A stretch of DNA of 64,000 nucleotides from Flavobacteriaceae bacterium 3519-10. GTDB taxonomy: Bacteria > Bacteroidota > Bacteroidia > Flavobacteriales > Weeksellaceae. Of the stretch, positions 1 to 64,000 are shown one piece after another; position 1 is the first letter of the stretch, and each line of letters starts with the position of its first letter. Location: assembly GCA_000023725.1 (NCBI GenBank), contig CP001673.1:816342-880341 (forward strand). Direction: 5' to 3'. The notes under the pieces were generated by a model that saw nothing but the letters and a program-made list of their open reading frames with translations, made no database searches and had not been told where the DNA came from. The position numbers and the translations under genes are program-made.

Positions 1-1263
1 AATTAAGATTTTATCTACGCGCTGGCCGTCTTTATCAATAATTTCGAGTTCCAGGTCTTCAATTTGAATTTTATCCCCAACAGTGGTGGTTCCATGATGT
101 TCGTTCAGGAAAAATCCTACAAGTGTAGTGTAGTGATCATTGTTTTCAAACTCATAATTCAGGTTGAAATATTTCAGGAACTCTACAATCGGTACCTGGC
201 CGTCAGCCAGCCATGAACTTTCGTCGCGAACGGTGATGCGGTAATCGAAATCGCCTTCCTCAGACGCGTCACCCACCAAGGCTTCGAGTACATCATCCAG
301 CGTTATGATTCCGACGGTGTTGCCGTACTCGTCAATTACGATACCGTAGTGGTTTCGCTCTCTTTTGAAGATTTCAAGTACTTTGTAAGCATAATTATTC
401 TCATTGAGAAAAAGGGGTTGCTTTAGGTATTGATCAATCCTGAAATTATTGGGATCGTCCAGCGGGAATAAATCTTTAAGCAGTACAATTCCCAAAACCT
501 GATCCAGATTATTCCCTTTGGTTACGGGGTAAGCTGCGTGCTTGTTATTTCTGATTTTATTGAGAATTTCGGGCAGCGTATCGTCCACGTCAAAAAACGA
601 CATGGCCGTGCGGTGCGTCAATAGCGTGTTTACTTTTCTGTCTCCGAGTTCAAATACCCGTTCCACGATATTCTGCTCGATCTCATCGATCTCGCCTTCC
701 TGCGCGCTTTCTTTTATGATCGATTTTATTTCCTCTTCGGTAACGATGGTGTCCGAAGTCATCCGGATTCCCATCAGTTTAAGAAGGAGGTTATTTGAGG
801 TGCTGAGTAACCATACAAATGGCGAGGTTACTTTTGAAAGGAGATCCATCGGTTTCGCAACAAGCGTGATGATCTGCTCCGGATACGTCATCGCAATCCT
901 TTTTGGAAGCAGTTCGCCAAGCAGAATCGAAAGGTAGGTGATGAAGATAACGATGCCGATTGTGGCGATGGTTTTGGAATAAGGCGCGATCGTTGGTATG
1001 CCATTAAGCACGGATTGGAAGTCGTTTGTAAGGTTTTCGCCGGAATAAACACCAAGCAAAATGCCGATCAGCGTAATTCCGATCTGTACGGTTGATAGAA
1101 ATTTAGTTGGATTTTCTGAGAGTTCCAGGGCTTTTTTAGCGCCACTATTGCCATTTCTGCCTGCGTTTTCGAGTTTGAATTTTCTGGAAGAAACCAGTGA
1201 CATTTCAGACATTGAAAAAATTCCGTTCAGAAGTACGAGAAAGATGATAATTATAATTTCCAT
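1..1263 (-). CDS. CNNM/CorC-family membrane protein (HlyC/CorC, DUF21-CBS), 3' end cut by window edge
   Basis: Reading the minus strand from the ATG at 1263 gives 421 codons with no stop before the window edge. The start is a hydrophobic DUF21-type segment (MEIIIIIFLVLLNGIFSMSE) followed by the family stretch FLSTVQIGITLIGILLGVYS and GELLPKRIA. A CBS pair follows, ending in IDEYGNTVGIITLDDVLEAL, then a CorC_HlyC-like C-terminal domain. The last residues visible (DLELEIIDKDGQRVDKILI) look like the usual end of that domain, so only a few residues are probably missing. The family is inner-membrane and linked to Mg2+/Co2+ homeostasis; the substrate here is unknown. A paralogue lies at 50493-51851. 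Confidence 0.9.
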   Translation of the reverse strand, partial: MEIIIIIFLVLLNGIFSMSEMSLVSSRKFKLENAGRNGNSGAKKALELSENPTKFLSTVQIGITLIGILLGVYSGENLTNDFQSVLNGIPTIAPYSKTIATIGIVIFITYLSILLGELLPKRIAMTYPEQIITLVAKPMDLLSKVTSPFVWLLSTSNNLLLKLMGIRMTSDTIVTEEEIKSIIKESAQEGEIDEIEQNIVERVFELGDRKVNTLLTHRTAMSFFDVDDTLPEILNKIRNNKHAAYPVTKGNNLDQVLGIVLLKDLFPLDDPNNFRIDQYLKQPLFLNENNYAYKVLEIFKRERNHYGIVIDEYGNTVGIITLDDVLEALVGDASEEGDFDYRITVRDESSWLADGQVPIVEFLKYFNLNYEFENNDHYTTLVGFFLNEHHGTTTVGDKIQIEDLELEIIDKDGQRVDKILI

Positions 1264-1283
1264 TAATAAATTGAAAGGTTGAA

Positions 1284-1299
1284 CAAAGATAAATCTTTG
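1284..1299 (-). promoter_or_regulatory. -7 element and 16-bp inverted repeat upstream of the CNNM gene
   Basis: On the minus strand TATCTTTG (1291 to 1284) matches the Bacteroidota -7 consensus TAnnTTTG, 20 nt before the ATG. It sits in a perfect inverted repeat CAAAGAT-AA-ATCTTTG. No clear -33 TTTG is seen at the expected distance. Confidence 0.45.
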
Positions 1300-1385
1300 A
1301 ACCCGTTTTTCGTTTATTTGTGAGGTATAACAATGGGTCTTAAACCCTAAGTAAAATGAGCAAAAGTGCTTTTAATGCTGGATTT

Positions 1386-2351
1386 CTATTTGAGGAAATG
1401 TTTGAAAATAATCCATTTCTGTCCGTAATAGTGGTTGATCTGTTGCTTCTGTCGCCGCGCAACCGTCCCCGGAATCTGTTTGTAGAAACTGAAATGCGCC
1501 TGTGCCACCGCCCAAAAATGCGCAAAGCCCATCTTAAAGCCAAAATGTACAGCCGCCAAGCCATCAAGAATCAACCTGCAAAGCAATACCCAGACTATTG
1601 CTGAAACCGGAAGGTTTTTCACGAGCATCGAACAGTTATTTCGGATATTCAGAAAAGTTTTTCTCGGACTTTGCTTGTTTAGCGTGCCGCCGCCCACGTG
1701 ATAAACGGTAGATTTTGAAGTGTAGAATATTTTTTTACCGGAATTTTTAAGCCTCCAGCACAGATCTATTTCTTCCTGATGTGCAAAAAACCGCTCGTCG
1801 AATCCGTTTTGCGCCCAATAATCATTCGCGCGGATAAATAAGCCACAGCCTGAAGCCCAGAAAATTTCGCTTTCGTCATCATATTGCCCGAAGTCTTGTT
1901 CAATCTGCTCAAACATCCGTCCGCGACAATATGGATAACCGAGGTTGTCGATAAATCCACCTGCAGCACCCGCAAATTCAAAATAATTACGGCGGTTATA
2001 ATCGAGGATCTTAGGCTGTATCGCCGCGATATCAGGATTGCGCTCAAATAAACCCAAAACCGGTGTAAGCCAGTTTTCCGTTACTTCCACATCGGTGTTC
2101 AAAAGACAGAAAATGTCAGCTTCAATGTTTCTCAAGCCTTCGTTGTAACCTGCAGCAAACCCATGATTTTCTTTGTTTTCGATAATTCTTACCTCGGGGA
2201 AATTTGTCCGTACGAAATCAACCGAGCCGTCGGTTGACGCATTATCGATCACATAGATATCCGCCTCCGGTGAATGCAGCACCACGCCCGGCAAAAATTT
2301 CTGGAGCCAGTTTTTTCCGTTCCAGTTCAGTAAAGCAATTGCAGTTTTCAA
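1386..2351 (-). CDS. Family 2 glycosyltransferase
   Basis: A 321-residue protein with the GT-A nucleotide-sugar fold at its N-terminus: IALLNWNGKNWL, then VIDNASTDGSVDFV, and CLLNTDVEV, where the DxD-like acidic motif should bind metal and UDP-sugar. FFAHQEEIDLCWRLK near residue 190 is the usual acceptor/catalytic region of rhamnosyl- or GT2-type enzymes, and the C-terminal part is more hydrophobic. The start codon is TTG, overlapping the stop of the upstream acyltransferase gene in TTGA, which implies translational coupling. It probably adds a sugar to lipopolysaccharide or another cell-surface glycan; donor and acceptor cannot be read from sequence. Confidence 0.85.
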   Translation of the reverse strand: MKTAIALLNWNGKNWLQKFLPGVVLHSPEADIYVIDNASTDGSVDFVRTNFPEVRIIENKENHGFAAGYNEGLRNIEADIFCLLNTDVEVTENWLTPVLGLFERNPDIAAIQPKILDYNRRNYFEFAGAAGGFIDNLGYPYCRGRMFEQIEQDFGQYDDESEIFWASGCGLFIRANDYWAQNGFDERFFAHQEEIDLCWRLKNSGKKIFYTSKSTVYHVGGGTLNKQSPRKTFLNIRNNCSMLVKNLPVSAIVWVLLCRLILDGLAAVHFGFKMGFAHFWAVAQAHFSFYKQIPGTVARRQKQQINHYYGQKWIIFKHFLK

Positions 2352-3244
2352 TTGTTAGCGCGGGTTTGGTGGTTGTCCATTACTTTTACAGCGTGTTGAT
2401 ATTTCCAGCGGCGGTGAGACCAAAGGTAATTTGAAGGATCTTTATTGATGGTGTTCTCGAGCAGTTTGTGGAACTTGCGCACCACTTCGTTTTCTTCAAA
2501 TTTTTCGGCGTCAGGATCTATTCTGTAATAATTAATCTGATAAAATCCTCTTTTTACTTTTTTCATTTCGCAGAATACAAACGCTAGATCCATCCTCGTA
2601 GCAAGTTTATCGTAACCGATGAATGCCGGCGTGGTTTGGTTAAGGAACTCTAAACCGTACGAAACTTCAGAAATATGCGGCGTTTGGTCGGCCACAAACA
2701 TATAGATTGAATTTCCGTCGTTTTGGTTACGGAAAATGTGCCTGATGACTTCTTTCGCTTCGAGGGCGTGGTTGCCAAATCTGTCGCGGATGCTTTTAAT
2801 GCCTTTTTCCCAAAATGTGCTTTGTACTTTTCGGTACACCGGATAACTGTGGTCCTGCGGAACTATGGTGGCAAGGGCGCTGAACCATTCCCAGTTGAAC
2901 ACATGGCCGGCGAGCAGAATTACGTTTTTCTGTTCAGCTTTGGCATCATGAAATATTTTTTGATTTAAATGCTGTACGCGTACCCGCAGTTCGAGGTGCG
3001 AAATGGTGAAAGACTTAAGCGTTTCTACAATGTAATCTGCAAAATTACGGTAAAACGCTTTTTGAATTTTCCGAAGTTCACCAGCCGATTTCTTTGGAAA
3101 AGACAGGCGTAAGTTTTCAGCCACCACCGCTTTTCGGTATCCGATAATATAATAGGTAAGGAAAAAAATTAGGTCGGCAAAAATGTACAGAATCCACAGC
3201 GGTAACCGCGAAAACAGTACAATAATGTTAAATAGAAATTTCAT
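2348..3244 (-). CDS. LpxL/HtrB-like lysophospholipid acyltransferase
   Basis: A 298-residue protein with an N-terminal membrane segment (LFNIIVLFSRLPLWILYIFA) and the acyltransferase HX4E signature in LLAGHVFNWEWFSAL, typical of the lipid A late acyltransferase family. FVADQTP further on is another common family motif. It should transfer an acyl chain onto lipid A precursor or a related aminolipid at the inner membrane. It lies first in a two-gene unit with the overlapping glycosyltransferase, consistent with outer-membrane lipid or LPS synthesis. The ATG at 3244 is well placed 11 nt after a TAAATTTG element. Confidence 0.87.
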   Translation of the reverse strand: MKFLFNIIVLFSRLPLWILYIFADLIFFLTYYIIGYRKAVVAENLRLSFPKKSAGELRKIQKAFYRNFADYIVETLKSFTISHLELRVRVQHLNQKIFHDAKAEQKNVILLAGHVFNWEWFSALATIVPQDHSYPVYRKVQSTFWEKGIKSIRDRFGNHALEAKEVIRHIFRNQNDGNSIYMFVADQTPHISEVSYGLEFLNQTTPAFIGYDKLATRMDLAFVFCEMKKVKRGFYQINYYRIDPDAEKFEENEVVRKFHKLLENTINKDPSNYLWSHRRWKYQHAVKVMDNHQTRANN

Positions 3245-3254
3245 ATGCTGTGCG

Positions 3255-3262
3255 CAAATTTA
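3255..3262 (-). promoter_or_regulatory. -7 element for the acyltransferase/glycosyltransferase unit
   Basis: TAAATTTG on the minus strand, a perfect match to TAnnTTTG, lies 11 nt upstream of the ATG at 3244. The -33 part is not recognisable. Confidence 0.5.
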
Positions 3263-3329
3263 GCAATTATTAACGTGACCGCTGGCCGTATTTTTTGTTA
3301 TTTTGCACTGCAAATCTTAATATCAGACA

Positions 3330-3920
3330 ATGAACAAATTTAAAATAAAGGGTATGACGATGGCGATGCTTCTTGTTTCAGCCGTGGCATTTTCCCAAAC
3401 TGCAGCAACAAAGAATGCTGCGGAAACCAAAAATAGCGTAACCCCGGCGAGCAAAGTGGACCCCGCTGCCGCGCTGGAGGAGAAAAAACGGATTGCAGCT
3501 GAAGAAAAAGCTAAGCTTCCGAAGCCCTATGACGCAGAGGAAAATGCAGAACAGAAAATTTCGGAACTTGTGAAACAGGCAAAAGCCGAAAATAAAAACA
3601 TCATTCTGCAGGCCGGTGGAAACTGGTGCATCTGGTGCCTGAGATTCAACCAGTTCGTGCAGACGACGCCGGAACTTAAGCAGATCGTGGATGATAACTA
3701 TTTATATTATCACCTGAATTATTCGCCGGAGAATAAAAATGAAAAGGTATTTGCAAAATATGATAATCCGGGTGCGAAATTCGGTTATCCTGTTTTTGTG
3801 GTACTGAATCAGGACGGCAAAATGATCCATACACAGGACAGCGCTGTGCTGGAGGAAGGCAAAGGATACAGCATCGAAAAAGTGAAAGATTTCTTCCTTA
3901 AATGGACATCAAAATCTTAA
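3330..3920 (+). CDS. Secreted thioredoxin-like protein
   Basis: A 196-residue protein with a signal peptide (MAMLLVSAVAFSQ), a charged Ala/Lys/Glu-rich linker, and a thioredoxin fold. The active site WCIWC lies in GGNWCIWCLRFNQF near residue 95, and a cis-Pro region follows in KFGYPVFVVL. The layout resembles DUF255/Thioredoxin_7 periplasmic proteins of Bacteroidota. The likely role is thiol-disulfide chemistry in the periplasm; the partner is unknown. It is a single gene closed by a strong terminator. Confidence 0.85.
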   Translation: MNKFKIKGMTMAMLLVSAVAFSQTAATKNAAETKNSVTPASKVDPAAALEEKKRIAAEEKAKLPKPYDAEENAEQKISELVKQAKAENKNIILQAGGNWCIWCLRFNQFVQTTPELKQIVDDNYLYYHLNYSPENKNEKVFAKYDNPGAKFGYPVFVVLNQDGKMIHTQDSAVLEEGKGYSIEKVKDFFLKWTSKS

Positions 3921-3932
3921 AAAAAAAACAAT

Positions 3933-3960
3933 CGCCCCGCAGCTTAGCGGGGCGGTTTTT
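3933..3960. terminator. Bidirectional intrinsic terminator
   Basis: Perfect 8-bp GC stem (CGCCCCGC 3933-3940, GCGGGGCG 3947-3954) with a 6-nt loop, an A-run on the left and a T-run on the right. It serves both the thioredoxin-like gene and the convergent aldehyde dehydrogenase gene. Confidence 0.9.
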
Positions 3961-3962
3961 AT

Positions 3963-5336
3963 TTAGAGAAGTTTCTTTATCCAACTAAGTTTTTTCGCGG
4001 TGTATGGCGGATATTTCAGTTCAGGTTCGCCCCAGGTAGCGCGGTCTAACACCGATTTCTGATGTGAGAACGCCTCGAAACCGAACTTTCCGTGGTAATT
4101 CCCCATTCCAGAATGTCCCACGCCGCCAAAGGGCAGATTTTCATTGCTCAGATGCATCATCACATCGTTGATGCAGCCGCCACCAAACGAAATCCTAGAC
4201 AGGAACTGCGCTTTTTCACCGTCGTTTTGTGTAAAAAGATACGCCGCTAAAGGTTTCGCTTTTTCCGAAATTTTATGCAGTGCCTCATTAAAGTTTTTAA
4301 AAGTAAGCACCGGAAGTATCGGGCCGAAAATTTCTTCCTGCATCACCACGTCTTCCCAGTTTACCGGATGCAGAATGGTGGGTTCAATATATCTTGTGTC
4401 TGCATTATGGTTTCCACCAAAATAGATAGTAGAAGAATCCAGAAGAGAGGCGAGGCGGCTAAAATTTCTGTCGTTGATGATCCGCGTGTAGTGTTCGGCC
4501 TCAGGTGTATATTTAAATTTCACAATCTGAGATTTAAGTGCATCCAGAAAGCTGTCCTTTACCTTTTCATCCACTAAAATATAATCCGGAGCCACGCACG
4601 TCTGGCCTGCATTGAGAAATTTTCCCCAAATAATTCTTCTCGATGCCACCTCAAAATCTGCGCTTGAGGTAACGATCACCGGGCTTTTTCCGCCTAGTTC
4701 AAGAATAATCGGTGTTAAATTTTTTGCCGCAGCTTCGTATACGATTTGGCCCACTTTGGTGCTTCCTGTAAAAAATATTTTGTCGAACCTGAGCTTCAGG
4801 ATTTCTGTAGTTTCTTCCACGCCACCTTCTGCCACAAAAAGATATTCTTTCGGAAAGTTGGCGTTTATTATTTCAGCCATCAGTCTCATAGTGTTCTCGG
4901 CCACTTCGCTGGGTTTAAGAATACACGTGTTGCCCGCCGCTAACGCCGATATCATTGGTGATAACGAGAGTTGGTACGGGTAATTCCACGCCCCGATTAC
5001 CAGTGTGCAGCCTAATGGTTCACTGTAAATCCGGCTCGTACCCAACTGGTTGGCAAGATTGGTTTTTACCCTTTTCGGTTTTGCTAACGCTGTTAAATTT
5101 TTCAGATAATAATCGATGTCGTTCAGAACAAACGATATTTCTGTGGTGAAGGTGTCGAATTTCGACTTTCCGAAATCTTTATAAATAGCATCGTAAAGCA
5201 GAGCTTCATTACTCTGAATTACGTCCCGAAGCTTCTCGAGATAGATTTTCCTGTATTTTACACTTTTGGTCTTTTGGGTTTCAAAAAAGGTACGTTGTGC
5301 GGCTAATATATCTTCAAAATTCATTTCAGTTTTCAT
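3963..5336 (-). CDS. NAD(P)-dependent aldehyde dehydrogenase (class 3-like)
   Basis: A 457-residue ALDH. The nucleotide-binding loop FFTGSTKVGQ, the general-base Glu in LELGGKSPVIV (around residue 215) and the catalytic Cys in NAGQTCVAPDY (around residue 248) are all present, with EEIFGPILPVLTF and the C-terminal GGVGHSGMG also as expected. The length and lack of an N-terminal extension fit the class 3/YwdH type that oxidises fatty or aromatic aldehydes. The substrate cannot be fixed. Monocistronic, and it shares a terminator with its convergent neighbour. Confidence 0.92.
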   Translation of the reverse strand: MKTEMNFEDILAAQRTFFETQKTKSVKYRKIYLEKLRDVIQSNEALLYDAIYKDFGKSKFDTFTTEISFVLNDIDYYLKNLTALAKPKRVKTNLANQLGTSRIYSEPLGCTLVIGAWNYPYQLSLSPMISALAAGNTCILKPSEVAENTMRLMAEIINANFPKEYLFVAEGGVEETTEILKLRFDKIFFTGSTKVGQIVYEAAAKNLTPIILELGGKSPVIVTSSADFEVASRRIIWGKFLNAGQTCVAPDYILVDEKVKDSFLDALKSQIVKFKYTPEAEHYTRIINDRNFSRLASLLDSSTIYFGGNHNADTRYIEPTILHPVNWEDVVMQEEIFGPILPVLTFKNFNEALHKISEKAKPLAAYLFTQNDGEKAQFLSRISFGGGCINDVMMHLSNENLPFGGVGHSGMGNYHGKFGFEAFSHQKSVLDRATWGEPELKYPPYTAKKLSWIKKLL

Positions 5337-5499
5337 TTAATGAGAGCAAATCTACTATAAAAATTAGAGACCCCGTTTCATTACGAAATAGTAGAAACTG
5401 TGGCAGGTCTGCGGTCCTATGTCCGTTAAAAACTGTGCCGCGTGGCCCATTTTAGAGCAAAATTATTTGAAACCACCCCAAAAACATTTTTTATTTCAT

Positions 5500-5507
5500 T
5501 AAATTTG
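5500..5507 (+). promoter_or_regulatory. -7 element upstream of purB
   Basis: TAAATTTG matches TAnnTTTG 27 nt before the purB ATG. No -33 TTTG is seen at the usual 17-21 nt distance. Confidence 0.5.
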
Positions 5508-5534
5508 TGGGCCTATAAATCTTAAAGCCAAGGA

Positions 5535-6962
5535 ATGAATTCGTACAAAAACCCTCTTGAAGAACGGTATTCGAGCGAAGAAATGCTCTATAATTTTTCG
5601 CCGAACAACAAGTTCAGAAATTGGCGCAAACTGTGGATCGCCCTTGCCGAAATCGAAAAAGATTTGGGCCTCGATATTTCCGATGAGCAGATCGCCGAGT
5701 TAAAAGCCAATGCAGAAAACATCGATTACGAAAAGGCTGCTGAGTACGAGAAGAAATTCCGACACGATGTGATGGCTCACGTTCATGCGTATGGCGACGA
5801 CGCACCACTCGCAAAAGGAATTATCCATCTGGGTGCAACCTCGGCATTTGTTGGCGACAATACAGACCTTATCCAGATGCGCGACGGACTTTTGCTTCTA
5901 CGCAAGCAACTGGTGAACGTGATAAAGAATCTCGCAGATTTTTCGTTAAAATATAAAGATCTTCCAACGCTTGGTTTTACGCATTATCAGCCGGCCCAGC
6001 TTACCACCGTGGGTAAACGCGCCACGCTGTGGCTTCAGTCGCTGATTCTTGATTTTGAAGAACTTGAGTTTTTTATTGAAACCCTGAGATTTCGCGGCGT
6101 AAAAGGTACAACAGGGACGGCGGCAAGTTTCCTGGAGCTGTTTGACGGCGATTATTCTAAAGTAAAACATCTTGATAAGGAACTTTCGCGACGTTTTGGT
6201 TTTGATAAAGTTTTTGGCGTTTCAGGGCAGACTTATGACCGGAAGATCGACGCAAAAGTTATGGCGTTGCTTTCAAATATCGCCCAATCAGCGCATAAAT
6301 TCACAAACGATTTAAGGCTTCTGCAGAATTTAAAGGAAATTGAAGAACCCTTTGAGAAAAACCAGATCGGTTCTTCTGCAATGGCTTACAAACGCAACCC
6401 GATGCGTTCGGAACGGATTGGTTCACTTGCAAAATTTGTGATGTCGCTTTCATCAAGTTCAGCGATGGTGGCCGCGACTCAGTGGTTTGAAAGAACTTTA
6501 GACGATTCTGCCAACAAAAGATTAGCAATACCACAGTCTTTTTTGGCTGTAGACGCCATTCTTCTGATCTGGAATAATATTATGAACGGAATTGTGGTGT
6601 ACGAAAACCGCATTCAGAAGCACATCATGGATGAACTTCCGTTTATGGCGACCGAATATATCATCATGGAAGAGGTGAAAGCCGGCGGTGACCGACAGGA
6701 AATTCATGAAACTATCCGTGTTCATTCCATTGAGGCCAGCAAAAAGGTGAAAATGGAGGGGAAAGAAAATGATCTGATTGAAAGAATCATGAACGACTCT
6801 TCTCTGAAGCTTGATAAGGCAAAATTCATGGAAATTCTTGACATGAAAAATTTTATTGGTTTTGCTCCCATTCAGACCGAAGAATTCATCCAGAACGAAG
6901 TGCAGCCGATTTTAGATAAATACAGCGACCTGATCGGCCTTGAGGCGGACCTTAAAGTATAA
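5535..6962 (+). CDS. purB: Adenylosuccinate lyase
   Basis: A 475-residue member of the fumarase/aspartase superfamily. The signature loop IGSSAMAYKRNPMRSERI near residue 280 is the PurB form, the catalytic His region GATSAFVGDNTDL and GFTHYQPAQLTTVGKR are present, and the C-terminal half is helical. The enzyme cleaves SAICAR to AICAR and adenylosuccinate to AMP, releasing fumarate. It heads a purine locus (purL, purC, purF follow) but has its own -7 element and its own terminator, so it is probably transcribed alone. Confidence 0.97.
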   Translation: MNSYKNPLEERYSSEEMLYNFSPNNKFRNWRKLWIALAEIEKDLGLDISDEQIAELKANAENIDYEKAAEYEKKFRHDVMAHVHAYGDDAPLAKGIIHLGATSAFVGDNTDLIQMRDGLLLLRKQLVNVIKNLADFSLKYKDLPTLGFTHYQPAQLTTVGKRATLWLQSLILDFEELEFFIETLRFRGVKGTTGTAASFLELFDGDYSKVKHLDKELSRRFGFDKVFGVSGQTYDRKIDAKVMALLSNIAQSAHKFTNDLRLLQNLKEIEEPFEKNQIGSSAMAYKRNPMRSERIGSLAKFVMSLSSSSAMVAATQWFERTLDDSANKRLAIPQSFLAVDAILLIWNNIMNGIVVYENRIQKHIMDELPFMATEYIIMEEVKAGGDRQEIHETIRVHSIEASKKVKMEGKENDLIERIMNDSSLKLDKAKFMEILDMKNFIGFAPIQTEEFIQNEVQPILDKYSDLIGLEADLKV

Positions 6963-6968
6963 AACACG

Positions 6969-6995
6969 ATGCAGCTTTTTTGGCTGCATTTTTTT
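6969..6995 (+). terminator. Intrinsic terminator of purB
   Basis: Stem ATGCAGC (6969-6975) with GCTGCAT (6983-6989), loop of T-rich sequence, followed by a run of T. Confidence 0.85.
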
Positions 6996-7044
6996 GGTAA
7001 AGACAGTTTAAAAGGATTGAAAATCCGACTAATTATAAAGCAAA

Positions 7045-10000
7045 ATGCAAAAAAGAATATTCGTAGAAAAGCGTGGGATTTTTGATGTAGAAAGCCCCGC
7101 AGTCTTTAATGAAATCAAAAATATCGTTCCCGGTATTAAGGATGTAAAAGTGTACAATATCTACGATGTTTTCGGGCTCGATAGTGAGGAGCTCGATCAG
7201 GTGATCGGAAATACATTTGTAGATCCCGTAACCGACGTGTTGCACAACGAAAATCCCGCAACAAATCTGTTTTTTGCAACCGAATTTCTACCCGGCCAAT
7301 ACGATCAGCGTGCCGATTCTGCCCAACAGTGTATCGCTTTGCTTACCGGAATTGAAAGTTCTACCGTAAGAAGCGGAAAACTTATAGACATCTCAGGCGT
7401 CTCTGAGGCTGACCTTCGTAAAATTAAAAATCATTTAATCAACAAAGTAGAAAGCCAGGAAAAAGACCTGTCAGTTCTTGAAATTCCAAAAGAAGAAGCC
7501 CCGGATTCCGTTATTGTTCACGAGGGTTTCATCAGCTTTTCAAAAGACGAACTCCAGGATTTTTACCACGATCACGGTTTCGCTTTGGGTCTCGATGATC
7601 TGGAATTTATCCAGAATTATTTTAAATCTGAACGGCGAAATCCTACCGAAACCGAGCTTAAAGTGCTCGATACCTATTGGAGCGACCATTGCCGACATAC
7701 GACGTTTGAAACCGAATTGACGGATATTCAGTTTAATGGTGAATTTAAATCAACACTCGAACATATTTTTGACGATTACTTAGAGAAAAGAAAATTCCTC
7801 GGCCGTGAAGCAAAGCCAATCTCGCTGATGGATCTTGCAACCGTTTGCGCACGTTACTTCCATAAAACCGGTAATCTCGAAAATCTTGTTGTTTCTGATG
7901 AAATAAATGCTTGTACAGTTGAAATTGAAGCAGAATATGACGGAAAAAAAGAGCCGTGGTACCTTCTTTTTAAAAACGAAACCCACAATCACCCTACCGA
8001 AATAGAACCTTTTGGCGGCGCCTCAACGTGTTTGGGTGGTGCCATCCGCGATCCGCTCTCGGGCCGGGCGTTTGTATATCAGGCCATGCGACTCTCAGGC
8101 GCTGGAAATGTGTTGGAGCCGGTTTCAGAAACATTGCCGGGAAAACTACCCCAAAGAACCATTTCAAAGCAGGCGGCCAACGGTTATTCATCGTACGGAA
8201 ACCAAATTGGACTTGCCACAACGTTAGTGAACGAAATCTACCATGAAGGTTATAAAGCCAAAAGAATGGAAGTCGGTTTTGTGGTCGGAGCCGTAAAGAA
8301 AGATTGGGTACGCCGCGAAAAGCCACTCGCCGGTGATTTGGTGATTTTGTTGGGTGGCGCCACCGGAAGAGACGGTGTGGGCGGGGCCAGCGGAAGTTCG
8401 AAGGTGCAGGACGAGACTTCAATACATACGTTATCTACTGAAGTTCAGAAAGGAAATGCAGTGGAAGAAAGAAAGATTCAGCGCCTGTTCCGTAATCCTG
8501 ATGTTACCAGGCTCATCAAAAAATCGAATGATTTTGGCGCCGGAGGCGTTTCTGTGGCTATTGGCGAGATAGCGGATTCACTCGAAATCAACCTCGATAT
8601 TCTCCCTTTAAAATATGGAGGTTTAAACGGAACTGAGCTTGCGATTTCTGAGTCGCAGGAAAGAATGGCAGTGGTGATTGAAGCACAGGATAAAGACAGA
8701 TTTATAAAATATTGCGAAAACGAAAACATCAAAGCAGTTGAAGTTGCCCGCGTAACCGATTCTCGCCGGATGCAGATGTTCTGGCAGGGCAGTATGATCG
8801 TTGATATCAGCCGCGATTTTCTCGATACAAACGGCTGTACTAAAAGTCAGAATGCAGTGATTTCGCACCTGAATAAAATCGAAAAACAGACGATAAGCTT
8901 TAACGAACAAAACTTTCTGAAAGCACTTGCTGATAAAAATTCAGCCTCCCAAAAAGGGCTTGCGGAAATGTTTGACGCTTCCGTGGGCGGAACTACGGTT
9001 GCAATGCCGTTTGGTGGCAGATATCAACTGACAGAAATGGAAGGCAGCGTACAGACTTTACCAATACTTAATGCCGACAATGTGGAAACCGTGTCGTTTG
9101 CGAGCTGGGGCTTTGATGCGGCAGTTTCTTCGCAGAATTCGATGATCGGGGCTGCAAATGCTGTGGTGGAAAGCGTCGCGAAGATCGTTGCAATGGGCGG
9201 CGATTACACGAAGATCCGTTTGAGTTTTCAGGAATACTTCGAAAAGCTGGGTAACAATCCCGTAAAGTGGGGCAAACCGCTTGCTTCGCTTCTTGGAGCC
9301 TACGATGCGCAGATGAATTTCGGTCTGGCAGCAATCGGCGGCAAAGATTCAATGAGCGGAAGTTTTCAGGATATTGATGTACCTCCAACGTTGATTTCGT
9401 TTGCCTGTGCAGATGGTAAAAAGGCAAACGTGATTTCGCCGGAGTTTAAAGAAACCGGCAATAAACTTTATCTGTATAATCATATTCCGAAAGAGAATGG
9501 TTTGCCCGAATATAAAAACCTCACAGATATTTTCAGTTTTATTTTTGAAAATATTAAATCCGGAAACATCGTTTCAGTGAAGACAGTGAAAGCAGGCGGT
9601 GTAGCAGTTGCGTTGGCAAAGATGAGTTTTGGCAATCTCTTAGGAGCAAATGTTGAGGTTTCGGAATCGTTACTTTTGAGTGAGAATGTAGGTAGTTTTA
9701 TTATCGAATGTAAGAATGAAATGAAAGTATCCTCACTTCAACTGATAGGTGAGGTTAAAAATTCAGAAATACTCAAAATCAATGGTTTAGATTTCAATAT
9801 TAAAAATTTACTTGAAGCCAATACATTAACTTTTGAAAACCTCTTTCCAACGGTTGAAGGAAAGAAGAGTGTTCTTGAGATCGATGCAAAATATAACGGA
9901 ACAAAGGCAGAGCAAATAAAAATTGTGAGTCATAAGCTGGCGAAGCCAAGAGTTTTCGCACCTATTTTTCCAGGTACAAACTGCGAGTACGAAACCCAGA

Positions 10001-10734
10001 ATGCCTTCAGAAAAGAAGGTGCTGAAGTAATTGGTTTGCCTTTAATAAATCTTAATCATCAGCTGTTGAATGAAAGTCTCGACGCCTGGATTGCAGAAAT
10101 TGAGCAGTCTCAGATTCTGGTTTTTTCAGGTGGATTTTCAGCGGGTGACGAACCGGACGGTTCTGCTAAGTTCATTGTAAACGTATTGAAAAATGCCAGG
10201 ATGAAAGACGCAGTGCACCGCTTTTTAGAACGTGACGGGATGATTCTTGGTATTTGTAACGGCTTCCAGGCACTCGTAAAATCGGGGTTGTTGCCGTTCG
10301 GCGAAATCCGGGATTTGGACGAAAACTCGCCGACGCTGGCGCATAATTCCATCGGAAGACATATTTCACAGATGGCGGATGTGCGCGTAATCAGTGATCA
10401 TTCGCCGTGGCTTAAAGGTATGAAAGATGAAGTGTATACAATTCCTTTGTCGCACGGCGAAGGCCGCTTTGTGGCGCCGGCAGGTGTAATTCAGGAGCTT
10501 TATCAGAATGGGCAGATTGCCACGCAATACGTTGGTGTGGATGGAAATATTGCGCACGGTATGCCGTTTAATCCGAACGGTTCTTTATTCGGGATTGAGG
10601 GGATTACGAGTAAGTGTGGCAAAATTTACGGTAGAATGGGCCACCCCGAAAGGTACGCGGATGGTTTGTTAAAGAATATTCCGACGGCCGCTTACCATAA
10701 TATATTTAAAAATGGAGTTGAATATTTTAAGTAA
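7045..10734 (+). CDS. purL: Phosphoribosylformylglycinamidine synthase, single-chain form
   Basis: A 1229-residue fused PurL of the large (gamma-proteobacterial/eukaryotic) type rather than the PurS/Q/L split form. Features in order: an N-terminal PurS-like region, the linker with TYWSDHCRHTTFETEL, the first AIRS-like domain with FKNETHNHPTEIEPFGGAST, the second AIRS-like domain with AAIGGKDSMSG, and a C-terminal class I glutaminase domain with FPGTNCEYE, nucleophile Cys1071 in GICNGFQALV, and MGHPER carrying the His/Glu pair. It converts FGAR, glutamine and ATP to FGAM. The coding region has no internal breaks. Confidence 0.97.
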   Translation: MQKRIFVEKRGIFDVESPAVFNEIKNIVPGIKDVKVYNIYDVFGLDSEELDQVIGNTFVDPVTDVLHNENPATNLFFATEFLPGQYDQRADSAQQCIALLTGIESSTVRSGKLIDISGVSEADLRKIKNHLINKVESQEKDLSVLEIPKEEAPDSVIVHEGFISFSKDELQDFYHDHGFALGLDDLEFIQNYFKSERRNPTETELKVLDTYWSDHCRHTTFETELTDIQFNGEFKSTLEHIFDDYLEKRKFLGREAKPISLMDLATVCARYFHKTGNLENLVVSDEINACTVEIEAEYDGKKEPWYLLFKNETHNHPTEIEPFGGASTCLGGAIRDPLSGRAFVYQAMRLSGAGNVLEPVSETLPGKLPQRTISKQAANGYSSYGNQIGLATTLVNEIYHEGYKAKRMEVGFVVGAVKKDWVRREKPLAGDLVILLGGATGRDGVGGASGSSKVQDETSIHTLSTEVQKGNAVEERKIQRLFRNPDVTRLIKKSNDFGAGGVSVAIGEIADSLEINLDILPLKYGGLNGTELAISESQERMAVVIEAQDKDRFIKYCENENIKAVEVARVTDSRRMQMFWQGSMIVDISRDFLDTNGCTKSQNAVISHLNKIEKQTISFNEQNFLKALADKNSASQKGLAEMFDASVGGTTVAMPFGGRYQLTEMEGSVQTLPILNADNVETVSFASWGFDAAVSSQNSMIGAANAVVESVAKIVAMGGDYTKIRLSFQEYFEKLGNNPVKWGKPLASLLGAYDAQMNFGLAAIGGKDSMSGSFQDIDVPPTLISFACADGKKANVISPEFKETGNKLYLYNHIPKENGLPEYKNLTDIFSFIFENIKSGNIVSVKTVKAGGVAVALAKMSFGNLLGANVEVSESLLLSENVGSFIIECKNEMKVSSLQLIGEVKNSEILKINGLDFNIKNLLEANTLTFENLFPTVEGKKSVLEIDAKYNGTKAEQIKIVSHKLAKPRVFAPIFPGTNCEYETQNAFRKEGAEVIGLPLINLNHQLLNESLDAWIAEIEQSQILVFSGGFSAGDEPDGSAKFIVNVLKNARMKDAVHRFLERDGMILGICNGFQALVKSGLLPFGEIRDLDENSPTLAHNSIGRHISQMADVRVISDHSPWLKGMKDEVYTIPLSHGEGRFVAPAGVIQELYQNGQIATQYVGVDGNIAHGMPFNPNGSLFGIEGITSKCGKIYGRMGHPERYADGLLKNIPTAAYHNIFKNGVEYFK

Positions 10735-10745
10735 AAAGAAAAGAA

Positions 10746-10883
10746 TTATAAGCTTTTTTGCTTATAAATGCTCATTATAAGCCTTTTAGCTTATAAGTTA
10801 ATATTATAAGCTATTTAGCTTATAATTTAAAAATATTAGCTAATTAACTTATATTCTTTATTTATAAGCACATTTGCTTATTT
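10746..10883. repeat. Array of five inverted repeats, TTATAAGC-N6-GCTTATAA, spaced exactly 29 bp
   Basis: Left arms start at 10746, 10775, 10804, 10833 and 10862, and right arms at 10760, 10789, 10818, 10847 and 10876. Copies 1-3 are perfect (spacers TTTTTT, CTTTTA, TATTTA). Copy 4 is degenerate (ATATTAGC, ACTTATAT) and copy 5 has two changes in its right arm (GCTTATTT). The spacing is kept even in the degenerate copy. The half-sites alternate in orientation every 14-15 bp. Copy 5 overlaps the predicted -7 element of the next gene, so an operator array for a cooperative DNA-binding protein is the natural reading. Confidence 0.9.
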
Positions 10884-10886
10884 TTG
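10879..10886 (+). promoter_or_regulatory. -7 element of the satD-like gene, apparently leaderless
   Basis: TATTTTTG matches TAnnTTTG and ends only 4 nt before the ATG at 10891, so the start of transcription should fall on or next to the start codon. It overlaps the right arm of the fifth inverted repeat. A weak -33 candidate TTTA lies at 10857-10860. Confidence 0.6.
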
Positions 10887-10890
10887 TAAC

Positions 10891-11496
10891 ATGATTGCGA
10901 TAATTACCGGTGATATAATAAATTCTCAGGATACCGATTCAGAAGTTTGGCTGCCCAAACTTCGTGATCTGCTGGGCAGCTGGTCTGCAAGTCCGGAAAA
11001 CTGGGACGTGTACCGCGGGGACGAATTTCAGGTAAAGTGCAGCGTTGATCAGGTTTTCCAGAAGTCTTTAATGATTAAATCTTTAATTAAAAAAACCGAA
11101 AACCTCGATGTACGACTCGCAATCGGTATTGGCAATGAAGTTTTCCTTTCCGAAAAAATTACCGAGTCCAACGGCTCAGCGTATGTAAATTCGGGCCGGC
11201 TGCTGAATGACATTAAAACCGACGGCCGCACACTCGCCATCCGCACAGAAAACGAGAACGTAAACCGTGACCTCAATATTCTGTTCAGATGGGCTTCGAT
11301 AGATTTCGACAGCTGGACAGTCGCCACCGCAGAGATCATTCACCGGTTGCTTACCAATGCCGAACTCACTCAGGATCAGTTGGCAAAAGATTTAAACATA
11401 AGCCAGTCATCAGTAAGTCAGCGGCTTAAGCGTGCAAATTATGACCTTATCCACGACACCAATCTGTTTTTCAGAAAAAAAATTGCAGAACTGTAA
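10891..11496 (+). CDS. SatD-family protein with C-terminal helix-turn-helix
   Basis: A 201-residue protein. The N-terminus MIAIITGDIINSQ and the YRGDEFQ motif around residue 45 match the SatD family, whose fold recalls nucleotidyl-cyclase-like domains. The C-terminal part (residues about 150-180) reads TQDQLAKDLNISQSSVSQRL, a clear helix-turn-helix. The protein could therefore sense a ligand and bind DNA. SatD in streptococci belongs to an acid-tolerance operon; its biochemical role is unsettled. The stop codon touches the ATG of the DUF3307 gene, so the two are cotranslated. The upstream operator array suggests self-regulation, which is an inference. Confidence 0.8.
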   Translation: MIAIITGDIINSQDTDSEVWLPKLRDLLGSWSASPENWDVYRGDEFQVKCSVDQVFQKSLMIKSLIKKTENLDVRLAIGIGNEVFLSEKITESNGSAYVNSGRLLNDIKTDGRTLAIRTENENVNRDLNILFRWASIDFDSWTVATAEIIHRLLTNAELTQDQLAKDLNISQSSVSQRLKRANYDLIHDTNLFFRKKIAEL

Positions 11497-12198
11497 ATGA
11501 TTTTTATTCCACTCATATTGGCTCATTTATTCGGAGATTTCCTTCTCCAGCCAAATTATTGGGTGGCCGATAAAGAACGGAAAAAAACCCGCAGCATTTA
11601 TCTGTATATCCATGTTCTTCTTCACGCCGCGCTCTCGTACATCGTTTTGTGGAATATCAAACTCTGGTGGATCGCCATGATCATCGGGGTTACCCATTTT
11701 ATTATCGATTCTGCCAAACTGCATTTTCAGAACCACAAAACCAAACGCATCTGGTTTTTTACCGATCAGTTACTCCATATTTTAGTGATTGCCGCTTTGT
11801 CGGTCTTTTATTTTCCGTACTTACAATGGTCGGATATTTTTACTCCTGAAAACCTTAAAATAATCACCGCAATCGTTTTCCTCACGGTGCCTTCGTCGAT
11901 TTTTATTAAAACTTTAATTTCAATCTGGACACCCATAACCGCGGAACAAAGCAGCTTCCAGACGGAGTCTTTGGTGAATGCAGGAAAATATATCGGAATT
12001 TTAGAGCGTTTGCTGGTTTTCGTCTTCATCCTCGTTAATCATTGGGAAGGCGTAGGCTTTATGATTGCCGCGAAATCTGTGTTCAGGTTCAGCGATTTGG
12101 CTGACGCAAAGCAGAGAAAACTCACCGAATACGTGCTGATAGGCACATTGTTGAGTTTCGGAATTGCCGTAGTGACAGCAATTTTAGTTAAAATTTAA
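11497..12198 (+). CDS. DUF3307 integral membrane protein
   Basis: A 233-residue, strongly hydrophobic protein with about six to seven membrane segments. The start, IPLILAHLFGDFLLQPNYWV, followed by DKERKKTRS and HVLLHAALSYIV, is typical of DUF3307, a family of unknown function. His and Asp residues lie in or next to membrane segments (HLFGDF, HVLLHA, HFIIDSAK, TDQLLHI), which could bind a metal or an ion. It directly abuts the satD-like gene (no intergenic base) and lies 34 bp before purC, so it may be regulated with both. Confidence 0.8.
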   Translation: MIFIPLILAHLFGDFLLQPNYWVADKERKKTRSIYLYIHVLLHAALSYIVLWNIKLWWIAMIIGVTHFIIDSAKLHFQNHKTKRIWFFTDQLLHILVIAALSVFYFPYLQWSDIFTPENLKIITAIVFLTVPSSIFIKTLISIWTPITAEQSSFQTESLVNAGKYIGILERLLVFVFILVNHWEGVGFMIAAKSVFRFSDLADAKQRKLTEYVLIGTLLSFGIAVVTAILVKI

Positions 12199-12232
12199 TT
12201 ATTCATTCAGAAATTAATCAAATAAAATAGAA

Positions 12233-12952
12233 ATGAAAAAAGGAGCAATGCTTTATGAAGGAAAAGCAAAACAGGTCTTCGAAACCGATCATCCCGATGA
12301 AGTGATTGTCCGTTTCAAAGACGATGCAACCGCTTTCAATGCGCAGAAAAGGGGAAGTGTAGATTTGAAAGGCGAGATGAACAACGCCATTACCACCCTT
12401 ATTTTCGAATATTTGAATAAAAAGGGCATCCCCACGCATTTTATAAAGCAAATTGATGAACGCGAGCAGCTTGTAAAAAAAGTAAACATCATTCCACTGG
12501 AAATGGTGGTGAGAAATTACTCGGCGGGAAGCATGGCTCAACGATTAGGCGTGGCCGAAGGCATAAAATCTCCTGTTACGATCTTTGATATCTGCTATAA
12601 AAAAGACGAACTCGGCGATCCGCTGATCAACGATCATCACGCAGTTTTTCTGGGTGCAGCGACGTACGAAGAGCTTGATGAGATGTATGAACTCACTTCA
12701 GATATCAACGATATTCTTATTGAACTGTTCGACAGTATGAACATTATTCTGGTCGATTTCAAGATTGAACTGGGTAAAACTTCAAACGGAAAAATAATCC
12801 TGGCGGATGAAATTTCGCCCGATACATGCCGTTTATGGGACAAAGACACGATGAAAAAACTCGATAAAGACCGCTTCCGCCGGGATTTAGGCGGAGTAAC
12901 TGAAGCCTATGTAGAGATTTATGAGCGTCTCAAAAAGGTTTTAGACAAATAA
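12233..12952 (+). CDS. purC: SAICAR synthetase
   Basis: A 239-residue PurC of normal bacterial length. [20 protein letters not shown] at the N-terminus is the ATP-binding beta region, followed by [14 protein letters not shown], the family stretch [17 protein letters not shown], and [14 protein letters not shown] near the C-terminus. It joins CAIR and aspartate with ATP to give SAICAR. It lies 34 bp after the DUF3307 gene and 19 bp before purF. No separate promoter is visible upstream, so it may be expressed from the satD-like promoter or by read-through from purL. Confidence 0.97.
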
Positions 12953-12971
12953 TTTTTAGGAAAAACAAATA

Positions 12972-14462
12972 ATGCACGACTTACAGATACAAAAGGATAA
13001 CTATTTAAACCAATTTACGGAAAGGGTTTACGGACGCAATCTGCTTAAAACAGATGACGTCTTTGATGCTCCAACAGAAGAATGTGGCATTTTCGGAATT
13101 TATTCTGATGTAGATCTTGATACTTTTTCGTTGTCGCAGTTCGGTCTTTTTGCACTTCAGCACAGAGGGCAGGAGGCATGCGGAATTTCGGTGATGAAAA
13201 ACGGCAAAATATTTAACATAAAAGATGAAGGTCTTGTGCTGGATGTATATAAAAACATTCGTGAACCTGAAACTTTCATGGGCAATTCGGCGATTGGCCA
13301 TACCCGGTACACCACGGCGGGCGACAAGAAAAAGTATAATTTTCAGCCGTTTTTTGCTAAAAATGAGTACGACCAGATCATTCTTTCAATCGCGCACAAC
13401 GGAAATTTAACCAATGCAGAGGAACTCAAAAGAGAACTTGAGGCCGAGGGCGTCGTATTTAAAGCAACTTCCGATTCTGAAGTGATTTTAAGACTGATCC
13501 AGAAAAATCTCGATTTAGGTTTAAGAGGCGCGATAAAAGCCACGATGGAAAAAATTGAAGGTGCCTATTCGGTTGTTGGAATGACGCGCAATAAATTTTT
13601 CGCTTTCCGCGATTTTCACGGCATCCGGCCTTTGGTTTTGGGCGCCATTGACGAAAAAACGTTCGTGGCAGCATCGGAATCTGTAGCCCTGGACGCTGTT
13701 GGAGCGCAGTATGTGCGGGATATTCTTCCTGGCGAAATTGTGTACACCAGCGAGAACGAAACGGGCTTAAAGTCTTTTCTGGTTCGCGAAAACTGCGAAA
13801 AAAGAATCTGCGCTTTCGAATATATTTATTTCGCGCGCCCCGATTCAATTCTCGAAAATATAAACGTTTATAAAATCCGCGAAAAGTCCGGCGAAAAAAT
13901 TTGGGAACAGGCGCCTGTGGAAGCAGATGTTGTGATTGGTGTGCCCGATTCAGGTGTGCCCGCAGCAATTGGTTTTTCCAAAGCTTCAGGAATTCCGTTC
14001 CGGCCTGTTTTAATTAAAAACCGCTATATCGGCAGAAGTTTTATTGTGCCGACGCAGGATATGCGCGAACGTATTGTAAACTTGAAACTCAACCCGATCA
14101 TTTCAGAAATCCGTGGGAAAAGAGTGGTGATCATCGACGATTCCATCGTGCGTGGCACAACTTCTAAACGCCTGGTAAAGATTATGAAAGATGCCGGTGT
14201 GAAAGAGATCCATTTCCGCAGCGTTTCGCCACCGATTATCGCGCCTTGCTATCTTGGAATCGACACACCGTCCAAAGACGATTTGATTTCGGCAAACATG
14301 AATGCTAACGAACTTCGCGATTATCTGGGTGTAGATTCGCTGGAATTTTTAAGTATGGATAATCTTAAAGTCATTCTTGGCAGCAGTAATCACTGTTTCG
14401 GTTGTTTTACAGAACAGTATCCGGTTCCGGCCGGCCCAAGTCCTGATTATACGGATGAATAA
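12972..14462 (+). CDS. purF: Amidophosphoribosyltransferase
   Basis: A 496-residue enzyme. The N-terminal glutaminase nucleophile is Cys38 in EECGIFGIYS, implying removal of a 37-residue propeptide. The PRPP loop VVIIDDSIVRGTTSKR is in the C-terminal phosphoribosyltransferase domain. Cysteines in CAFEYIYFARPDS, PCYLGID and the C-terminal HCFGCF suggest the 4Fe-4S type known from Bacillus rather than the cluster-free E. coli type; this is inferred from motif positions only. It catalyses the first step of purine synthesis. It lies directly after purC and ends in a strong terminator. Confidence 0.96.
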   Translation: MHDLQIQKDNYLNQFTERVYGRNLLKTDDVFDAPTEECGIFGIYSDVDLDTFSLSQFGLFALQHRGQEACGISVMKNGKIFNIKDEGLVLDVYKNIREPETFMGNSAIGHTRYTTAGDKKKYNFQPFFAKNEYDQIILSIAHNGNLTNAEELKRELEAEGVVFKATSDSEVILRLIQKNLDLGLRGAIKATMEKIEGAYSVVGMTRNKFFAFRDFHGIRPLVLGAIDEKTFVAASESVALDAVGAQYVRDILPGEIVYTSENETGLKSFLVRENCEKRICAFEYIYFARPDSILENINVYKIREKSGEKIWEQAPVEADVVIGVPDSGVPAAIGFSKASGIPFRPVLIKNRYIGRSFIVPTQDMRERIVNLKLNPIISEIRGKRVVIIDDSIVRGTTSKRLVKIMKDAGVKEIHFRSVSPPIIAPCYLGIDTPSKDDLISANMNANELRDYLGVDSLEFLSMDNLKVILGSSNHCFGCFTEQYPVPAGPSPDYTDE

Positions 14463-14468
14463 AAAAAA

Positions 14469-14497
14469 GGTTGAGAAAATATTCTCAACCTTTTTTA
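14469..14497. terminator. Bidirectional intrinsic terminator after purF
   Basis: Perfect 9-bp stem (GGTTGAGAA 14469-14477, TTCTCAACC 14482-14490) with a 4-nt loop, flanked by A-run and T-run. It separates purF from the convergent outer-membrane protein gene. Confidence 0.9.
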
Positions 14498-14513
14498 TTT
14501 AATAGCTTAATTC

Positions 14514-15122
14514 TTAGAATTTATAAGCCAAACCAACCTGGAATACGTTGTTCTTTACAGAATCATCGCTACCGTTGTTGTCGCTGTTATAAATATCTGT
14601 GAATCCTGCAACATATCTGGCAGTAAGTCCGATTTGTGGCGTGAAATAATAACCTGCACCTAAACCAACACCGAAGTTAAACGTGTTTAACTGATCTTTG
14701 TAATCACCGCTTTCTGTAATGGTATTGTTATCAGTTTCGTTGGTGAACTTGTTTTTAGCGTTTACCATTAAACCAAATTCAGGACCTGCTTCCAAATAGA
14801 AAGATGGTGTAGCGTTATATTGGAACATTACCGGAAGAGTAACATAATCTAAATGTCTTGATCTTGCGTAGGTAGTTCCTGCAATAGTTTGGTCATATTT
14901 GTCACCCATTTGTGAGTAAAGCAATTCCGGCTGAATGCTGAAATTCTCTGCTAACGGAGCGTTCATGAACAAACCTGCGTTAAAACCGATCTTAGAACCT
15001 TGGTCGCTTAACTGCGAATCTGTAGATAATGAAGATACGTTCATCCCTGCTTTGATACCGAATTGCTGTGCGAATGTCAATGAACTCATTGCGATTGCTG
15101 CACCTACAAATAACTTTTTCAT
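14514..15122 (-). CDS. Outer-membrane beta-barrel protein (PorT/OmpX-like)
   Basis: A 202-residue protein with a signal peptide (MKKLFVGAAIAMSSLTFAQ). Then come alternating amphipathic strands rich in Gly, Tyr and Phe, for example FGIKAGMNVSSL, FSIQPELLYSQMG, FGVGLGAGYYF and IGLTARYVAGF. It ends in FQVGLAYKF, the terminal-Phe strand recognised by the Bam machinery. An eight-stranded barrel is likely. Its function beyond outer-membrane structure cannot be read. Similar small barrels lie at 40162, 40768 and 42504. Confidence 0.85.
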   Translation of the reverse strand: MKKLFVGAAIAMSSLTFAQQFGIKAGMNVSSLSTDSQLSDQGSKIGFNAGLFMNAPLAENFSIQPELLYSQMGDKYDQTIAGTTYARSRHLDYVTLPVMFQYNATPSFYLEAGPEFGLMVNAKNKFTNETDNNTITESGDYKDQLNTFNFGVGLGAGYYFTPQIGLTARYVAGFTDIYNSDNNGSDDSVKNNVFQVGLAYKF

Positions 15123-15419
15123 AATTTTTAAATTTTAATTAATTTTTCTGCTGATTTGATAATCTACGATTAACCTGTACTATAAATTCTGTTTAACAGC
15201 ACATGGGCTAAAAAAAAATCAGAATCAGCGCGATTTAAATTTGTTTTACGGGAGGGAAGTCGCAAACCGTGTGCCAAAAATGAAAAATTGAATTAAAATT
15301 TAAACGTGTGTTTAATTTGGTTGTGCTGTATTACCTTGTTTTAAAGGTGTTTAACGCAGTATTAAATGTAGATTTTTAACATATAACTGCTATGCAAAGA
15401 ATATTTTCAATGTCAGTTA
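15123..15419. other. Intergenic region between the barrel gene and aroB
   Basis: About 300 bp of AT-rich sequence with no convincing ORF. It must hold the promoter of the minus-strand barrel gene, but no exact TAnnTTTG is seen on that strand, and I find no hairpin with a T-run for aroB. Confidence 0.5.
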
Positions 15420-16460
15420 TCAGGTCAAATTTTGATAATACTGTAATGCCGAGATAACAATTTCGTCCGAAATCTTCTGGTCGAATACACCCGAACCAAC
15501 GCCATCAATTAATGAAAAACTGATGTATCCGCCGGTATTTTTTTTATCATTCTGCATCAGTGAAATCAAGTTCTGCTCAGAAAAAGCCGAAATATCCAGC
15601 TTCGGGAAAAATTTTCTGATATTCGAAATAATATGATCTGCAGTTTCTTCTGTTATTAAATTCTGCAGGAAGGAAAGCCGGGTTTCGCAGATCATTCCGA
15701 GCGCAACGGCCTCCCCGTGCGCCACCGGCTCATTCATCTGTAAAAATAAGCTTTCGGCGGCGTGACCAATCGTGTGCCCGAAGTTGAGCGTTTTACGGAT
15801 ATGTTGCTCGCGAAAATCCTGTCCCACAACATTCTGTTTGATCCGCATTGAAGTTTCGAGATAGGGAGCGATGTTCTGGGGCGTTAAATCTGTGATTGAA
15901 CTAAGGTCTTTCCAGTGTTTTTCGTCCGCAATCAGGCCGTGTTTCAACATTTCAGCGAAACCGCTTCGAAGTTCGGTAAACGGCAGCGTGCTGAGAAAAT
16001 CAGGAAACACAAAAATTTGTTCGGCTTCGGCAAAAGTCCCGACAATATTCTTCAGGAACTGATGGTCAATACCCGTTTTCCCACCGATAGACGCATCGCA
16101 CATCCCAAGCAGGGTCGTCGGCATATTGATGAATCTAATACCGCGTTTGTATGTTGACGCTACGAAACCGCCCAAATCGGTAATTACACCGCCGCCGAGA
16201 TTCAGCAGAACCGCCTTTCGGTCGGCCTCGAATTCAGCCAGGATTTCCCACAGTTGCGTGGTGGTTTCAATGGTTTTTAAATCTTCGCCAGCTTCAATTT
16301 CAATGATTTCCAATGGAATTTCGGTCTCAAGATTACCCAAAAGGGTGGGCAGACACAATTCATGCGTGTTTTCGTCAACCAGAATAAAAAGTTTAGACGG
16401 CCTAAGGTGATCCAGAAACTGGCTGAACGGCGCGAAATCTTTTTCCAAAAACGTAATCAT
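15420..16460 (-). CDS. aroB: 3-Dehydroquinate synthase
   Basis: A 346-residue AroB. The NAD-binding GGGVITDLGGFVASTYKRGI and TTLLGMCDASIGGKTGID stretches are conserved. The zinc ligands are in the FAEMLKHGLI, NFGHTIGHAAE and VAHGEAVALGM motifs (Glu and two His). It converts DAHP to 3-dehydroquinate in the shikimate pathway. It stands alone, divergent from the proline dehydrogenase gene. A TAATTTTG -7 element lies on its strand at 16483-16476, about 16 nt before the ATG. Confidence 0.97.
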   Translation of the reverse strand: MITFLEKDFAPFSQFLDHLRPSKLFILVDENTHELCLPTLLGNLETEIPLEIIEIEAGEDLKTIETTTQLWEILAEFEADRKAVLLNLGGGVITDLGGFVASTYKRGIRFINMPTTLLGMCDASIGGKTGIDHQFLKNIVGTFAEAEQIFVFPDFLSTLPFTELRSGFAEMLKHGLIADEKHWKDLSSITDLTPQNIAPYLETSMRIKQNVVGQDFREQHIRKTLNFGHTIGHAAESLFLQMNEPVAHGEAVALGMICETRLSFLQNLITEETADHIISNIRKFFPKLDISAFSEQNLISLMQNDKKNTGGYISFSLIDGVGSGVFDQKISDEIVISALQYYQNLT

Positions 16461-16475
16461 AACTGAAATTTGTCA

Positions 16476-16483
16476 CAAAATTA
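16476..16483 (-). promoter_or_regulatory. -7 element of aroB
   Basis: TAATTTTG on the minus strand, matching TAnnTTTG, 16 nt before the aroB ATG. No good -33 partner. Confidence 0.45.
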
Positions 16484-16520
16484 AACTATAAATTCGTTTT
16501 CTCTATCCGTATACTATCAT

Positions 16521-16528
16521 TAAATTTG
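16521..16528 (+). promoter_or_regulatory. -7 element of the proline dehydrogenase gene
   Basis: TAAATTTG, a perfect TAnnTTTG match, 20 nt upstream of the ATG at 16549. The -33 part is weak (a TTTT run near 16497). Confidence 0.5.
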
Positions 16529-16548
16529 CGTGCACTAAAAAGCTATTC

Positions 16549-17718
16549 ATGAGCATTTTCAACAATACCCAAATCGCATTTGCCGATAAAACAGATAACC
16601 AACTCAGAAAAGGTTACTGGATGTTCAAACTCATCGAGCAGCCGGCCTTAACTAAGATTGGTACACGAATCCTGAATTTTATGGTTCACAATGATGTTCC
16701 GTTTGCAGGTAATTTAGTAAAAGCTACTTTATTCGAGCAGTTCTGCGGTGGCGAAACCCGTGAAGAAAGCATCAAGGCCGTAGAACAGATGTATCGTCGT
16801 GGTGTGGGAAGTATTTTCGATTATTCAATCGAGGGCAAAGAAGAAGAAAGCACTTTCGATGCGGTTTACAATGAGATCAAGGATATCGTGAAGTTCTCAG
16901 TGGGGAATCCCGCCCTTCCGTTTATTGTGTTTAAACCTACCGCGTTTGGCCGTATCGGTATCTATGAAAAAGTGGGTAAAAAAGAGCCACTTTCCGATGC
17001 CGAAAATGCGGAGTGGGCGCGCGTTGTGAACCGTTTTGATGAAGTTTGCAAACTTTGCTTTGAAAATGACAAAAAAGTAATGGTTGATGCTGAGGAATCG
17101 TGGATGCAGGACGCCACCGACTGGCTGGTGGAGGATATGATGGAAAAATACAACACCGAAAAGCCGATCGTTTGGAATACAATTCAAATGTACCGAACCG
17201 GCCGTCTCGAATATATGAAGCAAAACCTTCAGCGTGCGCAGGAAAAAGGATATTTCATCGGATACAAAATTGTGCGCGGAGCCTACATGGAAAAAGAAAG
17301 AGAGCGCGCTGTCGAAATGAATTATCCAGACCCAATTCAGCCTAACAAAGAAGCATCTGATAAGAATTACAATGACGCGATCGATTTTGTGATGGCCAAC
17401 GTCAGCCGTGTTTCCGGATTTTTCGGTACTCATAATGAAATTTCGAGCGAACTCGTTATCGAGAAAATGAAAGCCAACGGTCTGCAAAACGACGACCCCA
17501 GAATATATTATGGTCAGTTATACGGAATGAGCGATAACATCACGTATATGCTTGCGGAAAAGAAATATAATGTTGCAAAATATCTGCCTTATGGCCCTGT
17601 GAAAGACGTGGTGCCGTATCTGACGAGACGTGCCGAAGAAAATACTTCCGTTGCCGGACAGACCGGCCGCGAACTGAGCCTGATCAGCCGCGAACTCCAA
17701 CGACGAAAAAACAAATAA
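16549..17718 (+). CDS. Proline dehydrogenase
   Basis: A 389-residue monofunctional FAD-dependent proline dehydrogenase with a TIM-barrel layout. Family motifs are KVMVDAEESWMQ, YKIVRGAYMEKERERA (with the conserved Arg and Tyr), FFGTHNEISSELV, QLYGMSDNITY, and the C-terminal YLTRRAEENTSVAGQ, where two Arg residues bind the proline carboxylate. It oxidises proline to pyrroline-5-carboxylate and feeds electrons to quinone. The P5C dehydrogenase part of PutA is absent, as is common in this phylum. Single gene, closed by a terminator. Confidence 0.94.
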   Translation: MSIFNNTQIAFADKTDNQLRKGYWMFKLIEQPALTKIGTRILNFMVHNDVPFAGNLVKATLFEQFCGGETREESIKAVEQMYRRGVGSIFDYSIEGKEEESTFDAVYNEIKDIVKFSVGNPALPFIVFKPTAFGRIGIYEKVGKKEPLSDAENAEWARVVNRFDEVCKLCFENDKKVMVDAEESWMQDATDWLVEDMMEKYNTEKPIVWNTIQMYRTGRLEYMKQNLQRAQEKGYFIGYKIVRGAYMEKERERAVEMNYPDPIQPNKEASDKNYNDAIDFVMANVSRVSGFFGTHNEISSELVIEKMKANGLQNDDPRIYYGQLYGMSDNITYMLAEKKYNVAKYLPYGPVKDVVPYLTRRAEENTSVAGQTGRELSLISRELQRRKNK

Positions 17719-17801
17719 CTCTTATTGTTGGGAAAATTTAGGTTGAATTTCAATGAAAGAAAACTGGTTTTTATATCGAACATTAAACAATTTATCAAAT
17801 C

Positions 17802-17835
17802 AAGGATTCGAATTTTATTTGAATCCTTTTTTTTG
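17802..17835 (+). terminator. Intrinsic terminator after proline dehydrogenase
   Basis: Stem AAGGATTC (17802-17809) with GAATCCTT (17821-17828), loop extended by further A-T pairing, then eight T. Confidence 0.8.
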
Positions 17836-17873
17836 AACTGAAGTTGACGGTCGGTATTCGTGATCATTTTACT

Positions 17874-17881
17874 TAAATTTG
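17874..17881 (+). promoter_or_regulatory. -7 element of priA
   Basis: TAAATTTG matches TAnnTTTG. It lies inside the first codons of the longest possible priA reading frame, which argues that translation starts downstream, at or near 17917. Confidence 0.5.
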
Positions 17882-17916
17882 CCTACGCTCACAAGAGATT
17901 TCAATTATTAAGCACT

Positions 17917-20364
17917 TTGAATTTCGCACAGATCATTTTACCGCTCAATCTTAAAGGCACTTTTACTTACAAAGTTCCGGACGAAATCATGCCTGATATT
18001 GAAGTCGGTATGCGCGTGCTGGTTTCGTTCCGCGGAAATAAAATCTACACCGGCATCGTATTCGAAATTCATAAGGACGAACCCGAGGGTTTTGTGCCAA
18101 AAGAAATTATCAGTATCCTTGATGACTTCCCGATTTTACCTCCGGAGCAAATCCGTTTCTGGAACTGGATCTCAGAATATTACCTCTGCAACCCCGGCGA
18201 AATTTACCGTTTTGCGTTTCCGGCCTCATTAAAACTCGAAAGCGAAACCTACCTGAAACTCAAGCCTAACGTAACGGTGGAATTCGAGAATCTGGATGTG
18301 AACGAAATGTACCTCATCCAGGCACTTGAAGTGAGGCAGTTGATTAATGTGACCGAAATCGAAGCTTTCATCCCCAAAAAGGAGATTGTAAAAACGATAA
18401 AATCATTAATCGATTTACAATATATCGAGATCGACGAGAAAATTGCGGAGAAATACAAGGCGAAGGAAGTTGCGTTTCTCCGGATTAAAGACAAAGAATC
18501 GGTTAATAAGCGTTTAGCCGAGGTGCTTTTATCTTTGAAGCGTTCGCCAAAACAGCAGGAGCTTTTGCTGCTTATCCTCGAAAAAGAAACCGAACATCCC
18601 GAAGTCCCGATTAAAAAATCAGTGATTTTCGATGAAGGTAATTTTGCCCATACCCAGCTCAAGACGCTCATCGAAAAAGGTCTGGTAGAAGAATATCTGC
18701 TGCAGAAAGACCGCCTTGCAACCTATGAAGGCCAGATCGAAGGGTTAGAAGAACTCACCGAATCTCAGCAACGCGCAAAAACTGAGATCGACGACGCTTT
18801 CACCAACGATAAGAATGTGCTTCTGCACGGCGTTACGTCGTCCGGCAAAACGCATATTTATCTGGATAAAATTGAGGAAACAGTTTTGGCAGGAAGAAAT
18901 GTCCTGTTTCTGCTCCCCGAAATTTCTCTGACCAAACAAATCGTGCAGCGTCTCGAGAGGAAATATGGCCGTCAGCTTGGCTTTTATCACCAGAAACTTA
19001 CAGATTTTGAGCGAGTGGAAGTTTGGCGGAAAGTGCGCAATAATGAAATTAAGGTGTTAATCGGCACCCGGAATTCGTTATTTCTTCCGTTTCAGAATCT
19101 GCGTTTAATCGTGGTAGATGAAGAACATGATTCAGCTTATAAACCGCGCGAGGTTTCGCCTTTTTTTAATGCCAAAGATGCTGCGCAGGTTTTAGCTAAA
19201 ATGTATGAGGGGCACTTGATTCTGGGTTCGGCCACGCCGTCGGTGGAATCGTATTATCTGGCGCAGAAAGAAAAGCTGCAGTATGTTTTTCTGGGCGAAC
19301 GGTTTGGTGATGTGAAACTGCCGGAATTTGAACTTGTAAATTTCAAAGAAGAGCAGGACTCAAAAAAAATCATCGGGAATTTTTCTGTAAAACTGATCGA
19401 CGATATTAAGTCAGAACTTGAACGTAATAAGCAGACCATGATTCTCCATAACCGCCGCGGCTACTCGAATGTGGTGGAATGCGAAAGTTGTGGCTATGTG
19501 AATTACTGCGCAAACTGCGATGTGGTGATGACTTTTCATAAATACTCGAATGAGATGAAATGCCATTATTGCGGACAGAAAGCTTCGAAACCGAAAGTCT
19601 GCCCGAAATGTCATTCAGAAAACCTAAACGAGCGTGGTGTAGGCGTTGAGCAGATTCACGAAGAAGTTTCGCGGCTGTTTCCGGATTCTGAAGTTGACAG
19701 AATGGATGTAGATTCGATGCGGAAAAAATTTGCGTACGAAAAGCTGTACGAAAAAATAGAGGAGAGCGAAACCGATATTGTAGTGGGAACTCAGATGATT
19801 TCAAAAGGCCTCGATTTCGATAATATTGAATTGGTCGCGATTCCCAAAGCAGATTCATTGCTTTATGTGCAGGATTTTCGGGCCGAGGAGCGTGCTTATC
19901 AACTGATTACGCAGGTTTCCGGGCGTGCGGGTCGTACTTCGGGCGAGGGCAAAGTAATCATACAGACCTATAACCCTTCGCATTCTGTGTTTCAGTTGAT
20001 CAGAGATAATGATACTGCCAGTATTTATGCGCATTTTCTTGAAGAACGGAGAAAGTTTTTATATCCGCCTTTCGTGAAGCTGATTATGATTGAACTTAAG
20101 CACAGGCGTGATGAGAAAGCTTCGCGTTCGGCGCAGTTTCTGGGTTCGGTGCTGCGGAAATATCTGCCTGAAGAATGCATTCTTGGACCCGAAAAATCGC
20201 CGATTGCAAAGTTGAATTTAATGTATCAGTATCAGATTATGCTTAAGCTGCCGCGCGGCAAAAGGTATCTGGAATTTAAGGCGCTTGTTTTAAAAAGTCT
20301 TGAAGAAATGGATGAAATTACCGCCTACCAGAGCGTAAAAAAGCTGATTTTTGTTGACTTTTAA
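17917..20364 (+). CDS. priA: Primosomal protein N' (replication restart helicase)
   Basis: About 815 residues from the TTG at 17917; an upstream GTG at 17860 would add 19 residues but lies before the -7 element. The preferred start gives (M)NFAQIILPLNLKGTFTY, the usual PriA beginning. Features in order: DNA-binding domain, Walker A in LLHGVTSSGKTHIY, DEEH box in VVDEEHDSAYK, then eight zinc-binding Cys starting at CESCGYVNYCANC and ending at VCPKC. The helicase motif VSGRAGRTSGEGKV follows. It reloads the replisome at stalled forks. It is transcribed alone. Confidence 0.94.
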   Translation: MNFAQIILPLNLKGTFTYKVPDEIMPDIEVGMRVLVSFRGNKIYTGIVFEIHKDEPEGFVPKEIISILDDFPILPPEQIRFWNWISEYYLCNPGEIYRFAFPASLKLESETYLKLKPNVTVEFENLDVNEMYLIQALEVRQLINVTEIEAFIPKKEIVKTIKSLIDLQYIEIDEKIAEKYKAKEVAFLRIKDKESVNKRLAEVLLSLKRSPKQQELLLLILEKETEHPEVPIKKSVIFDEGNFAHTQLKTLIEKGLVEEYLLQKDRLATYEGQIEGLEELTESQQRAKTEIDDAFTNDKNVLLHGVTSSGKTHIYLDKIEETVLAGRNVLFLLPEISLTKQIVQRLERKYGRQLGFYHQKLTDFERVEVWRKVRNNEIKVLIGTRNSLFLPFQNLRLIVVDEEHDSAYKPREVSPFFNAKDAAQVLAKMYEGHLILGSATPSVESYYLAQKEKLQYVFLGERFGDVKLPEFELVNFKEEQDSKKIIGNFSVKLIDDIKSELERNKQTMILHNRRGYSNVVECESCGYVNYCANCDVVMTFHKYSNEMKCHYCGQKASKPKVCPKCHSENLNERGVGVEQIHEEVSRLFPDSEVDRMDVDSMRKKFAYEKLYEKIEESETDIVVGTQMISKGLDFDNIELVAIPKADSLLYVQDFRAEERAYQLITQVSGRAGRTSGEGKVIIQTYNPSHSVFQLIRDNDTASIYAHFLEERRKFLYPPFVKLIMIELKHRRDEKASRSAQFLGSVLRKYLPEECILGPEKSPIAKLNLMYQYQIMLKLPRGKRYLEFKALVLKSLEEMDEITAYQSVKKLIFVDF

Positions 20365-20407
20365 CAAACTTTAACAGCTATGTCGGTCATTTTAAGACAG
20401 TTAATTC

Positions 20408-20436
20408 TTGCCTTGCGGTAATATTTAATAATTTTG
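20408..20436 (+). promoter_or_regulatory. Promoter of the dacB-type gene
   Basis: TTG (20408-20410), 18 nt, then TAATTTTG (20429-20436), a full Bacteroidota-type promoter. Transcription should start near 20441, leaving a 5' leader of about 70 nt. Confidence 0.65.
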
Positions 20437-20448
20437 AGCGTTTCTAAA

Positions 20449-20483
20449 AGGCTGTGCATCTGTTTCCGGTTATGAAACAGCCT
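20449..20483 (+). promoter_or_regulatory. Stem-loop in the dacB 5' leader
   Basis: AGGCT (20449-20453) can pair with AGCCT (20479-20483), and inside it GTTTC (20462-20466) with GAAAC (20474-20478). The position between promoter and start codon makes it a leader-RNA structure. There is no T-run, so it is not a terminator. Confidence 0.4.
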
Positions 20484-20509
20484 CACAGATAATCAAATAA
20501 CAAAATTAA

Positions 20510-21970
20510 ATGATTAGACTCAAAAATATTTTTCTCGCCCAGGCACTTGCGTTTTCAGCAATTACATTCGGGCAGGGCACTTACGCCAGTTCAAATTACC
20601 CTCAATCTTTCGAAAACCGCCCAAGTTCGGTTGTAAAAGAAGTCAGCGCACCTGAAAAGCTGATGACTGCCAAGGAACTTTTGGATATCAATATTAATGC
20701 CATGGCTGGCGACCCGGTACTTCGTAATGCCAACTGGGGATTTGTAGTTTTCGATCCTAAAACAAAAAAAATCGTAAGCTCTTATAATGAAAACACTCCG
20801 CTTATTGCGGCTTCCACTACTAAACTATTAACAACCGATACCGCGATGAGCCTGCTGGGAAGTAACTTCCGCTGGCATACACAGCTCGAACATTCCGGCA
20901 CTGTAGATGCGGACGGTGTGCTCCAGGGAAACCTTTACATCGTGGGCAGCGGAGATCCGTCACTAGGAACCAACAAAGCGGGAGCATCTTCTTATTCGGC
21001 GGTAGTTTCAGATTTTCTGTATGCGCTTTCTGAAAAAGGAATTAAAAAAGTGAATGGCGACATCATCATTCAGACCGGAATTTTCAAAGCCAATAAAATG
21101 CAGCGCCTACCAGAAAACATCGTGTGGCTCGAGAACGGCAGTTATTACCTGCCGGCCGGATCTACCTTCCAGATAAGCCCTCAGAATGAAAAATTGATTG
21201 CGAAATCATCAAACCCATTTAACGAAAACAAAAATTTTTATTATATCTCGCCTTACATTAAGCAAATGGTGTACGCAGATAAGTTTGAAGGCGCCGGACT
21301 GACGACCAAAGTTGCCGACCCACCAGCTTATCTTGCGAATACCATGCGGGCTTCAATGATAAAAAAAGGAGTTCACGTTTCCGGAAAAGTAATTACGAAA
21401 ATCACCGATGTAGATCCTGAAATCCGTACAAAGGTCGCGGTTTATGCTTCCCCAACTTTGGGAGAAATTGTTCACTATATCAATCAGCGAAGTGATAATG
21501 CACTTGCCGAAGCCACTTTGCGTACCGTAGGTTTCCAGAAAGAAGGAGATCAAACACTTGAAAGCGGCAGGAGAGTGGTTACAGACCACCTGAAGTCGAT
21601 TAATTTTGATACCAGCGGACTTAATTATATGGACGGAAGCGGACTCTCGCGCGGTAACGTGGTAACACCGATCTCACAAGCGAAATTCCTCACCGGTTTA
21701 ATGGACGAAAAATATTTTAAGACCTATTTCGAATCTCTTCCTGTAGCGGGACAGTCCGGCACATTAAAGAACACTTTTACGGGTGAAGGCAACGGCCAGA
21801 TATTCGCAAAAACCGGTACTTTAAACAAAGTGAAAACGCTCGCCGGATATCTTAAAACAAACACAGGCAAGACGCTGGTTTTCTCGTTGCTGATCAATAA
21901 TTACGGCGGCTCTGTGGATCAGGTTAAAGTCCGGATGGAACAAATTCTGAAGCCCGCGCTTCAGCTGTAG
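20510..21970 (+). CDS. dacB: PBP4-type D-alanyl-D-alanine carboxypeptidase/endopeptidase
   Basis: A 486-residue periplasmic class C penicillin-binding protein. A signal peptide (about residues 1-22) is followed by the active-site SxxK in AASTTKLLTT, the SxN motif in NQRSDNALAEA, and KTG in IFAKTGTLNKVKTLAGY. A large inserted domain between SxxK and SxN is typical of PBP4. It trims stem peptides or cleaves cross-links in peptidoglycan. It has its own promoter and terminator. Confidence 0.94.
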   Translation: MIRLKNIFLAQALAFSAITFGQGTYASSNYPQSFENRPSSVVKEVSAPEKLMTAKELLDININAMAGDPVLRNANWGFVVFDPKTKKIVSSYNENTPLIAASTTKLLTTDTAMSLLGSNFRWHTQLEHSGTVDADGVLQGNLYIVGSGDPSLGTNKAGASSYSAVVSDFLYALSEKGIKKVNGDIIIQTGIFKANKMQRLPENIVWLENGSYYLPAGSTFQISPQNEKLIAKSSNPFNENKNFYYISPYIKQMVYADKFEGAGLTTKVADPPAYLANTMRASMIKKGVHVSGKVITKITDVDPEIRTKVAVYASPTLGEIVHYINQRSDNALAEATLRTVGFQKEGDQTLESGRRVVTDHLKSINFDTSGLNYMDGSGLSRGNVVTPISQAKFLTGLMDEKYFKTYFESLPVAGQSGTLKNTFTGEGNGQIFAKTGTLNKVKTLAGYLKTNTGKTLVFSLLINNYGGSVDQVKVRMEQILKPALQL

Positions 21971-21990
21971 ACAAAACTAACAGAATTTAA

Positions 21991-22024
21991 AACCTTGCAA
22001 TTTTTTTTTGCAGGGTTTTTTTTA
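21991..22024 (+). terminator. Intrinsic terminator of dacB
   Basis: AACCTTGCAA (21991-22000) pairs with TTGCAGGGTT (22008-22017) with one G-T wobble, followed by a run of T. Confidence 0.85.
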
Positions 22025-22048
22025 TCTTTAATGCCTAAATAATTCTAA

Positions 22049-23983
22049 ATGAAAAAATTTTATGTAATCGCTATTTCGTTGATTATTCTTCAGGTTTTTG
22101 GGCAGAAAAATGAGGAAGCCGAACGAAAAAGCATGATAAGTAAGGAACTGCTTAAATACTCGAAAATGATCGATTACAATGTAAATCCCAATACATTGAA
22201 CTACGATTTGCGGTATCAGCGGTTAGAATTGGATCTTGATCCGGCACAGCAGTTCGTGAGCGGCACGGTAACCAGCCACTTTGTACCCAACCAAAATATC
22301 TCAAGTATTTATTTTGATCTGTCGAATGCCCTTACCGTTTCTGAGGTAAAATATCACGGCGCAAACCTTCCGTTTACGCAGCTTGCAACGAAAGAAGTGA
22401 AAATAGATTTTCCGGCGAACATTGCGGCCGCAACCGTAGATTCACTTTCAATTAAATATTCGGGCGTACCAGATACCGGCGGAAGTGCCGGTGATGCATT
22501 TACCATATCCACGCAGGGCGGTGTTCCTGCATTATACACGCTTTCGGAACCGTATGGCGCCCAGGAATGGTTTCCGACGAAACAGAGTCTCAACGATAAG
22601 ATTGAGAAAGTTGATATTAAAATCAACACACCTTCGCAATACAATGTTGCTTCAAACGGCAAACTGCTTTCAGAAAATATCATTGCGGGTGGTCGAAAAC
22701 TTACCTTCTGGCAGCATAATTATCCCATTCCGGCTTATCTGATTGCGCTGGGAATTACCAACTATACTAAACTGAACGACACGGTAGGTAATCCGCCGTT
22801 TCCGTTTGTGAACTATCTGTATCCGTCCACTACCACAAACAGCGGCATCATGTCGAACATTGAATGGACCAAAACGGTGATGAACACTTTTGAGCAGTAC
22901 TTCGGGCCTTATCCTTACCGCGCTGAAAAATACGGGCACATGCAGTTCGGCTGGGGCGGCGGTATGGAGCACGCCACCATGTCATCAATGGGTGCCTGGA
23001 GCCGTGGGATCATTGCACACGAGTTAGCGCACCAATGGTTTGGTGATAAAGTAACCTGTGGTGCCTGGAATGACATCTGGCTTAACGAAGGTTTTGCAAC
23101 TTTCGGCGAGCATCTCGCGAATGAAAAACTGCTGATGACCAACGCACAGTTTATGAGTTATCTGGCCTCGGAGATGAGCTACATCACCGGTTCTGCAGGA
23201 GGAAGCGTTTATGTTTCAGACAGCAACCTTGGTAATACAGGCGCAATTTTCAGCGGAAGGTTATCGTATTCCAAAGGTGGATATGTGGTGCGGATGATTA
23301 AATGGATTCTGGGCGATGATGCCTTCTATGCCGCATTAAAAGATTATCATTCGCGGCCAGACCTTGCGTACAGCTATGCACGTACAGAAGATTTGAAAAA
23401 CTCGCTGCTTCAGTCTACAGGAAAAGATTTCACAGAATTCTTCAACGACTGGGTTTACGGACAGGGACATCCTACCTACCAGATCCGCTGGAACCAGACG
23501 CCTGATCAAGTGGTGAGATTCCGTGTGAGCCAGACGCGCAGCCATTCATCGGTGAGTTTTTTCGAAATGCCACTGCCAATCAAAGTAAACGGGACAGGTG
23601 GACAGGTTGCTTATCTGGTTCTCAATCATACCTCGAACAACCAGAATTTTGCAAATCAGGTAACATTTCCGGTTGCTTCGGTTCAGTTCAATTATGAAAA
23701 TCAGATTTTGCAGCGCAATTCTACCGTAACTTTCGATCCGTCCGTACTTGCCGTGGATGATGAAACGAAGAATGCGGTGAAAATATATCCTAATCCGGTA
23801 AAAGATCAACTTTCTGTATCAGGAATTAAAAACGGTGTGAAGTATGAAATTTTTAGTATCGACGGTAAATTGGTCCGATCCGGTACTTACGAGTCAGGAC
23901 AGCCTCTTTACGTGAGCGCTCTGATGAAGGGAGTTTATTTCTTTACTATCGACAACCAGAAACTGAAATTTATAAAAGAGTAA
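22049..23983 (+). CDS. Secreted M1-family metalloaminopeptidase with T9SS sorting domain
   Basis: A 644-residue protein with a signal peptide (MKKFYVIAISLIILQVFGQ), an N-terminal beta-domain and a gluzincin catalytic domain. The zinc motif HELAHQWFGD, with the third ligand in WLNEGFATFGE, lies around residues 330-355. The substrate-binding GxMEN motif appears as GGMEH, a variant in which the last residue is His. The final 75 residues (KIYPNPVKDQLSV to KLKFIKE) form a type A T9SS C-terminal sorting domain, so the protein should be exported across the outer membrane and kept on the surface or released. It probably supplies amino acids from external peptides. Confidence 0.93.
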   Translation: MKKFYVIAISLIILQVFGQKNEEAERKSMISKELLKYSKMIDYNVNPNTLNYDLRYQRLELDLDPAQQFVSGTVTSHFVPNQNISSIYFDLSNALTVSEVKYHGANLPFTQLATKEVKIDFPANIAAATVDSLSIKYSGVPDTGGSAGDAFTISTQGGVPALYTLSEPYGAQEWFPTKQSLNDKIEKVDIKINTPSQYNVASNGKLLSENIIAGGRKLTFWQHNYPIPAYLIALGITNYTKLNDTVGNPPFPFVNYLYPSTTTNSGIMSNIEWTKTVMNTFEQYFGPYPYRAEKYGHMQFGWGGGMEHATMSSMGAWSRGIIAHELAHQWFGDKVTCGAWNDIWLNEGFATFGEHLANEKLLMTNAQFMSYLASEMSYITGSAGGSVYVSDSNLGNTGAIFSGRLSYSKGGYVVRMIKWILGDDAFYAALKDYHSRPDLAYSYARTEDLKNSLLQSTGKDFTEFFNDWVYGQGHPTYQIRWNQTPDQVVRFRVSQTRSHSSVSFFEMPLPIKVNGTGGQVAYLVLNHTSNNQNFANQVTFPVASVQFNYENQILQRNSTVTFDPSVLAVDDETKNAVKIYPNPVKDQLSVSGIKNGVKYEIFSIDGKLVRSGTYESGQPLYVSALMKGVYFFTIDNQKLKFIKE

Positions 23984-23991
23984 TTTTATTG

Positions 23992-24019
23992 AAGCCTGCA
24001 GAAATGCAGGCTTTTTTGT
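23992..24019 (+). terminator. Intrinsic terminator of the M1 peptidase gene
   Basis: Perfect 9-bp stem AAGCCTGCA (23992-24000), GAAA tetraloop, TGCAGGCTT (24005-24013), then T-run. Confidence 0.92.
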
Positions 24020-24138
24020 TTGTTGCGCGATATTAGATCATTATGGATAGAATGGGTGTTTTACCGTAAGCGTGATGGATAAGTGTTTTTTAATTTTACA
24101 TATTTCAGTCGACAAACAAAAACTAAATTAATAGTAAC

Positions 24139-24969
24139 ATGGAAACTCTAAACAGACTTATGATGCTTGCGTTGGTTTTATTTAACGCGCTGCTTGTTGC
24201 GCAAAATTCCGATGAAGAAAAAGTGTTGCAGATAAATTCGGCCTATGATAAGGCTACACTAAGCGGTGACGTTTCTTATTTCGAAAGGGTGTTAGCTCCA
24301 AATTTTGTAGGTTATCACCCGGACGGCTCAGTAGGCACACGTGCAGAGGTTTTAGAAAAATTAAAAAATGAAAAAGCGAAACCAACTTACAGATTGCTCA
24401 GCATGACCAGTGACGACGTTAAAGTGAAAGTCTCAGGCGACCTTGCGTACGTTACAGGAAAATGGAAAGCTTCAACCAGCGGAATTGATTCAAATCCCAT
24501 TCCTCATGAAGATACCGGATATTACGGGTCTGTATTCGAAAAGCAAAACGGTAACTGGTTGCTGGTCGCTGATCATTCTTCCGAAAAGGCGCATACCGCG
24601 GAAGAATTGGAACCTTCACTAAAAACTGCCAGCGAGAAATATGACGAAGCTATTAGAACGAAAAATGTAAACTTATTAGATCAATTACTATCCGCAGAAT
24701 TTATTTCAATTAACGAAGAAGGCAAGATGAATAATAAAAGTGAGGAAATGGCGCAGTTAGGGACTTCAGATTTGGTAATTTCTTCGTTAACGACGAGTGA
24801 TAAAAAGTTTAAAATTCATCGAAGCACCGCGCTGGAAACAGGAATCTTTGAGGTGAAAGGTTTATTCAAAAAGCAGGCGTTCGCAGAAAAAGGCCGCTAT
24901 TCGTCAGTTTGGTTTTATAGTGGCGGAAAATGGTTGCTTGTAAGCGATCATAGCAGTATCATCAAATAA
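24139..24969 (+). CDS. Secreted protein with two tandem NTF2-like (DUF4440) domains
   Basis: A 276-residue protein with a signal peptide ending near LLVAQ (residue 22). Two copies of a SnoaL/DUF4440-like fold follow, at about residues 27-150 and 155-275. Each starts with a helix around an AYDKA or KYDEA motif and ends almost identically, in WLLVADHSSEK and WLLVSDHSSIIK. This family often forms cavities that bind small ligands, with or without catalysis. The duplicated form suggests an intramolecular pseudo-dimer. No catalytic assignment is possible. Confidence 0.8.
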   Translation: METLNRLMMLALVLFNALLVAQNSDEEKVLQINSAYDKATLSGDVSYFERVLAPNFVGYHPDGSVGTRAEVLEKLKNEKAKPTYRLLSMTSDDVKVKVSGDLAYVTGKWKASTSGIDSNPIPHEDTGYYGSVFEKQNGNWLLVADHSSEKAHTAEELEPSLKTASEKYDEAIRTKNVNLLDQLLSAEFISINEEGKMNNKSEEMAQLGTSDLVISSLTTSDKKFKIHRSTALETGIFEVKGLFKKQAFAEKGRYSSVWFYSGGKWLLVSDHSSIIK

Positions 24970-25022
24970 GATTATTAGTAATTAAAACTGCAAAACTTCT
25001 CTGATATCTCATATTTAGACCT

Positions 25023-25571
25023 ATGATACAAACCCGAAAACAGTTCCTTAGTACTGCTTCGATCAGTATGTTTGGACTAATGATCGCCCCAAATCTTTTA
25101 TCAAATGAAATTTCGGATGGCAAACCGGTCATCATGCACGCCGATGAAGGCGAAACATACTGGATCGGAATGAGAAATTCGCCGCTAACCATTAAAATTG
25201 CCAAAGATCACGGCAATAATACGTCGATGTCCCTGTGTACCGAATTAATTGCCCCGGCAGAAGACGTTCCTGTTCATAAGCATTTAAACGAAGATGAATT
25301 GATTTTTATCCATACCGGCGAGGGAATGCTGACGGTTGGCGACGATGATATTCCTGTTCGCAAGGGAAGTGTAGCGCTTATCCCAAAAGGCATCTGGCAT
25401 GGTCTAAAAAACATTGGTAGCGACCCGCTACTGATGGTTTTTAGTTATTCTCCGGCAGGTTTTGAAGGGTACTTCCGAGAGTTGGGTTCGCCCGCAGGCA
25501 CACCGTGGCAGCCTAAAAGTAAAGAAGCGTTTGAGAAACTCGACAAAAAATGGGGAATCGTATATAGGTGA
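25023..25571 (+). CDS. Cupin-domain protein with an N-terminal export signal
   Basis: A 182-residue protein. The start IQTRKQFLSTASISMFGLMI resembles a Tat-like or Sec signal, though only one Arg of a twin-Arg pair is present. The cupin metal motif is visible as VPVHKHLNEDELIFIHTGEG (two His and a Glu) around residues 81-100. The second motif, PKGIWHGLKNIG, provides the third His. Likely a periplasmic metal-binding cupin of unknown substrate. It may be cotranscribed with the NTF2-like gene 53 bp upstream. Confidence 0.8.
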   Translation: MIQTRKQFLSTASISMFGLMIAPNLLSNEISDGKPVIMHADEGETYWIGMRNSPLTIKIAKDHGNNTSMSLCTELIAPAEDVPVHKHLNEDELIFIHTGEGMLTVGDDDIPVRKGSVALIPKGIWHGLKNIGSDPLLMVFSYSPAGFEGYFRELGSPAGTPWQPKSKEAFEKLDKKWGIVYR

Positions 25572-25597
25572 ACCAATCTAAGGATTCATTTTAAATT

Positions 25598-25630
25598 AGC
25601 CTTCATCATCTGTTGATTTGAGGGCTTTTT
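25598..25630 (+). terminator. Intrinsic terminator after the cupin gene
   Basis: AGCCTTCA (25598-25605) pairs with TGAGGGCT (25619-25626) with one wobble, followed by five T. Confidence 0.65.
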
Positions 25631-25659
25631 CTTATTTTAGCAATTCTAAACCAACTACT

Positions 25660-26853
25660 ATGATCTCCGAAAAATTTACAAATACACTACAGAACGAACT
25701 TACCAATATAAAAAACGATGGTCTTTTTAAAACCGAAAGAATCATTACGTCGCAACAGTCCGCGGAGATTGAAGCCAACGGCAAAAAGCTGCTGAATTTC
25801 TGTGCAAACAACTACCTCGGCCTTTCCAACCATCCGGAAGTGATGAAAGCATCACAGGACATGATCGAAAGTCATGGTTACGGGATGTCATCGGTTCGCT
25901 TTATTTGCGGAACTCAGGATATTCATAAAGAACTTGAAGCTAAAATTTCTACATTTCTAGGCATGGAAGACACCCTTCTGTACGCAGCATGTTTCGATGC
26001 GAACGGTGGCGTTTTCGAACCTTTATTTTCTGCGGAGGACGCTATCATTTCAGATGAACTCAATCATGCATCAATTATAGATGGTGTAAGATTATGTAAA
26101 GCGGCCAGATACCGCTACAAAAACAATAATATGGAAGATCTTGAAGCGCAGTTAAAAATTGCTACCGAAAAGAATCACCGTTTCAGAATTATTGTAACCG
26201 ACGGCGTTTTCTCCATGGACGGAATTGTGGCTGATCTGAAAGGGCTGTGCGATTTAGCAGATAAATATGATTGTCTTGTGATGGTTGATGATTCGCACGC
26301 TACCGGATTTATCGGGAAAACAGGTCGTGGCACACACGAGGCGAATGATGTGATGGGCAGAGTTGATATTATTACTTCGACTTTGGGTAAAGCTTTAGGC
26401 GGCGCATTAGGTGGATTTACTTCCGGAAAAAAAGAAATTATCGATATGCTGAGACAGCGTTCACGGCCCTATTTATTTTCAAATTCCTTGGCTCCAGGAA
26501 TCGTTGGCGCTGCGATGAAAGTGCTTGAAATGATTTCGGACGATACTGGTTTAAGAGATCAGGTAATGGAAAACGCCGAATATTTCCGCACCAAAATGCA
26601 GGCTTTAGGGTTCGACATTCCCGAAGGTGACGCAGCGATCGTTCCTGTCATGCTGTACGACGCGCCATTAGCCCAAAAAATGGCCGAAAAGCTGATGGAT
26701 GAAGGCATTTATGTGATTGGTTTCTTTTATCCTGTTGTACCGAAAGGTAAAGCCAGAATTCGTGTACAGCTATCTGCAGCACACACAAAAGAGCATTTGG
26801 ATAAGGCGATTGCAGCGTTCGAGAAAGTGGGGAAGGAATTGAACGTTATTTAA
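25660..26853 (+). CDS. kbl: Glycine C-acetyltransferase (2-amino-3-ketobutyrate CoA ligase)
   Basis: A 397-residue PLP enzyme of the alpha-oxoamine synthase family. The ATG at 25660 ([14 protein letters not shown]) is preferred over a TTG 14 codons earlier, which overlaps the upstream terminator. Conserved parts are [16 protein letters not shown], the substrate-binding [17 protein letters not shown], the Asp region [12 protein letters not shown], and the PLP Lys in [15 protein letters not shown]. It splits 2-amino-3-ketobutyrate with CoA into glycine and acetyl-CoA (threonine degradation) or runs in reverse. The threonine dehydrogenase partner is not in the window. Confidence 0.93.
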
Positions 26854-26877
26854 TATATGTACTTGCCTTAATATTTC

Positions 26878-27318
26878 ATGGATAAATTGTTGTCTTTATT
26901 ATTGGGTGTTTTGTTTTTGCAGATTTCCTGTAATTCAAAATTAAATCAGTATCGCGAGGTTTCGGACTCACAGCGGCACCGACATGGGAAATGGATTGAA
27001 AAAGATAACGTGGCTGGTGGCGAGTTTCTAATGAAAGGTAAGTATAAGAATGGCGAGAAAGCCGGTATCTGGAGAACCTATTACAATGGAGATCTCTTCC
27101 AAAAAGACAGGATTAAAGACAGTATTATATTGACGAAGATTTATTTTCCGGATGGAAAAATTAAGGAACGGGGCCAATCGAAATTAATTATTACTAACGA
27201 CTTAAGGCATTGGTTCTATTTCGGCGATTGGAAATATTATAATCAAAACGGAGAATTACAGTATATTAAAACCTATCATCCTAACAATCAGTTTGATAGC
27301 ATTTCCTTTCTCAAATAA
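26878..27318 (+). CDS. Small lipoprotein with MORN-like (YwqK-type) repeats
   Basis: A 146-residue protein with a lipoprotein signal (LLGVLFLQISC, lipid-anchored Cys at residue 18). The rest carries imperfect W/Y/G-rich repeats such as RHGKWIEKDN, KGKYKNGEKAGIWRTYYNG, YFPDGKIKERG and WKYYNQNGELQYIK. This is the style of toxin-antitoxin YwqK/MORN-like proteins, where the name does not imply a proven toxin role. Probably attached to the periplasmic or outer face of a membrane. Function unknown. Confidence 0.72.
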   Translation: MDKLLSLLLGVLFLQISCNSKLNQYREVSDSQRHRHGKWIEKDNVAGGEFLMKGKYKNGEKAGIWRTYYNGDLFQKDRIKDSIILTKIYFPDGKIKERGQSKLIITNDLRHWFYFGDWKYYNQNGELQYIKTYHPNNQFDSISFLK

Positions 27319-27328
27319 CGTAGTAAAC

Positions 27329-27757
27329 ATGTTCACCAAACAGGAAGCACAACAACTCAGAACCGAATTCTGGATTGCCTTTGGTAAAAGTTTTCCGCGA
27401 AAGTGGTTGCTTTACGACACCAAAATCAAGGATTTTTCCTTTAAATTTTACGCGGATAACAAAAAAGCGGAGGTTTCGCTCGACATTGAAATGAAAGATG
27501 AGCTCTTCCGTAATGCTTATTACGAGAAGATCTGGTCTCTTGAGAATATGCTTGAAGAGGAAGTTGGCGCATTTCATAAAGATGAATTTTACACTTTAGA
27601 AAACGGTAAAGTAATCGCAAGAATTTGGGTCACCAAAGAAAACGTCTCTATCCTAAACAAAAACACGTGGCAGGAAATTTTCGAGTTTTTCGTTGAAAAA
27701 ATGGATGGTTTCGAACGGTTTTATTATGAGTATGAAGACTTCATCAAAGATGTGTGA
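27329..27757 (+). CDS. DUF4268-family protein
   Basis: A 142-residue soluble protein, starting at the ATG 27329 (MFTKQEAQQLRTEFWIAFG). The EFWIAFGK start, the FKFYADNKKAEVSLDIE core and WQEIFEFFVEKMDGFERFY at the C-terminus match DUF4268, a family of unknown function sometimes fused to or found near nuclease-like proteins. An upstream in-frame start at 27293 would overlap the preceding gene and is less likely. Nothing nearby suggests a role. Confidence 0.7.
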   Translation: MFTKQEAQQLRTEFWIAFGKSFPRKWLLYDTKIKDFSFKFYADNKKAEVSLDIEMKDELFRNAYYEKIWSLENMLEEEVGAFHKDEFYTLENGKVIARIWVTKENVSILNKNTWQEIFEFFVEKMDGFERFYYEYEDFIKDV

Positions 27758-27825
27758 TCTCCAGATTAATAATCTGCCGCGACCTGCCACAAAAAGTATT
27801 CTTCAGTAAAAACTCTGCGGCAAAT

Positions 27826-28473
27826 TTATCCGAACTGTTTAAGCGTGCGAAGTGCCTGTACGTTCAGCAGTTTCACGGATTCGTTCTGGTATTCTATAAA
27901 CCCTTCCCGGATAAACTCATTCATACATTTGCACACATTCTCGCGCGAGTATCCCACAAGTTCGCTGATTTCTTTTTGTTTTAAAGAATGCAGACAATTT
28001 TTCCCGTCGAAGTGCAAAAGAAAATCGGCGAGGGCACCATTAATTTTATGATCCTTATAGCTGATGATATTCTGTGTTAAAGAGATTGAGTTAGCAGTCG
28101 ATTTATTATACACATCCACCAGAAATTTCGAGTTGGTGGAAACAAATTTCTTGAAGACATTTTTTTCGAACTGAATAATTTCGGAACCACCTATTCCAAA
28201 TGCAGAAAAGAAGGCAGGATCATGGCTGTAAAGATACAGCAGACCGATAAAATCTCCCGCACCCAGCAGCTGAAAAAGCTTATTGTTGCTGTATTTCAGC
28301 TTCACCACACCGCTATAAATAAAATACACGGAGTTCAGTAAACTGCCTTGTTTAAGGAACATTTCTTCCTGTTCAAAATTCACTAACGAAGCATTGGAAG
28401 CAAGCACGGCTTTCTCGCGGTCGCTCAGATTGTCGAACATGGGATTTGCTAAATAGCTTTCGTGTAGAATCAT
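27826..28473 (-). CDS. Crp/Fnr-family transcriptional regulator
   Basis: A 215-residue protein from the ATG at 28473; a TTG at 28491 is upstream but overlaps the -7 element. The N-terminal cyclic-nucleotide-binding-like beta-roll includes EEMFLKQGSLLNSVYFIYSG and LLGAGDFIGLL. The C-terminal winged helix reads LKQKEISELVGYSRENVCKC. No four-Cys FNR iron-sulfur pattern is present, so oxygen sensing of the E. coli FNR type is unlikely. It diverges from the dicarboxylate transporter-porin-aspA unit and probably controls it; that is an inference from position and from the dyads between them. Confidence 0.85.
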   Translation of the reverse strand: MILHESYLANPMFDNLSDREKAVLASNASLVNFEQEEMFLKQGSLLNSVYFIYSGVVKLKYSNNKLFQLLGAGDFIGLLYLYSHDPAFFSAFGIGGSEIIQFEKNVFKKFVSTNSKFLVDVYNKSTANSISLTQNIISYKDHKINGALADFLLHFDGKNCLHSLKQKEISELVGYSRENVCKCMNEFIREGFIEYQNESVKLLNVQALRTLKQFG

Positions 28474-28488
28474 TGCTTCAAGGTAGTG

Positions 28489-28520
28489 CAAATTTAATGA
28501 AATCCATTAGACAGAGCCAA
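28489..28520 (-). promoter_or_regulatory. Promoter of the Crp/Fnr-family gene
   Basis: On the minus strand TTG (28520-28518), 21 nt, then TAAATTTG (28496-28489). The ATG at 28473 follows closely, giving a very short 5' leader. Confidence 0.6.
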
Positions 28521-28528
28521 TCTGCGGC

Positions 28529-28542
28529 GTGAGATAAGTCAC
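28529..28542. promoter_or_regulatory. Candidate Crp/Fnr-type operator GTGA-N6-TCAC
   Basis: GTGAGATAAGTCAC is a 14-bp dyad matching the core of the CRP-type consensus. It lies just upstream of the -33 element of the divergent regulator gene. The motif preference of this regulator is unknown, so this is a candidate only. Confidence 0.4.
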
Positions 28543-28601
28543 CTCAGAAAATATTCACACGTCCCTGTGGTAAATAGTACCAACGCCTGCAATATACTTC
28601 A

Positions 28602-28623
28602 CAGGTTAAAATTTAATAACCTG
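28602..28623. promoter_or_regulatory. 22-bp dyad CAGGTTA-N8-TAACCTG upstream of the dicarboxylate transporter gene
   Basis: Perfect 7-bp inverted arms (28602-28608 and 28617-28623) separated by 8 A/T bases. It lies 41 bp before the ATG of the transporter gene, in a region with no exact TAnnTTTG promoter. A regulator-binding site or activator-dependent promoter is likely. Confidence 0.5.
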
Positions 28624-28663
28624 AAAGTACCTGCCGACCTTTACACTAATAAAAAAACAGACA

Positions 28664-29995
28664 ATGGACTACGCAATTTATTTACAACTATTAGTGGTTT
28701 TAGCCGCCATATTTATCGGCGCAAAAGTGGGCGGAATCGGTTTAGGAATTTTCGGGATGATCGGGATGGCAATTCTGGTCTTCGTATTTGGCCTTGCGCC
28801 CGGAGAAGCCCCTATCGAAGTAATGTTAATGATTGTTGCGGTGATCACTGCAGCTTCCGCTCTGCAAGCCGCAGGTGGTTTAGATTATCTTGTTCAAGTC
28901 GCCGAAAAAATACTGCGGAAAAATCCGGCAGCTATTACTTTTTTGGGTCCTTTAGTATGTTACGTATTTACATTTTTGGCGGGTACCGGGCATATCGCCT
29001 ATTCACTGTTGCCGATCATCTCTGAGATCGCAACCGACAGCAAGGTGCGCCCCGAGCGCCCGATGAGTATTTCGGTTATTGCCTCTCAACAGGCTATTAC
29101 CGCAAGCCCCATTTCTGCAGCTACAGCCGCTTTATTAAGCACAAGTTTACTTGGCGGACAGGGTATCGAGATGATTGATATTCTGATGGTTTGTGTACCT
29201 GCCACAATAATTGGTGTTTTGGTTGGTGCTCTTGCGGTGAATTTTATCGGGGTAGACCTAGAAAAAGATCCTATCTATCTTAAAAGACTTCAGGAAGGCT
29301 TAATTCAAACAAAAGAACATAAAGCCAGTGTAGCAGAAAACAGCAGCACACGACCACTGATCGCGGTAATTCTTTTTCTGGTGGGTGTTTTCTCTGTCGT
29401 GATATTCGGTTCGTTCTCCGACCTTCGACCATCTTTCCTTATTGACGGCGAAATGCTAAAAATCACGATGCCGCAGATCATCGAAATCGTGATGATGTCC
29501 GCAGCAGGTTTAATTCTGGTATTTGCAAAAGCCGACGTGACCAAAGCCGTAAACGGAAGTATCTTCATTGCAGGCATGCAGGCCGTGATTGCTATTTTCG
29601 GAATCGCGTGGCTGGGTGATACCTTCTTTAACGGGAACCTCGCTTTCTTTAAAGACAATATCCAAAGCATCGTTACCACGTATCCTTTCCTCTTCGCATT
29701 TGCTCTTTTTGTGATGTCCATCTTATTGTTCAGCCAGGCTGCAACGGTTCGTACGCTTTATCCGCTGGGATTGGCTTTAGGGATTCCTCCGCTTGCATTG
29801 CTGGCAATGTTTCCGGCAGTTAACGGGTATTTTTTCCTACCCAACTATCCAACCGTAGTCGCAGCAATTAATTTCGACAGAACAGGCACAACTAGAATTG
29901 GTAAGTACGTCATCAATCACTCGTTCCAGATTCCGGGTATGGTATCCACAATTGTAGCGATAGCAGTGGGATATCTCATCATCAGTTTTATGTAA
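28664..29995 (+). CDS. Anaerobic C4-dicarboxylate transporter (Dcu family)
   Basis: A 443-residue inner-membrane protein with about 10-12 hydrophobic segments. Dcu-family stretches include ASALQAAGGLDYLVQVAEKI, CYVFTFLAGTGHIAYSLLPI, SVIASQQAITASPISAATAA near residue 140, and the C-terminal NYPTVVAAINFDRTGTTRIG. DcuA/DcuB exchange aspartate or fumarate for succinate. Gene order with a porin and aspA supports import of aspartate and export of succinate or fumarate. DcuA and DcuB cannot be separated by eye. Confidence 0.92.
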   Translation: MDYAIYLQLLVVLAAIFIGAKVGGIGLGIFGMIGMAILVFVFGLAPGEAPIEVMLMIVAVITAASALQAAGGLDYLVQVAEKILRKNPAAITFLGPLVCYVFTFLAGTGHIAYSLLPIISEIATDSKVRPERPMSISVIASQQAITASPISAATAALLSTSLLGGQGIEMIDILMVCVPATIIGVLVGALAVNFIGVDLEKDPIYLKRLQEGLIQTKEHKASVAENSSTRPLIAVILFLVGVFSVVIFGSFSDLRPSFLIDGEMLKITMPQIIEIVMMSAAGLILVFAKADVTKAVNGSIFIAGMQAVIAIFGIAWLGDTFFNGNLAFFKDNIQSIVTTYPFLFAFALFVMSILLFSQAATVRTLYPLGLALGIPPLALLAMFPAVNGYFFLPNYPTVVAAINFDRTGTTRIGKYVINHSFQIPGMVSTIVAIAVGYLIISFM

Positions 29996-30013
29996 ACATT
30001 TAAAAATAACATC

Positions 30014-31174
30014 ATGAAGAAATATATATCAGTCGCACTTGCCTCATTATTTTCTCTGGGCGTCTATGCACAGGACAGCAACACCAACATCGAGGCTGAA
30101 AGTAAGATCAGTTCCCTGGAAAGACATAATGACCAACTCAATATTTACTTTCATATACAGTCAAGTTTTGATGCGGTTTCAAAAGATGGTGGAGAAACAG
30201 AAATGGCATTTAAAGCAAGGCAGTTTCGGTTAGAAATTAAAGGGAATCTTACTGATAAATTATTTTACCGTTTCAGACAGCGGCTGAACAAGGATACAAA
30301 TCCACAGTCTTTGGATAACCTCGGGAAAGCCACCGATTATATGTATGTAGGTTATAAAGCCACCGATAAAATTACCCTTATCACAGGGAAGCAACGTCAG
30401 GCCTGGGGCGGGTTTGAATTTGATCTTAATGCCATTAATGTACATGAATATGCGGATTTTATTGGCGCCATGGATAACAGTATGATGGGCGGAGCTATTA
30501 TCTATACTCCGGTTAAAGATCAGGAATTTCAGTTTCAGATCACAAATAACAGAAACTCCTACTTAGAAGATATTTATGGTGATTTATCCGCGCAGGGAAT
30601 TGAACAGTCGCAAAGTCCGCTTGCTTATATTGTCAACTGGAATGGCAGTTTCCTCAACAAAATGTTCCAAACCCGATGGGCGTACGGTATTCAGACGGAA
30701 GCCAAGGACAACTATTCCACAATGCTTACGATGGGTACAAAATTTAATCTGAAGCAGTTTCAGTTAACTTTCGATTTTATGAATGCTGACGAAAAACTGG
30801 ACCGCCTTGGGATCGCTACCAAAGCTGGCGCTGAGTGGCTGGCCGCGAACAACCGGAAAATTTTTCAGAACGTTACCTACAATACGCTCATTTTAAAAGC
30901 AGAGTATCAGCCAAAACCCGAATGGAATATTTTCGCCAAAGGAATGTATGAAACCACTTCTGTAGAAGGCGTTGAAAACTATGATGACGACTTCCGCAAA
31001 GCCTACGGTTACATGGGTGGCGTTGAATATCTGCCTTTTAAAGATCAGGATTTACGGGTTTTTCTGGCCTACATCGGTAGAAAATATGTTTATACCGAAG
31101 CAATTCCGTCTCTGCACGATTATCACACCGATCGGGTTAGTTTAGGCGTGATGTATAGAATTAAAGCCTTCTAA
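30014..31174 (+). CDS. OprP/OprO-like outer-membrane porin
   Basis: A 386-residue protein with a signal peptide (MKKYISVALASLFSLGVYAQ) and then a beta-barrel. Strands alternate, as in FRLEIKGNLTDKLFYRFRQR, TLITGKQRQAWGGFEFD and LRVFLAYIGRKYV, and the chain ends in RVSLGVMYRIKAF with terminal Phe. The layout is that of phosphate-selective porin O/P relatives. Placed 18 bp after the dicarboxylate transporter and before aspA, it most likely admits aspartate or other dicarboxylates through the outer membrane, not phosphate. Confidence 0.82.
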   Translation: MKKYISVALASLFSLGVYAQDSNTNIEAESKISSLERHNDQLNIYFHIQSSFDAVSKDGGETEMAFKARQFRLEIKGNLTDKLFYRFRQRLNKDTNPQSLDNLGKATDYMYVGYKATDKITLITGKQRQAWGGFEFDLNAINVHEYADFIGAMDNSMMGGAIIYTPVKDQEFQFQITNNRNSYLEDIYGDLSAQGIEQSQSPLAYIVNWNGSFLNKMFQTRWAYGIQTEAKDNYSTMLTMGTKFNLKQFQLTFDFMNADEKLDRLGIATKAGAEWLAANNRKIFQNVTYNTLILKAEYQPKPEWNIFAKGMYETTSVEGVENYDDDFRKAYGYMGGVEYLPFKDQDLRVFLAYIGRKYVYTEAIPSLHDYHTDRVSLGVMYRIKAF

Positions 31175-31232
31175 AAACAGATAGCAAAAAAACAATAAAA
31201 ATCTAATTTTTTAATATTTAAAACCAATTATA

Positions 31233-32645
31233 ATGGAAAATTTTAGAATCGAATCCGATTTACTCGGTGAATTAAAAGTACCCATAGATGCCTATTACGG
31301 CGTACAAACCCAACGCGCAGTAGACAATTTCTACATTACCGGCAGAAAAATGGGAGAGTATCCTGAATTTGTAAAAGCGATCGGCTACGTAAAATTAGCC
31401 GCTGTACAAACAAACCACGCGTTGGGCCTGATCGACGACAAAATGCTGGACGTTATTTCCGAAGCCTGCCAGGACGTAATTGATGGTAAATTCCGCGATC
31501 AATTCCCGGTAGATATGATTCAGGGCGGTGCCGGAACTTCGGTGAATATGAATGCCAATGAGGTTTTAGCCAACCGCGCTTTAGAAATAATGGGTTTCGA
31601 AAAAGGAGATTACCAACATTGCTACCCAAATGATCATTTAAATCTTTCGCAATCAACAAATGATGTTTATCCAACCACCGTGAAACTTGCCATCATTATG
31701 ATGAACCATAATTTGGTGGAACATCTACGCAAGCTCAATCATTCTTTCCGCGAAAAAGGAAAAGAATTTCATGATGTTATTAAAATGGGCCGAACCCAGC
31801 TCCAGGATGCGGTGCCAATGACTTTAGGTCAGGAGTTCGAAGCATTTGCCGCGAATCTTGATGAGGAAATTATTTTATTGAATAATATTTCAAACCTATT
31901 TTTAGAAATAAACATGGGTGGAACCGCGATCGGTACAGGTTTAAATGCGCCTGAAGGTTATCCGATACTGTGCGCGGAAAGATTGGCTGCTTTAACCGGC
32001 GAAGACTTTGTATCAGCCGCTAACCTCGTAGAAGCTACTCCCGATACCGGTTCGTTCCTAATTTATTCTTCTGTGCTAAAACGTACCGCCGTGAAACTTT
32101 CTAAAATCTGTAATGATCTTCGTCTGCTTTCTTCAGGCCCAAGAGCCGGATTAAACGAAATCAACTTACCGCCGATGCAGCCGGGTTCTTCTATCATGCC
32201 GGGAAAAGTAAATCCCGTGATTCCGGAAGTGGTTAATCAGGTTTGTTTTAAAGTGATTGGAAATGATTTAACGGTTACTTTAGCCGCCCAGGCAGGGCAA
32301 TTACAGCTGAATGTAATGGAACCCGTGCTCAGCGAATGTATTATCGAGTCGATTATCTTCCTCGAAAGAGCGATGGATACACTGCGGACAAAATGTATCG
32401 ACGGCATTACCGCCAACCGCGAAGTCTGCAAAAACATGGTGAAGAACAGTATCGGAATTGTTACCGCACTGAATCCTTATATCGGTTATAAAACCAGCAC
32501 CAAAATTGCGCAGGAAGCGATGGAAACAGGCAAATCGGTATACGATCTGGTTCTCGAGCATAAAATTTTGTCACAGGAGAAACTGGATGAGATCCTTGAT
32601 CCCAAAAACATGCTTAGTTCCCACGCTTTTGTGACGATCGTTTAA
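31233..32645 (+). CDS. aspA: Aspartate ammonia-lyase
   Basis: A 470-residue aspartase/fumarase-superfamily enzyme. The signature loop PGSSIMPGKVNPVIPE is near residue 315, with TQRAVDNF, AGTSVNMNANEV and KMGRTQLQDAVPM also conserved. Aspartase rather than class II fumarase is supported by RIESDLLGELKVPIDAYYGV at the start and by the neighbouring dicarboxylate transporter and porin. It deaminates aspartate to fumarate, which can serve as electron acceptor. Last gene of the unit, followed by a terminator. Confidence 0.92.
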   Translation: MENFRIESDLLGELKVPIDAYYGVQTQRAVDNFYITGRKMGEYPEFVKAIGYVKLAAVQTNHALGLIDDKMLDVISEACQDVIDGKFRDQFPVDMIQGGAGTSVNMNANEVLANRALEIMGFEKGDYQHCYPNDHLNLSQSTNDVYPTTVKLAIIMMNHNLVEHLRKLNHSFREKGKEFHDVIKMGRTQLQDAVPMTLGQEFEAFAANLDEEIILLNNISNLFLEINMGGTAIGTGLNAPEGYPILCAERLAALTGEDFVSAANLVEATPDTGSFLIYSSVLKRTAVKLSKICNDLRLLSSGPRAGLNEINLPPMQPGSSIMPGKVNPVIPEVVNQVCFKVIGNDLTVTLAAQAGQLQLNVMEPVLSECIIESIIFLERAMDTLRTKCIDGITANREVCKNMVKNSIGIVTALNPYIGYKTSTKIAQEAMETGKSVYDLVLEHKILSQEKLDEILDPKNMLSSHAFVTIV

Positions 32646-32671
32646 AGTTTTCAGATAGATAGTTGTTTAAG

Positions 32672-32704
32672 ATTCCAGTAGCGCAGGTTACTGGAATTTT
32701 CTTT
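32672..32704. terminator. Terminator between aspA and gldG
   Basis: Stem ATTCCAGTA (32672-32680) with TACTGGAAT (32689-32697) followed by a T-rich tail. The right arm overlaps the gldG stop codon, so it works for the convergent pair. Confidence 0.75.
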
Positions 32705-34343
32705 TTCTCAACCAAAAGAAAAGTGCGCCCAACGATCCGATAATAGCCAATGGAAGCAAAAGATTAATCCATTGCCACGAAGTTCTTTCGGCGTCGATGC
32801 GCTGCCGGTCGAGCAGGCGTGCTTCGATATTTCTGTTCCTCAGTTCCATTAAATTTGAATCATCCAGCAGAAAATCCAACGCATTTCTAAGAAACTGTTC
32901 GTTGCCGTAGAGTTGTTTTGTAAGTAAATCTTCGCCCAAAGGCAACGGATTTCCCTTATAAACCTGGTTGCGCCCAACATCACCGTCTGCAATGACGATC
33001 ATTTTATTTTCGCCGCTGGACTGTTTAAAATTCGGAAATGCATTACGCTCACTTCGGGTGGTATAGGCTGAGGTAAATTTTCCTTGAAGGCTCACCGCGA
33101 AAATTTTTGGCGACGTGGGCCTGTCGAATTCGCTTAAAGAATCGCTCAGGACGATTTCATTTAATGCCACATAATTTGGTACCTGCTTTACATTTGTCCT
33201 GTCACTCGACTCAAAAAGCACTTTCGTTCGGATGTTTTTTCGTCCCAAAGTATCAATTGAAGTCGGAAATTCGAACTTTACGGGATTGATGTTTTTGGTT
33301 ATGGGATTGGTTGTTTCCGCAATTCCAAGCGGAAAATACGGCCACAGAAAACTGCTGAACTGCGGATTACCGGCAACTTCACCTGAAACAATTCTGATCA
33401 GCGCAGATTTTTTCATGTCCTTCACCAACCCCGGATTTATTCTGAGCCCATAATTGAAGAAAAAATCGGTCAGATTGGTTTCCATCGGATACGCCATAAT
33501 TTGTTTGGAGCGGAAAAGTGTGTCCATCTCCGCATTCACGGCATCAATCATCCATAAAGTTTTTCCGCCATTCATGATGTATTGGTCGAGAATTACTTTT
33601 TCGTTTTCGGTGAAGGCTTTGCGTGGTTTGGCAATCACCAGCGCGTCCATTTGCTTCAGTTTGGGCACATCGGCGAGTGAAAGTTCAACCTGGTTTTCCG
33701 GAATTACCGGTCCAGCGTTATAGCTTTCAAGCGCCATGTCCATAAATCCCTGGAACTGTTCAGGCCCTAATTCGTCTTGATTAATTAGAATTCCTACATT
33801 CTTTTTCTGGTCTTCGGTAATTGCTTTGATGTTTGACGCAAAATTGTACTCGAGGTTTTCGATTGACCTTGCAAGCTGCTCGGAAGCGTCAATCCCGCTT
33901 TGGTTGATGATCAGCGGAACCGCAGTGCCGTAGGTGTTGTAGGTAAGCGTGGCAAACGGGAACATCACGATTTCGGAGATCCTGCCGTCTTTCATATCGG
34001 GTAGGATAGAAGGCTGCATGCCCATCGCAGCGAGCGTGTCTTTCGACATTTTCGTTTTTATCGGATCGATGAATTTAAAATCGATTTTAGGGTTGATTTT
34101 CCGGAATTCCTGAAGTATAAATCTGGTTTCATTCTGAAGCTGTCTGAAGCTTGCGGGGAAATCGCCTTCGAGATAAACGTCAACGCTGAGTGGCTGATCA
34201 ACCGATTCGAGGATTTTAACGGTAGATTCTGAAAGGGTGTATCTTTTTTCCTGCGTAAAATCGAACCGGTGCGAAAAAACACCGAAAACGCCCAGTAGCA
34301 GTAGTAAACCTGCAATCAGATATATTATATTTTTTCTTTTCAT
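32688..34343 (-). CDS. gldG: Gliding-motility-associated ABC transporter substrate-binding protein GldG
   Basis: A 551-residue protein with one N-terminal membrane segment (IIYLIAGLLLLLGVFGVFS), the GldG/ABC-2 auxiliary region RFDFTQEKRYTLSESTVKIL, a long periplasmic part, and a C-terminal membrane anchor (WINLLLPLAIIGSLGALFFW) followed by WLRKRKFQ. With GldF and the ATPase GldA it forms an ABC transporter tied to gliding in Flavobacterium. Many non-gliding relatives keep these genes, so gliding is not proven here. It follows gldF by 23 bp. Confidence 0.92.
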   Translation of the reverse strand: MKRKNIIYLIAGLLLLLGVFGVFSHRFDFTQEKRYTLSESTVKILESVDQPLSVDVYLEGDFPASFRQLQNETRFILQEFRKINPKIDFKFIDPIKTKMSKDTLAAMGMQPSILPDMKDGRISEIVMFPFATLTYNTYGTAVPLIINQSGIDASEQLARSIENLEYNFASNIKAITEDQKKNVGILINQDELGPEQFQGFMDMALESYNAGPVIPENQVELSLADVPKLKQMDALVIAKPRKAFTENEKVILDQYIMNGGKTLWMIDAVNAEMDTLFRSKQIMAYPMETNLTDFFFNYGLRINPGLVKDMKKSALIRIVSGEVAGNPQFSSFLWPYFPLGIAETTNPITKNINPVKFEFPTSIDTLGRKNIRTKVLFESSDRTNVKQVPNYVALNEIVLSDSLSEFDRPTSPKIFAVSLQGKFTSAYTTRSERNAFPNFKQSSGENKMIVIADGDVGRNQVYKGNPLPLGEDLLTKQLYGNEQFLRNALDFLLDDSNLMELRNRNIEARLLDRQRIDAERTSWQWINLLLPLAIIGSLGALFFWLRKRKFQ

Positions 34344-34366
34344 TTTTGAATTTAATATGAGAGGGG

Positions 34367-35095
34367 CTACTTTTTCTTTGCAACTGAGAGTTTAGCGAAG
34401 AAAAGACAAAGGGCGATGATCAAAATAAAATAGAAAACATCACGGGTATCAATTAAACCCCGTGTAAAAGCCATGAAATGTTGGTAAAATCCAAGGTTTG
34501 AGAGCCAGTAATCTGCGCCCCCAAGAAGTTTATAGCTCGCCAGCTGCTCGATACCAAAATACAAAATAAAACACATAAAAACCCCGAGTAGATAGGCCAT
34601 AATCTGGTTTTGTGAAAGCGACGAAGCTAAAATCCCTACCGCGGAAAACGCTGCTGCTAGGATGATCAGGCCTAAATAACTCCCGAATGTCGCACCCAAA
34701 TCAATGTTTCCCTGCGGAACTCCAAGCGCGTAAACTGTGTATAAGTAAACCAGCGATGGCAAAAGGCACAGAATACCCACCAGCCAAACGGCGAAGAATT
34801 TGCCCAGAATAATATCTGATATTTTTAAAGGCTGCGAGAAAAGCCAGTTGAGCGTACCCGACTGCTGTTCTTCGGCCAGGGTTTTCATCGAAACAGCCGG
34901 TATTACGAACATCAGCAACCACGGCACGAGTACGAAATAGCTTTGCAGGGTTGCAGTGCCAATGTCGAATATATTAGAATCGTTTTCGAAGAAAAACAAG
35001 AACAGGGTCCCAATTAAACTGAAAGCGGCAATAATGAGCCACGCACTCCAGTTCCCGAAATAATTCCAGAGTTCTTTTTTAAATATTGCTTTCAT
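34367..35095 (-). CDS. gldF: Gliding-motility-associated ABC transporter permease GldF
   Basis: A 242-residue ABC-2-type permease with about six membrane segments and the typical LAEEQQSGTLNWLFSQPLKISD cytoplasmic loop early on. The start FKKELWNYFGNWSAWLI is as in GldF. It pairs with the adjacent gldG. The ATPase gldA is not in the window. The upstream hemJ-like gene lies 40 bp away and may be cotranscribed. Confidence 0.92.
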   Translation of the reverse strand: MKAIFKKELWNYFGNWSAWLIIAAFSLIGTLFLFFFENDSNIFDIGTATLQSYFVLVPWLLMFVIPAVSMKTLAEEQQSGTLNWLFSQPLKISDIILGKFFAVWLVGILCLLPSLVYLYTVYALGVPQGNIDLGATFGSYLGLIILAAAFSAVGILASSLSQNQIMAYLLGVFMCFILYFGIEQLASYKLLGGADYWLSNLGFYQHFMAFTRGLIDTRDVFYFILIIALCLFFAKLSVAKKK

Positions 35096-35135
35096 ATACT
35101 ATTTGGAAACAGAATATTTTTAAATAAAATAGAGC

Positions 35136-35687
35136 TTAAGCTTTTTTCTTTTTGCGGTTAACGAGTTTCACGGTGAGCATCACTGCAAACACAAAAATAA
35201 TAAAACCACTGATCAGCTGCCACCAGTATTCAATAACCATCGACTTCAAAATAACGGTGAAAACCACCAGAAATAAGATGAATGTGGCAATCTCATTGGC
35301 CTGCCTCAGTTTTATATTCTCCACAGATAGCAGGTTTCCGTTTAAATTCTTGATCTGCAGTACTTTCTGCCAGCACCAGTAATGGTAAAATGTGAGCCCG
35401 AGCAGAAACGTTAGTTTCAAGTGAAACCACGGTGTCTTCATCAGACCGAAATTGAGAAAAATTAAGGTTAAACCGCTCAGAAGCATAATTACTCCAGCAG
35501 GTACGGTGATGATATTCCATAATCTGCGCGCCATGAAAACATACTGTTCGCGGAGAATGTTTTTTTTGTTTTCATCAAAAGCGTCGGTGTCTTTATAGTA
35601 AACAAAAATCCGCACGAGATAGAAGATCCCTGCGAAATAACTGACCATAAAAATGATATGAACTGCTTTTAGAACGGTGTAAAGCAT
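35136..35687 (-). CDS. hemJ: HemJ-type protoporphyrinogen IX oxidase
   Basis: A 183-residue membrane protein with four to five helices. The N-terminal LKAVHIIFMVSYFAGIFYLV carries the conserved His of the UPF0093/HemJ family, and WFHLKLTFLLGLTFYHYWC carries the conserved Lys. HemJ oxidises protoporphyrinogen IX to protoporphyrin IX in haem synthesis in bacteria lacking HemG or HemY. A TATCTTTG -7 element lies at 35711-35704 on this strand. The assignment relies on these motifs; CopD-like naming in some annotations refers to the same fold. Confidence 0.85.
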   Translation of the reverse strand: MLYTVLKAVHIIFMVSYFAGIFYLVRIFVYYKDTDAFDENKKNILREQYVFMARRLWNIITVPAGVIMLLSGLTLIFLNFGLMKTPWFHLKLTFLLGLTFYHYWCWQKVLQIKNLNGNLLSVENIKLRQANEIATFILFLVVFTVILKSMVIEYWWQLISGFIIFVFAVMLTVKLVNRKKKKA

Positions 35688-35703
35688 CTGAAATATTTAG
35701 GTG

Positions 35704-35711
35704 CAAAGATA
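35704..35711 (-). promoter_or_regulatory. -7 element of hemJ
   Basis: TATCTTTG on the minus strand, matching TAnnTTTG, 16 nt before the ATG at 35687. No clear -33. Confidence 0.45.
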
Positions 35712-35827
35712 GTGGATTTTGCCTTTATTTGATCCTAATGAGTTTTTATGTTAAATATATCGTTTTAGGATAGTATTTGAAAAAAATTTACTTTTTTTGC
35801 ATATCAATAATCTATATAGTATCAATT

Positions 35828-37996
35828 ATGAAAAGAATTTTCCAATTGTGTTTCACTTTGGCATTTTTCTCTTTAGGGTTTTCGCAGGAATTGCGACCTA
35901 TTGCCGAAAAAGTAAAGCAATCACAGTCTGCAAACAAAACGTTTGTGAAATACAGTTTATTTACTGTAGATAAGTCTGCCCAGACGCAAGCTAAATATCA
36001 GGCGGCGGCTGAAGGCATCACGGTGATGCAGCTTAGCAAAACCGAAATTCAGCGAATCAGTGCTGAAAGACCGGAAGCGCTGGAAATGAGTTTTCCGTTC
36101 GAAGGAAAAGACATTACCGTGCAACTTGTAAAAAATAACTTCCTTACCCATGACTTTAAAGTTAGTACGGATAAAGGCGCTGTAAACTATGCGCCAGGTG
36201 CCTATTATCATGGTATCGTGAAAGGGGATAACGAATCTCTGGTAGCGATTAGCTTCTTCAAAGACGACGTGATGGGGGTTACTTCAATTAAAAATGTCGG
36301 AAACATCATCATCGGTAAAGCGAAGAACTCAGACGATTTCGTTTCTTATAACGACGTTAAACTCAAAGGCGATAATCCTTTTACGTGTGCTGCAGATGAA
36401 CTGATCGAGAACCAGAAAATGGCTGCTCCATCGTATGATCCTCAAACAATGACGGCTAAAAAGACCGATAACTGCGTAAGAATTTATTACGAAGCCGGTT
36501 TTGGACCTTACTCATTAAACGGATCAAGTGTACCGAACACTACAAACTGGGTTACCGGTATGCATAATAATGTTTCGACCTTGTACGCGAACGACGGAAT
36601 TACGGTTGCGCTTAGCGAGATCATGGTTTGGACGACGACAGATCCATATTCTGGGACGCCGTCTGCGATCCTGAACCAGTTCCGCAATACAAGAACCACA
36701 TTTAACGGTGATATCGCGCAGCTACTCAGAAATCCTGCAACTACGAGTATTGCATGGGTTAATGCACTTTGTACAACTTACAAATATTCGTACTCTGGGG
36801 TTACATTAAGCTATCAGCAGGTGCCAACTTATTCATGGAACATTGAAGCGATGACGCACGAAATTGGCCACAACTTAGGTTCGCCACACACGCATGCGTG
36901 CGCCTGGAACGGAAATGACACTGCAATCGACGGTTGTGGCCCTGCTTCAGGGAATGCCGAAGGCTGTGATGCACCGCTTCCTACCAACGGCGGAACAATT
37001 ATGAGTTACTGCCACCTTGTGCCGAGTGTGGGAATAAATTTCGCCCTTGGTTTTGGCCCTCAGCCAGGCGCATTGATCAGAAATACAGTAAACTCAAAAG
37101 GATGTCTGGGAACCGACTGTGTAACTTCGTGTGCGCTTACGATTTCTGGGATGAACATTACCAATGTTACAGGAACTTCGGCTACCGCAACTATCGTAGA
37201 TGCTACAGGAACCAGCTGGAAATACAGACTGTCTAAAATGGACGGTACTGTTGTAACTTCTGGCGTAACAACCAATAAAGTTCTTAATTTCTCAGGTCTT
37301 GAAGAAGGAACTTATTACACGATCGCCGTTGGAACCGAATGTTCAGGTCCACAGGCATATGCTTACGAGCAGCTTCTTCTTACCGATGCTGACTGGTGTG
37401 CAGGTGTGCCGTTCACAGATCCGGGCGGAGCAAACTCGAATTACGGCAATGTGCAGATTATTACAAAAACATTCTACCCAACAGCTAGCTGCGGCGGTAC
37501 TGACCCAAAACTTAAACTTGTTTTCACAGAATTTTCTACCGAACAGGGATTTGATTTTATGAATGTCTATAACGGCCCTTCAACAGGCTCGCCAAGATTC
37601 GCAGGCGGCACCCAAATAAGTGGAAGTACCATCCCGGGTCCGTTTACTTCTACTCACGCAACAGGCGCAATCACGGTTAGATTTATTTCTGATGCCGGCG
37701 AAACTGCAAGCGGCTGGCTTGCACATTTCGAACAGGCTGTGTTAGGTACCAGCGATACAGCGCTGAACAGTGCGGTAAACGTTGCTCAAACTGCCACAAA
37801 AGGCATCTTCGCAATTATGTCGAAAGACAAAGTGCTTTCTTATTCTGTTTTTGATGCTTCAGGTAAACTGATCATTAAATCAGGTAAACTGAATTCAGGA
37901 GATCAGCAGGTAAATCTTTCTGCTCAGCCACGCGGAACGTATGTAGTGAGTGTTACTACCGACAAAGAAACCATTACGAAGAAAGTGATCAGATAA
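35828..37996 (+). CDS. Secreted reprolysin-like metalloprotease with T9SS sorting domain
   Basis: About 722 residues from the ATG at 35828, which gives a proper signal peptide (MKRIFQLCFTLAFFSLGFSQ); an upstream start at 35777 adds 17 residues and is unlikely. A propeptide of about 190 residues precedes the catalytic domain. Its zinc motif is MTHEIGHNLGSPHTHAC (HExxHxxGxxH), and the Met-turn is TIMSYC. A fibronectin-like stretch, a CUB-like domain (TDPGGANSNYG to WLAHFEQ) and a C-terminal T9SS sorting domain ending TKKVIR follow. Secreted endopeptidase of the M12B type. Confidence 0.92.
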   Translation: MKRIFQLCFTLAFFSLGFSQELRPIAEKVKQSQSANKTFVKYSLFTVDKSAQTQAKYQAAAEGITVMQLSKTEIQRISAERPEALEMSFPFEGKDITVQLVKNNFLTHDFKVSTDKGAVNYAPGAYYHGIVKGDNESLVAISFFKDDVMGVTSIKNVGNIIIGKAKNSDDFVSYNDVKLKGDNPFTCAADELIENQKMAAPSYDPQTMTAKKTDNCVRIYYEAGFGPYSLNGSSVPNTTNWVTGMHNNVSTLYANDGITVALSEIMVWTTTDPYSGTPSAILNQFRNTRTTFNGDIAQLLRNPATTSIAWVNALCTTYKYSYSGVTLSYQQVPTYSWNIEAMTHEIGHNLGSPHTHACAWNGNDTAIDGCGPASGNAEGCDAPLPTNGGTIMSYCHLVPSVGINFALGFGPQPGALIRNTVNSKGCLGTDCVTSCALTISGMNITNVTGTSATATIVDATGTSWKYRLSKMDGTVVTSGVTTNKVLNFSGLEEGTYYTIAVGTECSGPQAYAYEQLLLTDADWCAGVPFTDPGGANSNYGNVQIITKTFYPTASCGGTDPKLKLVFTEFSTEQGFDFMNVYNGPSTGSPRFAGGTQISGSTIPGPFTSTHATGAITVRFISDAGETASGWLAHFEQAVLGTSDTALNSAVNVAQTATKGIFAIMSKDKVLSYSVFDASGKLIIKSGKLNSGDQQVNLSAQPRGTYVVSVTTDKETITKKVIR

Positions 37997-38015
37997 TCTC
38001 TTCTTCATCCTATAA

Positions 38016-38047
38016 AAAATAGCCGGTTCGTGTGAACCGGCTATTTT
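38016..38047. terminator. Bidirectional intrinsic terminator
   Basis: Perfect 14-bp stem (38016-38029 with 38034-38047, core AGCCGGTTC/GAACCGGCT) and a GTGT loop, with A-run and T-run on the two sides. It serves the protease gene and the convergent SAM hydrolase gene. Confidence 0.93.
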
Positions 38048-38095
38048 ATTTTAAATTTTTGATTGAATATCAACTTCCTCAAATCTACTTTCAGA

Positions 38096-38923
38096 TTATA
38101 AAAACTCAATATAGATGCTTTCGCCAACCTTTAAACCAAACAGGGTTTTTGCACCGTTCTGGCTGTTACCTTTATAGATAGTGAGTTCCAGCAGGCCGGC
38201 GTCATTAAAAATGGCCGCAGATTTACCGTGGTATTCATGCTCAGCGCTCCAGTCGGTTACAAATTCGGTGTATTGGTTATAAATTTTTGAAAGGGCCAGG
38301 TTTCTGAATTTTAGGATGAAATGTTCGAAGCCGACGCTGCACTTTTCGAAGAACTTGCGGTTGATATTAGAGACTGCATTCCCGAAATTATCGATGTACA
38401 TAATCTCACCAATGATCATCTTTTCATTTTCATTAAATACCGCGCGCTGAACCTGAAGCTCTTTCGGAGTTTTGAACTTTCTGCCAATCACTTCGGGTAG
38501 TCCGCCGTTTTGCAGATGCACGGCTGCGGGTGCAAAAATATCGGTAGAGGTAAATCTCACTTCATCATCAAACCTGTTGTTAAATGTTAATTCGTACACC
38601 GCATCGGGCTTGATATCAAAAAAAATCAGGCTTAAAAGTCCGTTGTCTGCGGCGATAAAGTAATGTCCGTCAGCTTCATACAGCACCGATTTTCGTGCTT
38701 TGGTGAAGAAACTGTCAACCGAGATGATATGAACAGTGCCTTTAGGAAAAAACGGATAGGCATTGCGCACAATATAGGCGGTTTGCAGAAGGTTATAGGC
38801 CTGGATCTCGTGAGAGATGTCTACGATGGTAGCGTTTTCGTTGAGACTCAGTATTTTACCTTTCACAGCGGGAACTCTGTGATCTACCAAACCGTAATCT
38901 GAAGTAAATGTGATAACTGACAT
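38096..38923 (-). CDS. SAM hydroxide adenosyltransferase (DUF62; SAM hydrolase)
   Basis: A 275-residue protein of the chlorinase/fluorinase-related family. The N-terminal VITFTSDYGLVDHRVPAVKG, then IVDISHEIQAYNLLQTAYIV, FFPKGTVHIISVD and FIAADNGLLSLIF, are typical of the hydrolase branch; the halide-binding loop of true fluorinases is not evident. The enzyme splits S-adenosylmethionine to adenosine and methionine with water. It is divergent from phoH. A TAAATTTG -7 element lies at 38951-38944 on its strand. Confidence 0.88.
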   Translation of the reverse strand: MSVITFTSDYGLVDHRVPAVKGKILSLNENATIVDISHEIQAYNLLQTAYIVRNAYPFFPKGTVHIISVDSFFTKARKSVLYEADGHYFIAADNGLLSLIFFDIKPDAVYELTFNNRFDDEVRFTSTDIFAPAAVHLQNGGLPEVIGRKFKTPKELQVQRAVFNENEKMIIGEIMYIDNFGNAVSNINRKFFEKCSVGFEHFILKFRNLALSKIYNQYTEFVTDWSAEHEYHGKSAAIFNDAGLLELTIYKGNSQNGAKTLFGLKVGESIYIEFL

Positions 38924-38943
38924 CTGAAGAATTATGAGAACGG

Positions 38944-38951
38944 CAAATTTA
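38944..38951 (-). promoter_or_regulatory. -7 element of the SAM hydrolase gene
   Basis: TAAATTTG on the minus strand, 20 nt before the ATG at 38923, a perfect TAnnTTTG match without a clear -33. Confidence 0.45.
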
Positions 38952-39055
38952 GCTCAAAAAAAATTTCTGTAAGCTACGGTTGGAAAAGTAAACGCCGTAT
39001 TTAAAATAAAATCAATAATTTTAATGCTACTAACGCACAAAAAAACAGCAAATAG

Positions 39056-40015
39056 ATGTTTGAACTGAATTATGAAATAACCGGCATTGATGCCAAGACA
39101 TTCTACGGAGTGAACAACCAGTACTTCAATGTACTGAAATCTACATTTCCCACCCTGAAAATCACAGGTCGCGATCACTTCGTGTTTGCCCAGGGAAACA
39201 ATGAAACCCTTGATGTTCTGAAACTTAAACTCGATGATATTGTAAGTTTTATATCTAAATATAACAGCATCACATTGAAAGATGTAGAAAATATCCTCAA
39301 CATTAAAGATGAAACCGAGAAACAGCTCGTCTTCGATCAGGATATTATCGTGAAAGGTGTCAACGGCAAAATTATTAAAGCCAAAACGACCAACCTCAAA
39401 ATTCTTGTGAAGGAATGCGAAAAAAAGGACATGGTTTTTGCCATTGGTCCGGCCGGAACCGGAAAAACGTATACAAGTGTCGCGCTTGCGGTACGTGCAC
39501 TTCGGGATAAGGAAGTAAAAAGAATAATTCTTACGAGGCCTGCAGTGGAGGCCGGCGAAAGCCTCGGTTTTTTACCGGGCGACCTGAAGGAAAAACTCGA
39601 TCCGTATCTGCAGCCTTTGTACGATGCGCTGCGTGATATGATTCCACATGAAAAGCTCGAAGGTTTTATTGAGAAGAAGGTGATTGAAGTAGCGCCACTG
39701 GCTTTTATGCGTGGCCGAACGCTGGATGAAGCCTTCGTAATTCTGGATGAAGCTCAGAATACAACCCATTCTCAAATGAAAATGTTTCTCACCAGAATGG
39801 GGATGAATGCCAAATTCATCATCACAGGCGATCCGAGCCAGGTCGATCTTCCGTTGAGACAGAAATCGGGATTGAAAGAAGGCATGCGAATTCTGAAAGA
39901 TGTGAAAGAAATCGGTTTCGTGCATCTCACCGAAGAAGATGTGGTGAGGCATCCTGTGGTAAGAAAAATCATCAATGCCTACGGAAAGGAAGAACAGCGG
40001 CAGCGTGAAGACTAG
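39056..40015 (+). CDS. PhoH-family ATPase
   Basis: A 319-residue protein with a short N-terminal domain and then the PhoH P-loop ATPase. Walker A is AIGPAGTGKTYTSVALAV near residue 130, followed by RPAVEAGESLGFLPGDLKEK, Walker B in AFVILDEAQNTT, and MFLTRMGMNAKFIITGDPSQ. The family has been linked to RNA metabolism and phosphate starvation; the exact role is uncertain. Monocistronic, with a putative DnaA box immediately after the stop codon. Confidence 0.93.
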   Translation: MFELNYEITGIDAKTFYGVNNQYFNVLKSTFPTLKITGRDHFVFAQGNNETLDVLKLKLDDIVSFISKYNSITLKDVENILNIKDETEKQLVFDQDIIVKGVNGKIIKAKTTNLKILVKECEKKDMVFAIGPAGTGKTYTSVALAVRALRDKEVKRIILTRPAVEAGESLGFLPGDLKEKLDPYLQPLYDALRDMIPHEKLEGFIEKKVIEVAPLAFMRGRTLDEAFVILDEAQNTTHSQMKMFLTRMGMNAKFIITGDPSQVDLPLRQKSGLKEGMRILKDVKEIGFVHLTEEDVVRHPVVRKIINAYGKEEQRQRED

Positions 40016-40115
40016 TTATCCACAAAATCAAATTTAACCAAAATCTAAAATTGACAATTGATATTCAGTATAATATCTTAGTTTTTAATTAAAATTGTTA
40101 ATAACTTGTGGATTA
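40016..40115. other. AT-rich segment flanked by inverted DnaA-box-like sequences
   Basis: TTATCCACA (40016-40024) is a perfect DnaA box. TGTGGATTA (40107-40115) is an opposing copy with one change. Between them lie about 80 bp of very AT-rich DNA. This could be part of a replication origin or a DnaA-controlled promoter; the second box overlaps the -33 element of the next gene. Confidence 0.4.
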
Positions 40116-40135
40116 CGAAAAAGTTTTTAAATTTG
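40106..40135 (+). promoter_or_regulatory. Promoter of the 40162 barrel gene
   Basis: TTG (40106-40108), 19 nt, TAAATTTG (40128-40135): textbook spacing and sequence. It also shows that the upstream in-frame start at 40108 is not used. Confidence 0.75.
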
Positions 40136-40161
40136 TTTTAACTAATTTAAAATCAATAACC

Positions 40162-40647
40162 ATGAAAAAATTAATTTTAGCAAGTGCATTTGCACTTCTT
40201 GGCATCACAAGTCTAAATGCCCAATCTAGCGGTTACCCTAAACTGGGTTTTCACTTAGGTCTTCCGGTAGGTGATGCCGGCGACTGGTACAGTTTTAATG
40301 TCGGCGTGGATGCGGCGTATCTTTGGACCGTTGCACCGAATTTCGACCTTGGTCTCGCAACTGGATATTCGCACTACCTTGTGAAATCAGATTATGACGA
40401 TGTGATTGATGGTGCGGGATTGATCCCGATTGCTGCTACCGCTAAATACACGGTTGCGCCTAATTTCTTCCTGGGTGCAGATTTAGGCTACGGTCTGTTT
40501 ACAAATGAAGGTGCAGATGGCGGTTTCTATTTCCAGCCAAAAATTGGGTACGAATCTGGAATGACCGAATTTTATCTGGCTTATAAAAGCGTAAGCAATA
40601 ATGGCTCTATCGGTTCAATAAATGTCGGAATCAACTTTAAACTCTAA
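40162..40647 (+). CDS. Small outer-membrane beta-barrel protein
   Basis: A 161-residue protein from the ATG at 40162, with signal peptide MKKLILASAFALLGITSLNA. Amphipathic strands include LGFHLGLPVGDAGDWYSFNV, FDLGLATGYSHYL, FFLGADLGYGLF and GSINVGINFKL. Length and pattern fit an eight-stranded OmpX/OmpA-like barrel. It heads a cluster of three barrel proteins and one surface protein between 40 and 43 kb. Confidence 0.8.
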   Translation: MKKLILASAFALLGITSLNAQSSGYPKLGFHLGLPVGDAGDWYSFNVGVDAAYLWTVAPNFDLGLATGYSHYLVKSDYDDVIDGAGLIPIAATAKYTVAPNFFLGADLGYGLFTNEGADGGFYFQPKIGYESGMTEFYLAYKSVSNNGSIGSINVGINFKL

Positions 40648-40675
40648 ATTTTTATTTCCCCATAATAATGAAAAG

Positions 40676-40700
40676 TCCCGCTAATTTAGCGGGATTTCTC
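40676..40700 (+). terminator. Hairpin terminator after the 40162 barrel gene
   Basis: TCCCGCTA (40676-40683) pairs with TAGCGGGA (40687-40694) around a 3-nt loop, followed by a short T-rich tail. Confidence 0.7.
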
Positions 40701-40738
40701 ATGATTTTTATCATCTAGCCTGCTGTATCAAAACGGTG

Positions 40739-40746
40739 TACTTTTG
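40739..40746 (+). promoter_or_regulatory. -7 element of the 40768 barrel gene
   Basis: TACTTTTG matches TAnnTTTG, 21 nt before the ATG. The -33 is weak. Confidence 0.5.
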
Positions 40747-40767
40747 CGGACTTAAAATTTAAATAAA

Positions 40768-41364
40768 ATGAAAAAGTTAATGCTAGTTGGTGCCGTTGCA
40801 CTTTTCGCTACGGCTAATGCACAAGAGTCTAATTCAACTGAAGGTTTCGCACAGGGAAGTACTTTCATTACAGGTGCTGTAGGTTACACTTCAGAGTCAT
40901 TTATGGATGAAACTGTAAGCGGGTTTACTATTTCTCCAAGTGTTGGTTATTTTGTTTCTCCAAACATTGCAGTAGGTGCCAAATTGGGTTACACCAATAC
41001 AAAAGAAGAAGAAGGTTCTTTCGAAGCTACTTCTGATATCTTTACTGCTGGTCTTTTCGGTAGATATTATTGGATGCCGCAATCTAAATTCTCCATCTTC
41101 GCAGAATTGGGTGCAGATTACAGAAACATTACTGCAGACAGCAATGTACCAAACTTTACCGAGTACAAAGCAAACGGTTTCGGTGTGCAGCTTGCTCCGG
41201 GTATGAACTATTTCTTAAACAGCAATTTCGCGCTTGAAGCTAAAACTGGTGTTCTTGGATACAGTTCAGACAAGCCAGATTACGATGGAGCTGAAGCTAC
41301 CGAAAACTTCAATATTGGTTTGAACTTAAATGATATCACTTTAGGATTGGTTTACAAATTCTAA
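40768..41364 (+). CDS. Outer-membrane beta-barrel protein
   Basis: A 198-residue protein with signal peptide MKKLMLVGAVALFATANAQ. Barrel strands such as TISPSVGYFVSPNIAVGAKL, FTAGLFGRYYWM, SIFAELGADYRNI and a C-terminal ITLGLVYKF (terminal Phe) are clear. The signal peptide closely resembles that of the 42504 gene (MKKLFLVGALALFSAVNAQ), suggesting a paralogous pair with related terminators. Ligand or role unknown. Confidence 0.85.
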   Translation: MKKLMLVGAVALFATANAQESNSTEGFAQGSTFITGAVGYTSESFMDETVSGFTISPSVGYFVSPNIAVGAKLGYTNTKEEEGSFEATSDIFTAGLFGRYYWMPQSKFSIFAELGADYRNITADSNVPNFTEYKANGFGVQLAPGMNYFLNSNFALEAKTGVLGYSSDKPDYDGAEATENFNIGLNLNDITLGLVYKF

Positions 41365-41384
41365 TTCATTCATTTATAATACTG

Positions 41385-41416
41385 AATCCCGGATCGCAAG
41401 ATCCGGGATTTTTTTT
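41385..41416 (+). terminator. Terminator, copy 1 of a repeated hairpin
   Basis: AATCCCGGATC (41385-41395), GCAA tetraloop, GATCCGGGATT (41400-41410), then eight T. Nearly the same hairpin recurs at 42304 and 43041. Confidence 0.92.
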
Positions 41417-41578
41417 GCTTTGTGTTAGTTATTGATTTATATGTATTATGCCGGAATATAATGCCTATTTATGAATAAAGAACGTGTAAAAGTGTAAAAT
41501 AGCATCTCTTTAGCCATTATTTAAGATTATTTTTCGTACTTTTAAAACACGTTACTTAATCTCAAACACATTTTGGTT

Positions 41579-42277
41579 ATGAAAAACAAATTTATCCTTC
41601 TCTTGTGTTTTGTTGGGGCGATTGTATCTGCCCAGGTTGGAATTAACACAACCAGCCCTAATGCAACACTCGACGTAAATGGAAATGTGATGGTACGCAC
41701 AGTGCCGCCAGCATCCGTTAGACCTTCGTATGATTTCATGGTTGTGAACCATGCAACACACGAAGTTCAGAAAATTTCAGGTAATCTGGTGGCTCCCAAT
41801 GTGAACACCACAATGGCTAAGGCTGATGCCACTTCAGGTGTTTCACTCATAAACAGCAGCCTTTTTGCGGGATGGCAGAAAATAGACTTTACCGGTCCCA
41901 TTGCAATTGATCCGGGTACCCATTTTAATTCTGCTACCGACCACTATATTGTTCCATCTTCGGGCGTGTACGTGGTGAATTATGAGTTCAGGTATGGTGA
42001 CGGCATTTCGCTGAGCGTGGCAAATTTCAGCGGTACTCCTAAAATCGGCATCCTTCGGCACACGAGTACCGGTTATAATGTGCTCGACCAAAAGAATTTC
42101 AGCAGTGCAGGCATTCCGATGGTGGTTAATATTCTGATCAGCGAATCCAGTATCAATTCCATTTACCGCTTAACGGCTGGCGATATGCTCTCTTTTGAAG
42201 TGGATGATGGCGGTCTCGCGCTTGGATTGCTGAGCAGCAGCAGAGCGTCGTTCTCAGTCTATAAAATTTCGGATTAA
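41579..42277 (+). CDS. Secreted surface protein with QVGINTTSP start and C1q/TNF-like tail
   Basis: A 232-residue protein from the ATG at 41579; a TTG two codons earlier is also in frame. Signal peptide KFILLLCFVGAIVSAQ, then VGINTTSPNATLDVNGNV, a motif very common at the mature N-terminus of flavobacterial surface proteins resembling phage tail-fibre heads. The C-terminal 130 residues (FSVYKISD at the end; DHYIVPSSGVYVVNYEFRYG inside) look like a jelly-roll C1q/TNF-type domain. A role in adhesion or surface display is plausible but unproven. Confidence 0.75.
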   Translation: MKNKFILLLCFVGAIVSAQVGINTTSPNATLDVNGNVMVRTVPPASVRPSYDFMVVNHATHEVQKISGNLVAPNVNTTMAKADATSGVSLINSSLFAGWQKIDFTGPIAIDPGTHFNSATDHYIVPSSGVYVVNYEFRYGDGISLSVANFSGTPKIGILRHTSTGYNVLDQKNFSSAGIPMVVNILISESSINSIYRLTAGDMLSFEVDDGGLALGLLSSSRASFSVYKISD

Positions 42278-42303
42278 TCTGAAAATGAAAAGCTACAAAA
42301 CAA

Positions 42304-42336
42304 AATCCCGAATCGCAAGATCCGGGATTTTTTTGG
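42304..42336 (+). terminator. Terminator, copy 2 of a repeated hairpin
   Basis: AATCCCGAATC, GCAA loop, GATCCGGGATT, then T-run. It has a single A-C mismatch in the stem that copy 3 shares exactly. Confidence 0.9.
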
Positions 42337-42403
42337 GATAGAGATACAAATGGAAACGCGCCAATTAAGACCGGCAATCTTCGACGTATTTAAAATAGTA
42401 TTC

Positions 42404-42432
42404 TAATTATTCACTTTACTAGTGAATAATTA
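42404..42432. promoter_or_regulatory. 12-bp inverted repeat upstream of the 42504 promoter
   Basis: TAATTATTCACT (42404-42415) and AGTGAATAATTA (42421-42432) are perfect inverted arms around TTACT. The centre is about 67 bp upstream of the expected transcription start. A regulator site is likely; no T-run follows, so it is not a terminator. Confidence 0.55.
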
Positions 42433-42447
42433 AATATGAGTCCTGGA

Positions 42448-42479
42448 TTTGTTAATAACTGTTAAAATGACTATTTTTG
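42448..42479 (+). promoter_or_regulatory. Promoter of the 42504 barrel gene
   Basis: TTTG (42448-42451), 20 nt, TATTTTTG (42472-42479), followed 25 nt later by the ATG. Confidence 0.75.
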
Positions 42480-42503
42480 TGACCTAAACAATTTAAAAAA
42501 ATA

Positions 42504-43019
42504 ATGAAAAAACTATTTTTGGTTGGTGCATTAGCACTTTTCTCCGCTGTAAATGCACAGCAAACAAAGTTTGGTATTAATGGCGGAATGTTGGCTGGTT
42601 TTGCAAATGCGAAAACACCTCTTGGCGATATGTCTGACAGCAGTGTCGGTTTTTATGCCGGATTTTTTGCAGAATTCAATGCAGGTAGTAACCTGAAAGT
42701 GCAGCCAGCTCTGAATTATTTAAATTTGGATGATGCAAGTGCGTTTCAGATTCCTGTGATGGTTAAGTATTATGTTTTACCGGCATTTAACCTTCAGGTT
42801 GGTCCTCAGTTTACGTTCGATTTAGAAGAAAATCCAATGCCTGATTACTATAATACATTAAATTTTGGTTTGGCATTAGGAACAGCCTACGACTTCTCTG
42901 AAAAATTATTTGCTGAAGCAAGATATTCTTTTCAGCTGAACAATCATCTTAAAAATGCGCCAAGCGGCACCTCAGTGCGGGCAAATTACTTAAATGTAGG
43001 TTTAGGATATAAATTCTAA
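42504..43019 (+). CDS. Outer-membrane beta-barrel protein
   Basis: A 171-residue protein with signal peptide MKKLFLVGALALFSAVNAQ and short barrel strands: KFGINGGMLAGFANAKT, VGFYAGFFAEFNAG, FNLQVGPQFTFDL, and LNVGLGYKF at the end. It resembles the PorT-type small barrels and is a likely paralogue of the 40768 gene. It has its own promoter and operator-like inverted repeat, so it may be regulated apart from its neighbours. Confidence 0.85.
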   Translation: MKKLFLVGALALFSAVNAQQTKFGINGGMLAGFANAKTPLGDMSDSSVGFYAGFFAEFNAGSNLKVQPALNYLNLDDASAFQIPVMVKYYVLPAFNLQVGPQFTFDLEENPMPDYYNTLNFGLALGTAYDFSEKLFAEARYSFQLNNHLKNAPSGTSVRANYLNVGLGYKF

Positions 43020-43040
43020 TCTTATGCAAGTCACAAACAA

Positions 43041-43074
43041 AATCCCGAATCGCAAGATCCGGGATTTTTTATTT
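43041..43074. terminator. Terminator, copy 3 of a repeated hairpin
   Basis: AATCCCGAATC (43041-43051), GCAA loop, GATCCGGGATT (43056-43066), then T-run. It is followed at once by the convergent ffh gene. Confidence 0.9.
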
Positions 43075-43090
43075 TGAGTACAATCCGAAT

Positions 43091-44458
43091 TTATTTTCCG
43101 AACGGGCTGCCACCCATTCCCGGAACTTTCGGCATTCCTTTGCTCATCATTTCCATCATCTGTTTTCCCTGAGGGCCCTGCATCATTTTCATCATTTTGC
43201 CCATCTGTTCAAACTGTTTCATCAGCGCATTCACATCTTCTATTTTGCGTCCCGCGCCGCGCGCAATGCGATTTTTACGCTGCGTATTAATAATCGAAGG
43301 TCTTCTTCTTTCATCCGGCGTCATCGAGTGGATGATCGCTTCAATATGTTTAAAGGCGTCATCCTGAATATCCACATCTTTAATGGCTTTTCCAACGCCC
43401 GGAATCATGCCCATCAAATCCTTCATGTTACCCATTTTCTTGATCTGATTGATTTGCTTTAAGAAGTCGTCGAAACCGAATTCGTTTTTGGCGATTTTCT
43501 TGTGAAGCTTTTTGGCTTCTTCCTCATCAAACTGCTCCTGAGCTCTTTCAACAAGCGAAACAACGTCACCCATTCCAAGAATTCGGTCGGCCATCCTTTC
43601 GGGATAGAAAACGTCAAGCGCTTCCATTTTTTCGCCGGTAGAGATAAATTTAATCGGTTTTTCAACAACGGAACGGATCGTTAAGGCAGCTCCACCACGC
43701 GTATCACCGTCTAATTTGGTAAGTACAACACCGTCGAAATTCAGTGCTTCATTAAAAGCTTTTGCCGTATTCACAGCATCCTGACCCGTCATCGAATCGA
43801 CCACGAACAGGGTTTCATTTGGCTTAATAAAATAATGAACCGATTTTATTTCGTTCATCATTTGCTCATCAATCGCAAGGCGGCCTGCGGTATCCACAAT
43901 TACAACATCGTGGTTGTTTTCTTTCGCAAACTTCACGGCGTTCTCCGCAATAGAGGAGGGATTTAAGGCGCCTTCTTCGGTATATACCGGAATTCCGGTT
44001 TGCTGTCCGAGTATTTTAAGCTGCTCAATCGCGGCCGGACGATAGACGTCGCATGCCACCAACAATGGTTTTTTGTTGCGTTTCTCCTTTAAATAATTGG
44101 CAAGTTTCCCCGAAAATGTGGTTTTACCCGATCCCTGTAGACCTGCAATAAGAATTACACTGGGTTTACCCGAAAGGTTGATACCTTCATGTGTTTTACC
44201 CATCAGATCTACCAGTTCGTCGTGAACAATCTTGGTCATAAGCTGACCCGGTGACAAGCTTGTGAGAACGTTTTGCCCTAAAGCTTTATCCTGAACTCTT
44301 TTGGTTAAATCTTTCGCAACTTTGTAGTTAACATCGGCATCCACCAGTGCACGGCGGATTTCCTTCACCGTTTCGGCAACGTTAATCTCAGTGATTTTTC
44401 CGCGGCCCGATATATTGTGGAGTGCTTTATCTAACTTATCCTGTAAACTGTTGAACAT
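43091..44458 (-). CDS. ffh: Signal recognition particle protein Ffh
   Basis: A 455-residue SRP GTPase. The N domain begins MFNSLQDKLDKALHNISGRG. The G domain carries LIAGLQGSGKTTFSGKLA (G1), DTAGRLAID (G3), TKLDGDTRGGAAL (G4) and STGEKMEALDVF. The C-terminal M domain is Met-rich (QMGKMMKMMQGPQGKQMMEM) and contains RRRPSIINTQRKNRIARGAG, the 4.5S RNA-binding region. It targets nascent membrane proteins to FtsY. Stands alone, divergent from the atp operon. Confidence 0.97.
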   Translation of the reverse strand: MFNSLQDKLDKALHNISGRGKITEINVAETVKEIRRALVDADVNYKVAKDLTKRVQDKALGQNVLTSLSPGQLMTKIVHDELVDLMGKTHEGINLSGKPSVILIAGLQGSGKTTFSGKLANYLKEKRNKKPLLVACDVYRPAAIEQLKILGQQTGIPVYTEEGALNPSSIAENAVKFAKENNHDVVIVDTAGRLAIDEQMMNEIKSVHYFIKPNETLFVVDSMTGQDAVNTAKAFNEALNFDGVVLTKLDGDTRGGAALTIRSVVEKPIKFISTGEKMEALDVFYPERMADRILGMGDVVSLVERAQEQFDEEEAKKLHKKIAKNEFGFDDFLKQINQIKKMGNMKDLMGMIPGVGKAIKDVDIQDDAFKHIEAIIHSMTPDERRRPSIINTQRKNRIARGAGRKIEDVNALMKQFEQMGKMMKMMQGPQGKQMMEMMSKGMPKVPGMGGSPFGK

Positions 44459-44541
44459 CGTTTTTTTATTTAAAGATTGGCAAAAATACGGAATTTAGCT
44501 GATATTTAAAATCTGAAATTTTAAAACCGGATGATAATCGT

Positions 44542-44549
44542 TAGATTTG
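44542..44549 (+). promoter_or_regulatory. -7 element upstream of atpZ
   Basis: TAGATTTG matches TAnnTTTG, 13 nt before the atpZ ATG at 44563. The -33 is not clear. Confidence 0.5.
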
Positions 44550-44562
44550 CAAAAACTTAAGA

Positions 44563-44842
44563 ATGCCGCGCACACCACAACATGAAGACGAAAAACCAGG
44601 CGATCCCCCAAAAGATTTTGGTCAGAGCAGCCTTCGGCAATACGGCCGATATTCTTCAATAGTTTTCCAGATGCTGGCAACCATGGGCCTTGGTTTTTGG
44701 GGTGGCAAAAAAAATCAATGATTATTTCGGGGTCGAGAGCAATCTGCTTACAATAGCGATCGGTTTTGCAGCGATGGGCCTCGCTTTCTACAGCCTAATT
44801 AAACAGTTAAACAAAATTCAGAAGAATGAAACTAAGCGCTAA
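44563..44842 (+). pseudogene. atpZ: atpZ-type F-ATPase accessory protein, frame broken in an A8 tract
   Basis: From the ATG at 44563 the frame reads SLRQYGRYSSIVFQMLATMG and FWGGKK, the typical AtpZ/AtpI start with its first membrane helix. It then hits TGA at 44719-44721 after a run of eight A (44707-44714). Removing one A restores KKINDYFGVESNLLTIAIGF and a second helix, ending in TAA at 44842 and overlapping the next gene by 17 nt, as expected for an operon. Possible causes are a real inactivation, slippage on the A-tract during transcription or translation, phase variation, or a sequencing error. The protein is thought to help assemble the ATP synthase or move Mg2+; it is not essential in most bacteria. 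Confidence 0.8.
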
Positions 44843-45224
44843 TAATTTGTATATCGTCCTCTATTTCGTGTTGTTTTTTGTGCATTTCGCGCTTTGGAAA
44901 TATCTGAATGTCGGTTTCGAAGTTGTTTTTATCAGATACTATATTTTCCTCACACTGCTTTTCGTGCTCGCAATTACGGCGCTCACGGTGATCCGGAAGC
45001 AGGTTCCGCAGTATATCGGTTTTGGCTTTTTGGGCCTGGTGATGGTAAAGATGATGGCGCTTTTCATTGTGATGAATCAGCTTGAGTTAAGTACGGTGCC
45101 GAATTATAAGCTGCATTTTGCGATACCTTATTTGGTGTCTCTTGTTCTTGAAACCCTTTACGCAGTGAAACTTATTCAGATTGAAGAGCAGACGAGGGTT
45201 GAAAAAGATGAAAAAAATCAGTAA
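44826..45224 (+). CDS. Small membrane protein of the atp operon (AtpI-like)
   Basis: A 132-residue protein with four predicted membrane helices (starting LYIVLYFVLFFVHFALW) and a charged C-terminal tail (QIEEQTRVEKDEKNQ). It sits between atpZ and atpB, a place where Bacteroidota usually carry an uncharacterised AtpI-like gene. Its start overlaps the end of the restored atpZ frame by 17 nt. A role in ATP-synthase assembly is inferred from place alone. Confidence 0.7.
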   Translation: MKLSANNLYIVLYFVLFFVHFALWKYLNVGFEVVFIRYYIFLTLLFVLAITALTVIRKQVPQYIGFGFLGLVMVKMMALFIVMNQLELSTVPNYKLHFAIPYLVSLVLETLYAVKLIQIEEQTRVEKDEKNQ

Positions 45225-45232
45225 CGCGGCTC

Positions 45233-45262
45233 TTTGAATTCTGATTATTTATCCTATTTTTG
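45233..45262 (+). promoter_or_regulatory. Promoter of atpB
   Basis: TTTG (45233-45236), 18 nt, TATTTTTG (45255-45262), 25 nt before the ATG at 45288. It gives the main atp genes a strong promoter separate from atpZ. Confidence 0.72.
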
Positions 45263-45287
45263 CAAAACTTTAAAAAGATATATTGTA

Positions 45288-46382
45288 ATGCTTAAAAGAG
45301 TTATCCTTTTAGTTGGTTTTTTCGCTACATTTTCGGTCTCATTGGCGCAACACGCGACAGTGGCCGGAGAGGCACATGCCACTGAACATGTGTCCGATTC
45401 CGAAAAAGTGAAAGCGGAAAGCCAGGAGTTTATTCAGCACCACGTGAAGGACGCTCACAGCTTCGATATCATGGTAACCAAAGACGGACACCATATTGGG
45501 TTTCCGTTGCCGGTAATTTTCTATGATCAAGACAACGGGCTTCACACGATGATGAGTTCTGCCTTTAACCATGGTGAAAATACCGTGGAAAGCAAAGGGA
45601 GCCACTATAAACTTTTCCACGAAAAGATCTATAAAACAGATGCTTCCGGAACGATTCAGATGGATGATCACGGGCATGCAACAAATGCAAAAATGATCGA
45701 TTTCTCGATTACCAAAAGTGTTTTTGCAATTTTGCTGGTATCCGTTCTGATGCTTCTTCTGTTTATTTCAATCGCAAGAAGCTATAAGAATTCTTTGGTG
45801 CCTTCAGGTGCAGGGAAAATCTTCGAGCCTTTAATTATTTTCATCCGCGACGATATCGCGAAGCCGAACATCGGTACGAACTACAAGAAATACATGGGCT
45901 TTTTGCTTACCGTATTTTTCTTCATCCTTTTTCTTAACGTATTGGGTCTGATGCCTTTCGGGATCAACGTTACCGGTAACATTGCCATCACGGCGGCTTT
46001 AGCGATCGTTACGTTTCTTATCGTTCAGTTCACCGCTAATAAAACATACTGGCAGCACATCTTCTGGATGCCGGGCTTGCCTTGGCCGATGAAAATTGTG
46101 ATGATGCCGATTGAAATTATCGGGATGTTCATTAAACCTTTCGCGCTTTTGATACGTCTTTTCGCGAACATGACGGCAGGCCACATCGTTGTGATGTCGC
46201 TTATCGCAATGATTTATGTATTTAAAAACGTAATTGCGGGTATTGCATTCCCGTTCCTTACATTCGTTCTGTATCTGCTCGAAATTTTGGTTGCATTCTT
46301 ACAGGCATATATCTTCACAATGCTTTCTGCGGTATATTTCGGTATGGCCAACGAAGAGCATCACCATGAGGAAGCTCACTAA
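45288..46382 (+). CDS. atpB: F-type ATP synthase subunit a
   Basis: A 364-residue subunit a, starting at the ATG 45288; an upstream TTG at 45234 is inside the promoter. It carries a signal-like N-terminal extension (LILLVGFF-type helix then about 130 polar residues rich in His), as usual for Bacteroidota. The five-helix core follows, with the essential Arg region in AFALLIRLFANMTAGHIVVM. It forms the proton half-channels facing the c-ring. Confidence 0.95.
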   Translation: MLKRVILLVGFFATFSVSLAQHATVAGEAHATEHVSDSEKVKAESQEFIQHHVKDAHSFDIMVTKDGHHIGFPLPVIFYDQDNGLHTMMSSAFNHGENTVESKGSHYKLFHEKIYKTDASGTIQMDDHGHATNAKMIDFSITKSVFAILLVSVLMLLLFISIARSYKNSLVPSGAGKIFEPLIIFIRDDIAKPNIGTNYKKYMGFLLTVFFFILFLNVLGLMPFGINVTGNIAITAALAIVTFLIVQFTANKTYWQHIFWMPGLPWPMKIVMMPIEIIGMFIKPFALLIRLFANMTAGHIVVMSLIAMIYVFKNVIAGIAFPFLTFVLYLLEILVAFLQAYIFTMLSAVYFGMANEEHHHEEAH

Positions 46383-46400
46383 GTAAGAGCAAAGGAAAAA

Positions 46401-46421
46401 GTAAAAAGTAAAAAGTAAAAA
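46401..46421. repeat. Three tandem copies of GTAAAAA between atpB and atpE
   Basis: The 7-mer GTAAAAA occurs at 46401, 46408 and 46415 with no interruption. It is too short to assign a role. Likely a slippage-prone spacer in the operon. Confidence 0.6.
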
Positions 46422-46470
46422 GGCTGATAGCCGGACAATCAAGAGAAACTAATTTTTTAAATTATATATT

Positions 46471-46665
46471 ATGGAAATCCCTAAGTTAGTAGGAGCAGGT
46501 TTAGTAGTAATCGGAGCAGGTCTTGGTATCGGTAAAATCGGTGCTGCTGCTTTAGAAGGTATGGCTCGTCAGCCAGAGCAGGCAGGTAAACTGCAAACTG
46601 CGATGCTTATTGCTGCTGCACTTGTAGAAGGTCTTGCGTTCGCTGCATTGTTTGCAGTAAACTAA
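46471..46665 (+). CDS. atpE: F-type ATP synthase subunit c
   Basis: A 64-residue proteolipid with two membrane helices joined by the polar loop ARQPEQAG. The ion-binding carboxylate is the Glu in AALVEGLAFAAL. The Gln...Glu-Ser/Thr signature of Na+-coupled c subunits is not seen (the Glu is followed by Gly), so a proton-coupled ring is most likely. Followed by a strong hairpin before atpF. Confidence 0.96.
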   Translation: MEIPKLVGAGLVVIGAGLGIGKIGAAALEGMARQPEQAGKLQTAMLIAAALVEGLAFAALFAVN

Positions 46666-46676
46666 GAGCATTTAAT

Positions 46677-46718
46677 AATTCACTTGCCGGGAACGGTTGG
46701 TTACGGCAGGTGAGTTTT
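46677..46718 (+). promoter_or_regulatory. Intercistronic hairpin between atpE and atpF
   Basis: AATTCACTTGCCG (46677-46689) pairs with CGGCAGGTGAGTT (46704-46716) over about 13 bp with two G-T wobbles, followed by a short T-run and then more operon. It may act as a partial terminator or protect the 3' end of an atpE-containing mRNA. Confidence 0.55.
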
Positions 46719-46771
46719 ATTTAAGAAAGAATTAGTACAAAAATTAAGAATAATATTTTATTATAACTCGT

Positions 46772-47269
46772 ATGGGATTATTAGAAGACTTTTCATCAGG
46801 TTTGTTTATCATTCAGTCGGTAATCTTTCTGATCCTGCTTTTAGTTTTAAGAAAGCTTGCATGGAAACCGATTATGGATGCGGTGAATGAAAGAGAAGTG
46901 ACCATTGTTGACTCTCTGAACCAAGCTAAACTTGCAAAGCAGGAAGTTCTGAATCTTAAAGCTGAGAACGAAATAATTATCCGCGAAGCCAAAGCAGAGC
47001 GCGATAACATCCTGAAAGAAGCACGTGAGATTAAAGAAAGAATTGTTGGCGAAGCTAAAGATATGGCTAAGGTTGAAGGCGATAAAATGATCGAGCAGGC
47101 CCGCCAGTCTATTCAGGCTGAAAAAGCGGCTGCAATGTCTGATATCAAAAACCAGATCGGTGTATTATCCGTAAACATCGCTGAGACGATCTTAAAGGAA
47201 AAGCTGAATACTGATGGCGCACAGAACGCGTTGGTAGAAAACATGCTGAACAAATCTAACCTGAACTAA
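46772..47269 (+). CDS. atpF: F-type ATP synthase subunit b
   Basis: A 165-residue subunit with one N-terminal membrane helix (LFIIQSVIFLILLLVLRKLA) and a long charged coiled-coil stalk. WKPIMDAVNEREVTIVDSLN follows the helix, as in other b subunits. It forms the peripheral stalk with delta. Two bases separate its stop from the atpH start. Confidence 0.94.
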   Translation: MGLLEDFSSGLFIIQSVIFLILLLVLRKLAWKPIMDAVNEREVTIVDSLNQAKLAKQEVLNLKAENEIIIREAKAERDNILKEAREIKERIVGEAKDMAKVEGDKMIEQARQSIQAEKAAAMSDIKNQIGVLSVNIAETILKEKLNTDGAQNALVENMLNKSNLN

Positions 47270-47270
47270 G

Positions 47271-47810
47271 ATGCTTACAAGTAAAGTAGCAAAAAGATAC
47301 GCACAGGGTCTGCTGAACTTCACTAAGGAGTCCGGAAGTACCGACGCGGTTTTCACAGAGATGGGCGATATGGTGAAAACCATCCGTAATTCTAAAGAGT
47401 TGCAGAACTTTTTTGCTTCTCCTGTGATCGACAGCAAGAAGAAAATCAGCATTGCGCTCGAAATTTTCAAAGGTTTTTCCCCGGTAACACAAAGCCTTGT
47501 TCAGCTGATCATTAAGCAGGGACGCGAAAGCCAGATTCAGAACATCGCACAGGAGTTTGTTAACAAAGTGAACGAAATGAACGGGGTACAGCGCATTACG
47601 CTTACTTCGGCCACGCAGCTTACAGAAGGTAATATCGAGAGCGTACTGAAATCTACACCTCTCATTAACCACGACAACAAGTTCGACGTCAAAACGATTA
47701 TTGACCCTGCGATTTTGGGTGGATATATTCTGAGAGTGGGCGATCAGCAGATCGATGCTTCAGTGAAGTCGAAACTCGGCAAGCTTAAAAAAGAATTTCA
47801 ATTAAATTAA
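47271..47810 (+). CDS. atpH: F-type ATP synthase subunit delta
   Basis: A 179-residue subunit with the OSCP/delta fold: KVAKRYAQGLLNFTKESGST at the N-terminus and ALEIFKGFSPVTQSLVQLII in the middle. The C-terminal DPAILGGYILRVGDQQIDAS motif is conserved. It connects the alpha-beta head to the b stalk. Confidence 0.93.
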   Translation: MLTSKVAKRYAQGLLNFTKESGSTDAVFTEMGDMVKTIRNSKELQNFFASPVIDSKKKISIALEIFKGFSPVTQSLVQLIIKQGRESQIQNIAQEFVNKVNEMNGVQRITLTSATQLTEGNIESVLKSTPLINHDNKFDVKTIIDPAILGGYILRVGDQQIDASVKSKLGKLKKEFQLN

Positions 47811-47828
47811 GACAAAAACAACCATAAA

Positions 47829-49406
47829 ATGGCAGAAATAAATCCGGCAGAAGTATCTGCAATTCTTAAACAACAGTTGGCAAACTTCGACACACAGTCA
47901 AATGTAGAAGAAGTAGGTACTGTATTGACCATCGGAGACGGTATCGCATTAGTGTACGGCCTTGAAAATGTTCAGTATGGTGAACTGGTAAAATTCGACA
48001 GCGGTATTGAAGGAATTGTTTTGAATCTTGCTGAAGATAACGTAGGGGTAGCACTTCTTGGTGAATCTAAGATGGTGAAAGAAGGCGATACAGTGAACAG
48101 AACCAAAAGAATTTCATCCATTAAAGTGGGCGAAGGTATGCTTGGACGTGTTGTTGACACGTTGGGAAATCCAATCGACGGTAAAGGGCCAATCGGTGGC
48201 GAGCTTTATGAAATGCCACTCGAAAGAAAAGCACCTGGTGTAATTTTCCGTCAGCCGGTAACCGAGCCACTTCAGACGGGTATTGTAGCTATCGATTCAA
48301 TGATTCCTGTAGGTCGAGGTCAGCGTGAATTGATCATTGGCGACAGACAGACAGGTAAAACCACTGTTGCGCTGGATACCATCCTGAACCAAAGAGAATT
48401 TTATGATGCAGGCCAGCCTGTATTCTGTATATATGTGGCAGTAGGGCAGAAAGCGTCTACTGTAGCGCAAATTGTAAAAACGTTAGAAGATAAAGGTGCG
48501 ATGCCGTACACCGTAGTGGTAGCTGCGAATGCCTCAGATCCTTCTCCAATGCAGGTTTATGCGCCAATGGCCGGAGCTGCAATCGGTGAGTTTTTCCGTG
48601 ATACGGGCAGACCGGCACTTATTATTTATGATGATCTGTCCAAGCAGGCGGTAGCTTACCGTGAACTTTCTCTTTTGCTTAGAAGACCACCGGGCCGTGA
48701 GGCTTATCCAGGTGATGTTTTCTACCTTCACTCCAGACTTTTGGAACGTTCTGCGAAAGTAATTGCTGATGATACCATCGCTGCGCAAATGAACGATTTA
48801 CCGGATACTTTAAGACCAATTGTGAAAGGTGGTGGTTCACTTACCGCACTTCCAATCATCGAAACTCAGGCAGGTGACGTATCTGCATATATTCCGACCA
48901 ACGTGATTTCAATTACCGACGGTCAGATTTTCCTTGAGTCCGATTTGTTTAACTCCGGGGTTCGTCCTGCAATTAACGTAGGTATTTCGGTATCGCGTGT
49001 AGGAGGTAACGCACAGATCAAATCGATGAAGAAGGTATCAGGAACATTAAAGCTTGATCAGGCACAGTATAAAGAACTGGAGGCGTTCGCAAAATTCGGT
49101 TCAGACCTTGATGCTTCTACGCAGGGTGTTATTTCTAAAGGTGAAAGAAACGTTGAGATTCTTAAGCAGCCTGTAAATTCACCACTTCCTGTAGATTCTC
49201 AGGTTGCGATGATTTATGCCGGAACAGAAAACCTGTTGAGAAACGTACCGGTTAAAAAAGTGAAAGAATTCCAGAAAGAATATGTAGCATTTCTTCGCTC
49301 AAAGCATCCTGATACAATGGCAGCCATTAAATCAGGTAAGATTGATGACGGCATTACTGGCATCCTGAAGCAGGCGGCAATTGAACTGGCTTCTAAATAT
49401 AATTAA
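47829..49406 (+). CDS. atpA: F-type ATP synthase subunit alpha
   Basis: A 525-residue subunit with Walker A in [16 protein letters not shown] near residue 175 and Walker B-like [15 protein letters not shown]. The alpha-subunit signature [14 protein letters not shown] is present. It is the non-catalytic nucleotide-binding subunit of F1. The beta and epsilon genes are not adjacent. Confidence 0.97.
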
Positions 49407-49407
49407 T

Positions 49408-49490
49408 TAGATAATTTGAGAATCAGATAATTTGAAACTGCTCAGGCAAATTCCAGGTTATCTCATTCTCACATTTTCAAATTTTCAAAT
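49408..49490. repeat. Degenerate AT-rich repeats between atpA and atpG
   Basis: AGATAATTTGA occurs twice 16 bp apart (49409 and 49425). The following segment 49453-49490 reads approximately as its reverse complement (TTATCTCATTCTCACATTTT), so the region is an imperfect inverted repeat built from TTTGA(G/A)AAT-like words. It could fold in the mRNA between atpA and atpG. From memory such words occur often in flavobacterial intergenic DNA, but I have not checked this. Confidence 0.5.
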
Positions 49491-49496
49491 TAAATA

Positions 49497-50354
49497 ATGG
49501 CAAATCTAAAGGAAATACGGGGTAGAATTACTTCAATCTCTTCCACAATGCAGATTACGAGTGCGATGAAAATGGTTTCTGCGGCTAAGCTGAAGAAAGC
49601 CACTGATGCAATCGTGATGCTGAGACCTTACTCAGAAAAACTGCAGGAAATCATCGAGAACGTGAGCAGTACTACCGATCTGGAGGGCATATCTACGTTT
49701 ACCGAAGAAAGAGAGGTGAAAAAAGTGCTGTACATTGTAGTGACTTCTAATAAAGGTCTCGCCGGTGCATTCAACTCTTCCGTAATTAAAGAACTTAACA
49801 ATACCATCAGCAATACAGGCTACGAAGTGGAGATTCTGGCAGTTGGTAAAAAAGTTTTTGATGCGGTGCGCCGTAACAGAAATGTGTACGATAACCAAAG
49901 CGCCATTTTCGACGGCATGAACTTTCAGGTAGTTTCAAACTTTATGGAGCACGTGATGAGAGATTATAGCGAAGGGAAGTTCGACAAGGTTTTCGTTATT
50001 TATAACAAATTCCTGAATGCCGCCACGCAGCAGGTGCAGACCGAGCAGGTTTTGCCAATTGCGATGGCTCCGAAAGAAGGAACGGCCAACACCGATTATC
50101 TGTTCGAGCCTAATGCCGCAGAAATTCTGAATGTTTTAATACCAAAATCAATTAAAACGCAGGTTTACAAAGCCATTCTCGATTCAATTGCATCCGAACA
50201 CGGTGCGAGAATGACAGCCATGCACAAAGCGACAGATAACGCCGAAGCTTTAAGAAACGACCTCAAAATCTTCTACAACAAAGCCCGTCAGGCGGCGATT
50301 ACGAATGAGATCCTCGAGATTGTTTCAGGTGCTGAAGCTCTCAAGAATTCATAA
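49497..50354 (+). CDS. atpG: F-type ATP synthase subunit gamma
   Basis: A 285-residue subunit. N-terminal helix NLKEIRGRITSISSTMQITS and C-terminal helix EIVSGAEALKNS pair as the coiled-coil rotor; the EHGARMTAMHKATDNAEAL motif is conserved. It turns the c-ring rotation into changes in the beta subunits. Last gene of this operon; atpD and atpC must lie elsewhere. Confidence 0.95.
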   Translation: MANLKEIRGRITSISSTMQITSAMKMVSAAKLKKATDAIVMLRPYSEKLQEIIENVSSTTDLEGISTFTEEREVKKVLYIVVTSNKGLAGAFNSSVIKELNNTISNTGYEVEILAVGKKVFDAVRRNRNVYDNQSAIFDGMNFQVVSNFMEHVMRDYSEGKFDKVFVIYNKFLNAATQQVQTEQVLPIAMAPKEGTANTDYLFEPNAAEILNVLIPKSIKTQVYKAILDSIASEHGARMTAMHKATDNAEALRNDLKIFYNKARQAAITNEILEIVSGAEALKNS

Positions 50355-50377
50355 AAATTCAATAAATATATTTTTAT

Positions 50378-50406
50378 AAAAGCATCGGTTCGTCCGGTGC
50401 TTTTGT
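50378..50406 (+). terminator. Intrinsic terminator of the atp operon
   Basis: Stem AAAAGCATCGG (50378-50388) with CCGGTGCTTTT (50394-50404), one G-T wobble, 5-nt loop. Confidence 0.8.
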
Positions 50407-50442
50407 ATTATAGCTCCGTACAGCCGCGTGGTTGAATTCAGA

Positions 50443-50470
50443 TTGGTTATTTATATTTTATATATCTTTG
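50443..50470 (+). promoter_or_regulatory. Promoter of the second CNNM gene
   Basis: TTG (50443-50445), 17 nt, TATCTTTG (50463-50470), 22 nt before the ATG. Confidence 0.65.
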
Positions 50471-50492
50471 TACGAATTATTTTAAAAATTAA

Positions 50493-51851
50493 ATGGACTC
50501 AGACGTCGTCAAGCTATTACTGGCTTTATTCTTAGTATTACTCAATGGTTTTTTCGTAGCCGCAGAATTTTCAATCGTTAAGGTTCGTTACTCCCAGATT
50601 CAACTCAAAGCCGCCGAAGGCAACGCAATGGCCAAGCAGGCTGAACACATCATAAAACATCTCGACGAGTACCTCTCTGCCACGCAGCTGGGTATTACGC
50701 TGGCCTCACTGGGCTTGGGTTTTGTCGGCGAAAGTGCGCTTCATCACATTATCGAGAATTTTTTCCACTACTTCAGTTGGGATGTTCCGCAGACCACCGT
50801 TTACACCGTTTCGTTGGTTTTAAGTTTCCTTTTAATTACGATCATGCATATTGTTTTTGGTGAACTGATTCCAAAATCGATCGCAATCCGTAAGGCCGAA
50901 CCTACCACAATGGCGATTGCGATGCCGTTACGGGTTTTTTATGTGGTTTTCAAGCCGTTTATCTGGTCGATGAACCAAATGTCGAATGGAGTTTTAAGAC
51001 TGATGAAAATTCATCCCGCTTCAGAACAGGAAATTCACTCAACCGAAGAACTGCAGCTACTTGTTAAGCAGTCGGCAGACAGTGGTGAGATTGAAGAAGA
51101 AAATTACGAGATCATTAAAAACGCGTTCGATTTTACCGATCATTCCGCCAAACAGATCATGGTGCCGAGGCAGAATATCGCGTCAATCGATATTGAAGAC
51201 CCTATAGAAGAGATTATTGAGAAAATTATGGACAGCGGTTACTCGCGTATCCCTGTTTATAAAGGTTCAATTGATAATATTATCGGCATTTTCTACGCGA
51301 AAGAAATTATCCGTGAGTATATCCGACGTAAAACCGACATTACACATGAATCACTCAACGAGCTGATGCGTGAAGCTTTTTTCGTTGTGGGCAGCAAGAA
51401 GATTTCAGATTTGCTGAAAGTATTCCAGCAGAAAAAACAGCATTTAGCCGTGGTTATTGATGAATTTGGCGGTACCGAGGGAATTATAACATTAGAGGAT
51501 ATCCTTGAAGAACTGGTAGGCGAAATTCAGGATGAAGAAGATGATGAAGACAAGATTGTAGAGAGAATCGGCGAGAACGTTTACTGGGTGCAGGCAACGC
51601 AGAACCTGGATGAGATCAATGAACATTTACCAAAAATTTTCCCGCTTTCCGAAGATGGTGAATACAACACATTGGCCGGCTACATCTTGCATGAACTCGA
51701 GGATATTCCCGAAGAAAATCAGGAATTTGAAATGAATGATTATCACGTGAAGATCCTGAAGATGCAGAACAAAAGTGTAGATTTGGTAGAACTCATGTAT
51801 GAAGAACCAAGCCTGCTGGGTGATATGGCCGACGAACTGACGGAACTTTAA
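50493..51851 (+). CDS. CNNM/CorC-family membrane protein (complete)
   Basis: A 452-residue protein with DUF21 membrane domain (LLALFLVLLNGFFVAAEFSI, then SATQLGITLASLGLGFVGES), a CBS pair (IMVPRQNIASIDIEDPIEE and VVIDEFGGTEGIITLEDILE) and a C-terminal CorC/HlyC domain (EYNTLAGYILHELEDIPEEN). A paralogue of the partial gene at 1-1263, but with a longer membrane domain and the more common VIDEFGGTEG form. Probable Mg2+/Co2+-related transporter or regulator. Confidence 0.9.
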   Translation: MDSDVVKLLLALFLVLLNGFFVAAEFSIVKVRYSQIQLKAAEGNAMAKQAEHIIKHLDEYLSATQLGITLASLGLGFVGESALHHIIENFFHYFSWDVPQTTVYTVSLVLSFLLITIMHIVFGELIPKSIAIRKAEPTTMAIAMPLRVFYVVFKPFIWSMNQMSNGVLRLMKIHPASEQEIHSTEELQLLVKQSADSGEIEEENYEIIKNAFDFTDHSAKQIMVPRQNIASIDIEDPIEEIIEKIMDSGYSRIPVYKGSIDNIIGIFYAKEIIREYIRRKTDITHESLNELMREAFFVVGSKKISDLLKVFQQKKQHLAVVIDEFGGTEGIITLEDILEELVGEIQDEEDDEDKIVERIGENVYWVQATQNLDEINEHLPKIFPLSEDGEYNTLAGYILHELEDIPEENQEFEMNDYHVKILKMQNKSVDLVELMYEEPSLLGDMADELTEL

Positions 51852-51866
51852 AATGTTTTGTAAGAA

Positions 51867-52178
51867 ATGTTAAACAGCATGATAAAAAATGTGCGCGATT
51901 ATGAAAGTCCGCAGCGCGAATATGACGAAGAAGTGGCGCTTCTCGAGAAAGAAGACGAAGTGTATAAACTTGTTCTGTGGAATGATGATGTAAATACCTT
52001 TGATTTCGTTATTGAAGCACTCGTCGAGATATGCGGGCATACGCTCGAACAGGCCGAGCAATGTACTATTCTGGTGCATTACAAAGGTAAATGCACGGTA
52101 AAAACCGGCAGCCTGGAAATTCTTAAGCCCATGCACGAGAAATTATTAGCCCGAAGTTTAACTTCAGAAATAGTATGA
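51867..52178 (+). CDS. clpS: ATP-dependent Clp protease adaptor ClpS
   Basis: A 103-residue protein with an N-terminal extension of about 30 residues and then the ClpS core KLVLWNDDVNTFDFVIEAL, HTLEQAEQCTILVHYKGKC and LARSLTSEIV. The NDD motif that contacts N-degron substrates is present. It delivers N-end-rule substrates to ClpA or ClpC. It follows the CNNM gene by 15 bp. Confidence 0.94.
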   Translation: MLNSMIKNVRDYESPQREYDEEVALLEKEDEVYKLVLWNDDVNTFDFVIEALVEICGHTLEQAEQCTILVHYKGKCTVKTGSLEILKPMHEKLLARSLTSEIV

Positions 52179-52181
52179 ACT

Positions 52182-52210
52182 AAGTTTCGGCAAAGCCGGA
52201 ACTTTTATTT
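52182..52210 (+). terminator. Terminator between clpS and the rhomboid gene
   Basis: AAGTTTCGGC (52182-52191), AAA loop, GCCGGAACTT (52195-52204) with one wobble, then T-rich tail. Confidence 0.85.
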
Positions 52211-52220
52211 TTTAAACAGT

Positions 52221-52877
52221 ATGAACTCCATTTTATTGATCATCATTGGCCTTACGGCTGTAATAAGTTTTATAGCATTCAGCAACCGCGAAATTTTCGA
52301 AAAGTATAAATTTAACGTCGGTGCAATCTTACAGAGGAAAGAATATGTCCGGTTGATCTCGGCGGGTTTCCTGCATGGCGACATGATGCATTTGCTGTTC
52401 AACATGATGACGCTCTACTTTTTTGGGCCCATTGTTTTGGAGGCGTTTGGGGCGCTTGGTTTTTTAGTGGTGTATCTCGGTTCAATAGTTTTCGGTAATG
52501 TGTTTTCGCTGTATCTTTATAAAAACCAGTCGTGGTATTCCGCTATTGGCGCGAGCGGTGGTGTTTCCGGAATTTTGTTTGCATCCATTGCGATGATCCC
52601 GGATTTAGGCATTTATTTCTTCTTCATTCCGATTGCGATTCCAGGATATATTTTCGGGTTTTTATATTTCGCGTATTCAGTGTATATGATGCTGAATCCG
52701 CGCGAAGGCGACAATATTGGCCATGCCGCGCATTTGGGCGGCGCATTTTTCGGATTGGTTTATGCGGTTGCACTGGAGCCGGAGCGGGCCGTTCAGCATT
52801 CGCTTTACCTTGCAGTGATGGCACTTCCACTGATGTACATGGCATATATGGTGTTCGTGAAAAAGAAAATCGGCTGA
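52221..52877 (+). CDS. Rhomboid-family intramembrane serine protease
   Basis: A 218-residue membrane protein with about six helices. The active-site Ser is in YSAIGASGGVSGILFA (GxSG) and the catalytic His in GHAAHLGGAFFGL. The HGDMMHLLFNMMTLYFFG loop near residue 50 is the conserved rhomboid L1/oxyanion region. It cleaves membrane proteins within or next to a helix; substrates are unknown. Its start is close to the upstream terminator, so transcription must begin in the short gap or read through. Confidence 0.92.
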   Translation: MNSILLIIIGLTAVISFIAFSNREIFEKYKFNVGAILQRKEYVRLISAGFLHGDMMHLLFNMMTLYFFGPIVLEAFGALGFLVVYLGSIVFGNVFSLYLYKNQSWYSAIGASGGVSGILFASIAMIPDLGIYFFFIPIAIPGYIFGFLYFAYSVYMMLNPREGDNIGHAAHLGGAFFGLVYAVALEPERAVQHSLYLAVMALPLMYMAYMVFVKKKIG

Positions 52878-52889
52878 TTTTTTTAGGAG

Positions 52890-52990
52890 CAACCCAAGCC
52901 TCTATCTTCCGAAAACCGTACCCGCTGTCCGCTGTATCCCCGTCTCCGCTGCCGCGTCGCCGGGGGATGCCGCTTCCATCGGGGCTATAA
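52890..52990. other. Structured GC-rich element after the rhomboid gene
   Basis: AGCCTC (52897-52902) can pair with GGGGCT (52981-52986) to close a structure, inside which ATCCCC (52936-52941) pairs with GGGGAT (52963-52968) around a GC-rich loop. The words CCCGCTGTCCGC and GGATGCCGCTTCCATCGGGG look conserved rather than random. From memory, similar elements occur in flavobacterial intergenic regions; unverified. Together with the repeats below it fills a 464-bp gap without a credible gene. Confidence 0.45.
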
Positions 52991-53074
52991 ATCCAGCAAT
53001 TTTGTTTTCGACAATTTTCGCGCGTTGTAAAGAGATTATCCAGTGCGAACAGAAATCTACAAACTGACTTTTTT

Positions 53075-53332
53075 GGCGCTCGCTTCGCTCGCGCCCACCT
53101 CGCCACTGGATTTTTCATCCATCAACGCCTGCAGTTGTTTTTGGTTCGTTTCGGCGCTCGCTTCGCTCGCGCCCGCCCTGCTTACTGGATTTAGCCGACA
53201 AACTCCTTTAGCTGTATTTGCTACTGTTTTTAGCGCTCGCTTCGCTCGCGCCCACCTCACACACTAAATTTTATCAGATTACCATCTGCGGAGGGTCTAG
53301 GTTTCTTTTTGGCGCTCGCTTCGCTCGCGCCC
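53075..53332. repeat. Four copies of a GC-rich hairpin-like repeat at 78-79-bp period
   Basis: The core GCTCGCTTCGCTCGCG lies inside a 22-bp near-identical block at 53075, 53153, 53232 and 53311. Between blocks are 56-57 bp that are themselves weakly alike (an ACTGGATTT or ACTAAATTT word early, a T-rich end just before the next block), so the array is a degenerate tandem repeat with three full units plus a final core. It fills the space between the convergent rhomboid and prmC genes. Short overlapping ORFs here repeat the same peptide and are not credible genes. Confidence 0.88.
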
Positions 53333-53341
53333 CTCAAAACC

Positions 53342-54199
53342 CTACTTCATTCCCACCACAAAACGATCGTTCCCGGACAAATCCTTCACCAAGCGTACTT
53401 CATGCAGAACCTCCGTAAACAGATCCCTCGTTTCACTCCCAAGTTTCTGGTTGATTTCAAGAAACAGCATTCCGCCGTCTGACAAATGCGTTTTGCAGTC
53501 GTTGGCAATTTTCTCGTAGAAAATGAGCGGGTTTTCGGCAGGCGCAAACAGCGCCATCAAAGGTTCAAAGTTTTTCACCGAGTCCGAAATTTCGTCATTT
53601 TCATCACGGCCGATATAGGGTGGATTCGAAATGATGATGTCGAAAATTCCATTAAGTTCACCTCCAAGATAATCCTGATGAATGAAGTTAATATTAACCT
53701 GATGAAAATCCGCATTTTTGCGCGCGACTTCGAGCGCCTTTTCAGAATAGTCGATGGCCGATAATTCAGCAGCGGGAAAATGTTTTTTAAGCACAACCGG
53801 AATAATTCCGCTACCGGTGCCGATATCCAGAATTTTCAATGACTGATTTTTCACCGTAAGCTTTGTGATTTCTGCAATTGCGAGTTCCAGTAGTTCTTCG
53901 GTTTCGGGCCGTGGAATCAGCACATTTTCGTTCACAAAAAAATTCAAACCGTAAAATTCGGTTTCGCCTAAAATTTGCTGAAAAGGCATTCCGGTTTTAA
54001 GCTGCTTTAGGATTTCGGTTAATTTTTGCAGTTGATTTTCATCCTGAGTTTCATTGCTGAATTTACGCTGTGCAAATCGGTCATATCCTAAAATCCTGTG
54101 TACGAAAACGGTGAAAAGTTCATTGCTTTCGGAATTGGAGTACAGTGGTGATAGTTCATGTTTAAAATTAATTCTGAAATCGTGCAGAGTCATATTCAT
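53342..54199 (-). CDS. prmC: Peptide chain release factor N5-glutamine methyltransferase
   Basis: A 285-residue methyltransferase. The helical N-terminal domain contains the GMPFQQILGETEFYGLNFFV region. The SAM-binding domain has ILDIGTGSGIIPVVL, LSAIDYSEKALEVARKNA and the catalytic IISNPPYIGRDE. It methylates the Gln of the GGQ motif in RF1 and RF2. The minus-strand transcript would run into the GC-rich repeats at its 3' side. Confidence 0.94.
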   Translation of the reverse strand: MNMTLHDFRINFKHELSPLYSNSESNELFTVFVHRILGYDRFAQRKFSNETQDENQLQKLTEILKQLKTGMPFQQILGETEFYGLNFFVNENVLIPRPETEELLELAIAEITKLTVKNQSLKILDIGTGSGIIPVVLKKHFPAAELSAIDYSEKALEVARKNADFHQVNINFIHQDYLGGELNGIFDIIISNPPYIGRDENDEISDSVKNFEPLMALFAPAENPLIFYEKIANDCKTHLSDGGMLFLEINQKLGSETRDLFTEVLHEVRLVKDLSGNDRFVVGMK

Positions 54200-54304
54200 T
54201 ATTGTTGTAATTTTTAAATATAATTACTTTATTTTTAAAATCCGAAGCAAAACCCTTTTACGTCTAAAAAAGCCCATCATAACTGGAAAATGTGGCTTAA
54301 TTTC

Positions 54305-54334
54305 TTGAAAAGGAGAATAATTTTACTATTTTTG
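54305..54334 (+). promoter_or_regulatory. Promoter of the NlpC/P60 lipoprotein gene
   Basis: TTG (54305-54307), 19 nt, TATTTTTG (54327-54334): matches the Bacteroidota consensus in sequence and spacing, 20 nt before the ATG at 54355. Confidence 0.75.
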
Positions 54335-54354
54335 GGACTCACTGTCCTTTGCAT

Positions 54355-54894
54355 ATGAAAAACCTTTTTATTGCCGCGTTGCTGTTGCTTTTTGCAGTTT
54401 CCTGCGGCACTTCAAAACCCGTAGCGGTTAAAAGAAGCGTACCCACAAAAACGGTCGCAAAATCAGCAAACTTAAAAACCCTCGAATCTAACTTTTCGGG
54501 GAAAGTAAATGCCGAAATTCAGGAGATTCTTCGTGATGCGCAGAAGTATCTGGGCGCTCCCTACAAATATGCGGGCAACACATCAGCAGGATTCGACTGT
54601 TCAGGGCTTGTGGCCAAGGTTTTCGACGAAAACGACACTAAGCTCCCGCGGCGCTCCGAAGACCAGTCCAACACGGGTAAGCAAATCAGCATTAAAGAAA
54701 CCAAACCGGGCGACCTCGTGTTTTTTGCCACCGCGGGCGGCAGCCGTGTGTCACACGTGGGTATCGTGCACGATATTGGCCAGGGCGGCGAGGTGAAATT
54801 CATTCATGCCTCCACATCCAAGGGAGTGATCATTTCGTCGCTGAACGAAAAATATTGGAATCAGGCGTACCTTTTCGCGCGCAGAGTTTTGTAA
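54355..54894 (+). CDS. NlpC/P60-family peptidoglycan hydrolase, lipoprotein
   Basis: A 179-residue protein from the ATG at 54355. The lipobox LLFAVSC lipidates Cys at about residue 17, followed by a basic linker. The C-terminal NlpC/P60 domain has catalytic Cys in AGFDCSGLVAKVF, His in VSHVGIVHD, and a third polar residue in KFIHASTSKGV. The family cleaves the D-Glu-diaminopimelate bond of stem peptides. Similar to Spr/MepS, whose role in E. coli is cell-wall growth. A TTG two codons upstream is possible but less likely. Confidence 0.92.
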   Translation: MKNLFIAALLLLFAVSCGTSKPVAVKRSVPTKTVAKSANLKTLESNFSGKVNAEIQEILRDAQKYLGAPYKYAGNTSAGFDCSGLVAKVFDENDTKLPRRSEDQSNTGKQISIKETKPGDLVFFATAGGSRVSHVGIVHDIGQGGEVKFIHASTSKGVIISSLNEKYWNQAYLFARRVL

Positions 54895-54943
54895 ATTTGG
54901 GCGCATAGAAATTTATCAATTTATCAACAATCATATATCAATT

Positions 54944-55753
54944 ATGTTACAGCAAACCATCGAAAATATTTGGGATAACCGTGAACTTTTACAGAACGAC
55001 GACAGCCAGGCATCGGTTCGTGAAGTGATCCGACTGCTTGATTTGGGCGAACTCCGCGTAGCGGAACCAACAGAAAACGGCTGGAAGGTGAATGAATGGG
55101 TGAAGAAAGCAGTGGTGATGTATTTTCCAATCCAGAAGATGGAGACTATTGAAGTGGGCCCGTTTGAATTCCATGACAAAATGCCTTTGAAAAGAAATTA
55201 TGCTGAGAAAGGTGTGCGCGTGGTTCCACATGCAGTGGCACGGGAAGGCGCATATATCGCTCCGGGCGTGATTCTGATGCCGTCTTACGTAAACATCGGT
55301 GCCTATGTAGATTCCGGTACGATGGTGGACACCTGGGCGACCGTCGGAAGCTGCGCACAGATCGGTAAGAACGTGCATTTAAGTGGCGGAGTCGGCATTG
55401 GCGGTGTTTTGGAGCCTCTTCAGGCTGCACCTGTGATCATCGAAGACAATGTTTTTGTTGGTTCACGATGCATCGTGGTAGAAGGCGTTCACGTAGAAAA
55501 AGAAGCCGTTTTAGGTGCAAATGTTGTGCTTACGGGTTCCACCAAAATAATTGACGTTACCGGCGATGATCCGGTTGAAATCAAAGGTCGGGTACCCGCG
55601 CGTTCGGTTGTGATCCCGGGAAGCTACACCAAATATTTTCCGGCGGGGGAATATCAGGTTCCGTGTGCACTCATCATCGGGCAGAGAAAAGAATCTACCG
55701 ATCTGAAGACCTCACTCAACGATGCTTTACGCGAAAACAACGTAGCGGTATAA
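54944..55753 (+). CDS. dapD: Tetrahydrodipicolinate N-succinyltransferase
   Basis: A 269-residue enzyme with a helical N-terminal part (LGELRVAEPTENGWKVNEWV) and a left-handed beta-helix of hexapeptide repeats. Typical stretches are GAYIAPGVILMPSYVNIGAY, DSGTMVDTWATVGSCAQIG and VHLSGGVGIGGVLEPLQA. It succinylates tetrahydrodipicolinate in lysine/diaminopimelate synthesis. It stands next to cell-wall genes and is followed closely by two glycosyltransferases. Confidence 0.96.
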   Translation: MLQQTIENIWDNRELLQNDDSQASVREVIRLLDLGELRVAEPTENGWKVNEWVKKAVVMYFPIQKMETIEVGPFEFHDKMPLKRNYAEKGVRVVPHAVAREGAYIAPGVILMPSYVNIGAYVDSGTMVDTWATVGSCAQIGKNVHLSGGVGIGGVLEPLQAAPVIIEDNVFVGSRCIVVEGVHVEKEAVLGANVVLTGSTKIIDVTGDDPVEIKGRVPARSVVIPGSYTKYFPAGEYQVPCALIIGQRKESTDLKTSLNDALRENNVAV

Positions 55754-55762
55754 ACCTTTCCG

Positions 55763-56431
55763 ATGGCGATTCCGAAGAATATATTCCAGACTTTTAAAAC
55801 CAAAAAGCTGCCGCTGATCACGCGGTGGCACATCTGGAATATTAAAAGACAAAATCCTGAATATCAGTATTATCTCTACGATGATGATGATGTTCAGGAA
55901 TTTTTTCGGAAGGAGTTTCCAGAAGAATACCTTAAAGCATATAAGCGGCTGACGATTGGCGCAGCAAAAGCCGACTTTTTCCGTTACGCGATACTTTACC
56001 GGAAAGGCGGAGTTTATCTGGATGTAGACAGCGGTATTTCGAAACCTTTGAGAAAACTCATCCGTCCGGATGATGTTGCGGTCCTCAGCCGCGAGCGACA
56101 CGTGCATTTCTACTGCCAGTGGGCGCTTATTTTCGATAAAGAACATCCATTCCTCAAAAAAACGCTCGAAATGGTATTGGATAATATCCAGACGCACCGT
56201 TTTCCGCATAATGTGCATTCCACAACAGGTCCGGCGGTTTTTTCCGATGCTGTAAATGCCTGTATTGCAGAAGATCCCAATATTCCTTACCGTTTATTTG
56301 AAGGGATAGAATACCGCGGCTACCTTAAATTTAAATACAAACTGGGCAAGTTTTTTCTATACAGCAAAAAATCGGAGCACTGGAAGCGTAAACAGCTTAC
56401 CCAGGATATTATTAAACCTGCCGACGAATGA
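55763..56431 (+). CDS. Glycosyltransferase of the DXD-sugar-binding (GT32-like) type
   Basis: A 222-residue protein. PKNIFQTFKTKKLP at the start, KADFFRYAILYRKGGVYLDVD in the middle (with the DVD metal/nucleotide-sugar motif near residue 93) and HSTTGPAVFSDAV later match the Gly_transf_sug/GT32 capsule-type family. Its stop overlaps the start of the next glycosyltransferase by 4 nt, so the two are likely expressed together, building a surface glycan of unknown identity. It starts 9 bp after dapD. Confidence 0.85.
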   Translation: MAIPKNIFQTFKTKKLPLITRWHIWNIKRQNPEYQYYLYDDDDVQEFFRKEFPEEYLKAYKRLTIGAAKADFFRYAILYRKGGVYLDVDSGISKPLRKLIRPDDVAVLSRERHVHFYCQWALIFDKEHPFLKKTLEMVLDNIQTHRFPHNVHSTTGPAVFSDAVNACIAEDPNIPYRLFEGIEYRGYLKFKYKLGKFFLYSKKSEHWKRKQLTQDIIKPADE

Positions 56432-57531
56432 AAATTGCATTTGACGGTAAACGGTTTTTTCAGAATAAATCGGGCTTAGGGAATTATTCGCGTGATCTTG
56501 TGCGAATATTGGCCACCGGTTTCCCGGAAAACGATTATCTGATTTTCAATAAAACTGAAACGTCAAATGGGGCTGCAATTCTTCAGTTACCAAATGTAAA
56601 TTTTGTGCCTACCACAAAAGGGTATCTTACGAGACAGCTCAAGATGGGCATTGATGCACAAAATGCAGGCGCAGAAATATTCCACGGACTTTCAGGTGAG
56701 CTGCCTTTAAAATGGAACAGCAAACCCATAAAAAAAATCGTAACGATTCACGATCTGATTTTTTTACGTTACCCGAAATACTATCCCTTTATAGAACGCA
56801 AAATTCATCTGTGGAAATTCCGGAAGGCCGCAAGACAGGCTGATCTGATCATTGCCATTTCAGAACAGACCAAGCGCGATATTGTTGAGTTCTTGCATGT
56901 ACCCGAAGATAAAATCCAGGTGGTTTATCAAGGTTGTCATCAGGCTTTTAAAGAAAATCAGGGTGAGCAGGTTTTAAATTCAGTCAAAGCAAAATACGGT
57001 CTTCCGGATAGATTTATTCTGAATGTGGGGACGATTGAAGAGCGGAAAAACCTTTTGAATATCGTGAAAGCGGTTAACGGAACAGAAATTCCGCTAGTCG
57101 TTATTGGCCGGAAAACCAAGTATTTCAATAAGATCCGAAAATTCCTGAAGAAAAATAAACTCGAAAATCAGGTGCATTTCCTCGAAAATGTTTCGATGGA
57201 TGAACTGGCTGCCATTTACAAACTCGCCGATATTTTTGTGTATCCAAGCTTATTTGAAGGTTTCGGCATTCCAGTTATTGAAGCGTTATTTTCCGGCACA
57301 CCGGTGATTACCAGTAATGTAAGTTGTCTGCCCGAAGCCGGCGGAGAAAATTCTGTGTTTATCGATCCGAATAATTTTAAGGACATCAGCGCGAAGATTA
57401 ATTTTCTGTTGAATAACCGTTCTGAAAGAGACAGGAGGGCGGAGAAAGGATTACAGTTCGTGCAGAAATTCAGTGACGATACTATTTCAAAACAGTTGAT
57501 GAGCCTGTATAAGGGAGTTCTTCAGTCCTGA
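56428..57531 (+). CDS. Family 4 glycosyltransferase
   Basis: A 367-residue GT-B enzyme. KIAFDGKRFFQNKSGLGNYS is the N-terminal acceptor domain start; the C-terminal domain has FILNVGTIEERKNLLNIVKA and the E(x7)E motif in FEGFGIPVIEALFSGTPVI. It transfers a sugar from a nucleotide-sugar donor, retaining configuration. Overlaps the GT32-like gene by ATGA. Confidence 0.9.
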   Translation: MKIAFDGKRFFQNKSGLGNYSRDLVRILATGFPENDYLIFNKTETSNGAAILQLPNVNFVPTTKGYLTRQLKMGIDAQNAGAEIFHGLSGELPLKWNSKPIKKIVTIHDLIFLRYPKYYPFIERKIHLWKFRKAARQADLIIAISEQTKRDIVEFLHVPEDKIQVVYQGCHQAFKENQGEQVLNSVKAKYGLPDRFILNVGTIEERKNLLNIVKAVNGTEIPLVVIGRKTKYFNKIRKFLKKNKLENQVHFLENVSMDELAAIYKLADIFVYPSLFEGFGIPVIEALFSGTPVITSNVSCLPEAGGENSVFIDPNNFKDISAKINFLLNNRSERDRRAEKGLQFVQKFSDDTISKQLMSLYKGVLQS

Positions 57532-57553
57532 TTAAAACTAAACCACAAACCAA

Positions 57554-58003
57554 ATGATTAAAATTCTATCGCTTACCTTTTTACTGTTTACTTCACTTGT
57601 GTTTGCTCAGAATCAAGCTCAGATGGCGTCTCAGGAAATTGCAGAAGCAAACTACAAAAGGCAGCTTTCGAACGCTGCGTTTGAAAAAGCGGTCGGTGAA
57701 ATGAGGAACAGCGCGGACAAAAGTGCGGTGGAAGAGGCAAACCGCTTGAATGATGATTTTGAATTAAATTTCGCAGAAAAGAAAAAAATTGAAGGTAAGA
57801 TTACCGCCATTTTACAAAAAATTGGTGCGCTTGAAGAGAAATTGAGTCGCGCAAAACCGGGTGCTGACACCAGCGCTTTAGTGCAGAAAATCGAAAGTTT
57901 AAATCTCGAATTGGAGAAACAGAAGAAAAAGTCAGCACAAAACGAAGCCGAATTAAAGACACTTCAGCAGTCGTACAGAAACCTCAAAAATCATAAACCT
58001 TAA
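57554..58003 (+). CDS. Small secreted coiled-coil protein of unknown function
   Basis: A 149-residue protein with signal peptide (ILSLTFLLFTSLVFAQ) and a mature part rich in Ala, Glu, Lys and Gln, with heptad patterns between about residues 65 and 145 (KKIEGKITAILQKIGALEEK and NLELEKQKKKSAQNEAELKT). No recognisable domain. Likely periplasmic. It is 23 bp after the glycosyltransferase pair and may belong to that unit. Confidence 0.65.
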   Translation: MIKILSLTFLLFTSLVFAQNQAQMASQEIAEANYKRQLSNAAFEKAVGEMRNSADKSAVEEANRLNDDFELNFAEKKKIEGKITAILQKIGALEEKLSRAKPGADTSALVQKIESLNLELEKQKKKSAQNEAELKTLQQSYRNLKNHKP

Positions 58004-58018
58004 AAGTTGTTTTTAATT

Positions 58019-58070
58019 GGTTTAATCTTTTCCTAAAAATATTCTTTTCGTTAACGAAGGTTTAATCTTT
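58019..58070. promoter_or_regulatory. Direct repeats and palindrome upstream of the his promoter
   Basis: GGTTTAATCTTT occurs at 58019-58030 and again at 58059-58070, exactly 40 bp apart. A perfect 12-bp palindrome TTCGTTAACGAA (58047-58058) directly precedes the second copy. The set lies 59-110 bp before the his -33 element and may bind a regulator. Confidence 0.45.
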
Positions 58071-58128
58071 ATATTATAAAATTTTACGCGCTGTTTATCA
58101 GGTTGTTATACGGTAATTTAATTTATTG

Positions 58129-58161
58129 TTTGCGTCTTCAAAAAATTATCGCATATCTTTG
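58129..58161 (+). promoter_or_regulatory. Promoter of the his operon
   Basis: TTTG (58129-58132), 21 nt, TATCTTTG (58154-58161). Transcription should start near 58166, just before the leader-peptide ATG. Confidence 0.7.
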
Positions 58162-58175
58162 CTGCATCAAAAACA

Positions 58176-58235
58176 ATGAAAAATCTAGTTTCGTTAATCC
58201 ATCATCATCATCTCATCGAAAGACGAGTTGATTAA
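58176..58235 (+). CDS. hisL: his operon leader peptide
   Basis: The frame from the ATG at 58176 encodes MKNLVSLIHHHHLIERRVD (19 residues) and stops at TAA 58233-58235. Four consecutive CAT codons occupy 58200-58211. The position between the his promoter and the attenuator terminator, ahead of hisG, is exactly that of a classical His leader peptide. It is too short for ordinary gene finding. Ribosomes should pause here when charged tRNA-His is scarce. Confidence 0.88.
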   Translation: MKNLVSLIHHHHLIERRVD

Positions 58236-58295
58236 TTATGGCCTGAAAAGAAAATAAAAATAATTATAAACCGTCTGAGCAATGACGGTTTTTTT
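58212..58295 (+). promoter_or_regulatory. his attenuator: competing antiterminator and terminator
   Basis: Terminator: AAACCGTC (58268-58275) with GACGGTTT (58284-58291), 8-nt loop, then T-run. Antiterminator: AGACG-A-GTT (58221-58229, one bulged A) pairs with AACCGTCT (58269-58276), using the left arm of the terminator. An earlier hairpin CTCATC-GAAA-GACGAG (58212-58227, one mismatch) sequesters the antiterminator and would be blocked by a ribosome paused on the His codons. This gives the full 1:2, 2:3, 3:4 logic of his attenuation. Confidence 0.85.
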
Positions 58296-58342
58296 GTGTT
58301 TACAAACTTCGGCATCTGTTCAGACAACTTACCCAAAACAGT

Positions 58343-59200
58343 ATGAACACCCTCAAAATTGCCATCCAGAAAAGCGGAAGACTTAGCGAAAAATCCCTTG
58401 AACTCCTGCGCGACTGCGGTATTAAATTCCCAGATTTTAAAAGTAAATTAAAGAATACGGCCGATAATTTTCCACTCGAGATCCTGTTTCTGCGTGACGA
58501 TGATATTCCCAAATATGTTGAAAACGGTATCGTTGATATTGGCATCATCGGAGAAAATGAAGTTAAGGAGCAACTCCGTAATGTTGCCTTGGTCCGCAGG
58601 CTTGGTTTTGCCAAATGCAGGCTTTCGCTGGCAATACCGCGTGAACAGATTTATAACGGTAACGGGTTTTTTAATGCAAAAAAAATCGCGACTTCGTATC
58701 CAAATATTGTTCGGTCTTATTTTGAAGACCGCGACGTAAAGCCTGAAATCGTTGAAATTTCCGGAAGTGTAGAAATTGCGCCAAGCATTGGGCTGGCGGA
58801 TGCGGTAGCGGATCTTGTAAGTTCCGGAAGTACGCTGATGCACAACGGTTTGACGGAAGTGGAAGAGATTCTGAGAAGTGAGGCGGTGATCATTGGCAAT
58901 CAGGCATTAACCGAGCAAACATCATCAATACTGGACTCATTTCTGTTCCGCATCCAGGCGGTGATGAACTCACGCGAAAACAAATACATCCTGCTCAACG
59001 CACCAGATGTGGCCATACCATCCATCACAAAGTTGCTTCCAGGCATGAAATCTCCTACCATCCTGCCACTTGCAGAAGCAGGCTGGAGTAGTATCCACTC
59101 GGTGGTGAAGGAAAGTGCATTCTGGGAAATCATCAATGAGCTGAAGAAATTGGGCGCTGAAGGCATCCTGGTAATTCCGATAGAAAAAATGGTCTTTTAA
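58343..59200 (+). CDS. hisG: ATP phosphoribosyltransferase (long form)
   Basis: A 285-residue HisG of the long type, with the catalytic domain starting LKIAIQKSGRLSEKSLELL and the SGSTLMHNGLTEVEEIL phosphate-binding region. The C-terminal regulatory ACT-like domain (SPTILPLAEAGWSSIHSVV to VIPIEKMVF) normally mediates histidine feedback inhibition. It starts histidine synthesis by joining ATP and PRPP. First structural gene after the attenuator. Confidence 0.96.
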   Translation: MNTLKIAIQKSGRLSEKSLELLRDCGIKFPDFKSKLKNTADNFPLEILFLRDDDIPKYVENGIVDIGIIGENEVKEQLRNVALVRRLGFAKCRLSLAIPREQIYNGNGFFNAKKIATSYPNIVRSYFEDRDVKPEIVEISGSVEIAPSIGLADAVADLVSSGSTLMHNGLTEVEEILRSEAVIIGNQALTEQTSSILDSFLFRIQAVMNSRENKYILLNAPDVAIPSITKLLPGMKSPTILPLAEAGWSSIHSVVKESAFWEIINELKKLGAEGILVIPIEKMVF

Positions 59201-59211
59201 ATTTTGTACTG

Positions 59212-60507
59212 ATGAATACTATTTATAAATATCCACCCCGGGAAATCTGGAAAAACCTGATCAGCCGGAATGTTTTAAAGCAGGAAAACCTCAAAGCTGC
59301 GGTTCAGGAAATATTTGATCAGGTTGCTGAAAACGGCGATTGTGCGCTTAAACAGTTAACGCTGAAGTACGACCGCGCAGAACTTGAGACATTTTTGGTT
59401 TCGGAATCTGAAATTAACGCTGCCGAAGCGTTGGTTAGTGAAAAACTTAAAGCAGCAATTGCTACCGCCAAAGCTAATATTTATACATTTCACGCGGCGC
59501 AAAAGGAAGATTTTGGTAAGATTGAAACTATGCCCGGCGTTTCGTGCTGGCGCGTAAGCAGGGCGATTGCAAAAGTAGGGTTGTACATTCCGGGTGGAAG
59601 CGCACCTTTGTTTTCTACCGTGCTGATGCTTGCGGTTCCCGCCCAGATTGCAGGCTGCAGGGAAGTGATTTTGTGCACGCCTCCACGGGCGGATGGCAGC
59701 ATTGATCCGGCTGTTCTGTTCACCGCAAAACTTTGTGGAATTTCAAAAATATATAAAGTGGGCGGCGCCCAGGCTATCGCAGCGATGAACTTCGGCACCG
59801 AAAGTATTCCAAAAGTTGATAAAATTTTTGGTCCGGGAAATCAATACGTAACCCAGGCAAAAATGCTGGCGACGGACTATAACATCGCGGTGGACTTACC
59901 TGCAGGACCAAGCGAAGTGCTCGTGATTGCCGACAGAACCGCAGTTCCCGCGTTTTGTGCTGCAGATTTGCTCGCACAAGCTGAACACGGAACGGATTCG
60001 CAGGTTATTTTTATTGCGGTGGACGAAGAAATTTTCACGCAGACTTTGAATGAAGTTAGTCTTCAGCTTGAAATGCTTCCCAGACGCGATATTGCGGCAG
60101 AGGCATTGGAGAATAGCCGTTTTATTTTATTGGATTCTGTGGAAAGCGCGCTCGAATTCAGTAACCTATACGCGCCCGAGCACCTGATTTTGTCGGTTGA
60201 GCGCGCTGAAGATTATTTAAATGATGTCGCAAGTGCGGGATCGGTATTTTTAGGTAATTACACGCCCGAATCGGTTGGCGATTACGCGAGCGGCACCAAT
60301 CACACCTTGCCTACAAACGGTTTCGCAAGCAGCTACAGCGGTGTTTCGCTCGACAGTTTTGTGAAGAAAATTACCGTTCAGCAAATTACCGTTGACGGTT
60401 TACAGAATATAGGTCAGACAGTAGAGATCATGGCTGAGGCAGAAGGTCTAAGTGCTCACAAAAATGCGGTTTCAATTCGCTTAAAAATGATAAAGGATGG
60501 AATTTAA
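59212..60507 (+). CDS. hisD: Histidinol dehydrogenase
   Basis: A 431-residue enzyme with conserved GLYIPGGSAPLFSTVLMLAV, KVGGAQAIAAMNFGTESIPK, DLPAGPSEVLVIAD and LAQAEHGTDSQVI, which include zinc and NAD contacts. The C-terminal NHTLPTNGFASSYSGVSLDS is also typical. It oxidises histidinol to histidine in two steps. Its end overlaps hisC by 11 nt. Confidence 0.97.
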   Translation: MNTIYKYPPREIWKNLISRNVLKQENLKAAVQEIFDQVAENGDCALKQLTLKYDRAELETFLVSESEINAAEALVSEKLKAAIATAKANIYTFHAAQKEDFGKIETMPGVSCWRVSRAIAKVGLYIPGGSAPLFSTVLMLAVPAQIAGCREVILCTPPRADGSIDPAVLFTAKLCGISKIYKVGGAQAIAAMNFGTESIPKVDKIFGPGNQYVTQAKMLATDYNIAVDLPAGPSEVLVIADRTAVPAFCAADLLAQAEHGTDSQVIFIAVDEEIFTQTLNEVSLQLEMLPRRDIAAEALENSRFILLDSVESALEFSNLYAPEHLILSVERAEDYLNDVASAGSVFLGNYTPESVGDYASGTNHTLPTNGFASSYSGVSLDSFVKKITVQQITVDGLQNIGQTVEIMAEAEGLSAHKNAVSIRLKMIKDGI

Positions 60508-61519
60508 CCTTGAAAAAATGCTCCGGCCGCATTTAAAAAGTGCGTTAGTCTATACGAACACACGTCCAACGGAATCCTCGGACGGTTTAATTTATCTCGA
60601 CTCCAACGAAAGTCCTGTTGGGAAATACAACCGCTATCCCGATGGTGAGCAGAAGGCTCTGAAGGGAAAACTGGCAGCAATAAACGGGGTTTCGGCAGAC
60701 AGACTTTTTATGGGCAACGGCAGCGACGAACTCATCGATTTGCTGATGCGAATTTTTTGCGAACCCGGATCCGACACCATTATGTGTCTTGATCCCAGTT
60801 TTTCGATGTATGAAGTATATGCGGATTTTAACAATCTGAAAATAGAAAAGCTCCGGCTAAACGGTTCTTTTCAGCTTGATAAGGAAGTTTTTGACCAATG
60901 TGTATCTGAAACTTCGGCCAAAATTTTATTTATATGTTCACCGAATAATCCAACCGGCAATTCAATTGAGGATCTGGCTTATTTCATTTCAAAGTTTGAA
61001 GGTTTGGTGGTTATTGATGAAGCTTATATTGAGTTTTCCCCGAATGATTCGGCTACCAAACTGCTCGTTCAATTTCCGAATCTTGTCGTGCTTAAAACCC
61101 TGTCGAAAGCGCACGGAATGGCTGGCTTGCGTCTCGGCGTCGGTTTCGCATCGCCGGAGATTGCGCGTTTGATCACCCGTTTAAAGCCACCATATAACAT
61201 CAGTTCGGAAAGCCAGCGGATCGCAGCAGAAGAACTGGACGACGGTATGAAATTTAACAAGAATGTTGGGTTAATCCTGAGCGAGAAAGCGAAGCTGGTT
61301 GATGCCCTTGAACAAATACGCGCAGTGAAAAAAGTGTACGCATCGCATGCGAATTTTCTGTTGGTAGAGTTCGCTGATGCAGATGAAGTGTACCGCATTC
61401 TGATAAAAAATCAAATTCTTACAAGTCTGCGACATCCCGGCATTCCAAATTGCATCCGCATTACGGTGGGAAATCCAGAAGAAAATTTAAAACTGATCTC
61501 CATTCTAACAAAAATTTAA
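60497..61519 (+). CDS. hisC: Histidinol-phosphate aminotransferase
   Basis: A 340-residue fold-type I PLP enzyme. [15 protein letters not shown], the [16 protein letters not shown] substrate region, the Asp in [10 protein letters not shown] and the PLP Lys in [16 protein letters not shown] are all present. The C-terminus has [17 protein letters not shown]. It transaminates imidazole acetol phosphate with glutamate. Confidence 0.96.
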
Positions 61520-61520
61520 A

Positions 61521-62615
61521 ATGAAAAAAGTACTTTTTATCGACCGCGACGGAACTTTAATCATAGAACCGCCCGAGGACTTTCAGATTGACTCTCTTGA
61601 GAAGCTGGAGTTCTATCCGAAAGTGATACAGAATTTGGCTAAAATCTATAATGAACTGGATTACGAACTTGTAATGGTTTCAAATCAGGACGGACGTGGA
61701 ACGGCATCTTTTCCGGAAGATGATTTTATTAAACCTCACAACAAAATGCTAAAAACACTTGAAAATGAGGGCATACTGTTCAAAGATATTTTGATCGACA
61801 GCAGTTTTGAGGAAGACAATTCACCCAACCGAAAACCGCGCACAGGCATGCTTCAAAAGTATATTTATGGCGGATACGATCTTGAAAATTCATATGTGAT
61901 CGGCGACCGCCAAACCGATCTGGAACTCGCGACAAATCTTGGCTGCAAGGCTATTTATTTGTCCGAAACTCCGGACGCGGTAGCGGAATTAAGCACTACC
62001 GACTGGTCTGATATATACAGTTTTTTAAAATCGAAACCGCGCAAAGGCGTGGTGCGGCGCACTACAAAAGAAACCGACGTTTTGGTTGAACTCAATCTAG
62101 ATGGTTCGGGGAATTCTCAAATCCGTACCGGGCTTGCATTTTTTGATCACATGCTGGAGCAGATTGCACGGCACGGCAATTTTGATCTCAAGATTCTTGT
62201 GAATGGTGATCTTCAGGTTGATGAGCATCACACCATCGAAGACACAGCGCTTGTATTGGGAAGCTGTTTCAAGCAGGCTTTGGGCATAAAGAAAGGGATC
62301 GAAAGGTATGCTTTTCTTTTGCCGATGGACGATTGTCTGGCGCAGATTGCCATTGATTTCGGTGGCAGAAACTGGCTGGTATGGGACGTAGATTTCAAGC
62401 GTGAGCGGATCGGTGACGTGCCTACTGAAATGTTTTATCATTTCTTTAAATCGTTTACCGACACGGCCGATTGCAATCTGAACATCGAATGCCGCGGCGA
62501 TAACGAACATCACATGGTTGAATCTGTGTTCAAGGCTTTTGCTAAAGTTTTAAGAGATGCCGTAAAGGTTGGAGGCCAGAATTTTTCAATACCAAGCACC
62601 AAAGGACAGTTATGA
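61521..62615 (+). CDS. hisB: Bifunctional histidinol-phosphatase/imidazoleglycerol-phosphate dehydratase
   Basis: A 364-residue fusion like that of E. coli. The N-terminal HAD phosphatase has the DxD nucleophile in [10 protein letters not shown] (Asp8 and Asp10) and the late motif [12 protein letters not shown]. From about residue 175 the dehydratase follows, with [32 protein letters not shown] and a second His-rich part, [15 protein letters not shown], that bind two Mn2+ ions. Catalyses steps 7 and 9 of the pathway. Overlaps hisH by 4 nt. Confidence 0.96.
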
Positions 62616-63196
62616 TTGCAATTATAGATTATGCCGCGGGCAACGTGAGATCGGTGGAAAATGCGGTGCAGAAGCTTGGTTTTAATACGGTACTTACCGA
62701 TGATGCTGAAACCATCCGCAAGGCAGAGAAAGTTATTTTCCCGGGCGTAGGCGAGGCTTCAACCGCCATGGAAAATTTAAAGAAAAAAGGTCTCGATGTT
62801 TTGATTCCTACCTTGGTGCAGCCATTTCTGGGAATTTGCCTTGGACAACAACTGCTGTGTGCACACTCGGAGGAAGGAAATACCGCTGGTTTGGGAATTT
62901 TTGACAGTTATGTTAAGAAGTTTCCGTCAGGATACACCGTTCCGCATATGGGTTGGAACAGCCTGAGCAAACGTCAAAGCCAACTTTTCAACGGAATAGG
63001 TGATGATGAAGATTTCTACTTTGTTCACAGTTATTATTGCACGTTGGGTACGGACACTTCATCGGTTTGCGATTATATCATCCCTTTCAGTGCGACACTG
63101 CAGAAAAATAATTTTTTCGGGACGCAGTTTCACCCTGAAAAATCCGGAGATGTGGGTTCAGCAGTGTTAAACAATTTTTTAAATATTCAATTATGA
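62612..63196 (+). CDS. hisH: Imidazole glycerol phosphate synthase, glutaminase subunit
   Basis: A 194-residue class I glutamine amidotransferase. [20 protein letters not shown] opens the protein; the nucleophile Cys is in [12 protein letters not shown] and the His/Glu pair in [10 protein letters not shown]. It supplies ammonia to HisF. Overlaps both neighbours by 4 nt. Confidence 0.96.
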
Positions 63197-63900
63197 AAAT
63201 TATACCTGCAATAGACATCATTGACGGGAAATGCGTGCGACTTTCAGAAGGAGATTACGGTACACAGAAAATCTATGGTGATCCTTTGGAGATGGCGCGG
63301 GCATTTGAAGAAAGCGGAATTCAGTATCTACACCTTGTAGACCTCGATGGTGCAAAAGCCGGAAAAGTAATCAACCTGAAAACCATTGCGGCCGTTTGCC
63401 AAACAGGACTTATCGTTGATTTCGGCGGCGGCTTAAAGTCGCGGTATGATCTCGAACTTGTACTGAATGCGGGCGTTTCGAAGATTACCCTGGGCAGCAT
63501 TGCGGTAGAAAATCCGGCATTATGCCGTGAGTGGATTTCCGAATTCGGTGCCGAAAAATTCATCCTCGGAGCCGACTGTCTCAACCGGAAAATCAAAACC
63601 TCGGGCTGGCTTCAGGATTCGGATTTATATGTGATAGAATTGATCAGGTCTTTCGAGGATACCGGAATTCGCGAAGTAATCTGCACGGATATTTCGAAAG
63701 ACGGGATGCTTGCAGGCCCTTCGGTTGAACTCTACGCCGATATTCTGGAGAATACTCAGATCGGTCTGATCGCGAGTGGCGGAATTTCATCTGTTGAAGA
63801 TCTTTTGAATCTAAAAGAAATTGGTTGCAGCGGCGCAATTATCGGCAAAGCCATCTACGAAAATAGAATTTCGCTTAACGACCTAAAAGAATTTATTTAA
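63193..63900 (+). CDS. hisA: ProFAR isomerase
   Basis: A 235-residue TIM barrel. The catalytic Asp8 is in IIPAIDIIDGKCVRL, the second Asp in ICTDISKDGMLAGPS, and the phosphate sites in VDFGGGLKS and IASGGISSVEDL. It converts ProFAR to PRFAR. The stop codon directly abuts the hisF ATG. Confidence 0.96.
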   Translation: MKIIPAIDIIDGKCVRLSEGDYGTQKIYGDPLEMARAFEESGIQYLHLVDLDGAKAGKVINLKTIAAVCQTGLIVDFGGGLKSRYDLELVLNAGVSKITLGSIAVENPALCREWISEFGAEKFILGADCLNRKIKTSGWLQDSDLYVIELIRSFEDTGIREVICTDISKDGMLAGPSVELYADILENTQIGLIASGGISSVEDLLNLKEIGCSGAIIGKAIYENRISLNDLKEFI

Positions 63901-64000
63901 ATGTTAAAAAAACGAATAATACCGTGTCTCGACATCAAAGACGGAAAAACGGTAAAAGGGGTGCAGTTTGAAGGCCTGCGTTTTGCGGGAGACCCCATAG
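63901..64000 (+). CDS. hisF: Imidazole glycerol phosphate synthase, cyclase subunit (cut by window end)
   Basis: Only the first 33 codons are present: [19 protein letters not shown] with the catalytic Asp11, then [13 protein letters not shown]. This is the standard HisF start. The rest of hisF, and probably hisI/E, lies beyond the window. Confidence 0.95.

Follow-up and report, generated by a model that had tools for sequence, protein, structure and literature searches.

Within the 64,000-nucleotide stretch of DNA analysed here (the window, to which all positions refer), the gap between purL and a satD-like gene is filled by an array of inverted repeats, raising the question of which protein reads these repeats and with what effect on the genes behind them. 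The original prediction had described five inverted repeats in this gap at a constant period of 29 bp, and these were recovered in full, each being 22 bp long with starts exactly 29 bp apart. Copies 1 (TTATAAGC-TTTTTT-GCTTATAA, 10746-10767, arms 10746-10753 and 10760-10767), 2 (TTATAAGC-CTTTTA-GCTTATAA, 10775-10796, arms 10775-10782 and 10789-10796) and 3 (TTATAAGC-TATTTA-GCTTATAA, 10804-10825, arms 10804-10811 and 10818-10825) of this putative operator are perfect. Copy 4 (ATATTAGC-TAATTA-ACTTATAT, 10833-10854, arms 10833-10840 and 10847-10854) has diverged in its arms and keeps the 29-bp phase all the same, as had been claimed, and copy 5 (TTATAAGC-ACATTT-GCTTATTT, 10862-10883, arms 10862-10869 and 10876-10883) lies over the predicted -7 promoter element of satD; no strand is assigned to any of the five.

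The array is real and beyond chance. A five-member 29-bp chain was found in none of 2000 dinucleotide shuffles (0/2000) and four-member chains in two (2/2000), and the lag-29 identity of the array reached 89/127, as compared to 43.7 ± 5.3 in the shuffles (maximum 61). Between copies, identity was 86% in the arms, 55% in the spacers and 37% in the linkers, and since the arms are so much better conserved than the rest, the array is not a recent tandem duplication. The exact site occurs in the 2.77-Mb genome only within the array; when up to two mismatches were allowed, 15 sites were found genome-wide versus 74 for the reversed control, and the array before satD was the sole multi-site cluster. 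A scatter of the same repeats throughout the genome, which would have refuted the original prediction, is ruled out by the uniqueness of the exact site and the absence of a second cluster.

The satD-like gene (10891-11496, + strand) encodes a protein of 201 amino acids, with an N-terminal palm domain resembling nucleotidyl cyclases and GGDEF proteins and a C-terminal helix-turn-helix (HTH), as indicated by Pfam (PF16264, E 4e-12; HTH_24; Sigma70_r4), AlphaFold2, Foldseek and a profile match to the cyclase Ma1120. Its membership in the SatD family is well founded (46.6 bits against a curated cut-off of 29), and PF16264 is matched by 63/87 of its homologues. Directly after it lies its presumably co-transcribed partner, the gene of a multi-helix membrane protein, DUF3307 (11497-12198, + strand; PF11750, E 1.7e-28), so that the SatD-like identity, the C-terminal HTH and the DUF3307 partner proposed from the sequence are all upheld by Pfam. 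The AlphaFold2 model of DUF3307 is that of an all-helical membrane protein (pLDDT 91) with a conserved His and Asp, and no relative of it was found in the PDB by sequence or by fold. NCBIfam gave no specific match. We take the order around the pair to be purL - array - satD - DUF3307 - purC - purF, within 7045-14462, the pur names having been assigned by reading the translations. The pair has other settings in many other genomes, some loci lacking purL upstream, and DUF3307 follows satD in 243/248 loci and in 104 of the 109 non-redundant ones, the units being mostly chromosomal and single-copy. One lineage (L074 and L075) keeps satD with no DUF3307 found within reach and no recognisable form of the usual array, and the L075 protein no longer has several of the conserved palm residues. 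PF16264 and PF11750 are both families without a described mechanism; in the literature searched, mentions of the 'SatD family' or DUF3307 were rare and none was about an operator, and a candidate SatD paper (PMC4886424) was discarded, its subject being DUF2652.

The array is conserved along with the gene. We found satD in 36/36 genomes of the genus (several contigs of this set appear as Kaistella in another search), and at least two phased copies before it in all 36 genomes and in 78/80 named loci, with the nearest copies mostly at -29 and -58; copy 5 of the present array has the position, -29 from the ATG, that nearly all members of the genus share. Across the phylum, a profile search found SatD relatives in 105/395 Bacteroidota genomes, and the best self-similarity lag within the 200 bp upstream was 28 in 47 and 29 in 29 of 109 non-redundant loci (76/109 together), with secondary peaks at 56 and 58, while shuffles were scattered over other lags. 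The remaining 33/109 loci gave a best lag other than 28 or 29. No array was seen in a divergent GC-rich group (L249-L258), nor was one found at two Flavobacterium loci with an ATTAC-type helix (L306 and L307). Homologous loci devoid of related repeats would have counted against the original prediction, which the comparison failed to refute: the array is kept at homologous loci, at 28 or 29 bp in most, with letters that vary by lineage. To compare half-sites we used a fixed 22-bp geometry (8-bp arms, arm offset 14), and in most lineages the half-site read TTAT-xyz-C, with xyz being AAG or TAG, CGG, TAC, CGT, TCC, CTG or others. The register search weakly favoured T at half-site positions 2 and 4, and these letters are therefore partly imposed; xyz is not. 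The 22-bp geometry is thus constant across lineages while the letters of the half-sites change. Some loci show a jump of 46-47 bp between two site pairs instead of 28-29 bp (L013-L016 in the genus; L364 and L366 on haloarchaeal plasmids).

Beyond Bacteroidota, the pair was found on plasmid records of Vibrio, Salinivibrio, Pseudoalteromonas, Sphingomonas, Fusobacterium and haloarchaea. Three phased sites precede it on a Vibrio lentus plasmid (-108, -80 and -52) and two on a Pseudoalteromonas plasmid (-52 and -24). Two haloarchaeal plasmids carry GTTCGCC-type sites at -128, -99 and -52 (spacings of 29 and 47, in this order), and one more copy, GTTCGGT...GGCGAAC, can be made out near -23; these two loci are closely related and amount to one independent case. 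Arrays were weak or absent at the Salinivibrio, Sphingomonas, Pseudomonas fragi, Fusobacterium and Segatella loci. On a Sphingomonas plasmid (L361), the pair adjoins a Pycsar effector gene and a cyclase gene, and an AAA-family ATPase gene lies near the pair on two plasmids.

That the operator letters vary among lineages allowed them to be set against the residues of SatD. Across 258 loci (effective number 58), residue 177 showed the strongest association with xyz of all SatD residues (mean z 12.1). In the present protein it is Gln177 (codon 11419-11421, + strand) and lies in the predicted recognition helix of the HTH (residues 172-181, 11404-11433, + strand), which was assigned from the AlphaFold2 model and the co-variation. 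Residues 174, 173 and 171, of or beside this helix, ranked high as well. The N-terminal residues 137, 45 and 23 were also associated with the operator, probably reflecting shared ancestry. Among pairs of loci with an N-terminal identity of 0.45-0.60, xyz agreed in 1026/1691 (0.607) when residue 177 was equal versus 33/4664 (0.007) when it was different, and at an identity of 0.60-0.75 in 3165/3409 (0.928) versus 5/36 (0.139); as the pairs are not independent, these counts are descriptive only. In partial Mantel tests the correlation between operator and helix, given N-terminal distance, was 0.314 (p 0.002), and that between operator and N-terminus, given the helix, was -0.066. The resulting code pairs Q177 with AAG or TAG, E or D177 with CGG, CTG or CGT, R177 with TAC, K177 with TCC and G177 with CGT. 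Some 60 Flavobacterium loci combine (I/V)NQAAVSRR with ATTAC, and switches occur among their close relatives, IKRAAVSRR going with GTTAC (L193/L264) and INQAAVSKR with ATTCC (L335).

Since the half-site letters track the recognition helix, SatD itself very probably reads the array, as the original prediction had proposed for this multi-site operator; we have little doubt on this point, strong as the co-variation is, albeit in the absence of binding data. Among the properties by which an autoregulatory operator would be recognised, several copies at the regulator's own promoter are present, the last of the five over the -7 box, and recognition of the site by the encoded protein is supported solely through the co-variation of half-site and helix, with no binding assay.

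The promoter itself points to how such binding might act. The claim that the last copy lies over the -7 element held, with copy 5 (10862-10883) overlapping the predicted element TATTTTTG (TAnnTTTG; 10879-10886, + strand), which spans -12 to -5 relative to the A of the ATG and was assigned from the sequence, the homologous loci and a published promoter map (PMC9723704). The sigma-A box of F. psychrophilum, TAnnTTTG, occupies positions -12 to -5 counted from the transcription start, and leaderless mRNAs make up 5.5% (PMC9723704). Given that the box here takes the same place relative to the ATG, the transcription start is predicted to be the ATG, and the satD mRNA to be leaderless. The start of TAnnTTTG falls at -12 in 179/334 homologous loci and at -16 to -11 in 230/334. 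Most homologues place the box at -12 to -5 from their ATG, which predicts that the leaderless form of the satD mRNA, a rare class in the phylum, is conserved. The overlap of copy 5 with the -7 box points to autorepression of this leaderless mRNA. In Flavobacterium, the end of the array lies at many loci about 55 bp ahead of the ATG, and not over the ATG-proximal box.

A regulon elsewhere in the genome found no support. In nearly all genomes of the genus, sites with at most one mismatch were fewer than those of the reversed control, and the sites listed outside satD each stood singly; in Flavobacterium, site counts were about those of the control, with clusters solely at satD among those listed. 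As the evidence from the genus and Flavobacterium consists of listed sites only, the claim of a single target leans mainly on the present genome, where SatD's main or only DNA target appears to be its own operator, again without binding data.

We then considered the N-terminal domain, for which the AlphaFold2 model of SatD, a confident one (pLDDT 96.3), predicts a palm fold. A profile search reached the class III cyclase Ma1120 (E 0.003), with D8 and D44 aligned to its D-I-x-x-S and G-D motifs: Asp8 (codon 10912-10914, + strand) falls on the first metal-binding Asp of class III cyclases, and Asp44 (in RGDEFQ; codon 11020-11022, + strand), invariant in 87 homologues, on the second. Foldseek matched the model to GGDEF domains, Ma1120, Cas10-type proteins and mCpol, with E-values of 3e-3 at best and with a probability of 0.99-1.00 for many hits, the TM-scores to cyclases being near 0.4. 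Two marks of a class III cyclase, a palm fold and two metal-binding Asp, are thus present, if with weak E-values. SatD does not conserve the transition-state Asn of cyclases where the alignment would place it; G95-A97-S101-G102-R103 resembles the GxxVNxAxR-like motif of the transition-state Asn and Arg with the Asn shifted by one place, an alignment judged by eye. As the palm fold is accompanied by both aligned metal-binding Asp, the domain likely binds a nucleotide, although both binding and catalysis are inferred from the model and there are no nucleotide data.

Taken together, computation shows an array that is conserved, keeps its geometry and co-varies with the recognition helix, and the best explanation of the whole, in which we place high confidence, is that this array serves as the SatD-like protein's own operator, by which the protein autorepresses satD-DUF3307. 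The C-terminal HTH of SatD would bind each 22-bp inverted repeat as two half-sites, TTAT-AAG-C; the alternation of half-site direction every 14-15 bp, part of the original prediction, is retained in this model. SatD bound to the last copies would mask its own promoter at the -7 element and thereby stop synthesis of the leaderless satD-DUF3307 mRNA, making the pair a self-limiting two-gene unit; that the net effect is repression rather than activation is probable, though inferred without expression data. Because the 28-29-bp phase is kept across lineages, neighbouring SatD dimers are proposed to touch, which would make binding cooperative and the switch steep. Such contacts are somewhat more likely than not, and a true SatD filament on the array is doubtful, both being inferred from the fixed spacing with no binding data; the 46-47-bp jump, which a simple filament does not predict, counts against one. 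At an assumed 10.5 bp per turn, 28-29 bp per repeat would rotate each repeat against the next by between about two thirds and three quarters of a turn, so that the dimers would wind around the DNA and not line up along one face. Finally, the palm domain may bind or convert a nucleotide that loosens or tightens SatD on DNA, and the nucleotide sensed or made would, by altering occupancy, set the amounts of SatD and of DUF3307, the inferred output of the unit; lacking nucleotide data, we hold this nucleotide control only tentatively.

Several other readings of the array have to be weighed against autorepression. SatD might bind it as an activator, or to build a nucleoprotein platform (for example for partition or tethering), with autoregulation secondary. 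There is precedent in the omega/parS system of pSM19035, where half-site arrays overlapping promoters are bound by a small protein (PMC9499535), and several relatives of the pair are plasmid-borne. The ParA partner of that system was not recognised here, no such gene being annotated next to the pair on most of the plasmids inspected, with the AAA-family ATPase gene near it on two plasmids left aside; with no conserved ParA-like ATPase, a membrane protein as the constant neighbour, mostly chromosomal single-copy units and sites placed at the promoter and fixed relative to the ATG, we regard this reading as improbable. That another regulator binds the array, such as one of the surrounding purine operon, is suggested merely by the position of the pair between purL and purC in the present genome. 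The array is found before satD also at loci without purL upstream, its letters follow the SatD recognition helix and the genome holds no second site cluster; the array goes with satD and not with the pur genes, and the idea is largely refuted, leaving it a very slim chance. Slimmer still is the chance that the repeats act as RNA hairpins, for instance as a terminator or attenuator after purL: the transcribed strand does fold better than its shuffles (-40.3 vs -26.4 kcal/mol, z -4.3), which is expected of any array of inverted repeats. The array lies upstream of the predicted transcription start, hairpins have no use for a 28-29-bp phase and the letters of the arms follow a DNA-binding helix; we rejected this reading, an Rfam scan of the array region having returned no match and no intrinsic terminator having been predicted on the + strand.

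The last reading is compatible with autorepression, and holds that the pair is a module akin to Panoptes or to a toxin-antitoxin system, in which SatD restrains a membrane-active DUF3307 through repression and a nucleotide signal. A palm-fold protein and a membrane protein likewise form the two-gene Panoptes operon (PMC12657218), mCpol is among the Foldseek structural matches, and relatives of the pair occur on plasmids, one of them beside Pycsar genes. Moreover, satD is reported as an essential accessory gene in Streptococcus pyogenes (PMC11323703), and being essential yet accessory is what one would expect if a gene keeps a harmful partner in check. Against this, the effector of Panoptes is an S-2TM-beta protein, which DUF3307 is not, DUF3307 is without a relative in the PDB, and the pair is present in 36/36 genus genomes, unlike typical defence genes; nor did PADLOC recognise a known defence system, neither protein being matched at a meaningful E-value. 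We consider this reading unlikely, if less so than the others.

Should autorepression by SatD be correct, the array supplies the regulator's target, the co-variation provides a testable recognition code and the palm domain a candidate signal. If the code has been read correctly, a Q177E substitution is expected to move the preference of SatD from TTATAAGC towards TTATCGGC. A fixed geometry with rewritten letters further constitutes a natural series for the co-evolution of HTH and operator across hundreds of genomes. As a speculation, and one more apt to fail than to hold, SatD-DUF3307 may be a signalling unit that is widespread and crosses domains: a palm that makes or senses a nucleotide, fused to an HTH, would assemble along the operator array phased at 28-29 bp before its own gene and so link a nucleotide signal to a membrane effector, the operator letters having been rewritten many times under a fixed geometry.

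Among known systems, the SatD of the Streptococcus sat operon shares the family name and PF16264 and is known from acid tolerance and from a report of the gene as accessory yet essential (PMC11323703); the literature searched, which did not cover the sat-operon paper of S. mutans, describes neither an operator nor a mechanism for it. Class III nucleotidyl cyclases and GGDEF proteins (Ma1120, the Vibrio cholerae GGEEF protein) share the beta-alpha-beta-beta-alpha-beta palm fold and the Asp pair aligned with D8 and D44, whereas SatD scores weakly against them, does not conserve the transition-state Asn at the aligned place and has its palm fused to a DNA-binding HTH. In Panoptes, OptS and OptE similarly form a two-gene operon of a palm-fold (mCpol) protein and a membrane protein, but OptS is a bare mCpol domain without an HTH, OptE is an S-2TM-beta protein and no operator array is described (PMC12657218). 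Autorepressed toxin-antitoxin operons such as relBE also comprise two genes, both repressed by a DNA-binding protein that acts on operators at the promoter (PMC2812701), repression being an inference in the case of SatD; here the second gene encodes a multi-pass membrane protein, with no evidence of toxicity, and is present throughout the genus. The omega repressor (ParB-pSM19035) with its heptad-repeat operators and parS sites resembles SatD in being a small autoregulatory DNA-binding protein with arrays of short sites over its own promoter, and it binds with high affinity only when several sites are present (PMC9499535). Omega is a ribbon-helix-helix protein whose 7-bp units are contiguous, which has a ParA ATPase as its partner on plasmids and controls several genes (PMC9499535), whereas SatD combines an HTH with a palm domain, its inferred sites are 22-bp palindromes that recur every 28-29 bp, and it apparently has a single target.
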